From positions 1 through 64,000 of the forward strand of contig JARULB010000006.1 in NCBI GenBank assembly GCA_029688905.1: a stretch of 64,000 nt of DNA, read 5' to 3'. The number at the start of each line of letters is the position of its first letter. Position 1 is the stretch's first letter. The notes under the pieces are model-generated. The model saw only the letters and a list, made by a program, of their open reading frames with translations, ran no database searches and was not told the DNA's origin. Shown in pieces: positions 1-64,000 of the stretch. The position numbers and the translations under genes were made by a program. This DNA is from Balneolales bacterium ANBcel1. Lineage in GTDB: Bacteria; Bacteroidota; Rhodothermia; Balneolales; Natronogracilivirgulaceae.

Positions 1-716
1 CTGGCGGCCACCTGCGCCCAGGTCCCGCCAAGATCGGCCACCGCACCGGTGTGCACCTGCGGGGGTTCCGCAATGCCTGTGTAATGAATTTGGTCAATGA
101 CCCAATTCATTTCTACGGCATAACCCTCGTCCTCAACCTGCTCGGTGTCCTTCCAGGCCGCATAAAACCAGAAGTGTGTGACTTCACTAAGTTCAATTTC
201 AGCATGTGTCATCACCTGGTCGGCTGACACGTCCATGATATAGCTGTCATCAAAATTTACCGGCCCCTGGTCAAAAGTGGAGCTAAATCCAAATTCGGTT
301 GAAGGTGTACCTGCAAAAAAACGAATTTCCTTGGTGTAATTGTAGCCAGTGGTAAATGGATTCAGCTTCGACAAATCGATACCATGGATATTCACTGGTT
401 CGTCAAACTCCAGTTGCACAACACTGTGGTGCTGGGTCAAGATCGATGAAACGCAACCTTCCGTGGCACTGCCCTGAAACCCGATATCGGCACAATCCCG
501 GGCTGAATAGATTCCCCAGCCTGCTTCCTCCATTGGCATCCATCTGGGGTCAATAAAAGTAATCGTTACGCCGACACCATCCGTACCTGTGGCAGTTACC
601 GGGAATTCGTGCCCATGCTGCTCGTCCGGAATAACATTGTGAAAATCAATCACTTCCTGCGCCATGCCGGCCATTCCGGTGAGCAGCAAAATTAGCATAA
701 TCGCACCTGCTCTCAT
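1..716 (-). CDS. Exported protein of unknown function, 3' end cut by window edge
   Basis: An open frame runs from an ATG at 716 to the left edge without a stop, giving at least 238 residues. The first ~19 residues form a hydrophobic signal peptide ending in GMAQ, so the product is exported. The mature part is rich in aromatic and acidic residues, has two cysteines in the first 100 residues (RDCADIGF and TEGCVSS), and looks like a beta-sandwich of the discoidin/PEP-CTERM-like type, although I recognise no family. A second Met at residue 7 could also be the start. It follows the alkaline phosphatase on the same strand, but a strong terminator lies between them. The C-terminus, where a sorting domain might sit, is outside the window. 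Confidence 0.7.
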   Translation of the reverse strand, partial: MRAGAIMLILLLTGMAGMAQEVIDFHNVIPDEQHGHEFPVTATGTDGVGVTITFIDPRWMPMEEAGWGIYSARDCADIGFQGSATEGCVSSILTQHHSVVQLEFDEPVNIHGIDLSKLNPFTTGYNYTKEIRFFAGTPSTEFGFSSTFDQGPVNFDDSYIMDVSADQVMTHAEIELSEVTHFWFYAAWKDTEQVEDEGYAVEMNWVIDQIHYTGIAEPPQVHTGAVADLGGTWAQVAA

Positions 717-1228
717 CAAACACGAGAGTGCTTGATGAAGTACAGAACTGCCGAAAACCGTCCTCCCCCTTTCCTGCACGAAACTCAGTTCTCCAAGCTC
801 TGCCACATTTTGAGATGGTGGTTTATAAATGGCCAACTATTTTGACTTTTTAGACCTGAAAGTGGGCCGATTGAAATTATTTTTCGGCGAATTGCGTACT
901 TGCAAAATAACACAGGCATATGGACATCCACTTTCGTTATCGACCACCTGTATGGAACCTTAAGCGACTTTTTTATTTTTTTTTGAAACGGGCGTATTAG
1001 TGGCCGGTGCTGAACGACGGGGACAGCGCGTCCTGGCTCACCGACAGGACCGAGCAAGTCCGCCTGGTCAGTGACCCAAAGAGATCACCAAAAAAAAACG
1101 GGAAAACACAAGGTGTACACCCTGCATTTTCCCGTCTTGCCCAACAACCTCCGACAGGAGGTGTCAACGGTTCCAATGGCCGGTTCCGCCTTCGGAGCCG
1201 GGATTGGAAAATTACATCAGCCGGTTGG
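717..1228. other. Intergenic gap, no gene recognised
   Basis: Apart from the terminator at 1088-1134 I see no gene. Short open frames here have no coding-like composition. A/T-rich stretches at 830-990, including a long T run near 971-984, probably carry the promoter of the exported-protein gene that starts at 716, but I cannot place a convincing -33/-7 pair. Confidence 0.5.
1088..1134 (-). terminator. Rho-independent terminator of the alkaline phosphatase gene
   Basis: On the minus strand, an outer CGGGAAAA/TTTTCCCG stem encloses the palindrome AGGTGTACACCT and is followed by a run of eight or nine Ts (the A run at 1089-1098 on the plus strand). It lies about 95 bp after the phosphatase stop. 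Confidence 0.85.
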
Positions 1229-2350
1229 TTACTCCAGTTCCTTGCCCCAGAGCGAGAACATCTTACGTGCCACGTCAGTGATATGATAGGTACCGGTAAA
1301 CTTCTCCGCCGAAGGGCCATAGGTGTAGACAGGCACCGGAAGCGCGGTATGGCCACCGGTCGTCCACCCGTATTCGTGGCCCCCTTCACTTCCGGAGTTC
1401 AGCGTCATTCCGCCGGTCTCATGATCGGCCGTCACAATGACCAGCGTATTGCCATCATTTTTTGCAAACTCCAGCGCATCACCGACCACATTGTCAAAAT
1501 CCTTCGTCTCCTGCAGCACATATTCAGCGTCGTTGGCATGGCCGCCCCAGTCGATCATGGCGCCTTCGATCATAATGAAGAAGCCTTCCGGATTTTGGGA
1601 AAGCTGTTCAAGCGCCGCGACGGTGAGCCGGTTCATCTGGTCTCCGCGCTGCGGGTAGCGCTGCAGATTCGCCCCCCGAAGAAAAGCGATCACACGGTCA
1701 TTGCCCGCGATCTGGTCGATATTCTCTTCATCATCGATATAGACATACCCTTTCTCTTCCATCTCGGCAATCAGGTTGCGGCCGTCTTCGCGCTCACCGC
1801 CCTCACCTTCGGGCAGAAAATAGTTCCATCCCGCACCCAGCAGCATATCGATGCCGGAATCGACAAATTTTTCGGCGATATCAAACTCCTCGCCCCGGTC
1901 AGGGTGATGGACACCGAACACAGCGGGTGTGGCATGTGTAACCCTGACGGATGCCATGATCGCCGTGCTTTTGCCCAGTGAGGAGGCATATTGCGCGATG
2001 GTCTCCAGTGGCGTACCGTCGGGCAGTTGTGCAACCATCCCGCTGTTGGTTTTATACCCTGTCGACAAGGCGGTACCCGCCGCTGCCGAATCGGTAACCC
2101 TGTTGTTTAACGAATGCGTGAAGGCCGATCCCGTATAGGGCATGCCGGTCATGTTCAAACCGCCGAACTCATACCAGGCGGCGGCCACCTGCGGATAACT
2201 CATACCATCACCGATCAGCAGGATGATATTTTTGGGGATGTTCTGCTCTTTATCGGCATCCGGACCCTTTCCGCCGGTACATGAAGCGATCAAAAACAGG
2301 AACAAAAGAAATACGGCAGAAAAGCGGGAAGCGCGGAAATTATCAAACAT
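1229..2350 (-). CDS. Alkaline phosphatase family lipoprotein
   Basis: A 373-residue phosphomonoesterase of the alkaline phosphatase (PhoA) superfamily, expected to release phosphate from organic phosphates at the cell surface. Visible motifs are the metal-binding DGM (Asp48), the nucleophile motif TDSAAAGTA with Ser88, and TADHETGG near the C-terminus, which supplies Zn ligands. The N-terminus is a lipoprotein signal ending in the lipobox IASC, so Cys24 is probably lipidated. It is shorter than E. coli PhoA (471) but normal for compact bacterial homologues. It lies 155 bp downstream of a TonB-dependent receptor on the same strand and ends at a strong terminator, so it may be the last gene of the receptor block. 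Phosphate regulation is plausible, but I see no Pho box. Confidence 0.93.
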   Translation of the reverse strand: MFDNFRASRFSAVFLLFLFLIASCTGGKGPDADKEQNIPKNIILLIGDGMSYPQVAAAWYEFGGLNMTGMPYTGSAFTHSLNNRVTDSAAAGTALSTGYKTNSGMVAQLPDGTPLETIAQYASSLGKSTAIMASVRVTHATPAVFGVHHPDRGEEFDIAEKFVDSGIDMLLGAGWNYFLPEGEGGEREDGRNLIAEMEEKGYVYIDDEENIDQIAGNDRVIAFLRGANLQRYPQRGDQMNRLTVAALEQLSQNPEGFFIMIEGAMIDWGGHANDAEYVLQETKDFDNVVGDALEFAKNDGNTLVIVTADHETGGMTLNSGSEGGHEYGWTTGGHTALPVPVYTYGPSAEKFTGTYHITDVARKMFSLWGKELE

Positions 2351-2505
2351 GACAGTTTTTCTTTTTGGTTTTTGGAAATGATTTTTTTTGGAAATGACCG
2401 TGTCCTCTTAAAAGAACGACTACAAGATAGGTTACCCCGACAAACTTCCCTCACCTTTTAACAAATATTATCGGCCGGGCAAAATTCCGGGATACAGAGG
2501 GAGAA

Positions 2506-5500
2506 TCAGATCATAAAACGGATCCCCATAAAAACTTGCGGGATGTGCTGGTACTGAATCAGGTGAGGGTAGTAGGTTCGGTCGTAAAAGTAATCGATTG
2601 TTTTTGTTCTGAACAGGTTGTTGGCATCGGCCCATAGGGTAACCTCGGAGGTTAAGCGGTAACTGGCGGTGATGGAAAGGTTGTTGCTTCCGGTCCGGTA
2701 CCGGTCAAACCACACCCGTTCCTGCAGCTGCATTTCCGGAACCCACCGGAGATTTCCGTAGGCTACCAGTGCCGGAGTTGACCAGCTGTAAAAAGCACCG
2801 GCCGAGAATCCTCCCATATCGAAATTCAATCCGGCATTCACAATATGCGGGTGATGCCCCGGCAGCGGAAAGGTACCGTACCGATCGCTGTTTCGGTCCA
2901 GGTCGGCAACGGAGCGTGACCAGCTGTAGTTTACAATGCTGCCCAGATTGCTCAGGAACGAAGGCAGGAAATCAAGTTTTTGCTGCCACGAAAGTTCGAG
3001 TCCGTACACGGTTGCACGATCGCCATTCAGCCAGGAGCGTTCGTGCCATCCGCTGAACTCCCCTTCCTGGATACGCTGCTCAACAGGATAGACAAAGTCA
3101 CTGAGTTGCTTATAAAAGAGTCCAGCCGTAAACTCCCCGACGTTCATGAAATAATGTTCGATGAGAAAGTCCAGGTTATTGGATATCATCGGCTTGAGGT
3201 TGGGGTTCCCTCCCACGATCGTCTCACGGTCATAGTTCTTGAGCCGGTAGGGCGAGAGCTGGTTAAAATCGGGCCGCCCGATGGATCGGGACCATGCAAG
3301 GCGCATATTGGTCATTCGCCCCAGACCGAAGACAAGCTGGGTATTGGGGAAGAACCGAAAATACGAGGTATGGTTCTCTGCAACGGTGGATCCGCGATAG
3401 CGGCCGCTGGAGTCGATCAGGCCGGCACGGCCCCTGTAGCTGTTCAGGGTTTGCTCCATCCTGAATCCGGCCAGCCAGGTGATCCTGCCCAGAACAAGGT
3501 TGCTCATGGCGTAGCCGGCAGCGGTATACTCGGACGCCCGGTAATTTCGTGTATCCGAGTTTTCGGCCCAGCGAATCCGGTCCAGCCTCATATGGGGATA
3601 CTGTCCGTAATAAAAATCCCGCGCGCTGTTCAAATTCAACATCCAGGGAATATGGTAGGTATGGTGATGTTTTCTTCCCAGGATATCCCAGTCGGAATTT
3701 ACATATTTATCGAACTGCGAGATGGTTACCCGGCTGGCATAATCCATCCGGAAGTCCTCAAACGCCCCTTTTTTTTTCGTAAGGCGGTTGCTTGCCCCAA
3801 CTTTAAGATATCCCTGGTGGTGCGGGATGGTGGCGTCGATGGCGGCGGAGAGCTCATTGTCCCGGTGTTCGTCCCAGGTGTTATCCACAAAGTTTAGATC
3901 AAACAGGTTTTGGGACGGGAAGGGCCGGTTGATCAGATCGATGGTGGGGCTCTTTCTGTCATCGAGAGTAACGAAATACTCGTACTCCCGGGGGGATTCA
4001 AACCGAAACCGGTACCGATCGCGATCAAAGCGGCCATGTCCCCATCCGATGCGATACTCCAGATCGAAATCCTGGAACAGGTGTCTGGCCGAGGCGCGGA
4101 AGGTATACTGATCGATGCGAAAATCCTCCGTACGAGCGTCGTAGGTAATATAGCCGCGATCATGTCCGAATTCCCGTGAGGTCGTGTGCTGGTTGATGTA
4201 GGTTTCCACTCTGGGCCGATATGACAGGCCGTAGCGATGGTCATCCCGGCGCTGGACATTCACCATGCCCTGGACATGAAACGAGGTACGGTCGGACGGC
4301 TGGAATGTCAGCTGGATGCCGGTGCCGAATCGTTGCCGGGTATCAAACTGTAGTCCTGTGATGAGATAGGACAGAACGTCGACCGGGCCGTTACCGAAAT
4401 TCATGATCTCCCAGTCTGTTTCAAACCCTTCACCCACGCTGGGCGATCGCTGATAGCTCACATTGACAGCATAGGAGAATTCCTTGCCGTGGGAATCGCC
4501 GTAACTGGCGGCTACCCTTGCTCCCGTCCCGGATTGCTGATAAAAGGCAGGGATCAATCCGCCACCGGCGCGAATATCCAGTTCCCGTGCCCCTCCGACG
4601 GGCCGGCGCGTGTTGATGTTGATTACACCTGCGAGGGCATCGGCATCCATGTCGGGGGTAAGCACCTTGATTACTTCCAGTTCGCGTGTCATGTCAACCG
4701 ACAGGGTGCTCAGATCGACATCCCGGCTGCCGGTTCCGGTGGTACCCATACGCTGTCCGTCGACGGTAGTATTGCTCATGGCGCTACCAACGCCGCGGAT
4801 ATTTGAACCGCCATGCATCCCGGTCACCCGCAGCAACACATCCTCCACAGTCATGGTGGTGTAACGATCGATCTGTTCCGATGAGATGACGGAGCGGATG
4901 TTGATGGATTCACGCTGGCGGGTCATTGCACGGGCCTGACCTCTCAGATGTGCGATGATCTGGAGGTTTTGGCCGTGGATCAGGTCCTCTTTCAGCGCCA
5001 GGTCATAATCCACCCTGCTGTTACCCTCCACATTCAGATACGCCGTATAGGGTCTATAGCCCAGGTAGGAGGCGGTAACCGCGTATGAGCCTTCGGGAAT
5101 CAGGCGGATGACGAAACGTCCGTCCTGGTCCGCTACCGCACCAAGTCGGGTACCTTCAAGAACCACGTGGGCTCCGGGCATCACTTCTCCGGTGGTTTCG
5201 TCGGTAACCCTGCCTGAAACGGTCCCATAGTTCACCAGAGATACCTGAACCAGGTGATGAGGGGTTCGGCCGTTCACATGATTGGGAACCAGAATAAGCT
5301 GCCCATACCGTGAAAACGCGATATTGATATGGTGGATTTCGTGATCGTAGAGCAGGCGGTAGAGTGCCCCCAGCAGAGTGGCGCGTTCATAGTCCACAGA
5401 GACCGGCTGTTTCCAGTCAATGTTGAGCGCATCCCTCGAAAACGCAACCCGGAACCCGGCTTTGGATGCGATGGCCACGATGGCATCTTCCAGTGAGACA

Positions 5501-5703
5501 TTATCCAGCCGGACGGAAATCAGGGTGTTCATGGCCTCCTGGTGATGCTCGTCCAGATTGGCGGGAGCGTAATAAATCAGTGGATTTCGATCCGATTCGT
5601 GTTCCGGCCCGTGATCGGTAACCGGCCGTACCTGTGCCATGACCTGTCCGTGGCATAACAGGCCGGTCATCACAAGGGCAAATACAAACTGTACCCGCTT
5701 CAT
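2506..5703 (-). CDS. TonB-dependent receptor with N-terminal STN signalling domain (receptor 1)
   Basis: A 1065-residue outer-membrane receptor. After the signal peptide (MKRVQFVFALVM... ending VMAQ) comes an STN domain (about residues 50-140), which in FecA-type systems contacts an anti-sigma factor. It is followed by a carboxypeptidase-regulatory-like beta-sandwich (GTVSGRVTDETTG, about 160-230), a plug containing TPDMDADALAGVIN, and a beta-barrel ending in an aromatic-rich strand (GIRFMI). The PDMDADA plug signature belongs to the TonB-Xanth-Caul type of receptor. ATG at 5703 is chosen because the signal peptide begins there; an upstream ATG at 5739 would add 12 residues. It follows fecR by 129 bp and is the only one of the three local receptors with an STN domain, so it is the likely signal transducer. 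The ligand is unknown. Confidence 0.93.
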   Translation of the reverse strand: MKRVQFVFALVMTGLLCHGQVMAQVRPVTDHGPEHESDRNPLIYYAPANLDEHHQEAMNTLISVRLDNVSLEDAIVAIASKAGFRVAFSRDALNIDWKQPVSVDYERATLLGALYRLLYDHEIHHINIAFSRYGQLILVPNHVNGRTPHHLVQVSLVNYGTVSGRVTDETTGEVMPGAHVVLEGTRLGAVADQDGRFVIRLIPEGSYAVTASYLGYRPYTAYLNVEGNSRVDYDLALKEDLIHGQNLQIIAHLRGQARAMTRQRESINIRSVISSEQIDRYTTMTVEDVLLRVTGMHGGSNIRGVGSAMSNTTVDGQRMGTTGTGSRDVDLSTLSVDMTRELEVIKVLTPDMDADALAGVININTRRPVGGARELDIRAGGGLIPAFYQQSGTGARVAASYGDSHGKEFSYAVNVSYQRSPSVGEGFETDWEIMNFGNGPVDVLSYLITGLQFDTRQRFGTGIQLTFQPSDRTSFHVQGMVNVQRRDDHRYGLSYRPRVETYINQHTTSREFGHDRGYITYDARTEDFRIDQYTFRASARHLFQDFDLEYRIGWGHGRFDRDRYRFRFESPREYEYFVTLDDRKSPTIDLINRPFPSQNLFDLNFVDNTWDEHRDNELSAAIDATIPHHQGYLKVGASNRLTKKKGAFEDFRMDYASRVTISQFDKYVNSDWDILGRKHHHTYHIPWMLNLNSARDFYYGQYPHMRLDRIRWAENSDTRNYRASEYTAAGYAMSNLVLGRITWLAGFRMEQTLNSYRGRAGLIDSSGRYRGSTVAENHTSYFRFFPNTQLVFGLGRMTNMRLAWSRSIGRPDFNQLSPYRLKNYDRETIVGGNPNLKPMISNNLDFLIEHYFMNVGEFTAGLFYKQLSDFVYPVEQRIQEGEFSGWHERSWLNGDRATVYGLELSWQQKLDFLPSFLSNLGSIVNYSWSRSVADLDRNSDRYGTFPLPGHHPHIVNAGLNFDMGGFSAGAFYSWSTPALVAYGNLRWVPEMQLQERVWFDRYRTGSNNLSITASYRLTSEVTLWADANNLFRTKTIDYFYDRTYYPHLIQYQHIPQVFMGIRFMI

Positions 5704-5762
5704 GGGTAATTTTTGATGCAAACAACAAGAGTACTGCATGCCCGGTCACTATTTGCCGTGCT

Positions 5763-5828
5763 AATCCGCACAAGGCGCGGGTGCGGGATTCCCGGTTAAC
5801 GCGTTTCAGTAACAGCGGATCCTTGTGC
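5763..5828 (-). promoter_or_regulatory. Leader with competing inverted repeats between fecR and receptor 1
   Basis: The fecR-receptor 1 gap holds two mutually exclusive pairings. AATCCGCAC (from 5763) can pair with GTGCGGGATT (5781-5790), with one bulged base. GCACAAGG (5768-5775) can instead pair perfectly with CCTTGTGC (5821-5828). This could be an attenuator or an mRNA-processing element that sets the receptor:FecR ratio. It is seen only as base pairing and function is inferred. Confidence 0.3.
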
Positions 5829-5832
5829 TCCC

Positions 5833-6942
5833 TTATTCGGAAGGCTTGAAGTGGATTTCCCTGTCTTTCACTTCGTAGGATAGGTTGAGCGACAGTGCCA
5901 TTACCCTGATCACCTCCGGCAGTGGTTCGTTCCTGAACGAAGCCGAAAGCCTCAACCCGGAGATTTCAGGATCGGAAAAATATACCTCCACACCATACCA
6001 CCGATTCAATACCCGTGCGGCCTGCTCCAGCGGGGTGTCTTCAAATATCAATTTATTCTCCCGCCAGGCGATAAATCTGTCGACATCCACATGATGGGAC
6101 ATGGTGATCTCACCCGGACTCAGCCGGTCAATAATACCCATTTCTCCGGATGAGAGCATCACGCCTTCATGCCGTCCGTATGTCTCCTCCGACGGCAACA
6201 ACCGCACCGACCCTTCCGTTACAATCAGCTTGATGCAGGGTTCTTCCTCGTAGGAGTAGACGTTAAAACGGGTGCCAAGCACCTCGGCGGTTGCGATGTC
6301 TGTGTGCACCCGGAAAGAGCGGCTGTCCGGGACTATATCAAAAAAAGCTTCGCCAGAAAGGTGAACGGTACGGGTATTCTCTCCAAACGTTTCCGGGATC
6401 ATCAGACTGCTTCCAACGTTAAGCCGGACCTGAGAGCCGTCGTCCAGCACAATCGTAGCCCGTTCACCATGACCGGTAACAACTTCCCGCATTCCCATCA
6501 GTTCGGCGGTTTCCTGCACAGACGTTTGGTACAGAAAGATGGAAAGTGCCGTAATTCCTGCCGCTATGAGTAATACTGCCGCAGTACGCATTATCCAGTG
6601 CATGGCGCTGCGGCGCTGCTGTTTTCTTGAACGGACCCGGGCGGCATGATGTGCACTGCCCGTTGCAGCGGGTATCCGATCGATTTCCTTTGCACCATAT
6701 CCGGTACCCGAGGATGCTTCAGAATCCGCGTCCAGCCGCTTTTCAAGCCGTTCCAGCGATGACGAGACATCGTGTTGCTTCGTGTTCGGCTGTTTGGCGT
6801 ACCATATTTGACGTAACTCGCCCATGAGTGCGTCCCGATTCGGCTCCTGCTTGAGCCACTTCTCTACTTCCCGCTCTTCTTCAGCGGTGCACTCACCGGC
6901 CAGATATTTGGCCATTCTGCGATATTCAAAATCTTCCTTCAA
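5833..6942 (-). CDS. FecR-family anti-sigma factor
   Basis: A 369-residue inner-membrane regulator. The cytoplasmic N-terminus (YRRMAKYLAGECTAEEE) is the usual Bacteroidota FecR start. A transmembrane helix spans about residues 117-138, the periplasmic FecR domain about 155-250, and a C-terminal STN-like domain of the DUF4974 type about 295-365. It should hold an ECF sigma factor at the membrane and release it when a ligand-loaded TonB receptor signals. The start is a TTG at 6942 with GGAGG 12 bases upstream; an ATG nine codons downstream would cut into the conserved N-terminus. It begins 26 bp after receptor 2, so the two are probably co-transcribed. Its likely sigma partner is 8.3 kb upstream on the same strand, not adjacent as is usual. 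Confidence 0.92.
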   Translation of the reverse strand: MKEDFEYRRMAKYLAGECTAEEEREVEKWLKQEPNRDALMGELRQIWYAKQPNTKQHDVSSSLERLEKRLDADSEASSGTGYGAKEIDRIPAATGSAHHAARVRSRKQQRRSAMHWIMRTAAVLLIAAGITALSIFLYQTSVQETAELMGMREVVTGHGERATIVLDDGSQVRLNVGSSLMIPETFGENTRTVHLSGEAFFDIVPDSRSFRVHTDIATAEVLGTRFNVYSYEEEPCIKLIVTEGSVRLLPSEETYGRHEGVMLSSGEMGIIDRLSPGEITMSHHVDVDRFIAWRENKLIFEDTPLEQAARVLNRWYGVEVYFSDPEISGLRLSASFRNEPLPEVIRVMALSLNLSYEVKDREIHFKPSE

Positions 6943-6968
6943 TCGATACTTTTTCCTCCGGCCAATAA

Positions 6969-9878
6969 TTACAGACTGTACCTCATTCCAATATTAAAGT
7001 GTCTTACACTGTAACGGGTTACATGAGGATAATAATCACGATCGTAATAATAATCTACTGTTGTTTGGCCCAGCAGGTTACCGGCATCGGCCCATATCCG
7101 GATATTCGAGGTGATCCTGTAGCGGACCGACAACGACAGATCATTACGACCGGTACTGTAGCGATCGAACCAGACACGCTCCTGAAGCTGGATCTCCGGA
7201 ACCCATTGCAGTGAGCCGTAGGAACGGAGCACCGGCGATGACCATCGATAGAACGCGCTTGCCGAAAACCCGCCATGGTTGTAATCCAGGCCCGCATTCA
7301 CAATGTGCGGCCGCTGGTCGACCAGTGGAAAGGTCCCGAATCGATCGCGATCCCGGTCAAGATCCGCAACGGAGTGAGACCAGGTGTAGTTCAGGAACGT
7401 CCCCATGTTGCCGAGCGCACCGGGCAGGAAATCGAGCTGCTGCTGCCAGGAGACCTCTGCCCCGTATACGGTGGCCGACTCTCCGTTTAAAAACGTACGC
7501 TCCATCCATCCCGTGTGGGGACCTTCCTGGATACGGCGTTCAAACTGGTAGACGAAATCGCTCAGCTTTTTGTAGTAGAGGCCGAGGGTGAGTTCACCCA
7601 CATTCATGAAATAGTGCTCGATCAAAAAATCCAGGTTGTCCGAAACCATCGGGTTGAGTTCGGGGTTGCCGCGACGAATAATTTCGCGGTCGTAGTTGAT
7701 CAGCCTGTAGGGTGCCAGCTGATCGAAATCGGGTCGGCCGATGGAACGGGACCATGCGATACGGACATTGGACATGCGTCCTACACCGTAGACAATCTGC
7801 GCATTGGGGAACACATGGGTATAATTGTTGGTACTGTTGACATCGGTTGCCCCCCGGAAGCGGCCTTCCTCATTGATCACCCCTTCCCTGCCATCGTACC
7901 GGTTATTGGTGTGTTCCACCCGAACGCCGCCCAGCAGGCGAAATCGGCCGATATTGACCGTTCCCATCCCGTAAACAGCTCCGGTATATTCGGATGCGTC
8001 GTACTTGCGGGTCTCCGAGCTCTCCGCCCAGCGTTCCCGGTCAAGCCGCATATGGGGGTACTGTCCGAAAAAGAAATCCCGCCCGGAGTGGAGGTCCATG
8101 AACCAGGGTATGTGATAGGTGTAGTGGTAATCCCGGTCGAGAATGAACCAGTCTGCGTTAACCTCCCGTTCGAACTGACTGACATTCACCCGGCTGGCGT
8201 AATCCATCCGGTAGTCTTCATGCGTTCCGTTTTTCATGGTCAGCCGGTTGCTGAGTCCGAACTTGAACGATCCGCGGGTATGCGGCACGTCGAAGTCGAC
8301 GGTTGCGGACAGTTCATTATCCCGGTGCTCATCCCAGGTATTTTCTGCATAAACCAGATCGAACATACCCTGCTGCGGAAACGGCCGGCCGATGATATCG
8401 ATCGTGGGGTTGTGCCGGTCTTCCAGGGTGACGTAGTAGTCGTAATCCCTGGGTGATTCAAATTGAAAGCCGAATCGTTCGCGGTTGTACCGTCCATGGC
8501 CCCATCCAAGCCGGTACTCCATATCGAAGCCGTCGAACAGATGCCGCGCCGATCCCCGGAAGGTATACTGGTGGATGCGGTACGGTTCCAGCCGGGCGTT
8601 GTACCGCACATGGCCCCGGTCGTGCCCGAACTCTCGCGAAGTCTCGTTTTGGCTTATATAGGACTCCACACGGGGGCGGAAGCTCATCCCGTGCCTGATA
8701 TCCTCGCGATCCTGGATATTGACCATACCCTGTACGTGGAATGTGGTTCGCTCGGTCGGCTGAAACGTCAGCTGGGCTCCGGTACCGTAGCGGGTGCGCG
8801 TATCGAACTGCAGGTCGGTGCTCAGGTAGGACATCACATCCACCGGGCCATCGCCGAAGTTCATAATCTCCCAGTCGGTTTCGAAAAGCTCCGAGGTTCC
8901 GGGCGCCCGTTGATAACTGGCGTTGACGGCATAGGAAAAGTCGTCGCGCGGGGAGTCGCCGAAACTGACGGCTGCCCTGGCACCGGGACCCGTATGTTCA
9001 AAGTAGCGCGGGGTGAAACCGCCCCCGAGCCTGACATCAAATTCCCGCGAGGCCCCTACCGGACGTCGTGTGCTGATGTTGATGACACCGGCCAGGGCAT
9101 CGGCATCCATATCGGGTGTAATTACCTTGATCACATCCAGTTCACGAACCATATCCACCGAAATGGTCCCGAGATCGACGCTGCGGCTGCCGGTACCGGT
9201 AGTCCCCATTCGCTGGCCGTCCATGGTCACATTACTCATGGCCCGGCCCACCCCGCGGATGTTGGTGCCGCCGTGCATGCCGGTAACTCTGGAAAGCGCG
9301 CCATCGACGGTAGTGGTGGTAAACCGGTCCAGCTGTTCGGAGGAGATGACCGACCGGATGTTGACCGACTCGCGCTGGCGTGTCAACGCCCTGGACTGCC
9401 CCCGCTGATAAGCGACGACCAGAATATTGTCGCCTTCAATGGGCCGCGGTTCGAGTCCGATATGTACTTCAAGGCGATCATCACCGGTAACGGCTACCTG
9501 TTGTTCTGCGGTGTAAAAACCTAGGTAACGCACAACCAGACTGTACTCCCCTTCCGGTATCCTTCTGAGGGTATAGCGCCCATCGATATCGGTAGCCACA
9601 CCGATTGTGGTACCTTCCAGCATGACGGTTGCCCCCGTCAGCACTTCCCCGGTGAATGCATCGGTCACTTCCCCGGTGATGGTCGCTGTCTGGGCCATGA
9701 CCCGTCCGGCCGCCGGTAGCAGCAGGGCCGGAATCAGCACCAGGGCAAGAACCGGAATTATCAGCCGGAGTGAAGCTAGTAACTCCGGCTGATTCCGCTC
9801 CACGGATCCGGACGCCCTGTAGTCGTCTCTACTATGTGAGGAAGCAAGGGATAAGGTTGCGATGGGTGATGTAGTCAT
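6969..9878 (-). CDS. TonB-dependent receptor (receptor 2)
   Basis: A 969-residue outer-membrane receptor with a carboxypeptidase-regulatory-like domain just after the signal peptide (ATITGEVTDAFTGE), a plug (NIRGVGRAMSN, TPDMDADALAGVIN) and a beta-barrel ending GMRYSL. It is a close paralogue of receptor 1 along plug and barrel but has no STN domain, so it can import but probably not signal. The hydrophobic signal core (LIIPVLALVLIPALLLP, ending VMAQ) sits behind an unusually long N-region of about 45 residues. I use ATG 9878; a GTG at 9923 would add 15 residues, and an internal GTG nearer the core is another option. It lies 26 bp upstream of fecR. Confidence 0.92.
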   Translation of the reverse strand: MTTSPIATLSLASSHSRDDYRASGSVERNQPELLASLRLIIPVLALVLIPALLLPAAGRVMAQTATITGEVTDAFTGEVLTGATVMLEGTTIGVATDIDGRYTLRRIPEGEYSLVVRYLGFYTAEQQVAVTGDDRLEVHIGLEPRPIEGDNILVVAYQRGQSRALTRQRESVNIRSVISSEQLDRFTTTTVDGALSRVTGMHGGTNIRGVGRAMSNVTMDGQRMGTTGTGSRSVDLGTISVDMVRELDVIKVITPDMDADALAGVINISTRRPVGASREFDVRLGGGFTPRYFEHTGPGARAAVSFGDSPRDDFSYAVNASYQRAPGTSELFETDWEIMNFGDGPVDVMSYLSTDLQFDTRTRYGTGAQLTFQPTERTTFHVQGMVNIQDREDIRHGMSFRPRVESYISQNETSREFGHDRGHVRYNARLEPYRIHQYTFRGSARHLFDGFDMEYRLGWGHGRYNRERFGFQFESPRDYDYYVTLEDRHNPTIDIIGRPFPQQGMFDLVYAENTWDEHRDNELSATVDFDVPHTRGSFKFGLSNRLTMKNGTHEDYRMDYASRVNVSQFEREVNADWFILDRDYHYTYHIPWFMDLHSGRDFFFGQYPHMRLDRERWAESSETRKYDASEYTGAVYGMGTVNIGRFRLLGGVRVEHTNNRYDGREGVINEEGRFRGATDVNSTNNYTHVFPNAQIVYGVGRMSNVRIAWSRSIGRPDFDQLAPYRLINYDREIIRRGNPELNPMVSDNLDFLIEHYFMNVGELTLGLYYKKLSDFVYQFERRIQEGPHTGWMERTFLNGESATVYGAEVSWQQQLDFLPGALGNMGTFLNYTWSHSVADLDRDRDRFGTFPLVDQRPHIVNAGLDYNHGGFSASAFYRWSSPVLRSYGSLQWVPEIQLQERVWFDRYSTGRNDLSLSVRYRITSNIRIWADAGNLLGQTTVDYYYDRDYYPHVTRYSVRHFNIGMRYSL

Positions 9879-10005
9879 AGTCGTGATAGTTCTAAACGGT
9901 GTTCCTGTGGCATTGCATGGCACATCGGAAAGATGTCATGCGAAGCGATCGAAAGTCCGGTATGAAAGGGTTCCGGTTAGCCGGGATACCTTTGCGGGTT
10001 GGTGA

Positions 10006-12600
10006 TCACAAATCGAAACGCAACCCTGCGCGAAAACCGATGCCGCCCCATTTTTCGATTTCAACGGGATAGAGGTCACGGTCGTAGTCATACACCAGGT
10101 ATTCGTTGCGCAGCAGGTTGCTGACATCCGCCCAGAAGCGGAACTGCTGCGATATCCTCAGCCGGAAAGCGACCGACAGATCACTCCATCCGTCCGAGTG
10201 GCGATCGATGAAGGTTTCGCCGGCGGAAGGCTGCGCGATGACAAGCGCCTGTTGCGAACTCAGGGAGTGAACCGTTTCGGAGGTATAGTGCCAGGTAACC
10301 TGTCCGGAGAATCGTCCCTGTTCGTAGTGCAAGGCCGCGTTTACGGCATGCGGACTGTGGCCCGGCAGTGCAACATCGCCACTGCGCCAGGCAATCTCAT
10401 AATCTGACTCCGACCAGGTGTAGTTGGCGCTCATCCCCATATTGGCGAGAACTCCGGGAAGATACCGGAACTGCTCCTGTACACCGATTTCAACGCCGTA
10501 AATGGTTGCCTCATCGTCACTGTTGGCCAGTTTGAACTCGGTCCATCCGTCATTGGGTCCGCCGGCAATAACCGAACTGGTCTGGTGGATATAGCCGGAA
10601 ATTCGTTTGTAGAACAATCCTGCCGTAACAAGCGTCCGGCCCGCGATCTCCTGCTCGGCAAAGAGATTCAGATTGTCGGAGGTCATCGGATCGAGTTCCG
10701 GATTGCCCCTCGACAGGGTTTCGTTCTGCACGTGAACCAGTTCGTAGGGTGCGAGCATATTGAAATCCGGGCGGTTGATGCTGCGCGAATAGGCGGCTAC
10801 GACCCGGGTGGACGGCGAGGGCGCGTACTCCAGCTGCGCGTTGGGAAACAGGTTGGTATAGCCATGGCTGACGGAGGTGTCGGCCGATGAGACGTATGAG
10901 CCGATGTCATCAAAGAAGACCAGGCGGCCATCGTAGGTACCTTCGGTGTGTTCGACTCGTACACCGGCCATTATGTGAAACGGACCTGTTTGCAACCCGG
11001 CCATGCCGTACCCGGCGTAGACCTGTTCCGAGGCGGTATAATTGCGGATTCCGGAACGGTAGAAATGGCGTCGTTCATCCACCATGAAAGTGGGCCTGCT
11101 GCCTGTGTAAAACGAACGTGCGCTGTAGGGATCCACAAAGGAGGGAATGAAATATTCGTCAAGCACATCGAAATTACCATGCCGTGTTTTGTGGAACTGG
11201 TCCAGGGTCAGTTGCCGGAGGTAGGTGTATCGGGTATCGCTGAAATCGCCTTCTTTATTCGTGGATCGCGCGTGGGTTCCCGCCTGCAGCGCAAGTGGTC
11301 CGACGGGAAGCTCCAGATCAAGTCCGGCGGAAAACGTATTGTCGATATGGTCGTCATACACACGGTCCATGTACTGGAACCGGATCCGGCGCGAATCGAT
11401 GGTCTCATCTTCCTGAAGCGGAATATTGACGGGCAGCATGGACGGGCGGTCGGTGTCATGGCTGTGGATCTCGAAATCCAGGCCGGCAAGTTCAAACACC
11501 ATCTCATCCCGGTACTGGCGGGTCTGACCGTGTGCCCAGCCGGCGTTGTACCGAATCACAAGCCGATCCAGAAGATGGCTGCCTTCGAAGGTAACATTGT
11601 GCTGAAGGATTTCCGGATCGTTCAGCATAGCGGAATAGCCGTAATGGCCCTGCGCGCCCTGTTCACCGGTGGCCTGGGGGGAGAGCCAGTCTCCGTTCGC
11701 GTTCCAGCTGTTGGTATGGCGGATACGATCCTGCCTGCCCTTGCTGAACAGCCCTCTCACCTGGAATCGGGTGATATCGGAGGGGTTGTAGGTCAGGTGC
11801 AGGAGTCCGGCGGTTGTGCTGCGTTCGTCCATGTGCAGGGCCGGCGAAATCCGTTCGTAGACATCCACAGTACCATTGCCAAAATCATGGGCGCCGTAGC
11901 CCAGCGAAAGCGACTCATACCCCCGCCGGTCTACATCATGGGAGAGGGTGATCGCGAACGAGAGATCGTCGCGGGGGGCGTCGGCATAGCGAACGGCGAA
12001 CCGGGCTTCCGGACTCATTTGCTGCAGATATCGGGTGTTGCCTCCCCCTCCGGCGATAATGCGGAGTTCTCTTCCTGTCGCCGCGTTGCGCCGGGTGGAC
12101 AGGTTGATGGTCCCTGCCAGGGCGTCGGCGTCCATATCGGGGGTGTTGAACCGGATTACCTCGACATCGCGGATCAGATCGGCGGAAAGCAGGGATAGCG
12201 CCACAGAGCGGTCTCCCAGGCCGGTTGTCGCCATTCGCCGGCCGTCAAGTGTCACCAGAAAGCGATCCTCGCCGATACCGTGCAAGTTCGGCCTGCCGCT
12301 GCGATTGACCTGCACCCCGGGCAGTCTTCTGATCACATCCTCAACGGTGATGTCGGTGAGGTAGTCCATCTGTCGCGACGAGATGACCGCGATGTCGTTT
12401 CGGGACACCGCCCCGGCCACCTGTGCTTCCGGTTCTTCCCGGAGGAGCTCTGTGGTGGCGGTATGTTCCGGATTGTTTTGCCCGGCCAGTGCGGGAAATG
12501 CCTGCAGCACGAATAACAGAGCGGGAAATAGTATCAGCAAGGCGCTGCGTTGCGTCCGACTCACGTCACATAATGATATGATATGGAAAGGCCTTTTCAT
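10006..12600 (-). CDS. TonB-dependent receptor (receptor 3)
   Basis: An 864-residue outer-membrane receptor with a signal peptide (cleaved near ALAGQ), a plug (LHGIGEDRFLVTLDGRRM, TPDMDADALAGTIN) and a beta-barrel ending AGLRFDL. It is related to receptors 1 and 2 but more diverged, and lacks both the STN and the carboxypeptidase-regulatory-like domain. Conserved stretches near the C-terminus (SINRPDFNMLAPY, SRGNPELDPMTSDNL) match the two neighbours, so the three are ancient tandem duplicates. It precedes receptor 2 by 127 bp on the same strand. The substrate cannot be read from sequence; the phosphatase downstream makes a phosphorylated organic compound possible. Confidence 0.92.
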   Translation of the reverse strand: MKRPFHIISLCDVSRTQRSALLILFPALLFVLQAFPALAGQNNPEHTATTELLREEPEAQVAGAVSRNDIAVISSRQMDYLTDITVEDVIRRLPGVQVNRSGRPNLHGIGEDRFLVTLDGRRMATTGLGDRSVALSLLSADLIRDVEVIRFNTPDMDADALAGTINLSTRRNAATGRELRIIAGGGGNTRYLQQMSPEARFAVRYADAPRDDLSFAITLSHDVDRRGYESLSLGYGAHDFGNGTVDVYERISPALHMDERSTTAGLLHLTYNPSDITRFQVRGLFSKGRQDRIRHTNSWNANGDWLSPQATGEQGAQGHYGYSAMLNDPEILQHNVTFEGSHLLDRLVIRYNAGWAHGQTRQYRDEMVFELAGLDFEIHSHDTDRPSMLPVNIPLQEDETIDSRRIRFQYMDRVYDDHIDNTFSAGLDLELPVGPLALQAGTHARSTNKEGDFSDTRYTYLRQLTLDQFHKTRHGNFDVLDEYFIPSFVDPYSARSFYTGSRPTFMVDERRHFYRSGIRNYTASEQVYAGYGMAGLQTGPFHIMAGVRVEHTEGTYDGRLVFFDDIGSYVSSADTSVSHGYTNLFPNAQLEYAPSPSTRVVAAYSRSINRPDFNMLAPYELVHVQNETLSRGNPELDPMTSDNLNLFAEQEIAGRTLVTAGLFYKRISGYIHQTSSVIAGGPNDGWTEFKLANSDDEATIYGVEIGVQEQFRYLPGVLANMGMSANYTWSESDYEIAWRSGDVALPGHSPHAVNAALHYEQGRFSGQVTWHYTSETVHSLSSQQALVIAQPSAGETFIDRHSDGWSDLSVAFRLRISQQFRFWADVSNLLRNEYLVYDYDRDLYPVEIEKWGGIGFRAGLRFDL

Positions 12601-12712
12601 GGGGTTTTCGACTAATGTATGTTTTCAAATGGCATCCGTTACCGGAATGAAACAGCGGCATGGTTCAAGCCGGGTGATACAGGAGAATGCGGGTGACTGC
12701 GATGGTGAAAGC

Positions 12713-12776
12713 TCATGGATAAAAGCCTCGAATCCTGGAGGGGACCATCTGATTACGGAGGCTTTTATCTCATGAG
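12713..12776. repeat. Long inverted repeat between the LRR gene and receptor 3
   Basis: The perfect 12-bp arms GATAAAAGCCTC (12718-12729) and GAGGCTTTTATC (12758-12769) are separated by 28 bp. With a 2-base bulge the pairing extends outward through CTCATG. It lies between the LRR stop and the start of receptor 3. There is no T run on either strand, so it is not a classical terminator. It may be a processing hairpin or operator. Confidence 0.5.
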
Positions 12777-12854
12777 GAGGATCGTGTTATACGCCGGCAT
12801 CCGACATTGTGAAACGCTGGATACCGGCGCGTAAATACGGCCTGGAACAGACGC

Positions 12855-15149
12855 TTATTTCACCAGCATCATCGTCTGGGTGATGACGCGTCCGTCAGCC
12901 TCCAGCCTGCAGAAATAGGTTCCGCTGGAGAGATTTGACGCGTCGAAGGTGACGGTGTGGCTGCCGGCAACCTGATGGCCGTTCACCAGAGTCGTCACAT
13001 GCTGACCCAGTACATTGAAGATCGTCAGACTGACATGGTTGTCGGACGGAAGATCATACCGGATCGTAGTAGTCGGGTTGAACGGGTTGGGATAGTTGTG
13101 GTACATGTGCACCCGTTGGGGCAACTCGATATCATCCGATGAGGAGGGTACATCCTGGCCACAGATGATTCCGGTTGACCGAACACCGGTGTAGGTCAGC
13201 GGATTCAGGGGATCGAACGGTTCGCTGATCGCTTCAAGCCATTCACTGAAGGAGTGGTTGTCCGGCTCGCAAAGAGCGGTACCGTCAAACCAGAAGAAAC
13301 GCATCACGTCGGGATCCCAGTTGGTATAGATCATCGGCACAGGCCCTTCGAGACCTTCGTTACCGGATACGATCAGGGCGTCAAACTCCGTTACGCCGCC
13401 GAAAATTCCCATGTTGATCAGGTTTTCGGGGAGTTCTCCGGTGAAGTGGTTATTGGCCAGGTTGAGCGAGTCCATGAGAACCAGGTCGCCGAGTTGCGGC
13501 GGAATGGGGCCGGTCAGCTCATTATCATCCAGTGCCAGGACCCTGAGATCGATCAGATTGGAGAGCCAAAGCGGAATTTCACCGGTCAGTCCGAGGCCGC
13601 CGAGGCCCAGTTCGGTCAGGTTATCACGAGCGGCAAGCCAGGAGGGAATCTCGGTGATATCCATTTGTGTGCGGCCAAGGTGCAGCTGTTCGATATCCGT
13701 CCGGTTTTCCAGCCACGAGGGGATGGGTCCGGTGATGTCGTTATCCGAAAGATCAAGGACCACCAGTGAGGTCAGGTCTCCCAACCAGTCGGGGATGTCA
13801 CCGGTAATACCGTTGTTTCGCAGTTCGAGCCGCTGAAGTCTGGACTGGTGCTCCAGCCAGGAAGGGATCTCTTCGAGGTCAAAACCGATGTTCCTGAGAT
13901 AGACCCACTCGAGATCGAGGTTGCGCAGATCCGGCATGGGGCCGTCGAGCTGCAGGTTCCGGAAATCGATACGCCGGAAAGCGCCGTCGCCAAAAACGGC
14001 CGGAATTTGACCGGTGAAGGCATTGTCTCGCAGACGGAGGCGCTGCAGTCCCGGAAGGTATGCCAGCCAATCGGGAATGGGTCCGGTGAAGTTCGCGTTA
14101 TCCAGCCGCAGTTCATACAGGTTGTCCAGGAACGTCATATCGGGAATAGGTCCGCCGATCTCATCCCCGTCACCCAGATAGAGCCTTTCCAGCTGGAACA
14201 TCTGGTTGATCCACGCGGGAATCTCGCCGGTACGGTTGGAGCCGTTCAGATAAACTCGCTCCAGGGTCTCGGCCTGGTTCAGCATCCAGTCGGGAATTGG
14301 GCCGGGATTGAGGCCATAGCAGTTACGAATATCCAGCCGTTGCAGCTCAGGCAAATTTCCAAGTTCTGCCGGTATATCCCCGGTATAGCGATTGATTCCG
14401 ATTTCAAGACGGGTAATGGTGGAGGCGTTGCCCAGTTCGGGCGGAATCTGTCCGCTAAGTTGATTCCGGTAGATACGGAGATGCTGCAGCCGCGGGAAGT
14501 CACCCACTACCGGTGAAATTTCGCCCGTCAGCCGGTTGGAGTGGAGCACCAGACGCTCCAGATTGGGCATGGTGACGAACTCCTCCCACGGTATTTCACC
14601 CTCCAGCAGATTGTACTCCAGTTCCAGTCGCTGCAGGGTGGAAATTTCGGTGATGCCCAGGGGGATGGGACCGAAAATCTGATTGTTATCCATTTTTAGG
14701 CGTTCCAGATACGCCAGTTTTCTGACATCATCAGGGATTATGCCGACCCCCCTGTTGCTGCGCAATTCAAAACGCGTGACGCGCCATTCGTCGTCGTTGA
14801 CCTCTTCTACCTGATCGACGCCATGCCAAAACTCGACCATGTCGGTCAGCCATCCCGAGTTATTTCGCCAGTTGGGTCCGTCCAGCGCGTGATACAAAGC
14901 CACAAGTGCCAGTGAATCGTCTTCATGGACGGATCGTCCCATTTCTTCGAGCGTACGATCCAGCTGGATGCCGTCTTTGTTTATAATGGTTGCTTTTTGG
15001 GCATAAGAACCTGACGCAGCAAATAACAGTGTCCCGCATAGCAGGAGGATCATCTTTTTTGCCGGAGCCGAAACAAGCATATTTTTCGCCCCGGTCAACC
15101 ATTGCTGAGGTGAAAAACACCGGCTTCCGCCTTCTGTAGTAATATTCAT
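12855..15149 (-). CDS. Exported leucine-rich-repeat protein with C-terminal sorting domain
   Basis: A 764-residue exported protein. After the signal peptide (MILLLCGTLLFAASGSYAQ) an LRR cap resembling plant receptors (LVALYHALDGPNW) leads into about twenty repeats of the plant-specific class, with the recurring GxIPxxL (GEIPAWI, GPIPDWL, GQIPPEL). The last ~85 residues are a sorting domain (YPNPFNPTTTIRYDLP ... SSGTYFCRLEA ... MMLVK) of the kind linked to type IX secretion in this group. It is probably a surface-anchored or secreted binding protein. ATG 15149 has GGGGAG five bases upstream but leaves a 32-residue N-region; ATG 15080 would give a more usual signal peptide. It lies between the ECF sigma gene and the receptor genes on the same strand, which suggests co-regulation. 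Confidence 0.9.
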   Translation of the reverse strand: MNITTEGGSRCFSPQQWLTGAKNMLVSAPAKKMILLLCGTLLFAASGSYAQKATIINKDGIQLDRTLEEMGRSVHEDDSLALVALYHALDGPNWRNNSGWLTDMVEFWHGVDQVEEVNDDEWRVTRFELRSNRGVGIIPDDVRKLAYLERLKMDNNQIFGPIPLGITEISTLQRLELEYNLLEGEIPWEEFVTMPNLERLVLHSNRLTGEISPVVGDFPRLQHLRIYRNQLSGQIPPELGNASTITRLEIGINRYTGDIPAELGNLPELQRLDIRNCYGLNPGPIPDWMLNQAETLERVYLNGSNRTGEIPAWINQMFQLERLYLGDGDEIGGPIPDMTFLDNLYELRLDNANFTGPIPDWLAYLPGLQRLRLRDNAFTGQIPAVFGDGAFRRIDFRNLQLDGPMPDLRNLDLEWVYLRNIGFDLEEIPSWLEHQSRLQRLELRNNGITGDIPDWLGDLTSLVVLDLSDNDITGPIPSWLENRTDIEQLHLGRTQMDITEIPSWLAARDNLTELGLGGLGLTGEIPLWLSNLIDLRVLALDDNELTGPIPPQLGDLVLMDSLNLANNHFTGELPENLINMGIFGGVTEFDALIVSGNEGLEGPVPMIYTNWDPDVMRFFWFDGTALCEPDNHSFSEWLEAISEPFDPLNPLTYTGVRSTGIICGQDVPSSSDDIELPQRVHMYHNYPNPFNPTTTIRYDLPSDNHVSLTIFNVLGQHVTTLVNGHQVAGSHTVTFDASNLSSGTYFCRLEADGRVITQTMMLVK

Positions 15150-15262
15150 AGGTACTCCCCGGTAAGTGTTGTTGTTAATAATCGGTGAAACTGTCTATAG
15201 AACGACCCGGTTTGCCGGCACCCCTACAAATTATTTTTTTCCGGTACCGCGTGCGGCCTGTT

Positions 15263-15823
15263 TCAGGAGTTGTGCTTCTTCATGAGGTCGCGAAGCATCT
15301 TCAACGCCCGTCCCATCTGGGTTTCCACCGTTTTTACGGATATGTCCAGGACCTCCGCGATCTCCCGATAGGTGAGTTCATGGTCACGGCTAAGGACAAA
15401 AATGGTCCTTCGGCGCTCGGGCAGTTTTGCAATCGCCTTGCTGACGGCATCCGCCAGTTCATCGTGTTCATAGAGCAGGTCCGGGGACGGTGCACTCTGG
15501 GCGGTTTCATGCATGGCGGTTTTTTCCCATCGCAAAACGACGTTGCGATGCTTCAGGTAATCAAGCGACCGGTTTCGAACCGAGCGATACAGATAGGCTG
15601 CGGGGTGGATTCCAATGTGCCACTCCGACCGCCGGTTCCAGATGTTCATGAAGACATCCTGGACCATCTCTTCCGCAATATCCGGACTTTCAACATACCG
15701 GTGGGCAAAACAGCATAACTCAGAAAAATAGGCACGATATAAATCGGTAAACGCTTTTCTGTCGCCTCTGCGTATTTTTTCAGCCAGCAGCCGATCGGAT
15801 TCCTTTCCCTTTTTTACTGACAT
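15263..15823 (-). CDS. ECF-type RNA polymerase sigma-70 factor
   Basis: A 186-residue extracytoplasmic-function sigma factor of the FecI-like/Bacteroidota group. Region 2 is seen in DLYRAYFSELCCFAHRYV...AEEMVQDVFMNIW and region 4 in LPERRRTIFVLSRDHELTYREIAEVLDISVKTVETQMGRALKMLR, including the helix-turn-helix. ATG 15823 (MSVKKGK) is the start; an upstream TTG at 15844 is less likely. It should direct RNA polymerase to promoters of the receptor block and be inhibited by the FecR-type protein encoded at 5833-6942. The LRR gene starts 113 bp downstream. No promoter motif for it could be identified with confidence. Confidence 0.93.
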   Translation of the reverse strand: MSVKKGKESDRLLAEKIRRGDRKAFTDLYRAYFSELCCFAHRYVESPDIAEEMVQDVFMNIWNRRSEWHIGIHPAAYLYRSVRNRSLDYLKHRNVVLRWEKTAMHETAQSAPSPDLLYEHDELADAVSKAIAKLPERRRTIFVLSRDHELTYREIAEVLDISVKTVETQMGRALKMLRDLMKKHNS

Positions 15824-16010
15824 CTTGGATAAAAATGTTATCAACCTGAAATGCCAATACTATATTACCCCTCCTTCTCCATGACTTTTTCCAAAGCCAT
15901 GGATTGTGCTTATTCAATAGTATCTGCGGCTTTAGCTTATCAAAATAAATGATAACCTGCAACGCGATATTGGGCATCGCTGCTTCACCGGGGAAAATCG
16001 CGCAAAAGGC

Positions 16011-18851
16011 TTACCCCGGCTTCACTACGAAGTTGATCACCCGGTTCGGGACGAAGATCTCTTTGATGATCTCTCCTTTTGCAAGATGCCTTGCCACGGA
16101 TTGCTGCTCTTTTGCGGCCGCAAGGACGTACTCCTTGTCGGCGGCGCGATCGGCCGGCACTTCGACCTGCCCGCGCACCTTACCATTGACCTGCACCGCA
16201 TATGTTTTCGTATCGTCCTGCAGGTAGCGCTCCTCGTACTCCGGCCAGGACTGATAAGCCAGGGTTCCGGAGTCGTTCTGCCCCCCTGTTGCCGCTTCCG
16301 GGCCGGGCGCACTGCCGGCAGACTGTGATATCGTTCCGTCGAGGATAACACTCCCCTCTTTTTCCGCTTTGGCCTGAAGCCGTGACCACAGCTCTTCCGC
16401 CAGGTGCGGCGCGAATGGCGAGAGCAGCAGGGTAAACGTGCCGAGGACCTGTGCCGGCCGCTCATCCCATTTCATCGCCTCGTTGGTGAAGATCATCAGT
16501 GCCGATATGGCGGTATTAAAGCGGTGGGATTCGATATCCTCGGTCACTTTTTTGATGGCCTCGTGCAGCTGTTTCATCTGTGCGCGCGTGGGCCGGCCCG
16601 GCCCGCCGTCCTCGTCTCCGGATCCGTTTGCAGATGATGAAGGTTCTCCCGAGCCGCCTTTCGCCTCTTTTCCCGGTGCAAAGGTGATCGATTCCTGCAA
16701 TTCGCCGGTCTGTTCATCGATAAACAGGCGCCAAACCCGTTTCAAAAACCGGTAGACCCCCTCTACACCCTGCATACTCCAGGGTTTTACCTGCTCAAGC
16801 GGACCCATGAACATCTCGTACAGCCGCAGGGCATCGGCCCCGTACTGCGCGACCACATCGTCCGGGTTGATCACGTTGCCGCGCGACTTGGACATCTTGA
16901 ACGAACGGGCATCCACGGCCGTATCGGTTCTCTTGAGTACGAAACGGTCACCACGTTTCTCCACCTCCTGCTCCGACAATTTGACGCGCTCGAGTTCCTC
17001 AACGGTAGCGGCCCGGTCGGCCGGCACAAACCGTCCCTCGGCGTCCCTGTAGGCGGTGAACTCCAGCTCCCCGAGAATCATGCCCTGGTTGACCAGGCGG
17101 TAGAACGGTTCTTTGGTGGAAACCACGCCAATATCGTAGAGCACCTTGTGCCAGAACCGCGCGTAGAGCAGGTGAAGCACCGCATGCTCTGCTCCGCCTA
17201 CGTACAGATCCACCGGCATCCAATAGCGCTCCTGATCGGGATCCACCGGACCTTTTTCGTAATCGGGACTGATATAGCGCAGATAGTACCAGCACGATCC
17301 GGCCCATTGCGGCATGGTGTTGGTCTCACGGACCGCGGGCTGCCCCGTTTCGGGATCGGTGGTATTGACCCAGTCTGTTGCCTTGGCCAGCGGCGGCTCC
17401 CCGGTTTGTGTCGGCTGGAAATCGTCCATATCCGGGAGAGTAATCGGGAGGTGATCCTCCGGCAGCGGCTTGGGCTTCCCGTCCACATGTATGACCGGAA
17501 ACGGCTCGCCCCAGTAGCGCTGACGTGAAAAGAGCCAATCGCGCAACTTGTAGGTGACCGTGTATTTACCCAGGCCCTTTTTCTCGAGCCATTTTGTGAT
17601 TTTCTCTTTGGATTGGGCTACCGGCAGACCGTCGAGCGAAATTTCATCGTTGGCTGAATTGACCGAGACCCCTTCTTCGGAGTCGACATACGCCTCTTTT
17701 TCAATATCGCCGCCCTTCACCACCTCGACAATCGGCAGACCGAACTTGCGGGCAAATTCCCAGTCACGCTCATCATGGCCCGGCACCGCCATGATGGCTC
17801 CCGTTCCGTACGACATCATCACATAGTCGGCGACCCAGACCGGGATCTCCTGGCTGTTGACCGGGTTGACGGCGTATCCGCCCGTAAAGACCCCTGTTTT
17901 GTCCTTGTTGAGATCGGTGCGATCCAGATCCGATTTGTTGGCGGCTTCCTTGCGATATGCCGCGACGGCCTCACGCCTGTCGTCGGTAGTAATCCGGTCG
18001 ACCAGCGGATGTTCGGGCGCCAGCACCATATAGGTGGCGCCAAACAGGGTGTCGGGACGGGTGGTAAAGACTTCGATGGTATCGGTGGCGGCGGCTGTTT
18101 CGCCGGATTCGGCAGGCCCGGCGCCGGTCTCGCTTCCGGCTTTCAGATAGAAAATCACGTTCGCGCCTTCCGATTTGCCGATCCAGTTGCGCTGCATCTC
18201 CTTGATGGACTCGGGCCAGTCCAGTTCCTCGAGGTCGTTCAGCAGACGCTCGGCATACTCCGTGATTTTGAGCATCCATTGTCGCATCGGTTTGCGCTCT
18301 ACCGGGAAACCGCCGACCTCGCTCTTTCCGTCGATCACCTCCTCATTGGCCAGTACCGTGCCCAGCGCCGGACACCAGTTCACCGGCACGCTCGCTTCGT
18401 AGGCAAGGCCCTGCTCATACAGTTTCAAAAAGATCCACTGGGTCCAGCGGTAATAGGCGGGATCGGTGGTATCGACCTCGCGGTCCCAGTCGTAGCTGAA
18501 TCCGAGCGACTGCAACTGCCGCCGGAATCCGTTGACATTGGCGTTGGTGGTAATGCCGGGGTGAGTTCCGGTTTTGATGGCATACTGTTCGGCGGGGAGT
18601 CCGAAAGCGTCCCATCCGATGGGATGCAATACGTTGAAACCATTCATCCGCTTGTATCGCGCCAGGATGTCGGTGGCGGTGTACCCTTCCGGATGGCCTA
18701 CATGAAGCCCGGAGCTGCTGGGATAGGGAAACATGTCGAGCACGTAGAACTTCGGGCGGTCCCGGTCGCTGTCATCGGTGCGAAAAGTTTTGTTTTTCAG
18801 CCAGTACTCCTGCCACTTCGGTTCGATATCAGCGGGTTTGTATTCACTCAT
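16011..18851 (-). CDS. leuS: Leucyl-tRNA synthetase
   Basis: A 946-residue class I aminoacyl-tRNA synthetase that charges tRNA-Leu with leucine in the cytoplasm. The HIGH-type motif is HVGH (residues 50-53, in [16 protein letters not shown]) and the KMSKS loop is at 652-656. The editing domain (CP1) lies between them ([21 protein letters not shown]). The C-terminal anticodon-binding region ends in the usual [12 protein letters not shown]...INFVVKPG. The protein is longer than the usual ~800-870 residues because of hydrophilic loops, such as the Gly/Ser/Glu-rich stretch after the KMSKS domain ([19 protein letters not shown]) and another rich in Gly, Ser and Ala near residue 870. It appears to be a single-gene unit, divergent from the histidine kinase gene. 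Confidence 0.97.
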
Positions 18852-19255
18852 GGTTCTAAATGGGGACTAAAATTCCGGTTTCACGTCCGTTTTATGCGCT
18901 ATTTCTGTACAGCGGATGGTTTTGTGGTGTGAAGATACAGCTTTTTTTCGGGTTATTGAAGAGAGGCGAATCTGCGGCCCCCCTGCACATCAACACCCTT
19001 CCAGGCCATCCATTTTCCCAAGCATCTATACTGTTTATGGCGGCTGCATAAACTGCCGTGATCTATCCCGATAGCTAAAGCAGGTTGCGCTATAAATTCT
19101 TGTAACTTATTGACAGCTTTTGTATTTAGAAGGGCAGGCTATTCAGGTACGAAAAAGCAACAAACCATCAGAGAAACAACTGCTTACACCGGCCCGTTTC
19201 TGGAAGTCAGTACGGGTGCGGAGAATGATCAGGAAGCACAAGATCATCATATGCT
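18852..19255. other. Divergent intergenic region leuS / histidine kinase
   Basis: No gene is seen. The region should contain the back-to-back promoters of leuS and the histidine kinase. An A/T-rich segment at 19085-19135 (TTGACAGCTTTTGTATTTAG) is the best candidate for the kinase promoter, but it does not match the Bacteroidota consensus cleanly. Confidence 0.4.
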
Positions 19256-20830
19256 ATGGATGACATAAAGATAATAATTGCGCAGCTGGAGTCCGGAGAG
19301 ATTGGGGATATGACGCAGCTGGCATCCGATCTCAGGAGCTGGCATGACCAGCTCCTCAAACAAAAACATGAGGATCAGGCAAAGAAAGCCAGGCTTCGGG
19401 AGCGGGTCAAGGAGCGTGATTGCCTGTATGAGGTTATCACACGTCTTCAGGCATCGAAAACCGAAGCCGACATGGAAACCACCTTTCAGGAGGTTGTCCA
19501 TCTGATACCACAGGGATTTCAGTATCCCGAACGGACGGGAGCCTGTATCCGGCTGGGACGCAGAACCTGGTGCAGCCCCGGTTTTAGAATGAGTGATGGC
19601 GGGCTTGTCGCATCCAAAGAGGTTGAGGACGGGATCATCCTTGAACTTCGGGTCGGTTTGCAGATTGATAAACCGGGGGCGCCCGATTCCGGGCTGGCTG
19701 ACACTGCCGTGAAGCCTCCGCGATATCTGCCCGAAGAACAGCTGCTCATTGAAAAGATTCTGCGGTTGCTGGCGCGACAATATGCGGATCATGTCACTTT
19801 CCAAAAGCTGGCCGAAAGCGAGCAGCTTTTCCGGACCACATTATACAGCATCGGTGACGGGATCATCACCACCGACAAAAACGGTGTGGTGCGCCAGCTA
19901 AACGGTGTCGCCGAACAGCTTACCGGATGGAGCGAGGATGAGGCCACAGGCAAACCCATCCGGGATGTGTTCACCATCATCAATGAAACCACCAAGGAAG
20001 AAGTTGATAATCCGGTTGACAAGGTACTGAAACACGGAAAAACTGTGGACCTGGCCAATCACACATTGTTGATTTCCAGAGACGGCAGGGAAATCCCTAT
20101 TGCCGACAGTGGCGCTCCCATTCGAATCGATGACGGAGACATTATCGGTGTGGTTCTGGTGTTTCGGGATATCGAAAACTGGCGGAACGCAGAAAAGAGC
20201 CTCCAGCAGAACCTCAAGGAGAAGGAGGTGATGCTGGCGGAAATCCACCATCGCGTTAAAAACAACATCGCCGTCATTTCCGGATTGCTGGAACTGGAGG
20301 CCGAACAGGCGGAACGTCCGGAATTACAGGCACTTTTCATGAAAGCTGAAAGCCGAATCCGCTCCATGGCACTGGTGCATGAAAAGCTGTATCAGGCGTC
20401 TTCGCTTTCGGAAATTGATTTCGGCTCGTATATCATGGAGCTTGCCGGCCATGTACTTGAAACTTTCGCGCCGGATAGAAGTGTTACCATCGATTTCGAC
20501 GTGGGGCCTGTGCATCTGGATATCACCCATGCCATTCCGTGCGGAATGATTCTCAACGAACTGATCTATAACGGCCTGAAATACGCCTTCCCCGGCAGCG
20601 GAAACGGGAAAATCACAATATCCCTGAGTGAGCGCAAAGGCAGGATACGGATGGCCTACCGGGACAACGGAGTCGGGTACAATGATGCCTTTCTGGAGGA
20701 TTTTGCCGACGGTAAGCTGCAAAATCTTGGTTTCCAGCTCATCACCGGACTCGTAAAACAAATTCGAGGCATACTGAATATCGCGAATGAGGATGGGGCT
20801 TCGGTCATTATCCACTTCCCGAAGAACTGA
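19256..20830 (+). CDS. Soluble PAS-domain sensor histidine kinase, HisKA_2 family
   Basis: A 524-residue kinase with no transmembrane segment. The N-terminal ~60 residues are charged and probably coiled-coil. About 60-180 is an unassigned sensor region. A PAS domain follows (LFRTTLYSIGDGIITTDKNGVV, about 190-310), then a HisKA_2 dimerisation/phosphoacceptor domain (EIHHRVKNNIAVISGLLELE, His332 likely phosphorylated) and an HATPase_c domain (N-box ILNELIYNGLKYAF, G-box DNGVGYND). This family usually phosphorylates stand-alone response regulators. None is adjacent, so it is an orphan. It lies alone on the plus strand. A 15-bp tandem duplication lies just after its stop. Confidence 0.9.
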   Translation: MDDIKIIIAQLESGEIGDMTQLASDLRSWHDQLLKQKHEDQAKKARLRERVKERDCLYEVITRLQASKTEADMETTFQEVVHLIPQGFQYPERTGACIRLGRRTWCSPGFRMSDGGLVASKEVEDGIILELRVGLQIDKPGAPDSGLADTAVKPPRYLPEEQLLIEKILRLLARQYADHVTFQKLAESEQLFRTTLYSIGDGIITTDKNGVVRQLNGVAEQLTGWSEDEATGKPIRDVFTIINETTKEEVDNPVDKVLKHGKTVDLANHTLLISRDGREIPIADSGAPIRIDDGDIIGVVLVFRDIENWRNAEKSLQQNLKEKEVMLAEIHHRVKNNIAVISGLLELEAEQAERPELQALFMKAESRIRSMALVHEKLYQASSLSEIDFGSYIMELAGHVLETFAPDRSVTIDFDVGPVHLDITHAIPCGMILNELIYNGLKYAFPGSGNGKITISLSERKGRIRMAYRDNGVGYNDAFLEDFADGKLQNLGFQLITGLVKQIRGILNIANEDGASVIIHFPKN

Positions 20831-20856
20831 ACGCATGTTCGCGAGATTATGTGAGT

Positions 20857-20886
20857 GCGGCGGTTGCTTGCGCGGCGGTTGCTTGC
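20857..20886. repeat. Two tandem copies of a 15-bp unit
   Basis: GCGGCGGTTGCTTGC occurs at 20857-20871 and again immediately at 20872-20886, between the histidine kinase stop and the convergent luxC-like stop. It is probably a slippage duplication with no clear function. Confidence 0.8.
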
Positions 20887-20975
20887 CCACACACGCAACC
20901 GGCATGTGATCGAAAGTGCCGAATTTTGTCGTGTTGCCTGCTTCTGTGCGCTACCGTTGCAAACCCACAATTCGC

Positions 20976-22103
20976 TTATTCCGCAAGCAGCCACTGCAGC
21001 ACATCCACCCCGTCAGGCTGCCAGGCTATCGGCGGACGCTGGGCTTCCTCAAGCGGAGCCAATCGAAGGCCGCCATCAGACACTGGTTTGCGGATGTGCT
21101 CTTTCAGCGTGTCCGCCGTCACGTAGACCTGCTGCAGACGGTGGCCGTAGCGGGATGCCAGTGTTTCGGCCTGTGCCACCGGTTCGGGATGATGTATCCA
21201 GCAGACAACCCGCTCCATACCGGCCATGTCGGGTTCATCGGTAACCAGTGCGGGTCCGGTTCGCACTACAGCGCGCTTTACACTCTTGAGATAGGCCGAC
21301 CAGTAGCGGATTGAAGGATGTTGTTGCGATTCGGAAGGGTTTTGCTGAAGGAAGTCCATGAGAGCGGATTGCAACCCGCTGGCCGCTTCCGTCAGCGTGA
21401 CCGGAGCGATGACCACGGCTACCGACCGGCAGCCCTTACCATCGTATCGCAGAATCGCTTCCGCCAGAGACCCGGCAACATCCGGCGCAAGATCTCCGGC
21501 ATCATTGAAGTCGGCGCTGGAGAGTAGCGCCATGGAGAAGCGGGCCGTGCGATATAAAAAGCGGGTGTATTCGCGGGACAGTCCGAGCTCCCGGCAGCGG
21601 CGGGTAACGGCATCCACCGACCCTTCGGAACCGGCAAACAGTACATTATCGGCACGGATACCCGCAAGATCGTCCATATTGGTACTCCATGAAATCACCT
21701 GATCCGGCAGGCGCTCTTGCAACAACCGAAGCAGCCCGTCCATTAGCCGGGGATCCTTTCGCGTCAACTTCCCGTAGTAGGCGCCGCCGGAGAGCAGAAC
21801 CGCCAACAGATCCTGCAGGCCGACCATGGGCAGGTTTCCCGCATGCAGGCACAGCACCTTCCGGGTTTGGCCGGGCGAAGCTTCCGCTTTGATTCCCGTT
21901 CGTGAAACAGCGGTATCCACCCATTGGATCAGGGTTTTTCCGGTGACCGTCCTTCTGATTTCCTCCAGCATGAAGGTCACATCATGGCGCGGGAAGAGGC
22001 CTTCGGCGACGGTCCGTTCCACCGACTGTCCCAGCAATCCGCCTTCATTGGCCAGCCAGGCGTCCACGGCTCCGGCGATGCATGCAGTTCGGTGCCTCTC
22101 CAT
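20976..22103 (-). CDS. LuxC-like acyl-CoA/acyl-protein reductase
   Basis: A 375-residue member of the LuxC family, which reduces an activated fatty acyl group to the aldehyde with NADPH. The family's catalytic cysteine is visible as Cys225 in RYDGKGCRSVAV, and LCLHAGNLPMVGLQDLLAVLLSGG is the typical N-terminal half. It is shorter than Vibrio LuxC (~480). The ATG is one base after the stop of the luxE-like gene, with GGAGGAT in front, so the two are translationally coupled. No luciferase (luxAB), luxD or luxG is present here, so light production is not indicated; aldehyde, alcohol or hydrocarbon synthesis is more likely. Confidence is high for the family and low for the physiological role. Confidence 0.85.
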   Translation of the reverse strand: MERHRTACIAGAVDAWLANEGGLLGQSVERTVAEGLFPRHDVTFMLEEIRRTVTGKTLIQWVDTAVSRTGIKAEASPGQTRKVLCLHAGNLPMVGLQDLLAVLLSGGAYYGKLTRKDPRLMDGLLRLLQERLPDQVISWSTNMDDLAGIRADNVLFAGSEGSVDAVTRRCRELGLSREYTRFLYRTARFSMALLSSADFNDAGDLAPDVAGSLAEAILRYDGKGCRSVAVVIAPVTLTEAASGLQSALMDFLQQNPSESQQHPSIRYWSAYLKSVKRAVVRTGPALVTDEPDMAGMERVVCWIHHPEPVAQAETLASRYGHRLQQVYVTADTLKEHIRKPVSDGGLRLAPLEEAQRPPIAWQPDGVDVLQWLLAE

Positions 22104-22104
22104 C

Positions 22105-23145
22105 TCAATCCTCCATAAGGAAATTGCAGCCGCGCAGTTCGGCGTGATCCCGGCGGCCCAGAACCTGAAACGTGCCGTCTTGCCGGGCGATGCCCATATC
22201 CTGCGTCAAAAAAAAGGAGAGGGAGTGGACATTCGCCAGGTCGATGATGCCGATTAGTCCCTGCTCCCCTGCCGGTACGGTTTGAAGCGGGTTTTCGGCA
22301 TCGCGGATGCTGATTCTGAGCCATGGCGGTGTCCGGAACCAGCCGGTGCCGGGGTCCCATGCCTGGCTGCACATCTCTGCCATGCCGTATTCGGAGTGTA
22401 CGGCGTCGGCGGGGAGACCGAAGCCGGCGGCGAGCTGTTTGCGCAACTCCTGTTTGGAGAGTTCGCGCCGCCGCGTTTTCATGCCCCCGGTCTCGACGAT
22501 GACCGAGCCGGCAGGCAGGTTCGGCGCCCCGGCGTCGATCAGGTCCAGGAGTCCGAATGCCGCCCCGAAGAGCATCACCCGCTTTCCGGCGGCGGTGACC
22601 TGCTCCCAGGCCTCCTGCCCGGGCGTGCGGTCGAGCGGAAGAAAACGGCTGAGGCCGCAGTCGTCCTGCCGCACAAAATGGTCGATCATGGCAACAAGCG
22701 ACGACTCGGGGTTGTCCATGTACCCCGGCAGCCAGGCCAGAATCGCAAACCCGTCAGCCGGGTAAAAGCGGGTAAAACCGTGCCACGCCGATTCGAGATA
22801 GAGCTTGCTATCGGCGATATGGTGGGTGCTGCGGCGGGATCCGGTCGTGCCGCTGCTGCGGAACCGCATCTCCGGTTTCCCGACATAATCGGCCCTGACC
22901 TGCGTATCCCGGAACACCTGAATGGGCATCAGCGGATACTCTTCGGGGCGAACCGATGCGCCTCCGGCAGGTGTGGCCGGCGAAATGGCATCCCGAAGAG
23001 ACGAGTCCAGGCCGAGACCTTCGCAGAAGTTCCTGTAGACAGGCAGATGCCGGTACTGATGCCGGAACACAACATCCGCTTTCTCCTCAAACGGGATGTC
23101 GGGATCAATCACAAAACTGCGCCATGCTGTGCGGGAGGTATTCAT
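22105..23145 (-). CDS. LuxE-like acyl-protein synthetase
   Basis: A 346-residue ATP-dependent acyl-activating enzyme of the LuxE family (AMP-binding fold). Visible motifs are the nucleotide-binding SSGTTGSRRSTH, ETGGMKTRRREL, and the LuxE signature HSEYGMAEMCSQAW. In lux systems LuxE forms acyl-AMP, takes the acyl group onto a cysteine and passes it to LuxC. ATG 23145 (MNTSRTAW) starts five bases after the stop of the NHL gene, matching operon spacing; longer in-frame extensions would overlap that gene. Its partner reductase follows directly. Confidence 0.85.
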   Translation of the reverse strand: MNTSRTAWRSFVIDPDIPFEEKADVVFRHQYRHLPVYRNFCEGLGLDSSLRDAISPATPAGGASVRPEEYPLMPIQVFRDTQVRADYVGKPEMRFRSSGTTGSRRSTHHIADSKLYLESAWHGFTRFYPADGFAILAWLPGYMDNPESSLVAMIDHFVRQDDCGLSRFLPLDRTPGQEAWEQVTAAGKRVMLFGAAFGLLDLIDAGAPNLPAGSVIVETGGMKTRRRELSKQELRKQLAAGFGLPADAVHSEYGMAEMCSQAWDPGTGWFRTPPWLRISIRDAENPLQTVPAGEQGLIGIIDLANVHSLSFFLTQDMGIARQDGTFQVLGRRDHAELRGCNFLMED

Positions 23146-23150
23146 ACTGC

Positions 23151-24065
23151 TCAGTCTGCCATTGGGCCAAGATCCATCCGCACCAGTCCGCTGCCGTGCA
23201 GCAGCCATGCCTGCCGGCCAAGGATCGTGAAACTGCGCCATGTGAGTGGAGAGGCCTGGCCGACGGCCATTTCCGGCAGACTCACGCGGCGGAGAATTTC
23301 ACCGGTGCCGTCAATCTGCATAATATGGGCGGATCCCATCACCCATAACTCCCTGTGCGCCCTGGCCAGCGCGCGCACGGGTTCGGGCAGGTGCAGAAAA
23401 CCGAGGTACGAGCCTGACAGCGAAAACCGGTGAAGGACCTGTTCGCGGCTGTCGGCCACCCAGATCACTTCATCCAGAATGGTCATGGAGAGTGGGAGCA
23501 CGCGGTCGTCCGGGCCAAACAGTTCAAAACTGAGATCATACTGCCCGTTGCTGTCGATGCGGAAGACGCGGTGGCGCTCTTCGTCGTAAAAAAACAGGCG
23601 GCCGGCATAGTCGGTGGTGATCAGCGCGGGGCGGTAGGCCTGGCCGTATCCGGCGCGCTGCGGCAGGGAGACCGTTCCTATATACTGGAAGCGGCGGTCG
23701 AAAACCTGGATACGCCGGTTGTTCCGGTCTGCCACGTATATTTTGAGTTCGTTGGTGGGATCGATGGCAACGGGGTTGTCAAACTGGTAATCGCCGCTGC
23801 CGAGGCGTCCTGCCGAGTCGATTCTCACTCCTTCCGTGTCAATTTTCAGGATGCGGTTGCGACCCCTTTCGACAATAAAAAGGTGTCCGGCGGATGAGGC
23901 CCGCACGGCAACGGCATCGCTTAGTCCTGTCAGAACAGGCGAACGGGGTTCCGCCTGCGGGCTTCCGGTAACACCGGGGGCATCCGGCATCGGCATCGGT
24001 CCCGGTGCCATCCAGAATGGCAGGATCAGGCACAGAACGGCAATATGAGTCACACTGGAACGCAT
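23151..24065 (-). CDS. NHL/six-bladed beta-propeller exported protein
   Basis: A 304-residue protein with an N-terminal hydrophobic signal (HIAVLCLILPFWMAPG) followed by a Pro-rich stretch and repeated NHL-type blades: LFIVERGRNRILKIDTEG, IYVADRNNRRIQVFDRRF, LFFYDEERHRVFRIDSNG, IWVADSREQVLHRFSLSG. Such propellers bind ligands or proteins in the periplasm. No catalytic signature is seen. It sits 30 bp after purD and 5 bp before the luxE-like gene on the same strand, so it is probably transcribed with them. Its role in that setting is unknown. Confidence 0.8.
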   Translation of the reverse strand: MRSSVTHIAVLCLILPFWMAPGPMPMPDAPGVTGSPQAEPRSPVLTGLSDAVAVRASSAGHLFIVERGRNRILKIDTEGVRIDSAGRLGSGDYQFDNPVAIDPTNELKIYVADRNNRRIQVFDRRFQYIGTVSLPQRAGYGQAYRPALITTDYAGRLFFYDEERHRVFRIDSNGQYDLSFELFGPDDRVLPLSMTILDEVIWVADSREQVLHRFSLSGSYLGFLHLPEPVRALARAHRELWVMGSAHIMQIDGTGEILRRVSLPEMAVGQASPLTWRSFTILGRQAWLLHGSGLVRMDLGPMAD

Positions 24066-24095
24066 GGCAGCACCAACAGGGCGCGATACCCGTTT

Positions 24096-25409
<1,314 letters not shown>

Positions 25410-25550
25410 AGGATTGCGGTCTTTTCCGGTCCGGCGGGGAGCCGTGGCCGGTTATCGGTTAATCTAAAATGCAGGGTGCGGGATTCGAAGGGCATCCGAA
25501 CCCGTCCGGAGCTATGCCTGCAGCACCGGACGGTTCAGAATAAACCGGGC

Positions 25551-26321
25551 TTACTTCCGGCCTGCCGCGATAGCGACCAGTTCGGCGAAGCTGTCGGGCT
25601 TGAGGCTGGCGCCGCCGATAAGTCCGCCGTCCACATCCGGGTTTTGCAGCAATTCGTCGGCATTATCGGGCTTCATGCTTCCGCCGTAGAGAATGCGGAT
25701 GGCATCGGCGATTTCCTGACCGAACAGGCCGGCAAGTTCCTGGCGGATGAATGAGTGCATCTCCTGTGCCTGGTCGGGTGTGGCGGTTTCGCCGGTACCG
25801 ATCGCCCATACCGGTTCGTAGGCGATGACGATCTTCGCGGCGTCGGATGCGTCGATGCCGGCCAGCGAGCCTTTGGTCTGGGTCTTGACTACATCAAAAT
25901 GGCTGCCGTCCTTGCGCTCCTGGAGCACTTCGCCGACACAAACGATCGGTGTCAGACCGTCGCCCAGGGCTTTCTTTGTTTTTTTGTTGATGATCGCGTC
26001 ATCCTCACCGAAATATTCGCGGCGCTCGGAATGGCCGAGAATCACGAAATCGCAGCCCAGTTCATTGAGCATGGCGGTGCTGACTTCACCGGTGTACGCG
26101 CCGTTGTTTTCAAAATGGACATTTTGTGCCCCGATCTTGACGGCGCTGCCCTCCTTGCGGGCGTCAAATGCCGCCGGCAGCGAGATAAACGGCGGGCATA
26201 CGGCCGCTTCGACGCCATCAATCTGTTTCTGCGCGGCGTCGTCCAGCTTCGCAAAAAAGTCGGCGGTCTCTTTGGGACCCATGTTCATTTTCCAGTTACC
26301 TGCAATCAGGATTGATCTCAT
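25551..26321 (-). CDS. tpiA: Triosephosphate isomerase
   Basis: A 256-residue TIM-barrel enzyme interconverting dihydroxyacetone phosphate and glyceraldehyde 3-phosphate in glycolysis. Catalytic residues are visible: Lys11 in GNWKMN, His97 in ILGHSERR and Glu169 in AYEPVWAIGTG. The C-terminal phosphate-binding ILYGGSMKPDNADEL is also present. The length is typical. Its ATG overlaps the stop of the thioredoxin-fold lipoprotein gene by 4 bp (ATGA), which implies translational coupling in an operon with gatB. Confidence 0.98.
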   Translation of the reverse strand: MRSILIAGNWKMNMGPKETADFFAKLDDAAQKQIDGVEAAVCPPFISLPAAFDARKEGSAVKIGAQNVHFENNGAYTGEVSTAMLNELGCDFVILGHSERREYFGEDDAIINKKTKKALGDGLTPIVCVGEVLQERKDGSHFDVVKTQTKGSLAGIDASDAAKIVIAYEPVWAIGTGETATPDQAQEMHSFIRQELAGLFGQEIADAIRILYGGSMKPDNADELLQNPDVDGGLIGGASLKPDSFAELVAIAAGRK

Positions 26322-27787
26322 AATACTTCTCCGTTGGTTAGCAATGTGTCGATTTTAATAATGAGTTCGTTGAGGTTGTGGCCGTGCAATTTGCGCACTA
26401 TCCGCCCTTCACTGTCGATCAGGAAGCGGACCGGCATTTCATAAATATTCCAGCGCTCCTCAAGGTCTGATTCGGCAAAGGCTCCCGCCGATGCCACGGG
26501 CCAGTCCTGCCCCCGTTCGTTATAAAAAGCGTTAACCGCAATCGGACTGCCTTCTACGGGTATGGTCAGAAACCGGATACCGCGATTCTGAAACAGTCCG
26601 AATATGGTCTGCAGCGCGGGGTAGTTGCTCTGGTATTCGCGATCGGCCAGGCGAACCACCTCGATCATTGCGGGGGATCCCTGCAGATCGTCCCTGGTGT
26701 AGGGAATGGCCATCCCCGTGCCGGCCACGTCTGCAAATCCAAGCTCAAAATCGGGCAGCAGGGCACCGGCGTACAGGTGCTCGATGTCGTATTTCAGGAC
26801 TTCGAGCCAGCGGGCGACCTCTTCATCATCCCCGAAATTCTCTTCAAAACGGCGCAAATGCTGCCGGGCCAGATCGGTGCGCGAGCTGTCGTACAACACT
26901 TCAATGCGGTGCATGGCCAGCCGCCGGCTGATGTCCCTGTCGCCGCTCCGTTGTTCGAGCGAATCGGCCCAGGCCAGCGCGTAATCGAGTCCGTTCTGCC
27001 TGAGCTGCGCCGGGAAACCGATCTGTGAGGCCACTATCCGGATTTCCCTGACATCCCCGGCTTCCTGCAAGCGGCGAATCAGCTTGCCGTCGTCCTGCTG
27101 CTGAAGCAAGCGCAGCGATTCCCTTGCGGCGAGTTTGCCGGCTACCGATTCGGGCAGGTCACGCCAGGCGTTCCAGAAAAGATCACTCCAGGTGTCGATC
27201 AAATGCGGGATGGTGTCGGCGGGAACCGCGCCGGCCGATGCAAGGGCCATCATACGGTTAAACTGGCGGTCCAGGCGGTTGACGATATGCAGCGCCTCAT
27301 GTTCCTGGGAACTGATTTCGGCAAATCCCGAAAAACGGGGAAGCGATCCTTCGATGAGGACGGTGTCGCCCCTGGCGAGTACCATGGTGGTGTCGGCAAG
27401 GCGCCTGGTGCCCCGATGGATTTCGAGGGCGTAGATATCCGATTCTGCCGAGCGTGCGGTGGCGCCGAAATGCCCGTCGCGGTCGGTAACCGCGCGGTAG
27501 AGGGTATCGGGTCCGGCCGTACGGCTGTAATCCAGCACATAGACCCGGATTCCGCTGAAATCGCGGGTCGGGTCGAGGGCCTCATCCACCGTAATGGTCC
27601 CGTGGATATGAGCCGCCGGGCCGCCTTCATTCGAATCGGTATCGGAGGAAGAGCCGCATCCGGCGACCGTTATCAAGGGAATCGCCACCAGTAAAAGGAC
27701 GAGCAGGCTAAGCGGGGCATCGAGGCCCCGAAGGCCGTTTATAGTGCCATATTCAGGACCGGCATGACACTGACAGGGAGCGGTCAT
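26318..27787 (-). CDS. Lipoprotein with C-terminal thioredoxin-like fold lacking CXXC
   Basis: A 489-residue envelope protein. A long N-region and hydrophobic core end in the lipobox VAGC (Cys44). Residues 60-160 resemble a DUF4369-like beta domain (HIHGTITVDEALDPTRDFSGIRVYV), followed by a helical middle region and a C-terminal TlpA/AhpC-type thioredoxin fold (about 330-485: LLPDFELGFADVAG ... PVRFLIDSEGRIVRKLHGHN). The position where redox-active members have WCxxC has no cysteine here (EVVRLADREYQSNYPA), so a disulfide exchange role is unlikely. Both ends overlap neighbours by ATGA (gatB and tpiA), so it is an integral operon member although unrelated by pathway. Confidence 0.85.
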   Translation of the reverse strand: MTAPCQCHAGPEYGTINGLRGLDAPLSLLVLLLVAIPLITVAGCGSSSDTDSNEGGPAAHIHGTITVDEALDPTRDFSGIRVYVLDYSRTAGPDTLYRAVTDRDGHFGATARSAESDIYALEIHRGTRRLADTTMVLARGDTVLIEGSLPRFSGFAEISSQEHEALHIVNRLDRQFNRMMALASAGAVPADTIPHLIDTWSDLFWNAWRDLPESVAGKLAARESLRLLQQQDDGKLIRRLQEAGDVREIRIVASQIGFPAQLRQNGLDYALAWADSLEQRSGDRDISRRLAMHRIEVLYDSSRTDLARQHLRRFEENFGDDEEVARWLEVLKYDIEHLYAGALLPDFELGFADVAGTGMAIPYTRDDLQGSPAMIEVVRLADREYQSNYPALQTIFGLFQNRGIRFLTIPVEGSPIAVNAFYNERGQDWPVASAGAFAESDLEERWNIYEMPVRFLIDSEGRIVRKLHGHNLNELIIKIDTLLTNGEVL

Positions 27788-29280
27788 CCTTCCTCCTCCA
27801 GTTTCTTCTGAATCAGTTCCTTCACCATACCGGGGTTGGCTTTGCCCTGCGACTGTTTCATGATCTGGCCGACGAAGAAGCCGATGAGGCCTTTCTTTCC
27901 GTCGCGGTAGCGTTGCACCTCTCCGGGATTGTCGCGGATAACCTGATCCGCCAGGGGCTCCAGAAAACCGGTATCGGACACCTGAAGCAGGTTCAGGTCA
28001 CCTGCCAGGGTTTCGGCGCCCTGATCCGATTCCACCATTTTTTCGAGGATGGTTTGCATGGCCGATGAGCTGATCTTGTCGTCGTCGCGCAGTTTGAGCA
28101 ACCCGGCCAATCTCTCGGGGCGTACGGGAAACGCTTCAATATTCCAGCCGTGGGTATTCAACAGGCGCCGCACTTCGGTGATCATCAGGTTGGAGGCCTG
28201 TTTGGGCGCAATTCCGAGGCCGGTCACCTCTTCAAAATAGTCGGCCATGGGCCGGTCGGCGGTGAGTACGGAGGCGTCGAAATCCGGCAGGTTGAACTCC
28301 TCCATGTAGCGTTTGCGGCGCGCTTCCGGCAGTTCCGGGATTTCGAGGAGAATCTCCTCAAGCATCTCGTCGGTCACGATAACCGGCGGGATATCGGGTT
28401 CGGGGAAATAGCGGTAGTCGTGCGCCTCCTCCTTGGAGCGCATCTGCCGGGTTTTCATTTCGTTGGGATCCCACAGGATGGTCTGCTGCACCACCTTGCC
28501 TCCCGAAAGGAGCACCTCCTTCTGGCGTTCCACCTCATAGGCCAGGGCGCGTTCCACATTGCGGAACGAGTTGAGGTTTTTGATTTCGGTACGGGTGCCG
28601 TACTCCTTTTGTCCGCGGGGACGGATGGAGACGTTGGCGTCGCACCGCAGGCTGCCTTCTTCCATATTGCCGTCGCAAACGCCGAGGTAGCGAACTATCT
28701 GCCAGATTTTTCTCATGTAGGCACCGGCTTCCTCCGGACTCCGTATGTCCGGTTCCGAGACAATCTCCAGCAGCGGGGTTCCGGCACGGTTCAGATCGAT
28801 GAGGGTGTTGTGCGGATCCTGGTCGTGAATCGATTTGCCGGCGTCCTCCTCCATATGGATACGGGTAAGGCCGATGCGTTTGGTTTGAGTGGCGGATGCG
28901 CCGTTGCCGGCGGAATCGCCCCGGCGGCCGTTGTCTGCCGGCACCTCGATATCCAGATAGCCGTCGTAACAGATCGGGGTCTCGAACTGGGAGATCTGAT
29001 ATCCTTTCGGCATGTCCGGGTAAAAATAGTTTTTCCGGGCGAAAATGGATTTCTGCGCGATTTTGCAGTTGGTTGCCAGTCCCAGTTTGACGGCGAAGCG
29101 AATCAGATTCTCATTCGGAACGGGCAGCGTGCCGGGATGCCCCAGGCACAGGGGGGTCACGTTCGTATTGGGAGAGGCGCCGAACCGGTTGGATACCGGA
29201 GCGAACGCTTTGGATTCGGTAAGAAGCTGCGCGTGTACTTCCAGTCCTATGACGGTTTCAAATTGTGTATCCACGCTCAT
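27784..29280 (-). CDS. gatB: Asp-tRNA(Asn)/Glu-tRNA(Gln) amidotransferase subunit B
   Basis: A 498-residue subunit B of the GatCAB amidotransferase, which converts Glu-tRNA(Gln) and/or Asp-tRNA(Asn) to the amidated forms. Diagnostic stretches are TVIGLEVHAQLLTESKAF, NYFYPDMPKGYQISQFE and RNVERALAYEVERQ, plus the C-terminal tRNA-binding YqeY-like domain ending NPGMVKELIQKKLEEEG. A short hydrophilic insert rich in Gly, Ala and Ser (around residue 125) interrupts the otherwise standard sequence. gatA and gatC are not in the window. It is the first gene of the tight run leading to tpiA. Confidence 0.97.
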   Translation of the reverse strand: MSVDTQFETVIGLEVHAQLLTESKAFAPVSNRFGASPNTNVTPLCLGHPGTLPVPNENLIRFAVKLGLATNCKIAQKSIFARKNYFYPDMPKGYQISQFETPICYDGYLDIEVPADNGRRGDSAGNGASATQTKRIGLTRIHMEEDAGKSIHDQDPHNTLIDLNRAGTPLLEIVSEPDIRSPEEAGAYMRKIWQIVRYLGVCDGNMEEGSLRCDANVSIRPRGQKEYGTRTEIKNLNSFRNVERALAYEVERQKEVLLSGGKVVQQTILWDPNEMKTRQMRSKEEAHDYRYFPEPDIPPVIVTDEMLEEILLEIPELPEARRKRYMEEFNLPDFDASVLTADRPMADYFEEVTGLGIAPKQASNLMITEVRRLLNTHGWNIEAFPVRPERLAGLLKLRDDDKISSSAMQTILEKMVESDQGAETLAGDLNLLQVSDTGFLEPLADQVIRDNPGEVQRYRDGKKGLIGFFVGQIMKQSQGKANPGMVKELIQKKLEEEG

Positions 29281-29603
29281 GTCGGTAATAGATTTGTCAT
29301 CAAAAAAAAATCAGCGGCTGCGGTCCCATTGCCTTGTTTCGGTGCCGGGTGCCATCCGAGGCCGCTCCTGCACGACTGAAGTCACCTGCACGGCAATTGC
29401 CGGGAGATCCCGTACCGCCGCACAACCTTGCAGTGAAAACCGGCAGGCACGCACAGCAATCCGGAAATGGTATCGGGCTTGGTAAAAACGTGCCGGGGCC
29501 GTTCACGGATTATAAAACATCGATACCCGGCACACCGCCGGGTGCAGCAACGGCCCAAAATACAAAAAAACGGGTAACCGAACACCTGGATTGCAGGAGA
29601 AAA
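29281..29603. other. Intergenic gap gatB / rhodanese
   Basis: No gene is recognised. It contains a 17-bp motif with a 12-bp palindromic core (CACGGCAATTGCCGGGA, 29389-29405) that recurs at 57738-57754, and a hairpin with 7-bp arms (ACCCGGC/GCCGGGT, 29525-29543) downstream of the rhodanese gene whose T run is too weak to call a terminator. Confidence 0.5.
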
Positions 29604-29999
29604 TCATTTCAGGGCCTGGTGCTCACGACGTATCTGGGTGTGCATCCCGTCATAGTTGAACACCGACCGGAATCCGTTGGCGGACATAAAATGGGAGGCT
29701 ACCCGGCTGCGATTGCCGGAATTGCAGTAGATCAGGTAATCGGCATCGGGGTCAAGAGCGGTAACGCGTTCCTCGAACGAAGGGTCGCTGAGGTTGATGG
29801 TGAGGGCACCCTCCACCGTGCCCCCGGCCCACTCTGCGGGTGTGCGCACATCGATGATGACGACATCGCGTTCGGCCAGCAGTTTTTCGAGCTCTCCCGG
29901 CCGGATATCGATATAAGACGACTCCTGTGCCGACGAACTGCAGAAAGTAAGAGTGATAAGGGCGGCAAACAGTGCGGCCCGGCAGATCAGATTTCGCAT
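29604..29999 (-). CDS. Exported rhodanese-domain protein
   Basis: A 131-residue single-domain rhodanese (sulfurtransferase fold). The active-site loop YCNSGNRS has Cys92, and the conserved IIDVRTPAEWAGG is at about 48-60. An N-terminal hydrophobic segment (ALFAALITLTFCSSSAQ) predicts export; the C at 20 is not in a good lipobox, so cleavage by signal peptidase I is more likely. It may carry or relay sulfane sulfur in the periplasm. It lies alone between agmatine deiminase (70 bp upstream) and gatB. Confidence 0.9.
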   Translation of the reverse strand: MRNLICRAALFAALITLTFCSSSAQESSYIDIRPGELEKLLAERDVVIIDVRTPAEWAGGTVEGALTINLSDPSFEERVTALDPDADYLIYCNSGNRSRVASHFMSANGFRSVFNYDGMHTQIRREHQALK

Positions 30000-30069
30000 G
30001 GCGTAAAGATAGGATTTTTATAAATAAATCGCTAAGCCGGCGACTTCATGCGGCCGGGACGGCAGGCTG

Positions 30070-31317
30070 TCATCCGATCACCTGCTGGGTAACACAGTGG
30101 ATGGATCCCTGTCCCCATACCAGATCGTTGCAGGGCACATCCTTGATATACCGGTCGGGGAACACCGACTGGAACATCCGGAGCACCTCGTCGTCGTAGC
30201 GTTTATCGTAGGTTGGAACCAGCACGCACCGGTTGGCAATATAGAAATTGGCGTAGCTTGCGGGCACGTAATCTGATCCGTCGACCGTAGTGCCCGTGAT
30301 GCGGGTTTGCGGCAGCGGCAGCTCCACGATTTCAAACGGGTTTCCGTGGATGTCGGTCGCATCCTTCAGGATGTTCCAGTTCTCAAGCAGGGTCTCGTAG
30401 TTGGGGTCGCTGGTGTCGTCGGTTACCGTAGTAAAGATCACCCTCTCCGAGACAAAGCGGGCGAGGTCATCGATATGTCCGTCGGTATCGTCGCCCCGGA
30501 GTCCGCTTTTCAGCCAGATCACCTTTTCAATACCGAACCACGTGCGCAGATTTTCCTCGATTTCGGCTTTGCCGAGGCCGGGGTTTCGGTTGGGGTTCAG
30601 CAGCACCGACTCGGTGGTCAGCAGGCAGCCTGCCCCGTTTACGTCGATAGAGCCGCCCTCAAGCACCATTCCGGGTGCGACTGTCGGCAGATTGAGCAGG
30701 CGGGCGAGCTTGCCCGGCACCGCGTTGTCGAAATCATACGGGGGGTATTTACCACCCCAGGCGTTGTACTCCCAGTCGCACAGTACCACTTCCGGCGCAC
30801 CGGCTCCCGCCCCGCCGGTATCTGATACGGCCTGCGAGCCTTGTTCTCCGGTTTGCTTCCCGGCTTGTTCTCCGGTTTGCCTCCCGGCTTGTTCTCCGGT
30901 TTGCTTCCCGGTCAAACCCGGCATCGCCGTTACGTCTGGCCCGCCCCGCGATTCCGCCGACAGGGATGAGCCCGAATTACTCCGGCCGGTGGATTTGGCT
31001 TTGTCGTACGGAAGGAGCGAAATCGGACCGTAGTCGCGTATCCACACATCATTGACCGGCATGTGGATGAGCCGGACCCGGTTCCAGTCGATATTCCGGT
31101 TTTGGAGCAGAGAGGCGGCGGCCTGCCGAGCCTCCTCATTGGCGACCAGCAGCATCACCTCTTCGTGGGGCGTGAGAGCTTCCAGGATGTCGGCATAGAC
31201 ATGTTCGGCTCGGTTCAGCCGGATTCCGGGCCAGGTTTCCCGGTTGTCGGGCCAGGCCATGAGAGTGAGTTTGTGCGGCGCCCATTCGGGGGGCATGTAA
31301 TAACGTTTACCGGGCAT
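30070..31317 (-). CDS. Agmatine deiminase with low-complexity insertion
   Basis: A 415-residue peptidyl-arginine-deiminase-fold enzyme converting agmatine to N-carbamoylputrescine in polyamine synthesis. Hallmarks are PPEWAPHKLTLMAWP, MPVNDVWIRDYGPI, GGSIDVNG, the DGHIDDLARF catalytic His/Asp region and a C-terminal GSIHCVTQQ with catalytic Cys408. Residues about 107-175 are an extra segment, rich in Gly, Gln, Thr and Ser, that includes the repeated octapeptide G(K/R)QTGEQA; removing it gives the usual ~350 residues. The insertion lies between core motifs and spares all catalytic residues, so activity is probably kept. No carbamoylputrescine amidase gene is nearby. Confidence 0.93.
   Translation of the reverse strand: MPGKRYYMPPEWAPHKLTLMAWPDNRETWPGIRLNRAEHVYADILEALTPHEEVMLLVANEEARQAAASLLQNRNIDWNRVRLIHMPVNDVWIRDYGPISLLPYDKAKSTGRSNSGSSLSAESRGGPDVTAMPGLTGKQTGEQAGRQTGEQAGKQTGEQGSQAVSDTGGAGAGAPEVVLCDWEYNAWGGKYPPYDFDNAVPGKLARLLNLPTVAPGMVLEGGSIDVNGAGCLLTTESVLLNPNRNPGLGKAEIEENLRTWFGIEKVIWLKSGLRGDDTDGHIDDLARFVSERVIFTTVTDDTSDPNYETLLENWNILKDATDIHGNPFEIVELPLPQTRITGTTVDGSDYVPASYANFYIANRCVLVPTYDKRYDDEVLRMFQSVFPDRYIKDVPCNDLVWGQGSIHCVTQQVIG
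30840..30911. repeat. Three tandem 24-bp repeats inside agmatine deiminase
   Basis: The units are at 30840-30863, 30864-30887 and 30888-30911. Units 1 and 3 are identical and unit 2 has one substitution (T to C). The length is a multiple of three, so each copy adds eight residues (QTGEQAGK-type) and keeps the frame. Confidence 0.9.
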
Positions 31318-31336
31318 AATATTTTTCTGCAGGCGC

Positions 31337-31429
31337 CATCAGCTTCGCTGGAACAGGATTAGCCCTCCGGTGCGCGCCAAATTTGCAGTACACGGCACAA
31401 ACAGAGGGAACATGTCATCAGCTTCGCTG
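31337..31429. repeat. Two direct copies of CATCAGCTTCGCTG
   Basis: The 14-mer is at 31337-31350 and 31416-31429, upstream of agmatine deiminase. Each copy holds a small CAGC-TTC-GCTG hairpin. Possible regulatory role only. Confidence 0.6.
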
Positions 31430-31550
31430 CAGATACGCTCGCATTATCGGGTGTAATAAATAATGGCGATCCGGGCAATCTCTCCGGATCGGATTTCCAA
31501 TGCAGCATCCTCCCGGCTGGGAACCGGCCGGGAAGTCGAGGCAATATACC

Positions 31551-32924
31551 TCATTTCACGTAAACCGTCTTGATATTTGTAAACTCCAGGATGCCGAGAT
31601 GTGACAGCTCGCGTCCGTAGCCGCTGGTTTTGATTCCTCCGAAGGGAAGGCGGGGATCCGATTTGACAAATTCGTTCACGAAACAGCAGCCGGCCTCCAG
31701 CTCTTCGGCGGCGATGCGGCGGCCGCGCCGGGTGTCTGCGGTGAAAACGGCGGCACCGAGACCAAAAACCGAGTTGTTGGCCAGACGAATCGCATCGGCT
31801 TCGTCTTTGGCGGAGATAATGGCGGCAACGGGCCCGAACAGCTCTTCGTCAAAGGCCGTCATGCCGGGGGTCACGCCGGTGAGTACCGTTGGAGGATACC
31901 ATGCTCCGGGTCGGTCCGGTACCTTCCCGCCCAACACCAGCCGGGCACCCTGGCTGACCGACCGCTCGACCTGCTCGTGCAGTTCGTCACGAAGATCTTC
32001 CCGCGCCATGGGGCCGATGGTGACATTTTCGCGCATGGGGTCGTCCATAACCGCATCGCGCATGTGTTCGACAAATTTTTCGGTGAAGGCGTCCAGAACC
32101 TCCTCGACCACAATGAAGCGTTTGGCCGCGATACAGCTTTGCCCTCCGTTGATAAGCCGGCTGGTGGCGCAGGTGGCCGCGGCGGCGTCGATGTCGGCAT
32201 CCTCCAGAACGATGTAGGGGTCGCTGCCTCCCAGTTCGAGAACCGTCTTTTTCAGCATCTCACCCGCTTTGGAGGCGACGGCGCTGCCGGCCGGACCGCT
32301 GCCCGTCAGGGTTGCCGCTTTCACCTTGTCGCTTTCCAGAAGCTCCTCCACCAGAGAGGTTTTGATCAGCAGTGTACGGAAGGCGTGTTCGGGGAAACCG
32401 GCATCGCGAAACACCTCCTCGATGGCCAGCGCCGAACCCGGAACGTTACTCGCATGCTTGAGCAGGCCGGTGTTTCCGGCCATTAGCGCGGGAGCGGCAA
32501 AGCGGAACACTTGCCAGAAGGGGAAATTCCAGGGCATTACCGCCAGTACGGGCCCCAGTGGATTGTAAGTAATAAAGCTTTCCGAGGCATCGCTTTCAAC
32601 CGGCTCTTCGGATAAAAATTCCCGCGCGTTGTCGGCGTAGTAGTCACATACCCAGGCACACTTTTCGACTTCTCCCCTGGCGGATGCCAGCGTTTTTCCC
32701 ATCTCCCCGGTGATGATGCGGCCGTATCGATCGGCCCGTTCCCGCAGCAGCGCCGCCGCTTTTTTCATGAGGCCGCTTCGGTGCTCGAAAGAGGTGTTGC
32801 GCCACTCCAGAAACGTGTCGTGCGATTTGTCCACTACCCGCCACATCTCCTCTTTGCTGATGGTGTCGAAAGTACGGACTGTCTTTCCGGATGCCGGATT
32901 GGTCACTTCGATACGGGAACTCAT
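31551..32924 (-). CDS. Aldehyde dehydrogenase, succinate-semialdehyde dehydrogenase type
   Basis: A 457-residue NAD(P)-dependent aldehyde dehydrogenase most like the bacterial GabD/YneI succinate-semialdehyde group. Motifs are PLGPVLAVMPWNFPFWQVFR (cofactor-binding Asn), the catalytic Glu in VLELGGSDPYIVLEDADI, and the catalytic Cys in NGGQSCIAAKRF. The C-terminal PFGGIKTSGYGRELSHLGILEF is typical of this subgroup. The length is normal. It is followed by agmatine deiminase 233 bp away on the same strand; a shared role in putrescine/GABA metabolism is possible but not shown. Substrate specificity cannot be set from sequence alone. Confidence 0.9.
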   Translation of the reverse strand: MSSRIEVTNPASGKTVRTFDTISKEEMWRVVDKSHDTFLEWRNTSFEHRSGLMKKAAALLRERADRYGRIITGEMGKTLASARGEVEKCAWVCDYYADNAREFLSEEPVESDASESFITYNPLGPVLAVMPWNFPFWQVFRFAAPALMAGNTGLLKHASNVPGSALAIEEVFRDAGFPEHAFRTLLIKTSLVEELLESDKVKAATLTGSGPAGSAVASKAGEMLKKTVLELGGSDPYIVLEDADIDAAAATCATSRLINGGQSCIAAKRFIVVEEVLDAFTEKFVEHMRDAVMDDPMRENVTIGPMAREDLRDELHEQVERSVSQGARLVLGGKVPDRPGAWYPPTVLTGVTPGMTAFDEELFGPVAAIISAKDEADAIRLANNSVFGLGAAVFTADTRRGRRIAAEELEAGCCFVNEFVKSDPRLPFGGIKTSGYGRELSHLGILEFTNIKTVYVK

Positions 32925-33149
32925 AGTGTGAACTCGTTTGGGGTTGGGGTTTTTGACATCGCCGAAATTCAGGTTAAGGCCGAAGTACAGGTATGGCCAA
33001 AAATCCGGGCGTCGCCGAATTATGGAATATCGCCGAAGCTATTATTCTACGTAAACATTCCGGGATGGCATTCCGTTTGATCACGATGGGTATGCCGCAG
33101 CTTCCAGACGTAGGCCGGTATGCCGGACAGCCGGCCGACAGTCCCTCCT

Positions 33150-34277
33150 TCACAGGTCCTTGAGCCATCGGGAGAGCAGTACGTCATGCACATAGTAGCC
33201 GTCATAATCCTGAATGATGAGCTCCTTCTCCTGAAGTGCCTTGAGTGATGCCGCCAGCGTACTGGTGGCACCAAGCCCCTGCCCCTGCACAAACTCTTTG
33301 GAGAGCGGGTTTGTTACCGGTTCCCCTTTGGCAATGGCAACCAGGGCTTGCCATTGCCGGTCGGTCAACAGTTTGCCGTACCCGGAAAACACCTGTTTCT
33401 CCTGGGTTATGATTTCATCAAACACCCGGATTATCCCGGCTTCGGTTACGTTATCGCATCCGGCAAACAGTTTGTTACAGACCAGTTGGATCGCGTACGT
33501 CTGGCCGCGGCACTGCCGGTAAATCTCTTCGACATGATGAAATCCGATCTCCTTTTCATGCTTTTTGAAATGCTTCCGGATGAATGCAGCATACGCTTCC
33601 AGTGGAATGGGTTCAAGGCGTATCTGCTGTGCGCTTCGGTAGAACGGGCGGGATTTCTGTGTGAACATGGATTCCATCATGCCCCGGTGACTTCCGCTGA
33701 ACAAAAACCGCAATTCGGGATATTGCTGCGTCCAGGCACGAAACAGCGCTTCGCCGTTGCTGTCGGAGTAGGAGGAAACATGCTGGAACTCATCGATTCC
33801 AATAATGACCGGTTTTTTGTGACCGGCGAGAAACGCCCCGATCTGCTCGAGGGTCTGTTCCGGCAGCCGGGGTGCCTGCCACCGGAAAGTGAGATATGGC
33901 TGCCCCGTATATGCATTGAAGTGAATTTCGGCTCCGACCTGCCCCAGCAACTGCTGCAGGGTAGCGGTAAACCCCCGCTCGGTCCGTCCGAAATACTGAT
34001 AAACGGCCTGGGTGATGGCCCGGATCGCATCGGAGGCACTGCGCGTGGCCAGCAGGTCCACATAGATGAGCTCATGGCCCCTTTTCCTGGACAGCTCATC
34101 AAAAAAACACTGTATCAACGCGGTTTTGCCGATCCTTCGCCAGGAATAGAGGACAACATTGCGCTCATTCCGAAAATGATCATGCAATTGCGACAGTTCC
34201 TGCTCCCGGTCACAGAAGTGGCGCCGGTCGATGTAACCGCTTAGCAGAAACGGATTACCGGGTTCTCTTTTTGTCAT
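33150..34277 (-). CDS. Archaeal-type AAA+ ATPase (ATPase_2 family)
   Basis: A 375-residue STAND-like P-loop ATPase of the ATPase_2 (PF01637) family. It begins NPFLLSGYIDRRHFCDREQELSQL, has the Walker A variant SWRRIGKTALI (Lys51), Walker B PVIIGIDEFQ (Asp162, Glu163), and a sensor-1-like stretch (LRFLFSGSHRGMM). The C-terminal ~100 residues are a winged-helix-like domain (LTDRQWQALVAIAKGEPVTN). ATG 34277 is preceded by AGGAG at 34286-34290. Genes of this family are often mobile or tied to stress or defence islands, but the biochemical role is not established. It is monocistronic here, with a perfect inverted repeat about 110 bp upstream. Confidence 0.88.
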   Translation of the reverse strand: MTKREPGNPFLLSGYIDRRHFCDREQELSQLHDHFRNERNVVLYSWRRIGKTALIQCFFDELSRKRGHELIYVDLLATRSASDAIRAITQAVYQYFGRTERGFTATLQQLLGQVGAEIHFNAYTGQPYLTFRWQAPRLPEQTLEQIGAFLAGHKKPVIIGIDEFQHVSSYSDSNGEALFRAWTQQYPELRFLFSGSHRGMMESMFTQKSRPFYRSAQQIRLEPIPLEAYAAFIRKHFKKHEKEIGFHHVEEIYRQCRGQTYAIQLVCNKLFAGCDNVTEAGIIRVFDEIITQEKQVFSGYGKLLTDRQWQALVAIAKGEPVTNPLSKEFVQGQGLGATSTLAASLKALQEKELIIQDYDGYYVHDVLLSRWLKDL

Positions 34278-34285
34278 GGTGTCAG

Positions 34286-34290
34286 CTCCT
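34286..34290 (-). promoter_or_regulatory. Shine-Dalgarno AGGAG deciding the ATPase start
   Basis: AGGAG on the minus strand lies eight bases before ATG 34277. It favours this start over a TTG seven codons upstream, inside which the motif would be coding. Confidence 0.7.
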
Positions 34291-34385
34291 GTAATCAAGG
34301 CCGGAATCCCCAGAAATGTGCCAAAAACGCTGATTCGGTTTAAAAACCATCCTTATTGCCCTTTGGCCATTCACTTCACTACAAC

Positions 34386-34416
34386 ATCTTCGTTACATAA
34401 TTATTGTAACGAAGAT
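34386..34416. promoter_or_regulatory. Perfect inverted repeat, likely operator
   Basis: ATCTTCGTTACA (34386-34397) and TGTAACGAAGAT (34405-34416) are perfect 12-bp arms around TAATTAT. The symmetry and size fit a binding site for a dimeric regulator upstream of the ATPase gene. No T run follows, so it is not a terminator. Confidence 0.6.
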
Positions 34417-34585
34417 TATGGAACATTGCCAACTAAAATTTTGTGCCGGGTTCGGGGCCTTCGTTGCAAACCTGTCAGGAGGCTATCGTCTGGAGGCTAT
34501 CGGCGCAAACCGAATCTTGCAAGTTCCGGGGAGAAGCCGTGGCCTTTCCCGAAGTCGTCTTTCCGTTTTCACCGGAACGGGACTG

Positions 34586-36238
34586 TTACTCTCCCCGGTA
34601 CTTCCTGAGCCGGTCCACCAGTTCGTTATTGACATGCGTGCTGATCGGGACTTCGATAACGGCCACAGACCGGCGGGCAAGGTGTTCCTTCAGCAGCTGC
34701 TCCAGTTGTTCGGGGGATTCGGCACGGTGGCCTTCCACCCCGAAACTGCGGGCGAACGCGGGGAAATCGGGATTGTCGATTCGGGTACTGACCGACCGCT
34801 GCCTGGACAAATGCTGTTTCCAGCTGATCAGCCCATAGTCGTTGTCGTTGAACACCAGTACTATGAACCCGGTGCCGAGCCGCCGGGCGGTTTCCAGCTC
34901 CTGCGCATTCATCAGAAAACCGCCGTCGCCCATGGCCGCTACAATCTGGCGCTCCGGCTGATGCAATGAGGCCGCTATCGCTCCGGGCAGCGCGATACCC
35001 ATGCTGGCCATTCCGTTGCTGATCAGACAGCCATTCGGACAATAGGTCGGGAAGTTGCGTGCGATCCACATTTTGTGGGTTCCTACGTCACTGATCAGGA
35101 GTCCGTCATCCTCCATGACATCACGTATGATGTGCAGCGCCCCTGGCACGGTAAGCTCCGTTCGGGCCTCTCCCTGATCGAGCCGGTACCGATCCAGATC
35201 GGTTCGGATACGGTCGCGGACGGGTTCAAACCACCGTTCCTGCAACTTTGGCAGCAAATCCTCCTTGAGATTCAACTCCCAGAGCGCGGCGGAGATATCC
35301 CCGGTCACCTCCAGGTCGGGGTCGTATTCGGTATAGACTTCGGCGGGATCAAAATCCACATGGATGATCTTCTTGTCCTCACCAATATTCCACTTTTCGG
35401 GGGGATATTCGGCCACATCATACCCTACGGTCATGACCAGGTCGGCCTGCTCAAACGCTTCCGCCACATAATCCTTGAAACCGAGTCCAATGGCGCCCAA
35501 TGAATACGGCGACCGGTCGGAGAGCGCGCCTTTGCCCATGAATGTCGAAGCGACCGGGATGCGGTGCTTTTGAGCGAACTCGGTCAGATGCTTGCTGGCC
35601 AGTTTCCGGATAGCACCGTTGCCGGCAAGGATGAGCGGTTTTCGGGCTTCAGAAAGCAGTTCTACGGTTTTACGGATCGCCTTGTAATCGGACCCCGGCC
35701 GGCGTGGTCGTTTCGGTGTGATGGGCTTCAGAGCGGCATCCACTTGCAGATCGGCGACATCCTCGGATAACTCGATGTGGGTGGCGCCGGGCTTCTCCTG
35801 TTCTGCCAGGCGAAACGCCTTGCTGACCATTTCGGTGACTACTTCGGGGGAGGTTACCGAGGCGTTCCATTTGGTGATGGGCCGGAACATGTTAACGATA
35901 TCGATCCGTTGGTGACTTTCGTGATGAAGCCGGTCGAGGCCACCCTGGGCGGTGATGGCCACCAGGGGAGCCTTGTCCAGGTTGGCATCCGCCACGCCGG
36001 TAATCAGGTTGGTGGCGCCGGGGCCAAGCGTACCGAGGCACACTCCCGCCCTGCCGGTCAACCGTCCGTGTACATTGGCGATAAACGCTGCACCCTGTTC
36101 GTGCCGGCACGGGACAAATTGAATAGCGGATTGCTCCAGGGCGAACAGCAGGCTTTCGTTCTCTTCCCCCGGAACCCCGAAGATATGGGTTACGCCTTCA
36201 GCTTCAAGGCATTGAACAAAAAGTTCGGCTACGGTCAT
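34586..36238 (-). CDS. ThDP-dependent enzyme, acetolactate synthase large-subunit like
   Basis: A 550-residue thiamine-diphosphate enzyme of the acetolactate synthase/pyruvate oxidase family. Features are the N-terminal PYR domain with catalytic Glu47 (CRHEQGAAF), the central domain (RKPLILAGNGAIRKL), and the C-terminal PP domain with the GDGGFLMNAQELETA...NDNDYG Mg-ThDP motif. The N-terminus IFGVPGEENESLL matches members annotated as acetolactate synthase or related decarboxylases. No regulatory small subunit (ilvN) or other ilv genes are adjacent, so a catabolic or atypical role is possible; the exact substrate is uncertain. The esterase gene lies 34 bp upstream on the same strand, suggesting a two-gene operon. 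Confidence 0.88.
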   Translation of the reverse strand: MTVAELFVQCLEAEGVTHIFGVPGEENESLLFALEQSAIQFVPCRHEQGAAFIANVHGRLTGRAGVCLGTLGPGATNLITGVADANLDKAPLVAITAQGGLDRLHHESHQRIDIVNMFRPITKWNASVTSPEVVTEMVSKAFRLAEQEKPGATHIELSEDVADLQVDAALKPITPKRPRRPGSDYKAIRKTVELLSEARKPLILAGNGAIRKLASKHLTEFAQKHRIPVASTFMGKGALSDRSPYSLGAIGLGFKDYVAEAFEQADLVMTVGYDVAEYPPEKWNIGEDKKIIHVDFDPAEVYTEYDPDLEVTGDISAALWELNLKEDLLPKLQERWFEPVRDRIRTDLDRYRLDQGEARTELTVPGALHIIRDVMEDDGLLISDVGTHKMWIARNFPTYCPNGCLISNGMASMGIALPGAIAASLHQPERQIVAAMGDGGFLMNAQELETARRLGTGFIVLVFNDNDYGLISWKQHLSRQRSVSTRIDNPDFPAFARSFGVEGHRAESPEQLEQLLKEHLARRSVAVIEVPISTHVNNELVDRLRKYRGE

Positions 36239-36272
36239 GGTTCTCGGGCGTCAAGGTTTCTGGTTTGAGCAG

Positions 36273-37034
36273 CTACACGGGCAGATTGTGCAGCATGTTC
36301 CGAAAATGGTGCAGCTCGTCCTCATTGACGGTATGCCCCATTCCCGGATAAATCTTTTTGGTGACATCGGCCCCGAGGTTTTCAAACACTCCGGCGGTAT
36401 CCTGCACCCGGTGTTCCGGGATATGCGAGTCGATATCGCTGCAACCGATAAAGACCGGCGTCTTTTTCATGGACCCCCGGTACCGACTGTAGTCGACATC
36501 CGGCCCGATGACACCTCCACTAAGGGCAACCACGCCGCCATAGCGATCGGCGTTGCGGGCGGCGAATTCAGTTGACAAACAGGCCCCCTGCGAGAAACCG
36601 GCAAGTACTATGCGCTCTTTGGGGATACCGGCGCCGAGTGCTTTTGTAATCAGTTCGTCCATCACCTGCAGGGCCGACTCAAGCCATGGTTCGTTCTGCT
36701 CCAGCGGCGACATGAACGGGTAGGGGTACCATGTGTGATTGGCGGCCTGGGGCGCCATCCACGCCAGATCCGCGACAGATGCGCCGCCGTTTTGCGGATC
36801 GGCTGCCGATACCTGCGAACCTGCGGTTGTCTCCTTCCGTGCTCCTGCGGCACCCTCCTTCCGGGCGCCTGCCGACTCCTCCAGGTGCATCAACTCATCA
36901 TACAACGTGAGGATGCTGTCGGCCGAAGCGCCGCGTCCGTGTATTAATATTACGGCTCCTTTCGCCTGATCCAGCGGTTTGCCTTTTTCCAGGACCGGCT
37001 GGCCCTGGTGAGGGTGGTCATTATTCTGAAACAT
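36273..37034 (-). CDS. Phospholipase/carboxylesterase-type alpha/beta hydrolase
   Basis: A 253-residue serine hydrolase of the PF02230 family. It has the oxyanion-loop VILIHGRGASAD, nucleophile Ser148 in LAGFSQGA, and the C-terminal acid and base in CSDIDSHIPEHRV and YPGMGHTVN. No signal peptide is visible, so it is cytoplasmic. Residues about 53-88 are a hydrophilic insert with the repeated GARKE unit, between the first strand/helix and AWMAPQAANHTWYP, another case of low-complexity expansion in a conserved enzyme. It probably shares a transcript with the ThDP enzyme downstream. Confidence 0.9.
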   Translation of the reverse strand: MFQNNDHPHQGQPVLEKGKPLDQAKGAVILIHGRGASADSILTLYDELMHLEESAGARKEGAAGARKETTAGSQVSAADPQNGGASVADLAWMAPQAANHTWYPYPFMSPLEQNEPWLESALQVMDELITKALGAGIPKERIVLAGFSQGACLSTEFAARNADRYGGVVALSGGVIGPDVDYSRYRGSMKKTPVFIGCSDIDSHIPEHRVQDTAGVFENLGADVTKKIYPGMGHTVNEDELHHFRNMLHNLPV

Positions 37035-37515
37035 GTATTCAATGGGGTTATGGGTAGGTAACGGGCCCGCCGCACCGGGAACCGGTTATGGATGCCACCG
37101 GTGGTCAGTGTACCGGCTTGACAACTGTCGAGCCGTGACGACCAAACCGAACAAGGCGCTGTCTCTGCAATCCGGTTTCGCGGACGACTGTAGTTATGCG
37201 GCGGTCCTTGTGAGTATCATATCACAAATAACACGCGCGGCGCAGGGAATCATTCACCGACAGCAACACATCCACCAAAACCGCTCCGATACCGGTAAAA
37301 CGACAACTTGTAGAGTATCGCTCTGGATTCTGAATCAATCCTCACGCCATCTGCCCCTCCATACCGGCCTCTGGTTCAGGCCGCCGACGAATATCGCCTG
37401 TTGCGGATCCATTACCTTTTTTTGGAATCAAAGCGGTATATTTTCCCTTCCGCTTCCCGGCAGCTTCGATCGGAAGATGAATGCAACCCGTTATCATTCA
37501 AATAATTGCGTAGAA
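37035..37515. other. Intergenic region between divergent esterase and S9 peptidase
   Basis: No gene is supported. The frame of the peptidase stays open across this region, but the sequence lacks homology-like composition and the signal peptide starts at 37516. The promoters of the two divergent units should lie here. The TATCATATCAC stretch near 37210 is A/T-rich but has no clear consensus. Confidence 0.45.
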
Positions 37516-40500
37516 ATGTCCACAGTCCGTTTATTTCAACAACCCCGCTTCTTCCTGCTCACCCTTTTTATCATCGGCCTGATGGCCCCGGCGGTTACCG
37601 TGCCCTCGGCTTTTGCCGGCGGCTCCCACTGGTCACCGGAGGACATCGTCAGCCAGGAACGAGCCGGGCAGTTTGCATTTTCCCCCGACGGGACAATAAT
37701 CGCATGGGTCAAAACCCGTAATTCAAGTGAGAAGGACCGCAATGTCACGGACTTGTACCTGACCCGCCTGGACCGCACTGCGGGCAACAGTCCATCCGGC
37801 GGCCGCTCCGCTGGTGCCTCTTCGGAGGACGAAGCTTCATTTCTGACCATACGCCTGACCCGCTCCGAAGAGTCGGACCGCAACCCCTTTTTCTCCCGCG
37901 ACGGTAATCTGCTCTATTTTCTTTCATCCCGCGATAACGGCAACAAACTGTGGGCCATGAATCTCCATGGAGGAGAACCGTATGAGGTGCATGAATTTGA
38001 CGAAGGGATCCGTAGCGTTCAGCAGCTCGAGGACGGCACCATCACCTTTCTGTCTGATGAGGGCGACCTGCTTATCGAGACTGAACGAAAGGACCGGGAA
38101 GACAACACGCAGGTGATCGAAGATACCGTCACATTCAAACCTGTGCGGCTTTTTTCATTTGATCCGGATTCACGGCAGGTCCGCCGCCTTACCGACAACC
38201 TGTTCCCGATTTCCACCTACGCGGTTTCGGACGACGGGCGCTTCGCCGTAACCGGGCACACCCGCAGCCCCCATTACGGCGCCGATGCCCATCCGCCCCC
38301 CTCCTACTTTTTCTGGGACCTTGAAACCGGCAAACGAATACGCATTTTGCAGGGGATGCAGACCCCCGGAAACTTCTCATTCACCGACGACAATCGGGGC
38401 GTCTATTTTTCTGCTGTGACCTCATCCGACCCCCAGTGGAGCGGTGCCGGTATCTCCGAACTCTATTATATGGAGATTCCGGAGGATGAACCGCTTGCGC
38501 GGATTATGGAAGCTCACGCGACCAACGCACGGGCCGAAGCCGAGTCAGCTAGCAGCAAACCCCATCCTGCCCGCATCGGCCAGGCGAACAATCGGGAAGC
38601 GGAGGTGTCCGGCAATGCGGATACGGCGGACAACCGTCAGGCCGGCAAAGGGCGTACCACAGATGCCGGTGCCGGTTCGAAGCCGGGAAGCGATGAGCCG
38701 AATGGTGGCGGCAACGTTGACCGATTCGGATTTCTGCCACCCGGCGAAGTGCCCGATGGCCCTCTGAGTGTAGTGAAGGTCCCGCTGGATTGGGACTGGG
38801 CCCTCGGCTCCGGCTATCATGTACTCGGTAATGATGTTCTCGCATCGCTGGCCGATGGACCGACCCGCAAACTGGCCCATTACGAACGTCGTGGCAACGG
38901 AGAATGGCGCAAACGAGAGGTAGATGCCGGAAAGCACAACGGGCGTGTGGCTATCGCCGCCATCGCGGAAGACCATTCGAACATGGTATTCGTCCATTCC
39001 ACCGCCTCAACCATGCCGCAGTACCGAATCGGGGAGCTCGATGTGCGCCGCCGCAGCGCACAGCTTTCCGAGGGCAAAGAGCTGTTCCAACTGAACAGCG
39101 GGTTGCGGGACAAGCACATAGCAAAAACCGAGATTTTTCGCTGGACCGGGGCCGAAGGCACCGAGGTAAACGGCATTCTCTACTACCCGGAAAACTACGA
39201 TCCCGAACGCCGTTATCCGCTTACCGTGGCGATTCGCGGCGGACCCGCCGCCGTTACCCTCGACTGGTGGAATATGAGCTGGGCCTATTTCCCGCACATC
39301 CTGTCACAAAAGGAATCGTTTGTACTGATGCCCAATTACCACGGCTCTTCCAGCCACGGACTGGAGTTCGTGGAGTCGATCAAGGGCCGCTATTATGAGC
39401 TGGAACTGATCGATATCGTCAACGGGATCCAAACCCTGGACGAGCAGGGCAAGATCGATACAGATTCGCTCGGGGTGATGGGCTGGTCGAACGGATCCAT
39501 CCTCAGTATCGCGCTTTCGATTGAATATCCGGAGATGTTCCGGGTGGTCGGGGCGGGAGCCGGCAACGTGAACTGGATCTCCGATTACGGGACCTGCATG
39601 TTCGGTGTCCGATTCGACCAAAGTTATATCGGCGGAGCGCCCTGGGACAGTACCGGCGCCCTGTTTTACAACACGGCATACATCGAGAAATCGCCGATCT
39701 TCCGGATGGACCAGGTCAGGGCTCCAACCATTATCTTTTTCGGCAGCGAGGATCGCGCCGTGCCGCGTGATCAGGGATGGGAGCATTATCGTGCGCTTCA
39801 ACAGATTGGCCGGGCACCCGTCCGTTTCCTTTGGTTCCCCGGTCAGCCGCACAGCCTGCAGAAACTGACGCACCAGACCCGCAAACTGAAGGAGGAGATC
39901 GCCTGGTTCGACCGATATCTGTTCGGCACCTACGAAGAGCCGAACCGGGCCTTCAAGGATGACAGCCCACTGGCCGAACTGCTGAAGCGTGACAGCCTGG
40001 CCAGCCACGGCGGATATTACGGCGTCCGCAACAGCGACAAACTGATTCCCGAAGTAGTGCCGATCGGATCAGCGCAAAACGGAAACAGCGGGTTCCCGGA
40101 AGGGTCGGCCATCGGACGCTTCCAGGTCACCAACAAGCAGTTCCAGGCGTTTGATCCCGAGCATGAGTTCCATCCCCTCATGGGTAATCACCCTGTGCGG
40201 TATGTGACGGTGGATCAGGCCAGGGCCTACGCCGATTGGCTCAGCGGTCATACCGGTCAGACCTGGCGCCTGCCCAACGCCGATGAGGCTGAAATCCTGC
40301 ACCGGGCAGCGCACCGTGCCGGAGCCCGGCAGAACACGCTGAACCGACTGGCCGGTTACGACATCACCGTGGACGAAGTGCAGCTGCTGCGAAGCAAAAC
40401 AGATCTGCTGCCACCCGACAGACTCATCACCCAGGCCGGCAGTTTTGGTCCCGTGACCGTCGGAGAGGCGGAGATATACGACCTTGGCGGAAATGTAACG

Positions 40501-40689
40501 GAGTGGGTGGATACCGGTGCGAAGGGAACCGGGACCGCCAAAACAGGCGACAACAGCCGCGGGGTTCACGCGACTGACACCTCCCCGGCCGTTTACGGAT
40601 TCAGCGCTATCGACTTTGTCGACAAGCGTGACGCATCACGTCCGCCGCCCAGGCTCTCTTTCACCGGATTCCGGTTGATTCGCGAGTAA
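37516..40689 (+). CDS. S9 prolyl-oligopeptidase-type peptidase fused to an FGE/SUMF1-like domain
   Basis: A 1057-residue exported protein. The signal peptide is MSTVRLFQQPRFFLLTLFII..., cleaved near AFAGGS. A WD40/TolB-like propeller (EDIVSQERAGQFAFSPDGTIIAW) is followed by the alpha/beta hydrolase domain with Ser658 in GWSNGS, Asp746 in SEDRAVP and His779 in GQPHSLQ. A disordered Gly/Asn/Ala-rich insert of ~80 residues sits near residues 335-410. From about 840-866 to the end lies a formylglycine-generating-enzyme-like domain (IGRFQVTNKQFQAF, RLPNADEAEILHRA, YDLGGNVTEWVD, FTGFRLIRE). That region has no cysteine, so it cannot do the cysteine-dependent FGE reaction; binding is likelier. An ATG at 37477 is a possible earlier start. 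It is monocistronic on the plus strand. Confidence 0.88.
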   Translation: MSTVRLFQQPRFFLLTLFIIGLMAPAVTVPSAFAGGSHWSPEDIVSQERAGQFAFSPDGTIIAWVKTRNSSEKDRNVTDLYLTRLDRTAGNSPSGGRSAGASSEDEASFLTIRLTRSEESDRNPFFSRDGNLLYFLSSRDNGNKLWAMNLHGGEPYEVHEFDEGIRSVQQLEDGTITFLSDEGDLLIETERKDREDNTQVIEDTVTFKPVRLFSFDPDSRQVRRLTDNLFPISTYAVSDDGRFAVTGHTRSPHYGADAHPPPSYFFWDLETGKRIRILQGMQTPGNFSFTDDNRGVYFSAVTSSDPQWSGAGISELYYMEIPEDEPLARIMEAHATNARAEAESASSKPHPARIGQANNREAEVSGNADTADNRQAGKGRTTDAGAGSKPGSDEPNGGGNVDRFGFLPPGEVPDGPLSVVKVPLDWDWALGSGYHVLGNDVLASLADGPTRKLAHYERRGNGEWRKREVDAGKHNGRVAIAAIAEDHSNMVFVHSTASTMPQYRIGELDVRRRSAQLSEGKELFQLNSGLRDKHIAKTEIFRWTGAEGTEVNGILYYPENYDPERRYPLTVAIRGGPAAVTLDWWNMSWAYFPHILSQKESFVLMPNYHGSSSHGLEFVESIKGRYYELELIDIVNGIQTLDEQGKIDTDSLGVMGWSNGSILSIALSIEYPEMFRVVGAGAGNVNWISDYGTCMFGVRFDQSYIGGAPWDSTGALFYNTAYIEKSPIFRMDQVRAPTIIFFGSEDRAVPRDQGWEHYRALQQIGRAPVRFLWFPGQPHSLQKLTHQTRKLKEEIAWFDRYLFGTYEEPNRAFKDDSPLAELLKRDSLASHGGYYGVRNSDKLIPEVVPIGSAQNGNSGFPEGSAIGRFQVTNKQFQAFDPEHEFHPLMGNHPVRYVTVDQARAYADWLSGHTGQTWRLPNADEAEILHRAAHRAGARQNTLNRLAGYDITVDEVQLLRSKTDLLPPDRLITQAGSFGPVTVGEAEIYDLGGNVTEWVDTGAKGTGTAKTGDNSRGVHATDTSPAVYGFSAIDFVDKRDASRPPPRLSFTGFRLIRE

Positions 40690-40783
40690 TGACGTGAGAG
40701 GAACCCGATGCGCATTCGAATGGGAGGCCAACCGTCCGCGTCGTTCCGGTGACTTGCGAGTAACGCCGGGAGGAAAACTACGG

Positions 40784-40807
40784 GGCGGAACGCACTGATG
40801 TTCCGCC
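40784..40807 (-). terminator. Hairpin between convergent S9-FGE and Bor-like genes
   Basis: GGCGGAAC (40784-40791) pairs with GTTCCGCC (40800-40807) around an 8-base loop. On the minus strand it is followed after six bases by TTTT. It is a plausible terminator for the Bor-like gene, weak by T-run standards. Confidence 0.45.
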
Positions 40808-40818
40808 TCCGAAGCAAA

Positions 40819-41271
40819 TTACCTGAAATTCAGAAAGATCGGGCTCTGCAGCTCGGCAGCCAGTGCAGCGGCTTTCTCGAAAGCGGCCAGGCACTCCTGC
40901 TGCGATTCGGCGCAACCCGGGATTACATGTGCTTCCATCGGCTCACCATCACTGCCGAATGCATAACGATCCGAGGATGCCGCGCAGGTGATTTCGATCG
41001 TCATCGGCGTATAGATACTGAATGACAGGATCGCCACAACCTGATTCAAAAAAGACAGTTTGGTTTCTACCTTTGCGACACCGTCGCTGCAATAGCGCTG
41101 TGCTTCGATGGCATCGTCGAGCGTTATCAGCCCGTTTATCAGCGTGGAATGCCAATTCTCCGTATGCACCTCTCCGGATTCCGGCAGCCCGGTTGTGACC
41201 TGCGCATGGTAACATCCGGTCAAAAAAAGCACCACGATAATCATGGTGGCAGATAGCATCATCCTTTTCAT
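40819..41271 (-). CDS. Bor-family-like lipoprotein
   Basis: A 150-residue lipoprotein with lipobox LTGC (Cys20). Residues 25-100 match the Bor (lambda Bor/Iss) pattern: TGLPESGEVHTENWHSTLINGL, then a Cys region (AQRYCSDGVAKVETKLSFLN), then IYTPMTIEITCA. Bor is an outer-membrane lipoprotein linked to serum survival in lysogens of phage lambda. Chromosomal Bor-like proteins are common in other phyla and their role is unknown. The C-terminal ~45 residues add two more cysteines. ATG 41271 is preceded by GGGGAG. It is convergent with the S9-FGE gene. Confidence 0.75.
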   Translation of the reverse strand: MKRMMLSATMIIVVLFLTGCYHAQVTTGLPESGEVHTENWHSTLINGLITLDDAIEAQRYCSDGVAKVETKLSFLNQVVAILSFSIYTPMTIEITCAASSDRYAFGSDGEPMEAHVIPGCAESQQECLAAFEKAAALAAELQSPIFLNFR

Positions 41272-41807
41272 AACTCCCCATTTTTTTTTGTTTGTCGCCG
41301 GTCTCCATCTATTCCGGAAGAGATCGAGCTGTTTTTGTTTCAGGCTCCGGTTGCCTGTTATGCTTGAAACCATCATTCATCGCCCGGGAACTCCCGAGTG
41401 ATAACAGGATACATCGCTCCGCCCCATCCGTTTTGACAAGGTCCGCATCAATGCTTATCATGCTGATCCCCGTTCGGTCATTTTCCGGAAAATCCATGTC
41501 CCGTTCGGCAGATCGCTGCCCCCCGGACGATGATTCGACTGAGCTAATAAAACTTGATGCTAATTCTCCAGTTACCTGTACCGCAACCAAATATACCAAC
41601 AAACCAATTCTCGTTTGCTGTTTTTTTGGGAACAGCACCCTCCGATTTCACTTCATCAACTGTGCTTCCGATGGACTCTATATCCATATCCATGATAAAT
41701 CGGCCTCCGCTTTAGGATACCCCGGTTCATCCTCTCATGGAAATTATCGAGTCATCATCCCGGAAAAACCAGGCAGCCTGCCTGAAACAACGAACTAACC
41801 ATTGCCT
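41272..41807. other. Divergent intergenic region Bor-like / acidic repeat protein
   Basis: This 536-bp region must carry promoters for both flanking genes. Apart from the doubtful small frame at 41309-41638 I see no gene, hairpin or repeat that stands out. Confidence 0.45.
41309..41638 (-). CDS. Doubtful small exported protein
   Basis: A 109-residue frame starting at GTG 41638. The N-terminus has a positively charged start (KKQQTR) and a hydrophobic stretch (IGLLVYLVAVQVTG) like a signal peptide, and GGAGG abuts the GTG. Against it: the SD-start spacing is zero, third codon positions are less GC-rich than in neighbouring genes, and the C-terminal half resembles no family. Listed only as a possibility. 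Confidence 0.22.
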   Translation of the reverse strand: MLFPKKQQTRIGLLVYLVAVQVTGELASSFISSVESSSGGQRSAERDMDFPENDRTGISMISIDADLVKTDGAERCILLSLGSSRAMNDGFKHNRQPEPETKTARSLPE

Positions 41808-44402
41808 ATGAAACCCCTCCGTATACTGCTTGCAACGATTCTTGTCACCACCTTTGCCTCTCAAATCACATCCGCACAGGAGTTCCTGTACGCTGGCGGG
41901 CCGCTCAACGAAACCTCCAGCTGGGTGGAAAACGGCGGTGCTCACCCCGACGATTTTTCTACTCCGGGACAGCAATTCCGTATATCGGACCATGATCCGC
42001 ATACCGATGGCGACTGGACCCTTTCGGGGGAAGGAAGCTCGCTGATCATCGACACGGATGAAGACATAGTGTTTGCAGCCGGTTATACGGTGACCCTGGA
42101 TGGTATCACCATCTCGTTTACGGGTAATGCGGGTGGCGACCTTGAAGCGCAGGGGGATCTCACTCTGGCAGGTACTATTGCCTGGGAGTACGACGACACC
42201 GGGGATGTCTGGAGTTTCGATTACCGGGATGACGGCGACCAGACCATCACCGCCGGCGAAGAGGCGCACCTCCTGGTTTACAATTTCCGCTCTGACAAGG
42301 AAGAGGGCTCCTTGGATCTGGTGGCCGCGGAACCGGGCGGAACCGTACTCCAGACCTATAACAACTTCCGCACCAACTATCGCGACGGGTCGCTCTTCCG
42401 CGACAACGGCAACCGGATTGTCGTAGGCGACGACATCCGTATTCGTGGCGGCGCTGATAATTACGATTTCACAGGTACTCTCGAACACCGGGTGCACGAC
42501 GGCAACTCCGACTATGAAGAGGTTGTCGCCGAACTGAACAATCTGTACATCCATGTCCGTGGCGACGGTAACCCCCGTTTTCGTGATGATGAGGAGTATA
42601 CCCGGGATATCATTATCCGGTCGGACCTTATCGTGGATATGGAAAGCAGCGGCGACTTCGAGTTCAATGATGTCCGGCTCACCATCGGCGAAGACTTCCG
42701 GATCACCCATCATCGTCCAGCCGGCACCGGTGACGACGACGACGCCGAAATGGACATGGATGACGCGGAAATCCATGTCGGGGGCGATTTTATCGTGTCC
42801 GTCTCCAAAGAGGAACCGGACGGTGATGAAAACATCGACATGGACGACGCCGTGGTTCACGTAACCGGCAACTTGCAAATCACCGCCTCCGATAATGGAG
42901 AGTTCGATTTCGACGCCTCATCCGTTACGGTGGAAGGGGATATGGAGCTGATCCAGACCGACTACGGCATCATCGACCTGGACGAGTCCGTGCTGGCTGT
43001 GGACGGCAACCTGCTTATCGATGTTAACGGATTCGAGGACTTTGAAATGGGTGAAGCAGTGGTTACCGTTGGCGGCCATATGGAGATCATCCATCACCGC
43101 CCGGAAGGTGCCGACGGCAACGGCGAAGTGGACGCGGATGATGTGACTATTGAAACCGGAGGCGACTTCATTATCCGCCTCTCAAAATTTGAAGAGGATG
43201 GTGACGAAAATATTGATATAGATAACGCCGTGGTTACCGTTGGCGGCAATTTTTACGTCTTTGCCGATGCAAACGGAGAGTTCGACCTGGACGATTCCCG
43301 TGTTACCGTTCCCGCTGGATATGTGCGGATGGAAGCCTCCGAAAACGGTATAATTGACCTGGATAACGGCACGCTTATCGTCCATGGTGACGTCACATTT
43401 GTTCTGGATGGATCCGGTGTCCTGGATCTGGACGACAGTATTCTGGAGCTTTCCGGCTCTCTTGTCGTTGATGCGCCGGTAGAAGCGGTTATCATGACCG
43501 ACGAGTTCACGGCACGCTTTTTCGGTGATTCCGACCAGTCGGTTTCCGGTTTGGCCGGGCGCCATTACCATGTGCTTGAAATCGACAAGGACGGCGGACA
43601 TGTAAGCCTTCCCCAGACCCTGACCGTCAACGAGCTCTTTTTTGCCACCCTGGAGAATAACGCCTCGCTGTCGGATGATGGCGGCAACATCCGCATCAGC
43701 CACTGGTTCGCTCTGCAGGGGCACGCGGAGAGTTTCGACCTGCAGGGATCTGTAACCCTGCTCGAAGTTCCGGAGCCTGTTGATGATGGCGAGGAAGCCG
43801 TTGCGAAACATGTGCCCGGTTCTCACGACACTGCGGACGATCCGCAGGGAGAGCTTCGGTTCGAATACCAGCAGGTGAGTCCGGTTGATGTAGCCTTCGA
43901 ACTGTTTGTACAGGCGGAAATGGACACCGCTTCGGCAGGCAACGCCGAGCTGTTCACCCTTTCGGAAATCAATGCCGTTGCATCGGGAACCGTACTGTTC
44001 TCCGAAGCCGCGCCGGTATTTCTGGTCCGCCAGCAGCCGGAAGGCCCCGCCGGCCAGGTGATTCTCTCCGAATTGACATGGCGGCTGCCTGATGATGATC
44101 CGTTCCCGACAGACAGCGAAACAACGCCCGGCGTTCCTGAGGAAATCAGCCTCGAACAAAATTATCCCAACCCGTTTAATCCGGCCACAACCATACGCTA
44201 TGAATTGCCGGAGCATTCTGATGTGAGACTGGCCGTATATGACCTGCTGGGCCGCCAGGTGGCGTCGCTTGTTCAGGGGCAGCGGGCAGCAGGCCGGCAC
44301 CAGATCACTTTCGATGCGTCGCATCTTTCAAGCGGTGCCTATATCTACCGGCTGGAGGCGGGCGGACTCACCCTGACCCGTCAGATGATGCTGCTCAAAT
44401 GA
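41808..44402 (+). CDS. Acidic repeat surface protein with C-terminal sorting domain
   Basis: An 864-residue exported protein (signal peptide [24 protein letters not shown]). The body is very rich in Asp and Glu and made of beta-strand-like units. A ~130-residue block at about 288-417 is repeated at 418-545 ([72 protein letters not shown]). The fold is probably a parallel beta-helix or stacked beta-solenoid with possible Ca2+ binding. The last ~85 residues are a sorting domain ([20 protein letters not shown] ... MMLLK). ATG 41808 is chosen over a TTG two codons earlier. Its 3' end overlaps the convergent nfo gene by 8 bp. Adhesion or matrix function is a guess. Confidence 0.85.
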
Positions 44403-45255
44403 TCTGAAGCGACCGCAGCCAGGCAATTTCCTGTTTCCAGCGGTCCGGTTCGGTGGTCTCGAGTATCATCGGGATGCCATCCAGGCGGTTGTCGTTCATG
44501 ATCAGCCGGAACGGCTCTTCTCCCATGGTACCGAGCCCAAGCGGGGCATGCCGGTCAACCCGGCTGCCCAGCTCCGATTTTGCATCGTTCAGGTGCATGC
44601 CTCGCAGCCATTTGAGTCCGATTACACGATCGGCCTCCTCCATCATCTCCCGGTACGCATCGGCTGTGCGCATGTCATATCCCGCCGCGTGCGCGTGGCA
44701 GGTATCAATGCAGAAGCCGACCCGCTCCTTGTCGCCGACCTGGTCGATAATCTCGGCCAGGTGTTCGAAGCGGTTGCCGAGGTTGCTCCCCTGACCGGCC
44801 GTATTCTCGAGCACCACCGCAACACCGGCGGTTTTATCCAGCATGATGTTGACGCTCTCGGCGATACGCACCAGGCACTCGGTTTCACTGATCTTGCGAA
44901 GATGGCTTCCCGGGTGGATGTTGATCTGGGGAATGCCCAGCTGCTCACAGCGCTGCATTTCATCCAGAAGGGCGGCGCGTGATTTTTCGATGCCCTCGCT
45001 TTCAGGGTGACCCGGATTGATCAAATAGCTGTTGTGCGGCAGTATCTGCCGGCCGGTAAAGCCCAGCTCTCCGCACCGCTCCCTGAAAGCTTCCACCGCT
45101 CCGGGATCGAGCGGTTTGGCCTTCCACTGCCGCTGGTTTTTCGTAAACAGGGCAAACGCGTTTGCCTCAATGGCACGGGCATTCAGAGGGGCGTTATCCA
45201 CCCCTCCTGCAGCACTCACATGCGCACCAATCCATTTTCCGGGATGTGCGGTCAT
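44395..45255 (-). CDS. nfo: Endonuclease IV (deoxyribonuclease IV)
   Basis: A 286-residue TIM-barrel AP endonuclease that cuts 5' to abasic sites in base excision repair. It begins [19 protein letters not shown]. Zn ligands are visible in [46 protein letters not shown] and [26 protein letters not shown]. The length is typical. It ends 8 bp inside the convergent acidic repeat protein gene and starts 26 bp after the S9 peptidase stop, so it may be co-transcribed with the peptidase. Confidence 0.97.
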
Positions 45256-45281
45256 TGGTTTATCGCTGATCCGTGAATCTT

Positions 45282-47336
45282 TCAGTCCTGGTTGAGTTGA
45301 ACACCCAGCGCTTCAAGATCGAGCCAGGAGTCCGGTTTTACAGTTACGGGTTCTTCAGCCAGGAAGGTTTCGAACCAGCGAAGCATCCTCAGGTTGTAAT
45401 CAAAGCGGGAAGTAGAGTGCACGTTGCCGTGTCCTTCATCGGGATACCAGACCAGGCGAAGCGGCACTTCCGGCTTGCGAACCTTGATATGGCGGTACAA
45501 CTCCAGCGACTGGGCGGGGTGTACGCGGGTATCCTCTTCGCCATGCATGATGAGGAGCGGTGTTTGCGCGTTTTCTACATGATAAATCGGACTCCGTTCC
45601 AGGTTCCACTGCCAGTGATCCCAGAGGCGTTTGCGGGAATGAACCAGATAGAGCTCTTCGGGGATGTCGCTGGTGCCCCATTTGGAGATGTTGTTACTGA
45701 TGCCGACAAACATGACCCCGGCCGCAAAGCGGTGGGAATAGCGGGTCGACATCCATGCGGTGGCATATCCGCCGTAGGAGCCGCCGGTGACACCCACGCG
45801 ATCGGCATCGGTAATTCCCTGTCTGATCAGGTAATCGACGCCATCCACAATATCATCAAATTCGGCGCCGGCAAGGTCACTTTGGCTGGATTTGATAAAT
45901 TCGATTCCGCGCCCCGTGCTGCCCCGGTAGTTGGGATAGAACGTAGCGAATCCGCGGCCGGCGGCCACCTGGCCGGGCAGGGAATAGCCGGTAAGCCAGC
46001 CATTGCTGTAATGCGCTTCGGGTCCGCCGTGCACCATCACAATCGTGGGATAGGGTCCGCCGGTCTCTTCTACCGGGTAAATCAGCAGGCCTTCGATGTT
46101 ACGGCCGTCTCTCGCCTCATAGCTGACAACTACCTGGCGGCCCATGGGAACTTCATCCAGCCACTCGTTGGAATGGGTCAGGCGTACAAGTTCGTCGTTA
46201 TCGGCATCAAGAAGGTACACTTCAGAGGGATGGGACGGAGTCTGGACAGAAAAAACAACCGTACCGTCATCGGAAGTCACAAAACGGTTCAATACGGGAC
46301 TGTCGATGCCGAGCCGGCGCTCAAAGCCGGAGCCATCGGGGTTAATGGTACCGAATGAACGGGCGGTGCTTTCACTGGCGATAAATCGGATCTGGCCGTC
46401 ATCCGTCCAGTTGATCTGCTCGAATTTTCCATTGAAATCCGGGTAGATGTTTTCGGGGGTGCCGCCATCGCTTGATACGATCATAATGCGTCCGTCGATG
46501 GGATCGTGGATGCTGTTTCCGGCGCGAAGGGCCAGCAGGCTGCCGTCCGGACTCCAGGTTATCTGCCCCAGTTTCCCGGCGTTATCGATTTCGACGGTTA
46601 CCTCGGCGGTTTCCGGATCAACGATTTTGACCTGTTGAAACATGTAGTAGTCATCGATATTCGGGGTCGGGGTTTCCGAGATGGCCAGCCGGTCGCCGTT
46701 CGGGCTCCATGTCATGATGTAAATGGTGCCGTCGATCTGAATGCGGCGCGCTTCCGGATCGTCGGCAGTGAGATCGACCAGATACCCTTCCCGGTTTGGA
46801 ATATTCTCCTCATAAAAAGTCGGCTCATAAGGAAGCGGATTCTCGGGCAGGTCCAGCTGCTCCATGGAAATCACCGACAGCGCATTGCCGGAGGGATGCC
46901 AGCTATAGGCGGAAATGTTGCTGAAATGCGCATAAACCTGACTGATATCACCGGATACCGGATCAAGTTCATAGAGTGTGACAAAATCGTCATCCTCCTT
47001 GTTACTGGTGAAGGAGAAAGTGCCGTGATCCGGCCTGACAGCGATATTGCCGGCCCGGCTTTCCATTTCGATCTGCGTATGCGTGTCATCCTCCCGGTCG
47101 ATCAGGTAGAGTTCGGTGCGATTCCTTGCATTATCTTCGAGAGGATCGACCGGAACCGTTCGCGTGTAGAGGATGAAACGGGCATCCTGGGATATCTGAA
47201 TGGCCCCGACATTTTGGATGCTTGCCAGTTGCTGCGGGGTGAGGGGTTCTGCCTGAAGCGATCCCGCCCATACTGTCACAAGAGCGAAAATAGCGATATA
47301 AAACGTGATTCCTTTTGGTAACGATGTTTTTTTCAT
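45282..47336 (-). CDS. S9 family prolyl-oligopeptidase-type peptidase
   Basis: A 684-residue exported serine peptidase. A signal peptide ([20 protein letters not shown]..., cleaved near LQAE) is followed by a TolB-like propeller with repeated blade stretches ([53 protein letters not shown]). The alpha/beta hydrolase domain has Ser520 in [11 protein letters not shown], and acid and His near [12 protein letters not shown] and DEGHGNVH. This is the S9C/acylaminoacyl-peptidase-like type. It probably degrades oligopeptides in the periplasm. It is a distinct gene from the S9-FGE fusion and only distantly similar. Confidence 0.93.
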
Positions 47337-47431
47337 GGTACGCTTTTTAAATTAATACAGCGGATGGCCTGATGACAGCCCGCCATTGCGAATGAGATTC
47401 TATAGATAAGCAAAATAGGGGAATTTTCCAC

Positions 47432-47467
47432 AAAAAAACCCCGCCTCCGGTCAGGGAGACGAGGTTT
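47432..47467 (-). terminator. Rho-independent terminator of the response regulator gene
   Basis: On the minus strand a 12-bp stem (AACCTCGTCTCC with GGAGGCGGGGTT, two G-U pairs) around a short loop is followed by seven Ts. It starts about 37 bp after the regulator stop. Confidence 0.85.
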
Positions 47468-47503
47468 ATTGAATCGAGGTCTCTGTCGTATATCTCCGGT
47501 ACA

Positions 47504-48142
47504 CTATTCCATGTTGTCCGGATTTATTAACTTTTTGGAAATTCCTTTGGCGATAGCTTCGGAACGGGAATGCACTTGCAGTTTCTGGTAGATGTTGCGG
47601 ATGTGGTATCGCACACCATCCACAGAGAGAAAAATCTCTTTACCGATAGCGCTGTAAGAGCAGCCGGTTGCCAGCTTTTCGAGTATCTGGTGCTCGCGTC
47701 TGGTCAGTGTTTCATCCGAGCTGCCCTGGTGAAAGGTCTGAATCACCTTGCGTGCGATATTCGGGGTGATGGGTGATCCGCCCCTCCAGGCGTCTCGGAT
47801 GGCGTCGACGAGTTCTTCCGGACTCACTTTCTTCATGAGGTACCCCATGGCACCCGCTTTCAGGGCATCAAAAACATGCTGGTCGTCATCAAAAATGGTG
47901 GCCATGATCATCACCATTTTTGGGTAGTGTTCCCTGATGTTCCGAACCCCTTCGATACCGCTCATTCCTGGAAGTCCGATGTCCATGATCATCAGATCGA
48001 TGCGCTTCATATCTTCGGAGGCGAACGCCTCCTCGCAGGATCCGTAGCTGCCGACCACGTTCAGGTCGTCTTCGAGGGCTATGAATGTCTCCCAACCGTC
48101 CCGCATGTAGCGGTTGTCTTCAATGATTCCAACGTTTATCAC
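47504..48142 (-). CDS. NarL/LuxR-type response regulator
   Basis: A 212-residue regulator with an N-terminal REC domain (VGIIEDNRYMRDGW, phosphoacceptor Asp54 in IMDIGLPGMSG, conserved Lys in LMKKVSPEEL) and a C-terminal LuxR-type helix-turn-helix (LTRREHQILEKLATGCSYSAIGKEIFLSVDGVRYHIRNIYQKL). No ATG is suitably placed. The GTG at 48142, with GAAGAGC upstream, gives a standard REC N-terminus and puts the Asp at position 54 as expected. The cognate kinase gene ends 211 bp upstream. A strong hairpin lies in the gap, and a terminator follows the gene. Confidence 0.92.
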   Translation of the reverse strand: MINVGIIEDNRYMRDGWETFIALEDDLNVVGSYGSCEEAFASEDMKRIDLMIMDIGLPGMSGIEGVRNIREHYPKMVMIMATIFDDDQHVFDALKAGAMGYLMKKVSPEELVDAIRDAWRGGSPITPNIARKVIQTFHQGSSDETLTRREHQILEKLATGCSYSAIGKEIFLSVDGVRYHIRNIYQKLQVHSRSEAIAKGISKKLINPDNME

Positions 48143-48265
48143 GATAGTTCGCTCTTCAAATATTGGGTGCCGATACTGCACACTGTCTGTGTGTGTTTCA
48201 GCGGATTCCGTGTCTATGATATCAAATAAACGCAATGCTCCGGGCCTCCATGTTGCCGTGGTCAC

Positions 48266-48303
48266 TTTTCAGGAGCAACCCCTGCATGGGAGTTGCCTGA
48301 AAA
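48266..48303. promoter_or_regulatory. Strong hairpin between kinase and regulator genes
   Basis: GCAACCCC pairs with GGG-GTTGC around TGCAT, extended outward by TTTTCAGG/CCTGAAAA with small bulges. There is no T run after the second arm on either strand, so it is not a classical terminator. It may act as a processing site or partial attenuator between the two genes. Confidence 0.5.
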
Positions 48304-48352
48304 AAAGGTACCACTTGGCCACCGGCGGCGCACCGCATGTTCATGTAGTTTT

Positions 48353-51349
48353 TCAGATCCTGACCGAGACGTTCCACCGGGTTCCCATGCCCGGATCCGA
48401 TTGAAGCTCTGCCCTGCCTCCGATCAGGCCGGTTCTGCGCCGGATATTGGCAAGGCCGTTTCCTGCAGTCACTCTCTCCATATCCATCCCCTTTCCGTCG
48501 TCCTGAACGATGAGAATCAGCCTGCCTGTTTCATGGCGAATCACCACATGCACGTGTCCGGCTTCGGAGTGGCGTGCCACATTGACCACCATCTCCTTGT
48601 AGATCAGCCAAAGGTGCTGCCGCAGCTGCATATCCATTTTACCCGGAATAGTGCCGGCAATATCGAGAGTATAGGTCATTTTCCGACTTTCCAGCAGATC
48701 CGAGGTATACCGCCGGCATCGTGACAAAAACGAATCCCAGTCGTCGTGTTCCGGATTAATAGCCCAGACTATATCCGAAATTTTCTCCTTGGCTTCCCCG
48801 GCGCTGTCGGAAATGAGCTTGACAAACCTGCTTTTGTCCCCTTTTGTGCGCTGACTCTCAATTGCTCTGGCGAAGAAGCTGATACTGCTGAGCGTGGCAC
48901 TGATTTCGTCGTGAAGGTCACCTGCGATATTGTTCCGAATCTGCTGTACTCTAAGAACCTGGTTCAATCGAACCCGGTAGGCGGTATACAAAATTCCGCC
49001 TGCGGTCAACACATAGAGCAGATACGCCCAGATGGTCCGGTACCATGGAGGCAACACCTGAAGGTGGAAAGGTTCTGCGGCCGCAATGGTACCATACACA
49101 TTCATGGCCTCTACCAGAAACCGGTAGTGTCCCTCGGGGATATTGGTGTAGTCTTTCCAGGTTTCTGCAGACCAGGCCGACCATTCGCTGTCAAAGCCCT
49201 CCAGTTTCACTCGGAAAACCGTCTGTTCCGGCAGGTCGTAGCTGGCGGCGGCATAATGAAACCGGAGTTCGTTGTTGGCATAGTCCAGAACCACAGGATT
49301 TTCGTTCGCACCATAGGCAATGAGCGAATCGGTTCGGACCATCACCTCACAGATGGTAGTATGAAACTGCTGTGCCGTATCGAAGCGGTGTTCGGGTTCG
49401 AAGCGGATGAGCCCTTTTTCCGTGCTGAACCAGACGCTGCCGTCCTCTGCGGGATAAATGGTATTACTCTGCAGATCGGTGAGTCGGTTCAACACCGGTT
49501 CACCGATGGTATAACCTCCGTATTCGGATGGGCGAGCCACCTGATAGCCCATCCCTGACCGGAACCAGACATTGCCATTCGCATCCTCTCTGGCCCAGAA
49601 TATTTGCCTTTCGGGTTCGGTGAACATGTCTCCAAACCGTTCATCTGTATACATTGAGTCACTTTCATGGTCAAAGCGCTGGATTCCCTTGCCCCAGGTC
49701 AGAAATGCCGGCTCACCGTTCAGTTTGGCAACATAAACCCGCTTGTCGTCGGCACGATTCTGAAGCCGGGTGAGATAATGAGTGATGGTATGCCCGGTAA
49801 TGTGCTCCCCCTCATATTCCAGCTGAATGTGGTGCAAGCCGAGCGACTCCGTCCCGATCCAGATATTGTACCGGTCTTGGGTGAGTATGGAATTCGGATT
49901 GATAGCCAGCCCATCAATACGATACCGCTCAACCACTTCCCGCCCTTCCAGGCGTGCCACGGTAACGGATGACTCTTCCGCGGCTACAATGGAAACGGAG
50001 TCGAATGGTGCCGCCACTTCGGCAAATGAATTGTGCGTCAGCTTTTGAAACCCTTCCCCATCGTAACCGTGCAGAGTGCCGGTACATGTGACATATAAAT
50101 ATCCCTGGTGGTGCAAAAACTCGTTGCAGAACGTTTTATCATCGAAAAGCTCTGCCCTGTCGTCATCCTTAAAGCGATAGACTCCGGCCGAGGATGTGAG
50201 AAAAACCTCCCCGTTGTGCACCGTCATTCGCCGGACAGACTCCCTGATACCGTTGCGATGGTCGAATCGACGAAAAGGCAACCGCAATTCGACTCTGGAT
50301 AAACCGTTCAGCGTTGCTGCCCAGAGACTGCCGCTTTCATCTTCGTAAAGGCCGTAAACAGAATTGCTGATCAGACCGGCCTGCTCGTTAAGAATGCGGA
50401 TCAGCTCCCCTTCTGAATTCAATTGTACGATTCCCCCGTTGCGGGTGGCTATTACCAGACTGCCATCGGAAAGGACCCGGGCCTCATGGATATAATTGCT
50501 CCGTAGATACTCTTCAGCCCCGGATCGAACAGGGCTGAGTTCACCTTGATTAAAAGAAAAACATTCATAAAAAGAGCAGAAAAACTCCCTCTCCCCCGAC
50601 TTGAGATAGGCCTGCAGCGTTTCTGACCCGAACAAACCGGAATATTCCCAGGGATGAAGGACATCCGAACCAACTCGCTGAACCCCGTGATGGGATTCCC
50701 GGACATAAAAAGCACCTTTCCTGACAAACAGTGTAGTGAAACGTGTTTTCGCCGGATAAACCGTAACGGTGCTCCCGTCGTACCGGAACAGGTAGTTGGC
50801 GGATTGAAAAACCACTTCACCACCGTATGCCTCAATTCTCCAAATATTGTCCACTTCTATGGAATCGGGGATGAGGGGCAGCAAAGACCGGTAGGCGACC
50901 GGTTCTCCCCTGGGCGAATCTGATGCCGTTACAGTACTAACGCCTGTTCTCGAGCGATTTGCAGCAAGCGACGGTGGTACACTTTCTCCAGCAGCGCTTG
51001 CTGCAATTCTGGCTTCCGGCTCTGATGATTTCAGGTAACCAAATTCTCCTAATCCTCCCGCATAAATTCGTCCGGCATCACAGGAAGCTATACTTAAAAC
51101 ACGTCCATTGGGAATCCCGATCGTGTTCCAGTTTACTCCGTCGAAACGGAGGATACCGGAGAGATTGGCAACGTGTAGAACCCGGTTCGAATCGCTGGCA
51201 AATGCCCAGTTCTGAACATGTGCATTGTACTCGTCCGGACTGAAACTGGTGATAAAGGGGTATCCACGCTGCTCTCCCGGCAATCCCGAAGCCCCGGAAT
51301 TTGCACAGACCAGAAAAAGCAGCACCAAAAAGTTACCCCTTAATACCAT
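48353..51349 (-). CDS. Two-component regulator-propeller sensor histidine kinase
   Basis: A 998-residue membrane sensor kinase. After a signal peptide, a large periplasmic part has regulator-propeller-like blades (FDGVNWNTIGIPNGRVLSI, DESGSLWAATLNGLSRV, DANGNVWFRSGMG, DGSVWFSTEKGLIRF) and a Y_Y_Y domain (LPEQTVFRVKLEGFDSEWSAW). A transmembrane helix spans about 773-791. The cytoplasmic part has a HisKA_3 domain (NIAGDLHDEISATLSS, His813) and an HATPase_c domain (QDDGKGM, GNGLANIRRR). A low-complexity insert around residues 110-160 interrupts the first blades. It should phosphorylate the NarL-type regulator that follows. Members with this layout often sense polymers or their breakdown products; the ligand here is unknown. 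Confidence 0.92.
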   Translation of the reverse strand: MVLRGNFLVLLFLVCANSGASGLPGEQRGYPFITSFSPDEYNAHVQNWAFASDSNRVLHVANLSGILRFDGVNWNTIGIPNGRVLSIASCDAGRIYAGGLGEFGYLKSSEPEARIAASAAGESVPPSLAANRSRTGVSTVTASDSPRGEPVAYRSLLPLIPDSIEVDNIWRIEAYGGEVVFQSANYLFRYDGSTVTVYPAKTRFTTLFVRKGAFYVRESHHGVQRVGSDVLHPWEYSGLFGSETLQAYLKSGEREFFCSFYECFSFNQGELSPVRSGAEEYLRSNYIHEARVLSDGSLVIATRNGGIVQLNSEGELIRILNEQAGLISNSVYGLYEDESGSLWAATLNGLSRVELRLPFRRFDHRNGIRESVRRMTVHNGEVFLTSSAGVYRFKDDDRAELFDDKTFCNEFLHHQGYLYVTCTGTLHGYDGEGFQKLTHNSFAEVAAPFDSVSIVAAEESSVTVARLEGREVVERYRIDGLAINPNSILTQDRYNIWIGTESLGLHHIQLEYEGEHITGHTITHYLTRLQNRADDKRVYVAKLNGEPAFLTWGKGIQRFDHESDSMYTDERFGDMFTEPERQIFWAREDANGNVWFRSGMGYQVARPSEYGGYTIGEPVLNRLTDLQSNTIYPAEDGSVWFSTEKGLIRFEPEHRFDTAQQFHTTICEVMVRTDSLIAYGANENPVVLDYANNELRFHYAAASYDLPEQTVFRVKLEGFDSEWSAWSAETWKDYTNIPEGHYRFLVEAMNVYGTIAAAEPFHLQVLPPWYRTIWAYLLYVLTAGGILYTAYRVRLNQVLRVQQIRNNIAGDLHDEISATLSSISFFARAIESQRTKGDKSRFVKLISDSAGEAKEKISDIVWAINPEHDDWDSFLSRCRRYTSDLLESRKMTYTLDIAGTIPGKMDMQLRQHLWLIYKEMVVNVARHSEAGHVHVVIRHETGRLILIVQDDGKGMDMERVTAGNGLANIRRRTGLIGGRAELQSDPGMGTRWNVSVRI

Positions 51350-51405
51350 ATTTCCGATTGTTGATGTATATCGTTATCCCATCAGAATATACATCATCCC
51401 GCAAC

Positions 51406-51795
51406 TTATGGGAAGGGATCCGGGGGAGGAATTATATCAATATCCCGGTCAGATCCTCGTGATCCTGTATTGGGGTCATCAGCGGCCGCCTCCGGTTGAT
51501 TCAGATCCGCTATTTCATACACGGCAACCGTCTGTCCGGGAAATTTCGGATGGGCGTTGTTAATCTGAAAAGGGCTCAGCCGCAATCCGTTGCCTGTTCT
51601 CAATTCGAAATTTGTATGCTCATCGAAAATAATGATCAAAAAATCTTCGAGGGTAAATGATTCGCTCTTTTCGGGCCCCAGCTTGTGAAACTCCGGCGAC
51701 TTGTGACTTTTACTCATGCAGGCATAGCTGATCGAAAAATCACTGCCGGTTTTGCCCCGATTGCTGATTCTGCAAGTAGGTTTTCTGGATTCCAT
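51406..51795 (-). CDS. Small hypothetical protein upstream of the sensor kinase
   Basis: A 129-residue protein with no recognised family. It has no signal peptide or membrane segment. Features are three cysteines in the first 30 residues region (TCRIS, YACMS), a central hydrophobic stretch (LEDFLIIIFDEHTNFELRTG) and a C-terminal tail rich in Asp and Pro ending DIIPPPDPFP. ATG 51795 has AGGAG at 51802-51806 (minus strand), good support for a real gene. It ends 56 bp before the sensor kinase start on the same strand, so it may belong to the same transcript. Confidence 0.65.
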   Translation of the reverse strand: MESRKPTCRISNRGKTGSDFSISYACMSKSHKSPEFHKLGPEKSESFTLEDFLIIIFDEHTNFELRTGNGLRLSPFQINNAHPKFPGQTVAVYEIADLNQPEAAADDPNTGSRGSDRDIDIIPPPDPFP

Positions 51796-52378
51796 AACAC
51801 GCTCCTTTTTATTATTGACCTGATATACCCCGGACACCCGTGACTTGCATAATGGCCCCCGAAGCGATTGAGTGAAAATACGTTGCCAGGATTCAACCGT
51901 CAATTCAGACAGAAAATTCTTTTTAAGGAACAATACTTCCGGATATAAAACTGCCCTTCCACGTGTCACACGGACCGTGAAAGGGCAACCTTATCTCAAG
52001 TAGAAATCTACCGCTCTCTTTTATAATTTCTTGTCGAAACCTTTCACATTGAAACTTGCCTGCCATGCAATCTGAAAGATTCCGCATTCCGACAGTATAG
52101 TACCAACTGCCCGGCTGCATGTCACCGCATGGTCATGCGGTATTGATTGTTTAGAATCCGAAACATGCTCATAGATTTTTGCCGATCAATTTGGTATCGT
52201 TAAGGCCTTGAGAATTGAAGCTTCTCCCTGATATTTTGCAGGACTTCCGGGATGCCGTTATACGAGCTTACGGCCACTCTGTGTGAAACGAAATGGACCG
52301 CACTGCTTGTTTTTATCAGATATCTGCAGCGCCAACCGGGGGTTTTTTTACACTCACTACTGAAATTACTACTGTGCC
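51796..52378. other. Intergenic region between hypothetical gene and acnA
   Basis: No gene is found in 583 bp. It carries a hairpin (51953-51986, GCCCTTCCACG/CGTGAAAGGGC, one mismatch) followed on the minus strand by a short AGTTTTAT stretch, and a second perfect small hairpin (52124-52141, ACCGCAT/ATGCGGT). Both strands' promoters for the flanking genes should lie here. An untranslated leader or small RNA is possible. Confidence 0.5.
51953..51986 (-). terminator. Terminator-like hairpin upstream of the hypothetical gene
   Basis: An 11-bp stem (one mismatch) with a ~12-base loop, followed on the minus strand by CAGTTTTATAT. It lies 158 bp before the hypothetical gene start, where no minus-strand gene ends, so it could be a leader attenuator or the end of a short transcript. 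Confidence 0.35.
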
Positions 52379-55177
52379 ATGAGCAACGACCTATACGGAA
52401 TTGTCAAAAAGCTTGAGTCGCCAACCGGCTCCCACGATTATTACAGCCTTGAAGAGCTCCAAAAAAAAGGCCATGCAATCGAAAAGCTGCCCTTCACCAT
52501 CCGCATCCTGCTGGAAAACGCTTTGAGAAATTACGATGACTTCGCGATCAAGAAGGAGCATATCGAGACGTTGCTCAACTGGAGTCCGGACGATGTACCC
52601 AGCGAAATCCCCTACATGCCGGCCCGGGTGCTGATGCAAGACTTCACCGGGGTTCCGTCTGTGGTGGATGTCGCTTCGATCCGTTCGGAAGTCGGGCGTA
52701 AGAAGGGGGCTTCGGCCGCGTCCGAAATCAATCCGCAGGTGCCGGTGGACCTGATCATTGACCACTCCGTGCAGGTCGATTTTTTCGGGACAGCCGATGC
52801 CTATCAGAAGAACGTGGATCTGGAGTACCAGCGCAACGGTGAACGCTACAGCCTCCTGAAGTGGGCTCAGCAGGGATTCGCCGATTACAGCGTACTGCCT
52901 CCGGGCCTCGGAATTTGCCACCAGGTAAACCTGGAGTATCTGGCCCAAGGGGCAATTTACCGCAACGGCTATGTCTTCCCGGATACACTGGTCGGCACCG
53001 ATTCGCATACCCCGATGGTCAACGGTATCGGTGTGGTTGGATGGGGTGTCGGCGGAATTGAAGCCGAGGCCGTCATGCTAGGCCAGCCAATCTACATGCT
53101 GAATCCGGAAGTGGTCGGACTCAAGCTTACCGGCTCTCTGCCGGAAGGCGCCACCTCCACCGACCTGGTTCTTGCCGTCACCCATCTTCTCCGCAAACAC
53201 GGAGTCGTCGGCAAGTTTGTGGAGGTCTTCGGAGACGGGCTCGACAGCCTTACCGTGCCCGACCGGGCAACTATCTCGAACATGTCGCCGGAATTCGGGT
53301 GCACCGTCACCTTTTTCCCCATCGACGACCGTACTCTCGACTACATGCGTCTCACTGCCCGCGATGACGATCACATCAAAACGGTTGAGCAGTACACGAA
53401 AAGCAACATGCTGTGGCGCGAAAACGAAAATGCCATCACCTACAGCAATCAGCTGGAACTGGATTTGCAGACCATCGTGCCGGCGATCTCCGGACCCAAA
53501 CGGCCCCAGGACAAGATTGTACTGACCGATGTCAAGAACTCCTTTATCTCGCTGATGAAAGAGGGATACGACCGGTCTTATATCGATTTGGATGACCGGG
53601 AGCGATGGCTTTCCGAGGGTGGCAATAGTCCTTCAACCGTCAGCGACGGCTCCTCCGGTGTTACTGCGGAAGTCGACGTGGAGGTCGAACCCAAGGCAAC
53701 CACGGACAACGGAATCAAATCCGTGGAAGTTAAAACCGGCGATACCGAATTCATACTGAGTGACGGCTCGGTGGTAATTGCAGCGATCACAAGTTGTACC
53801 AATACCTCCAACCCGTCGGTGATGCTGGGCGCCGGCCTTGTCGCAAAGAAGGCGGTTGAAAAAGGCCTGGACGTCAAACCATGGGTAAAGACCAGCCTGG
53901 CACCCGGTTCCAAGGTGGTCACCAAATATTACGAAAAATCAGGCTTGCTGCCGTTCCTTGAGGCGCTCGGGTTCCATACCGTGGGTTACGGCTGTACCAC
54001 CTGTATCGGCAACAGCGGTGATCTGCCGCCTCATATCGCCAGGGCTGTGGAAGAAAACGACATGGTGGTCTCTTCGGTGCTCTCCGGAAACCGGAATTTC
54101 GAAGCTCGCATCCACCCGAGCATCAAAATGAACTTCCTGGCATCCCCCATGCTGGTGGTCGCCTACGCGATTGCCGGAAGAGTGGACCTCGACATGCTCA
54201 ACGAGCCGCTGGGACACGACCCCAATTTCGAGCCGGTCTACATGAAGGACATCTGGCCGACCGAACAGGAGATCCGCGAACTGATGGAAGAGGTGATTCA
54301 GCCCGAGGACTTCAAAAGCAATTACGCAACGCTGTTTGAAGGCGACGATACCTGGAAGGCTCTTGACGCCCCGACCGGTGAAGTGTATCGGTGGGATGAC
54401 GACTCAACCTATATCAAGGAGGCCCCCTTCTTCAAGGATATCTCGGAGGAGCCTGATGCTCCCGGGGATATCACAGATGCCCGAACATTGCTGGTACTCG
54501 GCGACTCCATCACTACCGACCACATCTCCCCCGCCGGAAAAATCGGCGAGGACACGCCCGCCGGAAAATATCTGATCAGCAAGGGCGTCGAGCCAAAGGA
54601 CTTCAACTCCTACGGCTCCCGGCGCGGCAACCATGAGGTGATGATTCGCGGAACCTTTGCCAACGTTCGGATCAAAAACCAGCTGGTGAACCGCGAAGGC
54701 GGCTGGACCATCCACCATCCCACCGGAAAGGAGATGCCGGTTTATGACGCGTCCGTCGCCTACGCCGAAGCAGGTACCCCCCTGATCGTGCTTGGCGGCA
54801 AGGAGTACGGCAGCGGCTCTTCGCGCGACTGGGCGGCCAAAGGCACCAACCTGCTTGGAATACGCGCCGTGATTGCCGAAAGCTACGAGCGAATCCACCG
54901 GAGCAATCTGGTGGGCATGGGCGTGTTGCCCCTGCGTTTTCAGCCCGGCGAAAACCGTGAAAGCCTCGGACTCAAAGGAGATGAGACCTTCACGATTTCC
55001 GGAATAGCTGACGGACTGACGCCCAACAAGGAGCTGAAGGTAACCGCCGTGAAAAGCGATGGAAGTTCCGTGGACTTTACCGCAGTCGCCCAACTGAACT
55101 CCGAAGTTGAAATCGCCTACTACCGGAACGGCGGCATTCTTCAGTATGTACTCAGACGCTTCCTCAAAGACCTGTAA
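52379..55177 (+). CDS. acnA: Aconitate hydratase
   Basis: A 932-residue AcnA/IRP-type aconitase interconverting citrate and isocitrate in the TCA cycle, with a [4Fe-4S] cluster. Cluster cysteines are in ITSCTNTSNPSVMLGAG and GYGCTTCIGNSG. Substrate-binding stretches are FPDTLVGTDSHTPMVNGIGVVGWGVGGIEAEAVMLGQ and, in the C-terminal swivel domain, GGKEYGSGSSRDWAAKGT and ESYERIHRSNLVGMGVLPLRF. Slightly longer than usual because of a hydrophilic insert around residues 415-450 (rich in Ser, Thr, Val, Glu). It is monocistronic and plus-strand, followed by a 32-bp gap to the convergent GH9 gene. Confidence 0.97.
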   Translation: MSNDLYGIVKKLESPTGSHDYYSLEELQKKGHAIEKLPFTIRILLENALRNYDDFAIKKEHIETLLNWSPDDVPSEIPYMPARVLMQDFTGVPSVVDVASIRSEVGRKKGASAASEINPQVPVDLIIDHSVQVDFFGTADAYQKNVDLEYQRNGERYSLLKWAQQGFADYSVLPPGLGICHQVNLEYLAQGAIYRNGYVFPDTLVGTDSHTPMVNGIGVVGWGVGGIEAEAVMLGQPIYMLNPEVVGLKLTGSLPEGATSTDLVLAVTHLLRKHGVVGKFVEVFGDGLDSLTVPDRATISNMSPEFGCTVTFFPIDDRTLDYMRLTARDDDHIKTVEQYTKSNMLWRENENAITYSNQLELDLQTIVPAISGPKRPQDKIVLTDVKNSFISLMKEGYDRSYIDLDDRERWLSEGGNSPSTVSDGSSGVTAEVDVEVEPKATTDNGIKSVEVKTGDTEFILSDGSVVIAAITSCTNTSNPSVMLGAGLVAKKAVEKGLDVKPWVKTSLAPGSKVVTKYYEKSGLLPFLEALGFHTVGYGCTTCIGNSGDLPPHIARAVEENDMVVSSVLSGNRNFEARIHPSIKMNFLASPMLVVAYAIAGRVDLDMLNEPLGHDPNFEPVYMKDIWPTEQEIRELMEEVIQPEDFKSNYATLFEGDDTWKALDAPTGEVYRWDDDSTYIKEAPFFKDISEEPDAPGDITDARTLLVLGDSITTDHISPAGKIGEDTPAGKYLISKGVEPKDFNSYGSRRGNHEVMIRGTFANVRIKNQLVNREGGWTIHHPTGKEMPVYDASVAYAEAGTPLIVLGGKEYGSGSSRDWAAKGTNLLGIRAVIAESYERIHRSNLVGMGVLPLRFQPGENRESLGLKGDETFTISGIADGLTPNKELKVTAVKSDGSSVDFTAVAQLNSEVEIAYYRNGGILQYVLRRFLKDL

Positions 55178-55209
55178 CTGAGTGCCAGTTATGGCCCGGC
55201 CGGGTCGGA

Positions 55210-56961
55210 TTACCTGTCCCGGTCGGCGTACAGCGCTTCCAGTGCGGCGGCAAGATACACCATCGGGGCATTCCAGTTGATGGCGATTTCGTTGGATGCG
55301 TAGGAGCACCAGTCATCTACAAACGATTTGGCCGGCAGATCCGAGGGATAGATACATTCGTCCTGCTGACCGGGATTGGGACCTCCTGCCACCAAACCCG
55401 GAACCGGAGGCACATTGGCCCTGGCATCGGAAGGACGGTGGTGAATATCCATAGGAGTTTTAAAACCGAAGCCGGTGAGGAATGAGTATCCGGTGGCATT
55501 GCGCCCCAGCAGGTAATCCAGATTCGCCTGGGCATAATCGAGATAGGTACGGTCTCCGGTCAGGCGCCATGCCTGAATCAATGCCACTCCCTGGTTTCCG
55601 GCAACTCCGGAGCTGCCCCACACATAATTCGATTCATCACCATCTATGACCGTATCATACCCGGTGCGTGATGCGCCGGATACCAGCCGGTCGGCCAGAT
55701 CCACAATCAGCTTTTCAACCTGCGGGATGTCTCCGGACGCAACGTCCGGAAGCTCCGGGGCAAACCGGGCCAGGGTGTAATAGGCAAGGGCCTGCACATT
55801 GCCCCAGTTCGGTACCGTAAGCTCCCCGTCCGGAAAGAGATCCACCGCATCGTAATACTTCGGGTTACCCGTAGTGACGAACAGTTCGGCGGCCGCCCAG
55901 ATGAATTCATCCGAGGGATCTCCGTCACCGTAGGCACCGGTGAGGATATCCGGGTTATACCGTTCGTTCATGATGTTCTGGTTGTACAGTTTTCGCGGAT
56001 TGTTCATGGCCCACTCCCAGGCGTGTTCCGCCGCGGCAAGACAGGAGTCGGCCAGGCCCGGAACGACGTCTTCGTATTTTTCAAAGGCTCTTGCCGACTG
56101 GGCCATCACTGCGGCAAAGTTGAGCGTGCCGGTGACACTTTTCTGGATCACGTAACGCGTTGATGTAGCCTCTGCCGGCATCACCCTGCCCTCAAAATTG
56201 GCCGTTGTCAGCTTGTGATATACCCCGCCGTCGTAGGGATCCTGCATGTTCAGATACCAACGCAGGTTCCAGAGTACTTCATTGAGCACATCCGGCATTC
56301 CGTTTCCGGTTTCCGGGATATCGACATCAAAAGTGCTCATATACTCGGGAAAGTCTTCGTATAGCGACAGCATGGTGCCCATGGTAATTCCCGAGTTCAC
56401 GGAATACTTATTATAGTCGCCGGCATCGTACCAGCCCTTCGGAGCGGAAATAGTGGAACCCGCGGGCCGTTCAGGCGTAGCCGCCGATGGATGAATGACG
56501 ACAAGGGTGTCCGGATGTCCGGCCGGCCTGGCCCATACCCCTCCGTACCGCTCGGATATGGGAATGGACATGCGCTGATGATAGTAGCTTTTAAGCGAGG
56601 CTTTGGCAGCCTCCTCATAAATCCTGGGGGCTATAGTAAACGGGTAGGAGTAGCCAAGTTTCGTTACCCAGAGTATATAGGTTCCGGACGTGCGAAGCTC
56701 GGAAAAGTCGGCGATCCTGACCCGTTCACCGGAATTGGGGGCTTCTTTCAGCCTTCCCAGACGACCCGTGTACAGCGTATCTTCGAAATCCGGAGAAAGG
56801 ATGTAAAACACATCGGGTTCCCCCTCGGTGACCACCGCTTTTTTGGGAGCATCGGGATGAAAGCCGATTTGATTGAGATGAATGGCCTCCGACAGGCGCT
56901 GGGCCTGTCCGCTTGCCGTGATGAAAAATGTGCAAAACAGCGCCAAAAATAATATCTTCAT
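55210..56961 (-). CDS. Glycoside hydrolase family 9 (cellulase/glucanase type)
   Basis: A 583-residue exported enzyme. It has a signal peptide (MKILFLALFCTFFITASGQA), an N-terminal immunoglobulin-like CelD_N domain (HLNQIGFHPDAPKKAVV, about 25-110) and a GH9 (alpha/alpha)6 barrel. Catalytic features are GWYDAGDYNKY with Asp179 and Asp182, the His-containing DIHHRPSDA, and Glu558 in SNEIAINWNAP as proton donor. The length is normal. It should hydrolyse beta-1,4- or mixed-linkage glucans outside the cytoplasm; the exact substrate cannot be read. There is no carbohydrate-binding module or sorting domain, so the product may stay in the periplasm. No polysaccharide utilisation locus genes are next to it. 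Confidence 0.93.
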   Translation of the reverse strand: MKILFLALFCTFFITASGQAQRLSEAIHLNQIGFHPDAPKKAVVTEGEPDVFYILSPDFEDTLYTGRLGRLKEAPNSGERVRIADFSELRTSGTYILWVTKLGYSYPFTIAPRIYEEAAKASLKSYYHQRMSIPISERYGGVWARPAGHPDTLVVIHPSAATPERPAGSTISAPKGWYDAGDYNKYSVNSGITMGTMLSLYEDFPEYMSTFDVDIPETGNGMPDVLNEVLWNLRWYLNMQDPYDGGVYHKLTTANFEGRVMPAEATSTRYVIQKSVTGTLNFAAVMAQSARAFEKYEDVVPGLADSCLAAAEHAWEWAMNNPRKLYNQNIMNERYNPDILTGAYGDGDPSDEFIWAAAELFVTTGNPKYYDAVDLFPDGELTVPNWGNVQALAYYTLARFAPELPDVASGDIPQVEKLIVDLADRLVSGASRTGYDTVIDGDESNYVWGSSGVAGNQGVALIQAWRLTGDRTYLDYAQANLDYLLGRNATGYSFLTGFGFKTPMDIHHRPSDARANVPPVPGLVAGGPNPGQQDECIYPSDLPAKSFVDDWCSYASNEIAINWNAPMVYLAAALEALYADRDR

Positions 56962-57267
56962 GGTTATTCAATTTGATTTATTAATTAACCTGCAAAGGAA
57001 GATACTTTTCTGGCGACAATGAAACAACGAAATTCGGTGTGAAAGGTGCAGTCTCGACGCGGAAAACAAAAAAAGCCCGAACCTGCTTGCGAGGAACGGG
57101 CTTACAATGTTTTGGCATTGCGTGAAGGATAGCAGTTTCTATGCGGGAATGCACAGCAACTTGCATATCCGTTTCAGGCCATCGTGCCGGGCGGGATGAG
57201 TTACCGTCTTGCCATTGACGCAACCGGACCGGTGCTTCAATCCGGTCGAATCACAAACCAGCTGGTT
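56962..57267. other. Intergenic gap GH9 / trxA
   Basis: No gene or RNA is recognised in these 306 bp apart from the terminator at 57068-57103. The ~165 bp between the trxA stop and that terminator is a long 3' UTR without visible coding sequence. Confidence 0.5.
57068..57103 (-). terminator. Rho-independent terminator downstream of trxA
   Basis: AAGCCCG (57073-57079) pairs with CGGGCTT (57097-57103), with an inner CCT/AGG helix. On the minus strand it is followed by seven Ts. It separates trxA from the GH9 gene. Confidence 0.85.
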
Positions 57268-57591
57268 TCAAATTTGCTGATCCAGATGTTTCTGCAACTG
57301 CGCCTTGGGTACGGCTCCGACAATCTGGTCAACCACCTCTCCACCTTTGAAGATGAGCAGTGAGGGAATGCTTCGAATGCCGTACTGCATGGATATCTGC
57401 GGATTGCTGTCGACATCCACCTTACCGACTTTAACTTTTCCGTCATAATCGGTGGCAAGCTCTTCCACTACCGGGCCGACCATGCGGCAGGGGCCACACC
57501 ATTCCGCCCAGAAATCCACCAGAACCGGCTTGTCGGCCTGCAATACTTCATCATTAAAATTGCTGTCTGTGAGTTCTATCGTCTTTGACAT
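57268..57591 (-). CDS. trxA: Thioredoxin
   Basis: A 107-residue cytoplasmic thioredoxin, the general disulfide reductant. It has the canonical active site [10 protein letters not shown], the buried Asp in VLVDFWA, the cis-Pro in [14 protein letters not shown] and the end [12 protein letters not shown] 57591 is preceded by AGGAAG; a TTG two codons earlier is not needed. It follows dnaE by 170 bp on the same strand and ends with its own terminator. Confidence 0.97.
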
Positions 57592-57737
57592 AATCAATCT
57601 TCCTGGAATTTGTATTCGAATTTTTGAAAATCAGTTTACCGGGTATAACACATGCAATCCGATTTCCATTCAACAGTATTGTATCTGGTATTCAATATAT
57701 ATAATTATCTATATACTATCAACTATCTTTTTTCTTT

Positions 57738-57754
57738 CACGGCAATTGCCGGGA
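57738..57754. repeat. Second copy of the CACGGCAATTGCCGGGA motif
   Basis: Identical to 29389-29405 over 17 bases with a 12-bp palindromic core. It lies just after the dnaE stop in the dnaE-trxA gap. Confidence 0.6.
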
Positions 57755-57761
57755 TCGGCCG

Positions 57762-60700
57762 TCAGTTGCCTTCAGACCTTTTTTCGAGCCAAACATTATG
57801 TGCGCCGATCAATCGCCGGGTCTCTTTCAGCAGTTCATCGGTCGGATCAATAACAAACTTCCGTACCCGCATCCGGATCGGCTTCTCCTTTTTGCTAATG
57901 ACCATCAACTGGACGGGAGTTTTTCCCCGGTTTCCGTCAAACAGTCCGGCCAGCTCCTCCAGGTGTTCCGACTCCAGCTCCTCGGTTTGCATTCGCAGGC
58001 AGAGACGGATTGCGCCCTGATGCTTCTCCCTGAGATTTTCGATACGGTCAAACTGCCGGGCGATGATCTTGGGCGTACCGTCGCGTACGGTTACATTGCC
58101 CTCCACAACCACGAGAGTATCCACATGGAGCAGGTTCATGGATTTATCGTAGCATTCAGAAAAAACCAGCACTTCATTGCTTCCCTGGTCATCCTCCATG
58201 GTTATAAAGGCGATGGGCCGACCTTTGCGGTCTTTGGTATGCCGGGCCGCGGTGATGATGCCGGCGCAGGTTACGGAGGCCCGTTCCTCCAGGCCTTTCA
58301 GCCCCTCTTCTCCCAGGCCATGCGAGCAGAACAGAGCGACATCATCGCGAAAACGATCCAGTGGGTGGCCGCTCAGGAAAAAGCCGATAAGTTCACGTTC
58401 GCGCTTGAGCTTCTCCATATTCGACCAGGCGGGCACCTCGTGCAATCTGGGCTCTGACTCCTGCCGGCCTTGCGCATCATCACCTCCCCCGAACAGGCTG
58501 GTCTGGTTGCGGCTTTTCTCCTCCTGCATCCGGGATCCATAGCTGAGGGCATCCTCCAGGCTCTCCATCAGCTGAGCCCGGTTGCCATGCAGTTCATCAA
58601 AGGCTCCGGCTCCCACCAGGCTTTCGAGCATTTTCCGGTTGCAGGAGCGCAAATCCACCCGGGAAGTGAAGTCAAAAATACTTGTGAACAGCCCGTTTTC
58701 CCGGCGTTCCGCGACAAAGTGCTCCACGGCCGATGATCCCACCCCCTTAATTGCGCTTAAACCGTACTGCACCCGGCCTTCCCTGGCCGTGAAAAACGCC
58801 TCACCGGTATTGACGTTGGGCGCATCCACCGGAACCCCCAGGTGGTAACACTCCTCAATAAAAAGCGACACCTTTTTGATGTCGTTCATGTTGTGGGTCA
58901 ATACCGCAGCCATGTAGGAAGCCGTGTAATTCGCCTTGAAGTAGGCGGTGTGATACGCCACCACGGAATAGGCTGCTGAATGGGACTTGTTAAATCCGTA
59001 TCCGGCAAAGAAGGCCATCTTCTCAAACACTTGGTCTGCGGTTTTTTGATCGACGCCGCGTTCCCTGGCTCCTTCCAGAAACTGGATCTTCATCTCAGCC
59101 ATCTGGTCCTCTTTCTTCTTCCCCATGGCCCGGCGCAGGATATCCGCCTGTCCCAGGGTAAAGCCGCCCATAACCTGTGCCACTTTCATGATCTGCTCCT
59201 GGTAGACCATGATTCCGAAAGTCGGCTTGAGCACCTCTTCGAGCATGGGATGCGGATAGGTGACCTCTTTTTTGCCGTGCTTGCACTGGATATACTCCGG
59301 GATGAACTGCATGGGGCCGGGCCGGTACAGCGCGTTCATGGCGATCAGATCGTCCAGGTTGGTGGGTTTGAGCTCACGCAGATATTTGCGCATGCCGTCC
59401 GACTCAAACTGGAATGTGCCTACCGTGTCACCGCGCTGGTACAACTCATAGGTTTTTTTATCGTCCAGGGGGATGTCATCGAGATGGTACTCCTTGCCCC
59501 AGCTCTCCTTGACCAGCCGGATGGCCGTCTTGAGGATGGAGAGTGTTTTGAGTCCAAGGAAGTCCATTTTGAGCAGCCCGCACATTTCGGAACTCGGACC
59601 ATCGTACTGAGTGACCACATCCTTCTCCTTGGAGAGCGCCACCGGCACATAATTGTATACCGTACCCGGCGCGATAATCACCCCGGCAGCGTGGATGCCG
59701 GTTTGCCTCGGACACCCCTCCAGGGTTTTCGCAAAGCTCATCATCTTCTGGACCTGCATATCCGGATGCTCAAACAGCGACTTGATCTCTTCGGCGGTAT
59801 CCGGATTCACCTCCGGATTGATCACCTTGTCGAAGGTATCCATACCCGGTCGCTCAGGAAAAAGTTTGGCGATGCGGTTGACCTCGTTCAGCGGCACTCC
59901 CAGCACGCGTCCCACATCACGGATGGCCGTCTTGGCTTTCATGGTGCCGTAAGTCACAATTTGAGCCACATTGTCACGGCCGTATTTCTCCACCACGTAG
60001 TCGATGACCGCCTGGCGTCCGGTGTCGTCAAAATCGATGTCGATATCGGGCGGGCTCACCCGTTCGGGATTCAGGAAGCGTTCGAAAAGCAGGTCGTATC
60101 GCAGCGGATCAATATTGATGATGCCGATGCAGTATGCCACGATACTTCCGGCAGCCGAGCCGCGTCCAGGTCCCACGTACACCCCGCGCTTCCGGGCCTC
60201 GGTGGTGAACCCCTCGACGATCAGAAAGTATCCGGTGAAGCCCATGTCACGGATAATCCGGAGCTCCTGCTCGATGCGCTCGGTAATTTCCGTTGTCAGT
60301 TCCCCGTACTTCTGTTTCGCACCCTGGTAGGTCATGTGCTTCAGGTAGTCGTCCATGCCGCTGAACGAATCCGGCACTTTGAAGTGCGGCAGCAGGAGCT
60401 CGGACTTCAGTTCGATCACTTCCACCTTGTCAACGATCTCCTGGGTATTTTCCAACGACTCGGGCACATCGCTGAAAAGTTCCTTCATCTCGTCGGGTGT
60501 TTTCAGGTAGAACTCCGGGTTCAGGCGGTTGTCATCGCCGGTGAACCGGAACCGGTTGGGGTCGTTGATATCGGCGTTGGTCTGCAGTGCCAGCAGAATG
60601 TCATGGGCCTCGGAGTCCTGTTTATCCACATAATGCGAGTCATTGGTGGCGATCATCCTGACCCCGAACTCCCTGCTCCAGCGGATGAGCGCTTCGTTGC

Positions 60701-61244
60701 ACACGTCCTGATCGCGCAACCCATGCCGCTGCAACTCGATGTAGTAATCATCTCCAAACAGGTCCAGATACCACTGAAACAGTTTTTTTGCCTCGGCCTC
60801 GCCATGCTTGAGCAGGGTCTGGTTGATTTCGCTTTGAAGGCAGCAGGTAGTGGCGATCAGTCCCTCGGCGTGTTGGGCAAGCGTCTCCTTGTCGATGCGC
60901 GGTTTGTAATACAGGCCATCAACATATCCCAGCGATGTAAGTCGCGCCAGGTTGAAATAGCCGGTTTTGTTTTTGGCCAGCAGCACCTGGTGATATCGTT
61001 CGCGGTTCTGCCGGTCCGACATACGGGTAGGCGTGACATAAAACTCACAGCCAATAATCGGCTTGACGTTTTGCTTATTGGCCTGATTGACAAAATTGGG
61101 CACTCCGAACATGTTCCCATGATCGGTAATCGCGATCCCCGGCATCCCGTACTCCGCCGCCTTGGATACCATCTTCGGAATGGCGGCGGCACCATCAAGC
61201 AGGCTGAACTGGGAATGGCAGTGGAGATGCGAAAAGGTGCACAT
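57762..61244 (-). CDS. dnaE: DNA polymerase III alpha subunit
   Basis: A 1160-residue replicative C-family polymerase. The N-terminal PHP domain starts FSHLHCHSQFSLLDG, with His8/His10, Asp41-His42 (ITDHGN) and NDSHYV, so its metal-binding set looks complete. The palm has catalytic Asp400, Asp402 and Asp404 in PDIDIDFDD. Fingers (CPRQTGIHAAGVIIAP), a helix-hairpin-helix region and the OB fold (GIITAARHTKDRKGRPIAFITMEDDQG) follow, and the C-terminus contains a short OB-linked tail. Length is typical. It is followed by trxA on the same strand; no other replication genes are nearby. Confidence 0.97.
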   Translation of the reverse strand: MCTFSHLHCHSQFSLLDGAAAIPKMVSKAAEYGMPGIAITDHGNMFGVPNFVNQANKQNVKPIIGCEFYVTPTRMSDRQNRERYHQVLLAKNKTGYFNLARLTSLGYVDGLYYKPRIDKETLAQHAEGLIATTCCLQSEINQTLLKHGEAEAKKLFQWYLDLFGDDYYIELQRHGLRDQDVCNEALIRWSREFGVRMIATNDSHYVDKQDSEAHDILLALQTNADINDPNRFRFTGDDNRLNPEFYLKTPDEMKELFSDVPESLENTQEIVDKVEVIELKSELLLPHFKVPDSFSGMDDYLKHMTYQGAKQKYGELTTEITERIEQELRIIRDMGFTGYFLIVEGFTTEARKRGVYVGPGRGSAAGSIVAYCIGIINIDPLRYDLLFERFLNPERVSPPDIDIDFDDTGRQAVIDYVVEKYGRDNVAQIVTYGTMKAKTAIRDVGRVLGVPLNEVNRIAKLFPERPGMDTFDKVINPEVNPDTAEEIKSLFEHPDMQVQKMMSFAKTLEGCPRQTGIHAAGVIIAPGTVYNYVPVALSKEKDVVTQYDGPSSEMCGLLKMDFLGLKTLSILKTAIRLVKESWGKEYHLDDIPLDDKKTYELYQRGDTVGTFQFESDGMRKYLRELKPTNLDDLIAMNALYRPGPMQFIPEYIQCKHGKKEVTYPHPMLEEVLKPTFGIMVYQEQIMKVAQVMGGFTLGQADILRRAMGKKKEDQMAEMKIQFLEGARERGVDQKTADQVFEKMAFFAGYGFNKSHSAAYSVVAYHTAYFKANYTASYMAAVLTHNMNDIKKVSLFIEECYHLGVPVDAPNVNTGEAFFTAREGRVQYGLSAIKGVGSSAVEHFVAERRENGLFTSIFDFTSRVDLRSCNRKMLESLVGAGAFDELHGNRAQLMESLEDALSYGSRMQEEKSRNQTSLFGGGDDAQGRQESEPRLHEVPAWSNMEKLKRERELIGFFLSGHPLDRFRDDVALFCSHGLGEEGLKGLEERASVTCAGIITAARHTKDRKGRPIAFITMEDDQGSNEVLVFSECYDKSMNLLHVDTLVVVEGNVTVRDGTPKIIARQFDRIENLREKHQGAIRLCLRMQTEELESEHLEELAGLFDGNRGKTPVQLMVISKKEKPIRMRVRKFVIDPTDELLKETRRLIGAHNVWLEKRSEGN

Positions 61245-61603
61245 AAAGCGAAGTTACCTGAAACTGAGAACGGTTTTGGCAGGTGACCCGGCATGAAAAA
61301 CGGGCACCGACATGAACCGGAAAATTATCAATAATTATGGAGAGATTCGGTCTTGACTTTTTTCGAATAATTCATTCTGACCGGTTTCCAAATATTTTGG
61401 CTCTTTCGGAATGCTGCGACTGTTTACCCCGACCTTTCTACGCCTTTTCAGCTTGTGGCCGATTGCCGAAATCATCTACCCTGCCCAAGTGCTGTATGAA
61501 CGGGCACGCCTTCTGTTTTCAGTCACACCATGCAACCGGTACGCAGCATTCCGACCGGCCTGTCGCAGGAGTGCGTGGGAGCGCCTTTCCCGGAGCCAGT
61601 AGC
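61245..61603. other. Intergenic gap dnaE / SDR gene
   Basis: No gene or RNA structure is recognised in 359 bp. It should contain the dnaE promoter. An A/T-rich patch at 61320-61380 is the best candidate region. Confidence 0.45.
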
Positions 61604-62368
61604 TCATATATCCCTGTGGCTCAGCACTTTTCCTGAAGGGATATAATCGGAGGTGATCAACCGGACCAAACGAGCGGCCACATCACGCGAGTCTCCGATG
61701 CGGCCCTCTTCCCAGGCCTTTACAAAATCCTGCACCATGGGAAAATCCTCATCGGATGTCTCCCTGATGAGCGCCTGCATATCCGTGGATATCCTGCCCG
61801 GGTTGAACGCGATAATCTCCACGGGCAACTTCTGCTGCTCCTGTTCGATACCGACCACCTTGACGAACATGTCGACTCCCGCCTTGGTACTGCAGTAATG
61901 GCTCCATCCGAAATAGGGCTTTTGGGATGCTCCGGAAGAGATCATCACCACCCTTTTGCGCATATCCCAATCTTGAAACAATTCCAGAAAGGCATGGGTC
62001 AGTGCCATAGGCGACACAAAATTGATTTCCAGATTGGTGTGATAGGTCCGGAAGTCATATTTACCGGCCGGCCCCACAGGCTCCAGCATCCCGGCATTGT
62101 TGATGAGCATAAGCTCTGCTACGGTTTCCCTGCGGATGTGCCGGGAGATGTTTTCCATCAACGTGCGGAGCTCTACGATGTCTGCCAGATCCTGCTGCCA
62201 GATATGAGCTTCAGCCCCCGCTTCTTCCACTTCTTTCGCCAAATCCTTCATCTCACTGCGTGCAACAAGATGGAGCGTGACATCCCGGCCGGCCAGTTCA
62301 AGGGCCAGATCCCGGCCGAACCCCCGCGATGCTCCTGTGATGATATACTGTTTTGATTTTCCTGCCAT
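61604..62368 (-). CDS. Short-chain dehydrogenase/reductase
   Basis: A 254-residue NADP(H)-dependent SDR. It has the dinucleotide motif TGASRGFG (11-18), NNAG (90-93) and the catalytic Ser (SSGASQ), Tyr158 and Lys162 (YCSTKAG). The N-terminus and Arg in VARSE favour NADP. It resembles the sepiapterin reductase/YueD (benzil reductase) branch, but the substrate is not certain. It lies 75 bp downstream of the alpha/beta hydrolase gene on the same strand. Confidence 0.9.
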   Translation of the reverse strand: MAGKSKQYIITGASRGFGRDLALELAGRDVTLHLVARSEMKDLAKEVEEAGAEAHIWQQDLADIVELRTLMENISRHIRRETVAELMLINNAGMLEPVGPAGKYDFRTYHTNLEINFVSPMALTHAFLELFQDWDMRKRVVMISSGASQKPYFGWSHYCSTKAGVDMFVKVVGIEQEQQKLPVEIIAFNPGRISTDMQALIRETSDEDFPMVQDFVKAWEEGRIGDSRDVAARLVRLITSDYIPSGKVLSHRDI

Positions 62369-62442
62369 TGTCTTGCAGATTTGTGTTTTTGGTTGACTAT
62401 GATATTCTGTTATGTCCTGCCCACAGATTTGTCTGTGACTTG

Positions 62443-63285
62443 TTATGGAAGGGCGTTGTCCAAAAAACGGTCCCAGCCCTCCAGATAGGCCCGGCCGGTC
62501 TGGATAAAACCGTCATTATGACCGCCCTGCAGCTCCAGCCACGTTTTCGGCTCGCTTGCGGTCTCATACAATGCCTGACCGTGCGCGAAAGGGACAACTT
62601 CGTCCTGTGGACTGTGGGCGATCATCACTGGCATTCCGACTTCGGGCAGTAGCGACTTTACCGGATACCGGATGTGCAAGAGCCGGCGTACCGGGAAAAA
62701 AGGATAGAGTTCGCTTGCCAGATCCACGGCCGATGTAAAGGTGGACTCCAGTGCCAGGGCCCCGGCATCTGCCTCGGAGGCGAGCCAGGCGGCCACCCCG
62801 CCTCCAAGAGATCGACCGAAAAGCACGATACGGCCGGGGGATTCCTCTCTGACTTCCGTCAGGTACCGCCATGCCGCTTTTGCGTCGCGATAGGTTCCGT
62901 CCTGTGTCGGCCGTCCCTCGCTTTTGCCATAACCCCGATAGTCAATGATCAGCACATTCAGGCCCAGTGAGTGGAATTGCCCGACACTTTCGATTCTCCC
63001 GGAGATATTGCCTGCATTGCCATGAAAAAACAGCAGCGTTCCGCGGTCTCTTTCGGCGGGCACATACCATCCATGAATTCGCACGTCGTCTTCGGTATGC
63101 AGAAACACTTCCTCGTACTCCATGCCGGCAATATCAGGGGTGGCGACGATACTCCGGGTCGGGAAGTAGATAAATGCGGATTGCAGCAGGTACATCAGCA
63201 GTACCACGGCCGCATAGCCCCCTGCAACAATCACAATTATCCAAAAAAGGGCAGATCCTGTCACAATGCGTCGTTTATGTGTCAT
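62443..63285 (-). CDS. Membrane-anchored alpha/beta hydrolase (ABHD13/17-like)
   Basis: A 280-residue serine hydrolase with an N-terminal transmembrane anchor (about 12-36). The oxyanion-loop FFHGNAGNI, nucleophile Ser159 in FGRSLGGG, acid in HSPQDEVVPF and His in GGHNDGF give a complete triad. Homologues are annotated as 'alpha/beta hydrolase of unknown function' or ABHD13-like. Substrate is unknown; acyl-ester or thioester hydrolysis at the inner membrane is plausible. It is in a minus-strand series with the small membrane protein upstream. Confidence 0.9.
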   Translation of the reverse strand: MTHKRRIVTGSALFWIIVIVAGGYAAVVLLMYLLQSAFIYFPTRSIVATPDIAGMEYEEVFLHTEDDVRIHGWYVPAERDRGTLLFFHGNAGNISGRIESVGQFHSLGLNVLIIDYRGYGKSEGRPTQDGTYRDAKAAWRYLTEVREESPGRIVLFGRSLGGGVAAWLASEADAGALALESTFTSAVDLASELYPFFPVRRLLHIRYPVKSLLPEVGMPVMIAHSPQDEVVPFAHGQALYETASEPKTWLELQGGHNDGFIQTGRAYLEGWDRFLDNALP

Positions 63286-63358
63286 GAAGAATGTGTGTCA
63301 TGATGAAACAGGCAATATGGTGCAAAGTTCGGCGGTTTCCTCGGCCGCACCAGGGTCA

Positions 63359-63565
63359 TTAATCCTGCACATCCGGCCTGGGCCTGACACGCCTTGCCGC
63401 CCAGAGATTAACCAGTCCGCCGAGGATGCATACAACCCCGGTAAACTGGCCGGTAATACCTGGCAGGTTCGCCATTCCCCAAAAAGTATACAGGTTCTGC
63501 AGGCCGGTCAGAATCACGACTATTCCGGTGACCAGCAGTGCGTAATACATAATTTTCCGTCCCAT
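63359..63565 (-). CDS. Small membrane protein, two hydrophobic segments
   Basis: A 68-residue protein starting at ATG 63565 (MGRKIMYYALLV). It has two predicted transmembrane helices (about 5-25 and 38-58) and a short basic tail (ARRVRPRPDVQD). No family is recognised. A longer in-frame reading from upstream has no membrane-protein character, so ATG 63565 is chosen. It lies 73 bp before the alpha/beta hydrolase gene. Confidence 0.6.
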   Translation of the reverse strand: MGRKIMYYALLVTGIVVILTGLQNLYTFWGMANLPGITGQFTGVVCILGGLVNLWAARRVRPRPDVQD

Positions 63566-63724
63566 CGCTGCTCCGTTTTGGGTTGAGTCCGCCAGACAGG
63601 TATCCGATGGACAATCCGATCCATCCGGTAGTGATGTTAACGCTGCCCGACACCGGATGATACAAAAAAAAGCAATACCTGGATACCGCTGCACTCAAAT
63701 CGGAAGCCGACAGGGCCCGTCGCT

Positions 63725-64000
63725 TCAGGACGAGTGGTATTCCTGCAGGCAATAGTGGATCGCGCCCCCGGAGTGCAGCCGGCTTTGATACAGGCGGAAA
63801 CGGTCGACATGAAACGTTGTCTGATATCGGGATGTCGATCCATTCAGGAACTCATCCAGTACTTCGTTGAGTGGCGGGGCTTCTTTTATGCTTGCAGGCT
63901 CCTTGCGGCTTTTCCGAATGCGCCCCAGCGTTACATGGGGGTGAAAGGTCCGAATTTCCTGCGGCACACCAACCCGGTGCAGTTCTTCATGAATCGAATC
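63725..64000 (-). CDS. thpR: RNA 2',3'-cyclic phosphodiesterase, C-terminal part (5' end outside window)
   Basis: The frame is open to the right edge, giving 91 residues of the C-terminal half of a 2H-phosphoesterase. The second 2H motif is visible as HPHVTLGRI (HxTxxR family pattern), preceded by IHEELHRVGVPQEIRTF. The family hydrolyses 2',3'-cyclic phosphates to 2'-phosphates (formerly called 2'-5' RNA ligase). The first 2H motif and the start lie outside the window. It ends YCLQEYHSS. Confidence 0.8.
   Translation of the reverse strand, partial: DSIHEELHRVGVPQEIRTFHPHVTLGRIRKSRKEPASIKEAPPLNEVLDEFLNGSTSRYQTTFHVDRFRLYQSRLHSGGAIHYCLQEYHSS

Follow-up and report, generated by a model that had tools for sequence, protein, structure and literature searches.

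An old, conserved fusion of an S9 peptidase with an FGE-like domain that has lost the catalytic cysteine segment

The window, a stretch of 64,000 nucleotides from Balneolales bacterium ANBcel1 (contig JARULB010000006.1), encodes on its forward strand a single protein that joins an S9 peptidase to an FGE-like domain. The mechanical open reading frame reaches upstream to 37033, and a start near 37516 was favoured on the basis of the signal peptide and the alignment of orthologues. The parts of this gene and the genes downstream of it are listed below.

37516–40689, + strand: S9 peptidase–FGE-like fusion gene, 1057 aa; open frame without an internal stop, present as the same single ORF in 28 relatives
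37516–37620, + strand: signal peptide, residues 1–35, read by eye (hydrophobic N-terminus, AFA before GG; N-termini of relatives alike)
37651–39075, + strand: beta-propeller region with PD40 repeats, residues 46–520 (PF07676, 4.4e-11); the whole-protein model matches S9 propeller peptidases
38506–38760, + strand: low-complexity, fast-evolving insert in the propeller region, residues 331–415 (0–85 residues long among relatives, where pairwise identity averages 0.15)
39076–39924, + strand: S9 catalytic domain, residues 521–803 (PF00326, 1.7e-30; invariant triad)
39487, 39751 and 39850, + strand: codon positions of Ser658, Asp746 and His779
39925–40059, + strand: connector, residues 804–848 (45 residues, except in one of 13 members, which has 47)
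40060–40686, + strand: FGE-like domain, residues 849–1057, without the catalytic cysteine segment (PF03781, 1.3e-10; profile matches to ToxD, 1.6e-10, and PvdO, 1.6e-7; empty cysteine columns)
40819–41376, − strand: small lipoprotein-like ORF just downstream of the fusion gene (Lambda_Bor, PF06291, 4.2e-13)
41802–44402, + strand: repetitive protein; its tail matches a type IX secretion sorting domain (PF18962, 5.8e-10)
45282–47336, − strand: second S9 peptidase without an FGE-like domain, 5 kb away, which falls among the unfused proteins in the S9 tree

A sequence-only reading of this DNA had proposed the fusion, and the proposal is borne out by one uninterrupted 1057-aa ORF in which both Pfam families match, Peptidase_S9 at residues 594–802 and FGE-sulfatase, above its cut-off, at residues 865–1030 (41.8 bits against 23.3). 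Judged from sequence, the fusion is real, conserved and built from known parts. The notion that a frameshift or misassembly fuses two separate genes carries almost no weight, as it is refuted by relatives that have the same single ORF in independent assemblies of several classes; the frameshift considered in the earlier reading is thereby excluded. Since a signal peptide, read by eye, is present and the protein ends in the FGE-like domain instead of a type IX sorting tail, it is most likely Sec-exported to the periplasm. This refines the earlier description of the peptidase as secreted.

In the peptidase half, Ser, Asp and His occur in this order in a catalytic domain that follows the propeller, as in peptidase family S9. 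Ser658, Asp746 and His779 are invariant in a 13-row alignment that includes relatives down to 41% identity and, together with the PF00326 match, uphold the earlier claim of a complete triad; from this intact triad we infer peptidase activity of the fusion protein. The nucleophile motif is GWSNG in all 29 fused proteins and matches none of the four S9 subfamily motifs given in PMC12871690. The S9C motif of that work, GGSYGG, is absent from the fused proteins, and S9C is their nearest subfamily by PDB match only. The best sequence and fold matches are PDB 8wt1, 7ep9 and 5yzm, which makes the S9C carboxypeptidases and acylaminoacyl peptidases the nearest relatives of the fusion peptidase by sequence and fold. 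Assignment to DPP5 (NF053518) was rejected at 115.7 bits against a threshold of 900, and assignment to the lasso peptide isopeptidases (NF033523) at 86 bits against 400. At residues 574–577 (39235–39246), RGGP replaces the S9 motif HGGP in the window protein and 12 Balneolales relatives; HGGP is kept in all other fused relatives checked. The sole cysteine of the window protein, C694 (39595–39597), belongs to the peptidase domain, where it follows the nucleophile and precedes the Asp. It is invariant across the aligned relatives, in the context GTC.FGV (GNC in one).

The C-terminal domain belongs to the FGE-sulfatase superfamily, with a PF03781 match in the window protein and in 13 of 13 aligned relatives, which all match the S9 Pfam family too. 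Motifs retained in the fused domains are VTN/ITRAQ, HPV/NYP, WL..TG..RLP, NTL..WAGY, GNVAEW and GFR/GLR. We aligned the 29 fused FGE-like domains with 30 further FGE domains, for the most part the top scorers within the same class. The catalytic Cys columns of RGGSF-x-C-x4-C are filled in 17 of the 30 other domains and are gaps in 29 of 29 fused ones, in an alignment that is approximate around this segment; in two fused proteins (L025 and L026), RGGA is kept and the stretch after it is shorter and free of cysteine. A cysteine pair at the catalytic site thus occurs in 0 of 29 fused proteins, and the absent C-x4-C pair after RGGSF rules out a catalytic formylglycine-generating enzyme. The earlier remark that the domain has the family motifs but no cysteine holds for the window protein, whose domain contains none, and fails as a family trait: in five relatives (L016, L017, L018, L025 and L026) the domain contains one or two, at scattered positions. 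As read from the alignment, missing cysteine as such is weak evidence, and what is diagnostic is the loss of the catalytic pair together with its segment.

The profile search proposed by the sequence-only reading supports its family assignment, as a profile of the domain also retrieves solved structures of the fold: ToxD (1.6e-10), PorK/GldK (2e-9 to 3e-9), PvdO (1.6e-7) and SUMF2 (7e-5). A Foldseek search with the domain model (mean pLDDT 62) returned ToxD (2.5e-4) and PvdO (2.8e-4), then CarF and PorK, with low TM-scores, and we count these predicted-fold matches as support only. The whole-protein model (mean pLDDT 64) retrieves S9 carboxypeptidases and acylaminoacyl peptidases; both models are too weak for judging an interface or the shared pocket that the earlier reading had suggested looking for. 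Among named NCBIfam families, PvdO comes closest to the domain (1.4e-7), and it is also one of its best solved structures, which could point to a cysteine-independent enzyme, as PvdO may be. We regard this as improbable: the domain reaches 30.9 bits, far under the PvdO threshold of 500 (NF051459), its invariant residues are mostly those common to FGE folds in general, and a metabolic neighbour conserved outside Balneolales was not found.

Fused relatives were found in several collections. A species-genome collection yielded 18 loci, and all 16 that cover the C-terminus have both domains in one ORF; these come from Balneolales, Flexithrix, Splendidivirga, a Cytophagaceae bin and a Ca. Aminicenantes bin. 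Altogether, the search for other S9-FGE fusions that the earlier reading had suggested returned 28 relatives with the same two domains in one ORF, from Balneolales, related class members, Cytophagales and a Ca. Aminicenantes bin. Within the phylum, 13 of 296 sampled genomes (the present one counted) have a close relative, all of them open frames of 910–1219 aa. The FGE-like-domain profile, run against 146 genomes of the class, gave 22 strong matches (170–333 bits), one per genome and all in ORFs of 910–1219 aa; the only other match below 1e-12 scored 50 bits. In 21 of these 22 ORFs the frame also contains GWSNG; the remaining one (L098) was not recognised by the script. In the 146-genome class sample, this FGE-like subfamily was thus seen only as the tail of this S9 peptidase. 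The fusion had been called uncommon, and it is indeed patchy in both samples and conserved where found.

In an S9-domain tree of 55 rows (29 fused and 26 unfused, built with a quick method), the 29 fused domains lie on one side of a single branch with an SH-aLRT support of 100. The stem of this branch is long (1.34), so where it attaches among other S9 peptidases is less certain than that it is one group. As the fused proteins form one branch with this support, a single old fusion explains all 29, and by tree and genome survey the S9-FGE fusion is old and conserved and forms a single-copy family that occurs in several bacterial lineages. In another reading, the C-terminal domain is an inhibitory extension lost by self-cleavage, modelled on plant CGEP (S9D), which sheds a C-terminal tail by autocatalysis (PMC12871690). 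That tail has 15 residues and is absent from bacterial homologues, whereas the extension here is a folded domain of ~210 residues conserved across phyla, and we hold self-cleavage to be very improbable.

The genomic surroundings give the fusion gene no constant partner. A conserved operon was rejected because the neighbours are common only to Balneolales, and a neighbour conserved beyond that order was not found; the second S9 gene adjoins the fused gene in several Balneolales too. A defence protein was likewise rejected on the lack of a PADLOC match, and plasmid spread on the lack of any match found. A lasso-peptide link, hinted at by NF033523, was dismissed with its score under the cut-off: no lasso cluster was found beside the fusion gene, the only Transglut_core3 gene of the genome is on a different contig (C2), and seven ORFs around it, scanned with Pfam, gave no asparagine-synthase match. 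A whole-genome search with PF03781 found the fusion locus (1e-10) and one other gene, also on contig C2. This gene (L059; G000 C2:412562-413284) has a frame of 366 aa that starts like a lipoprotein and contains RGGSW but lacks the C-x4-C pair; a canonical FGE is therefore not seen in the genome.

The FGE-like domain might instead be an independent C-type-lectin-like ligand module that would recruit the peptidase to a glycan or peptide bound by it. Such FGE-type folds are variable binding scaffolds in the variable proteins of diversity-generating retroelements (DGRs; PMC6328139) and may act as sensors in systems whose effectors are peptidases (PMC10907252), and variability within the domain is highest at residues 1022–1057 (mean pairwise identity 0.43). 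However, no DGR template copy was found: the 310-base 3' end of the gene matches only itself in the genome (next best E 0.138 over 20 bases), and a DGR-diversified protein is ruled out by the missing near-identical template repeat. The core is conserved, and the domain was never met without the S9 peptidase in the class sample. Estimates of dN/dS for the FGE core are ~0.10–0.13 (NG86; three pairs with unsaturated dS), approximate values since they are near saturation, and at the codon level show purifying selection. Connector length is near-constant, which is indirect evidence; together with the low dN/dS it suggests that selection maintains the domain in a fixed geometry, as an integrated module and not a loose tether. 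We therefore consider a free ligand module doubtful, and the evidence leans to an integrated docking or assembly module more than to a recognition domain.

In the explanation that we consider probable, one old fusion would have placed an FGE-fold domain at the C-terminus of an exported, periplasmic S9 oligopeptidase. The added domain would no longer have cysteine chemistry or be an enzyme of its own, and may be an integrated module with a structural or docking role, comparable to PorK/GldK. It could fix the oligomeric state of the peptidase or substrate access, or hold the peptidase on a partner; we infer these roles in oligomer, access or location. PorK is a published inactive FGE fold that became a docking hub after loss of both cysteines (PMC12421860), and a comparable hub function here would be an analogy only. 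More tentatively, these exported S9 peptidases might be a distinct, unnamed family whose dead FGE/C-type-lectin-fold domain gates proteolysis or targets it, with the FGE fold as a regulatory part.

Our literature search, which left out subscription papers and domain-architecture databases, found no paper on an S9-FGE fusion, and the fusion may still be annotated. Annotation as an FGE domain (sulfatase-modifying, nonheme iron enzyme) would mislead for this protein. It offers a clear case in which the FGE fold has lost its chemistry and been put to another use, here joined to a peptidase, and a conserved single-copy protein on which such reuse can be tested.

Compared with known systems, the peptidase half resembles the S9C carboxypeptidases and acylaminoacyl peptidases (PDB 8wt1, 7ep9 and 5yzm) in its propeller, alpha/beta-hydrolase fold and Ser-Asp-His order, and differs in having GWSNG in place of GGSYGG, ~250 extra C-terminal residues with the FGE-like domain, and export. 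The fused domain shares VTN..Q, HPV, WL..TG..RLP, GNV.EW and GFR with canonical FGE (SUMF1), yet it is shorter and its RGGSF-x-C-x4-C stretch is missing or replaced. PvdO and ToxD are the nearest solved FGE-type domains, but both are stand-alone proteins of biosynthetic pathways without a counterpart here. PorK/GldK of the type IX secretion system are likewise cell-envelope proteins whose FGE fold lacks the catalytic cysteines; unlike the fusion protein, they are ring subunits with insertion domains and have no peptidase.
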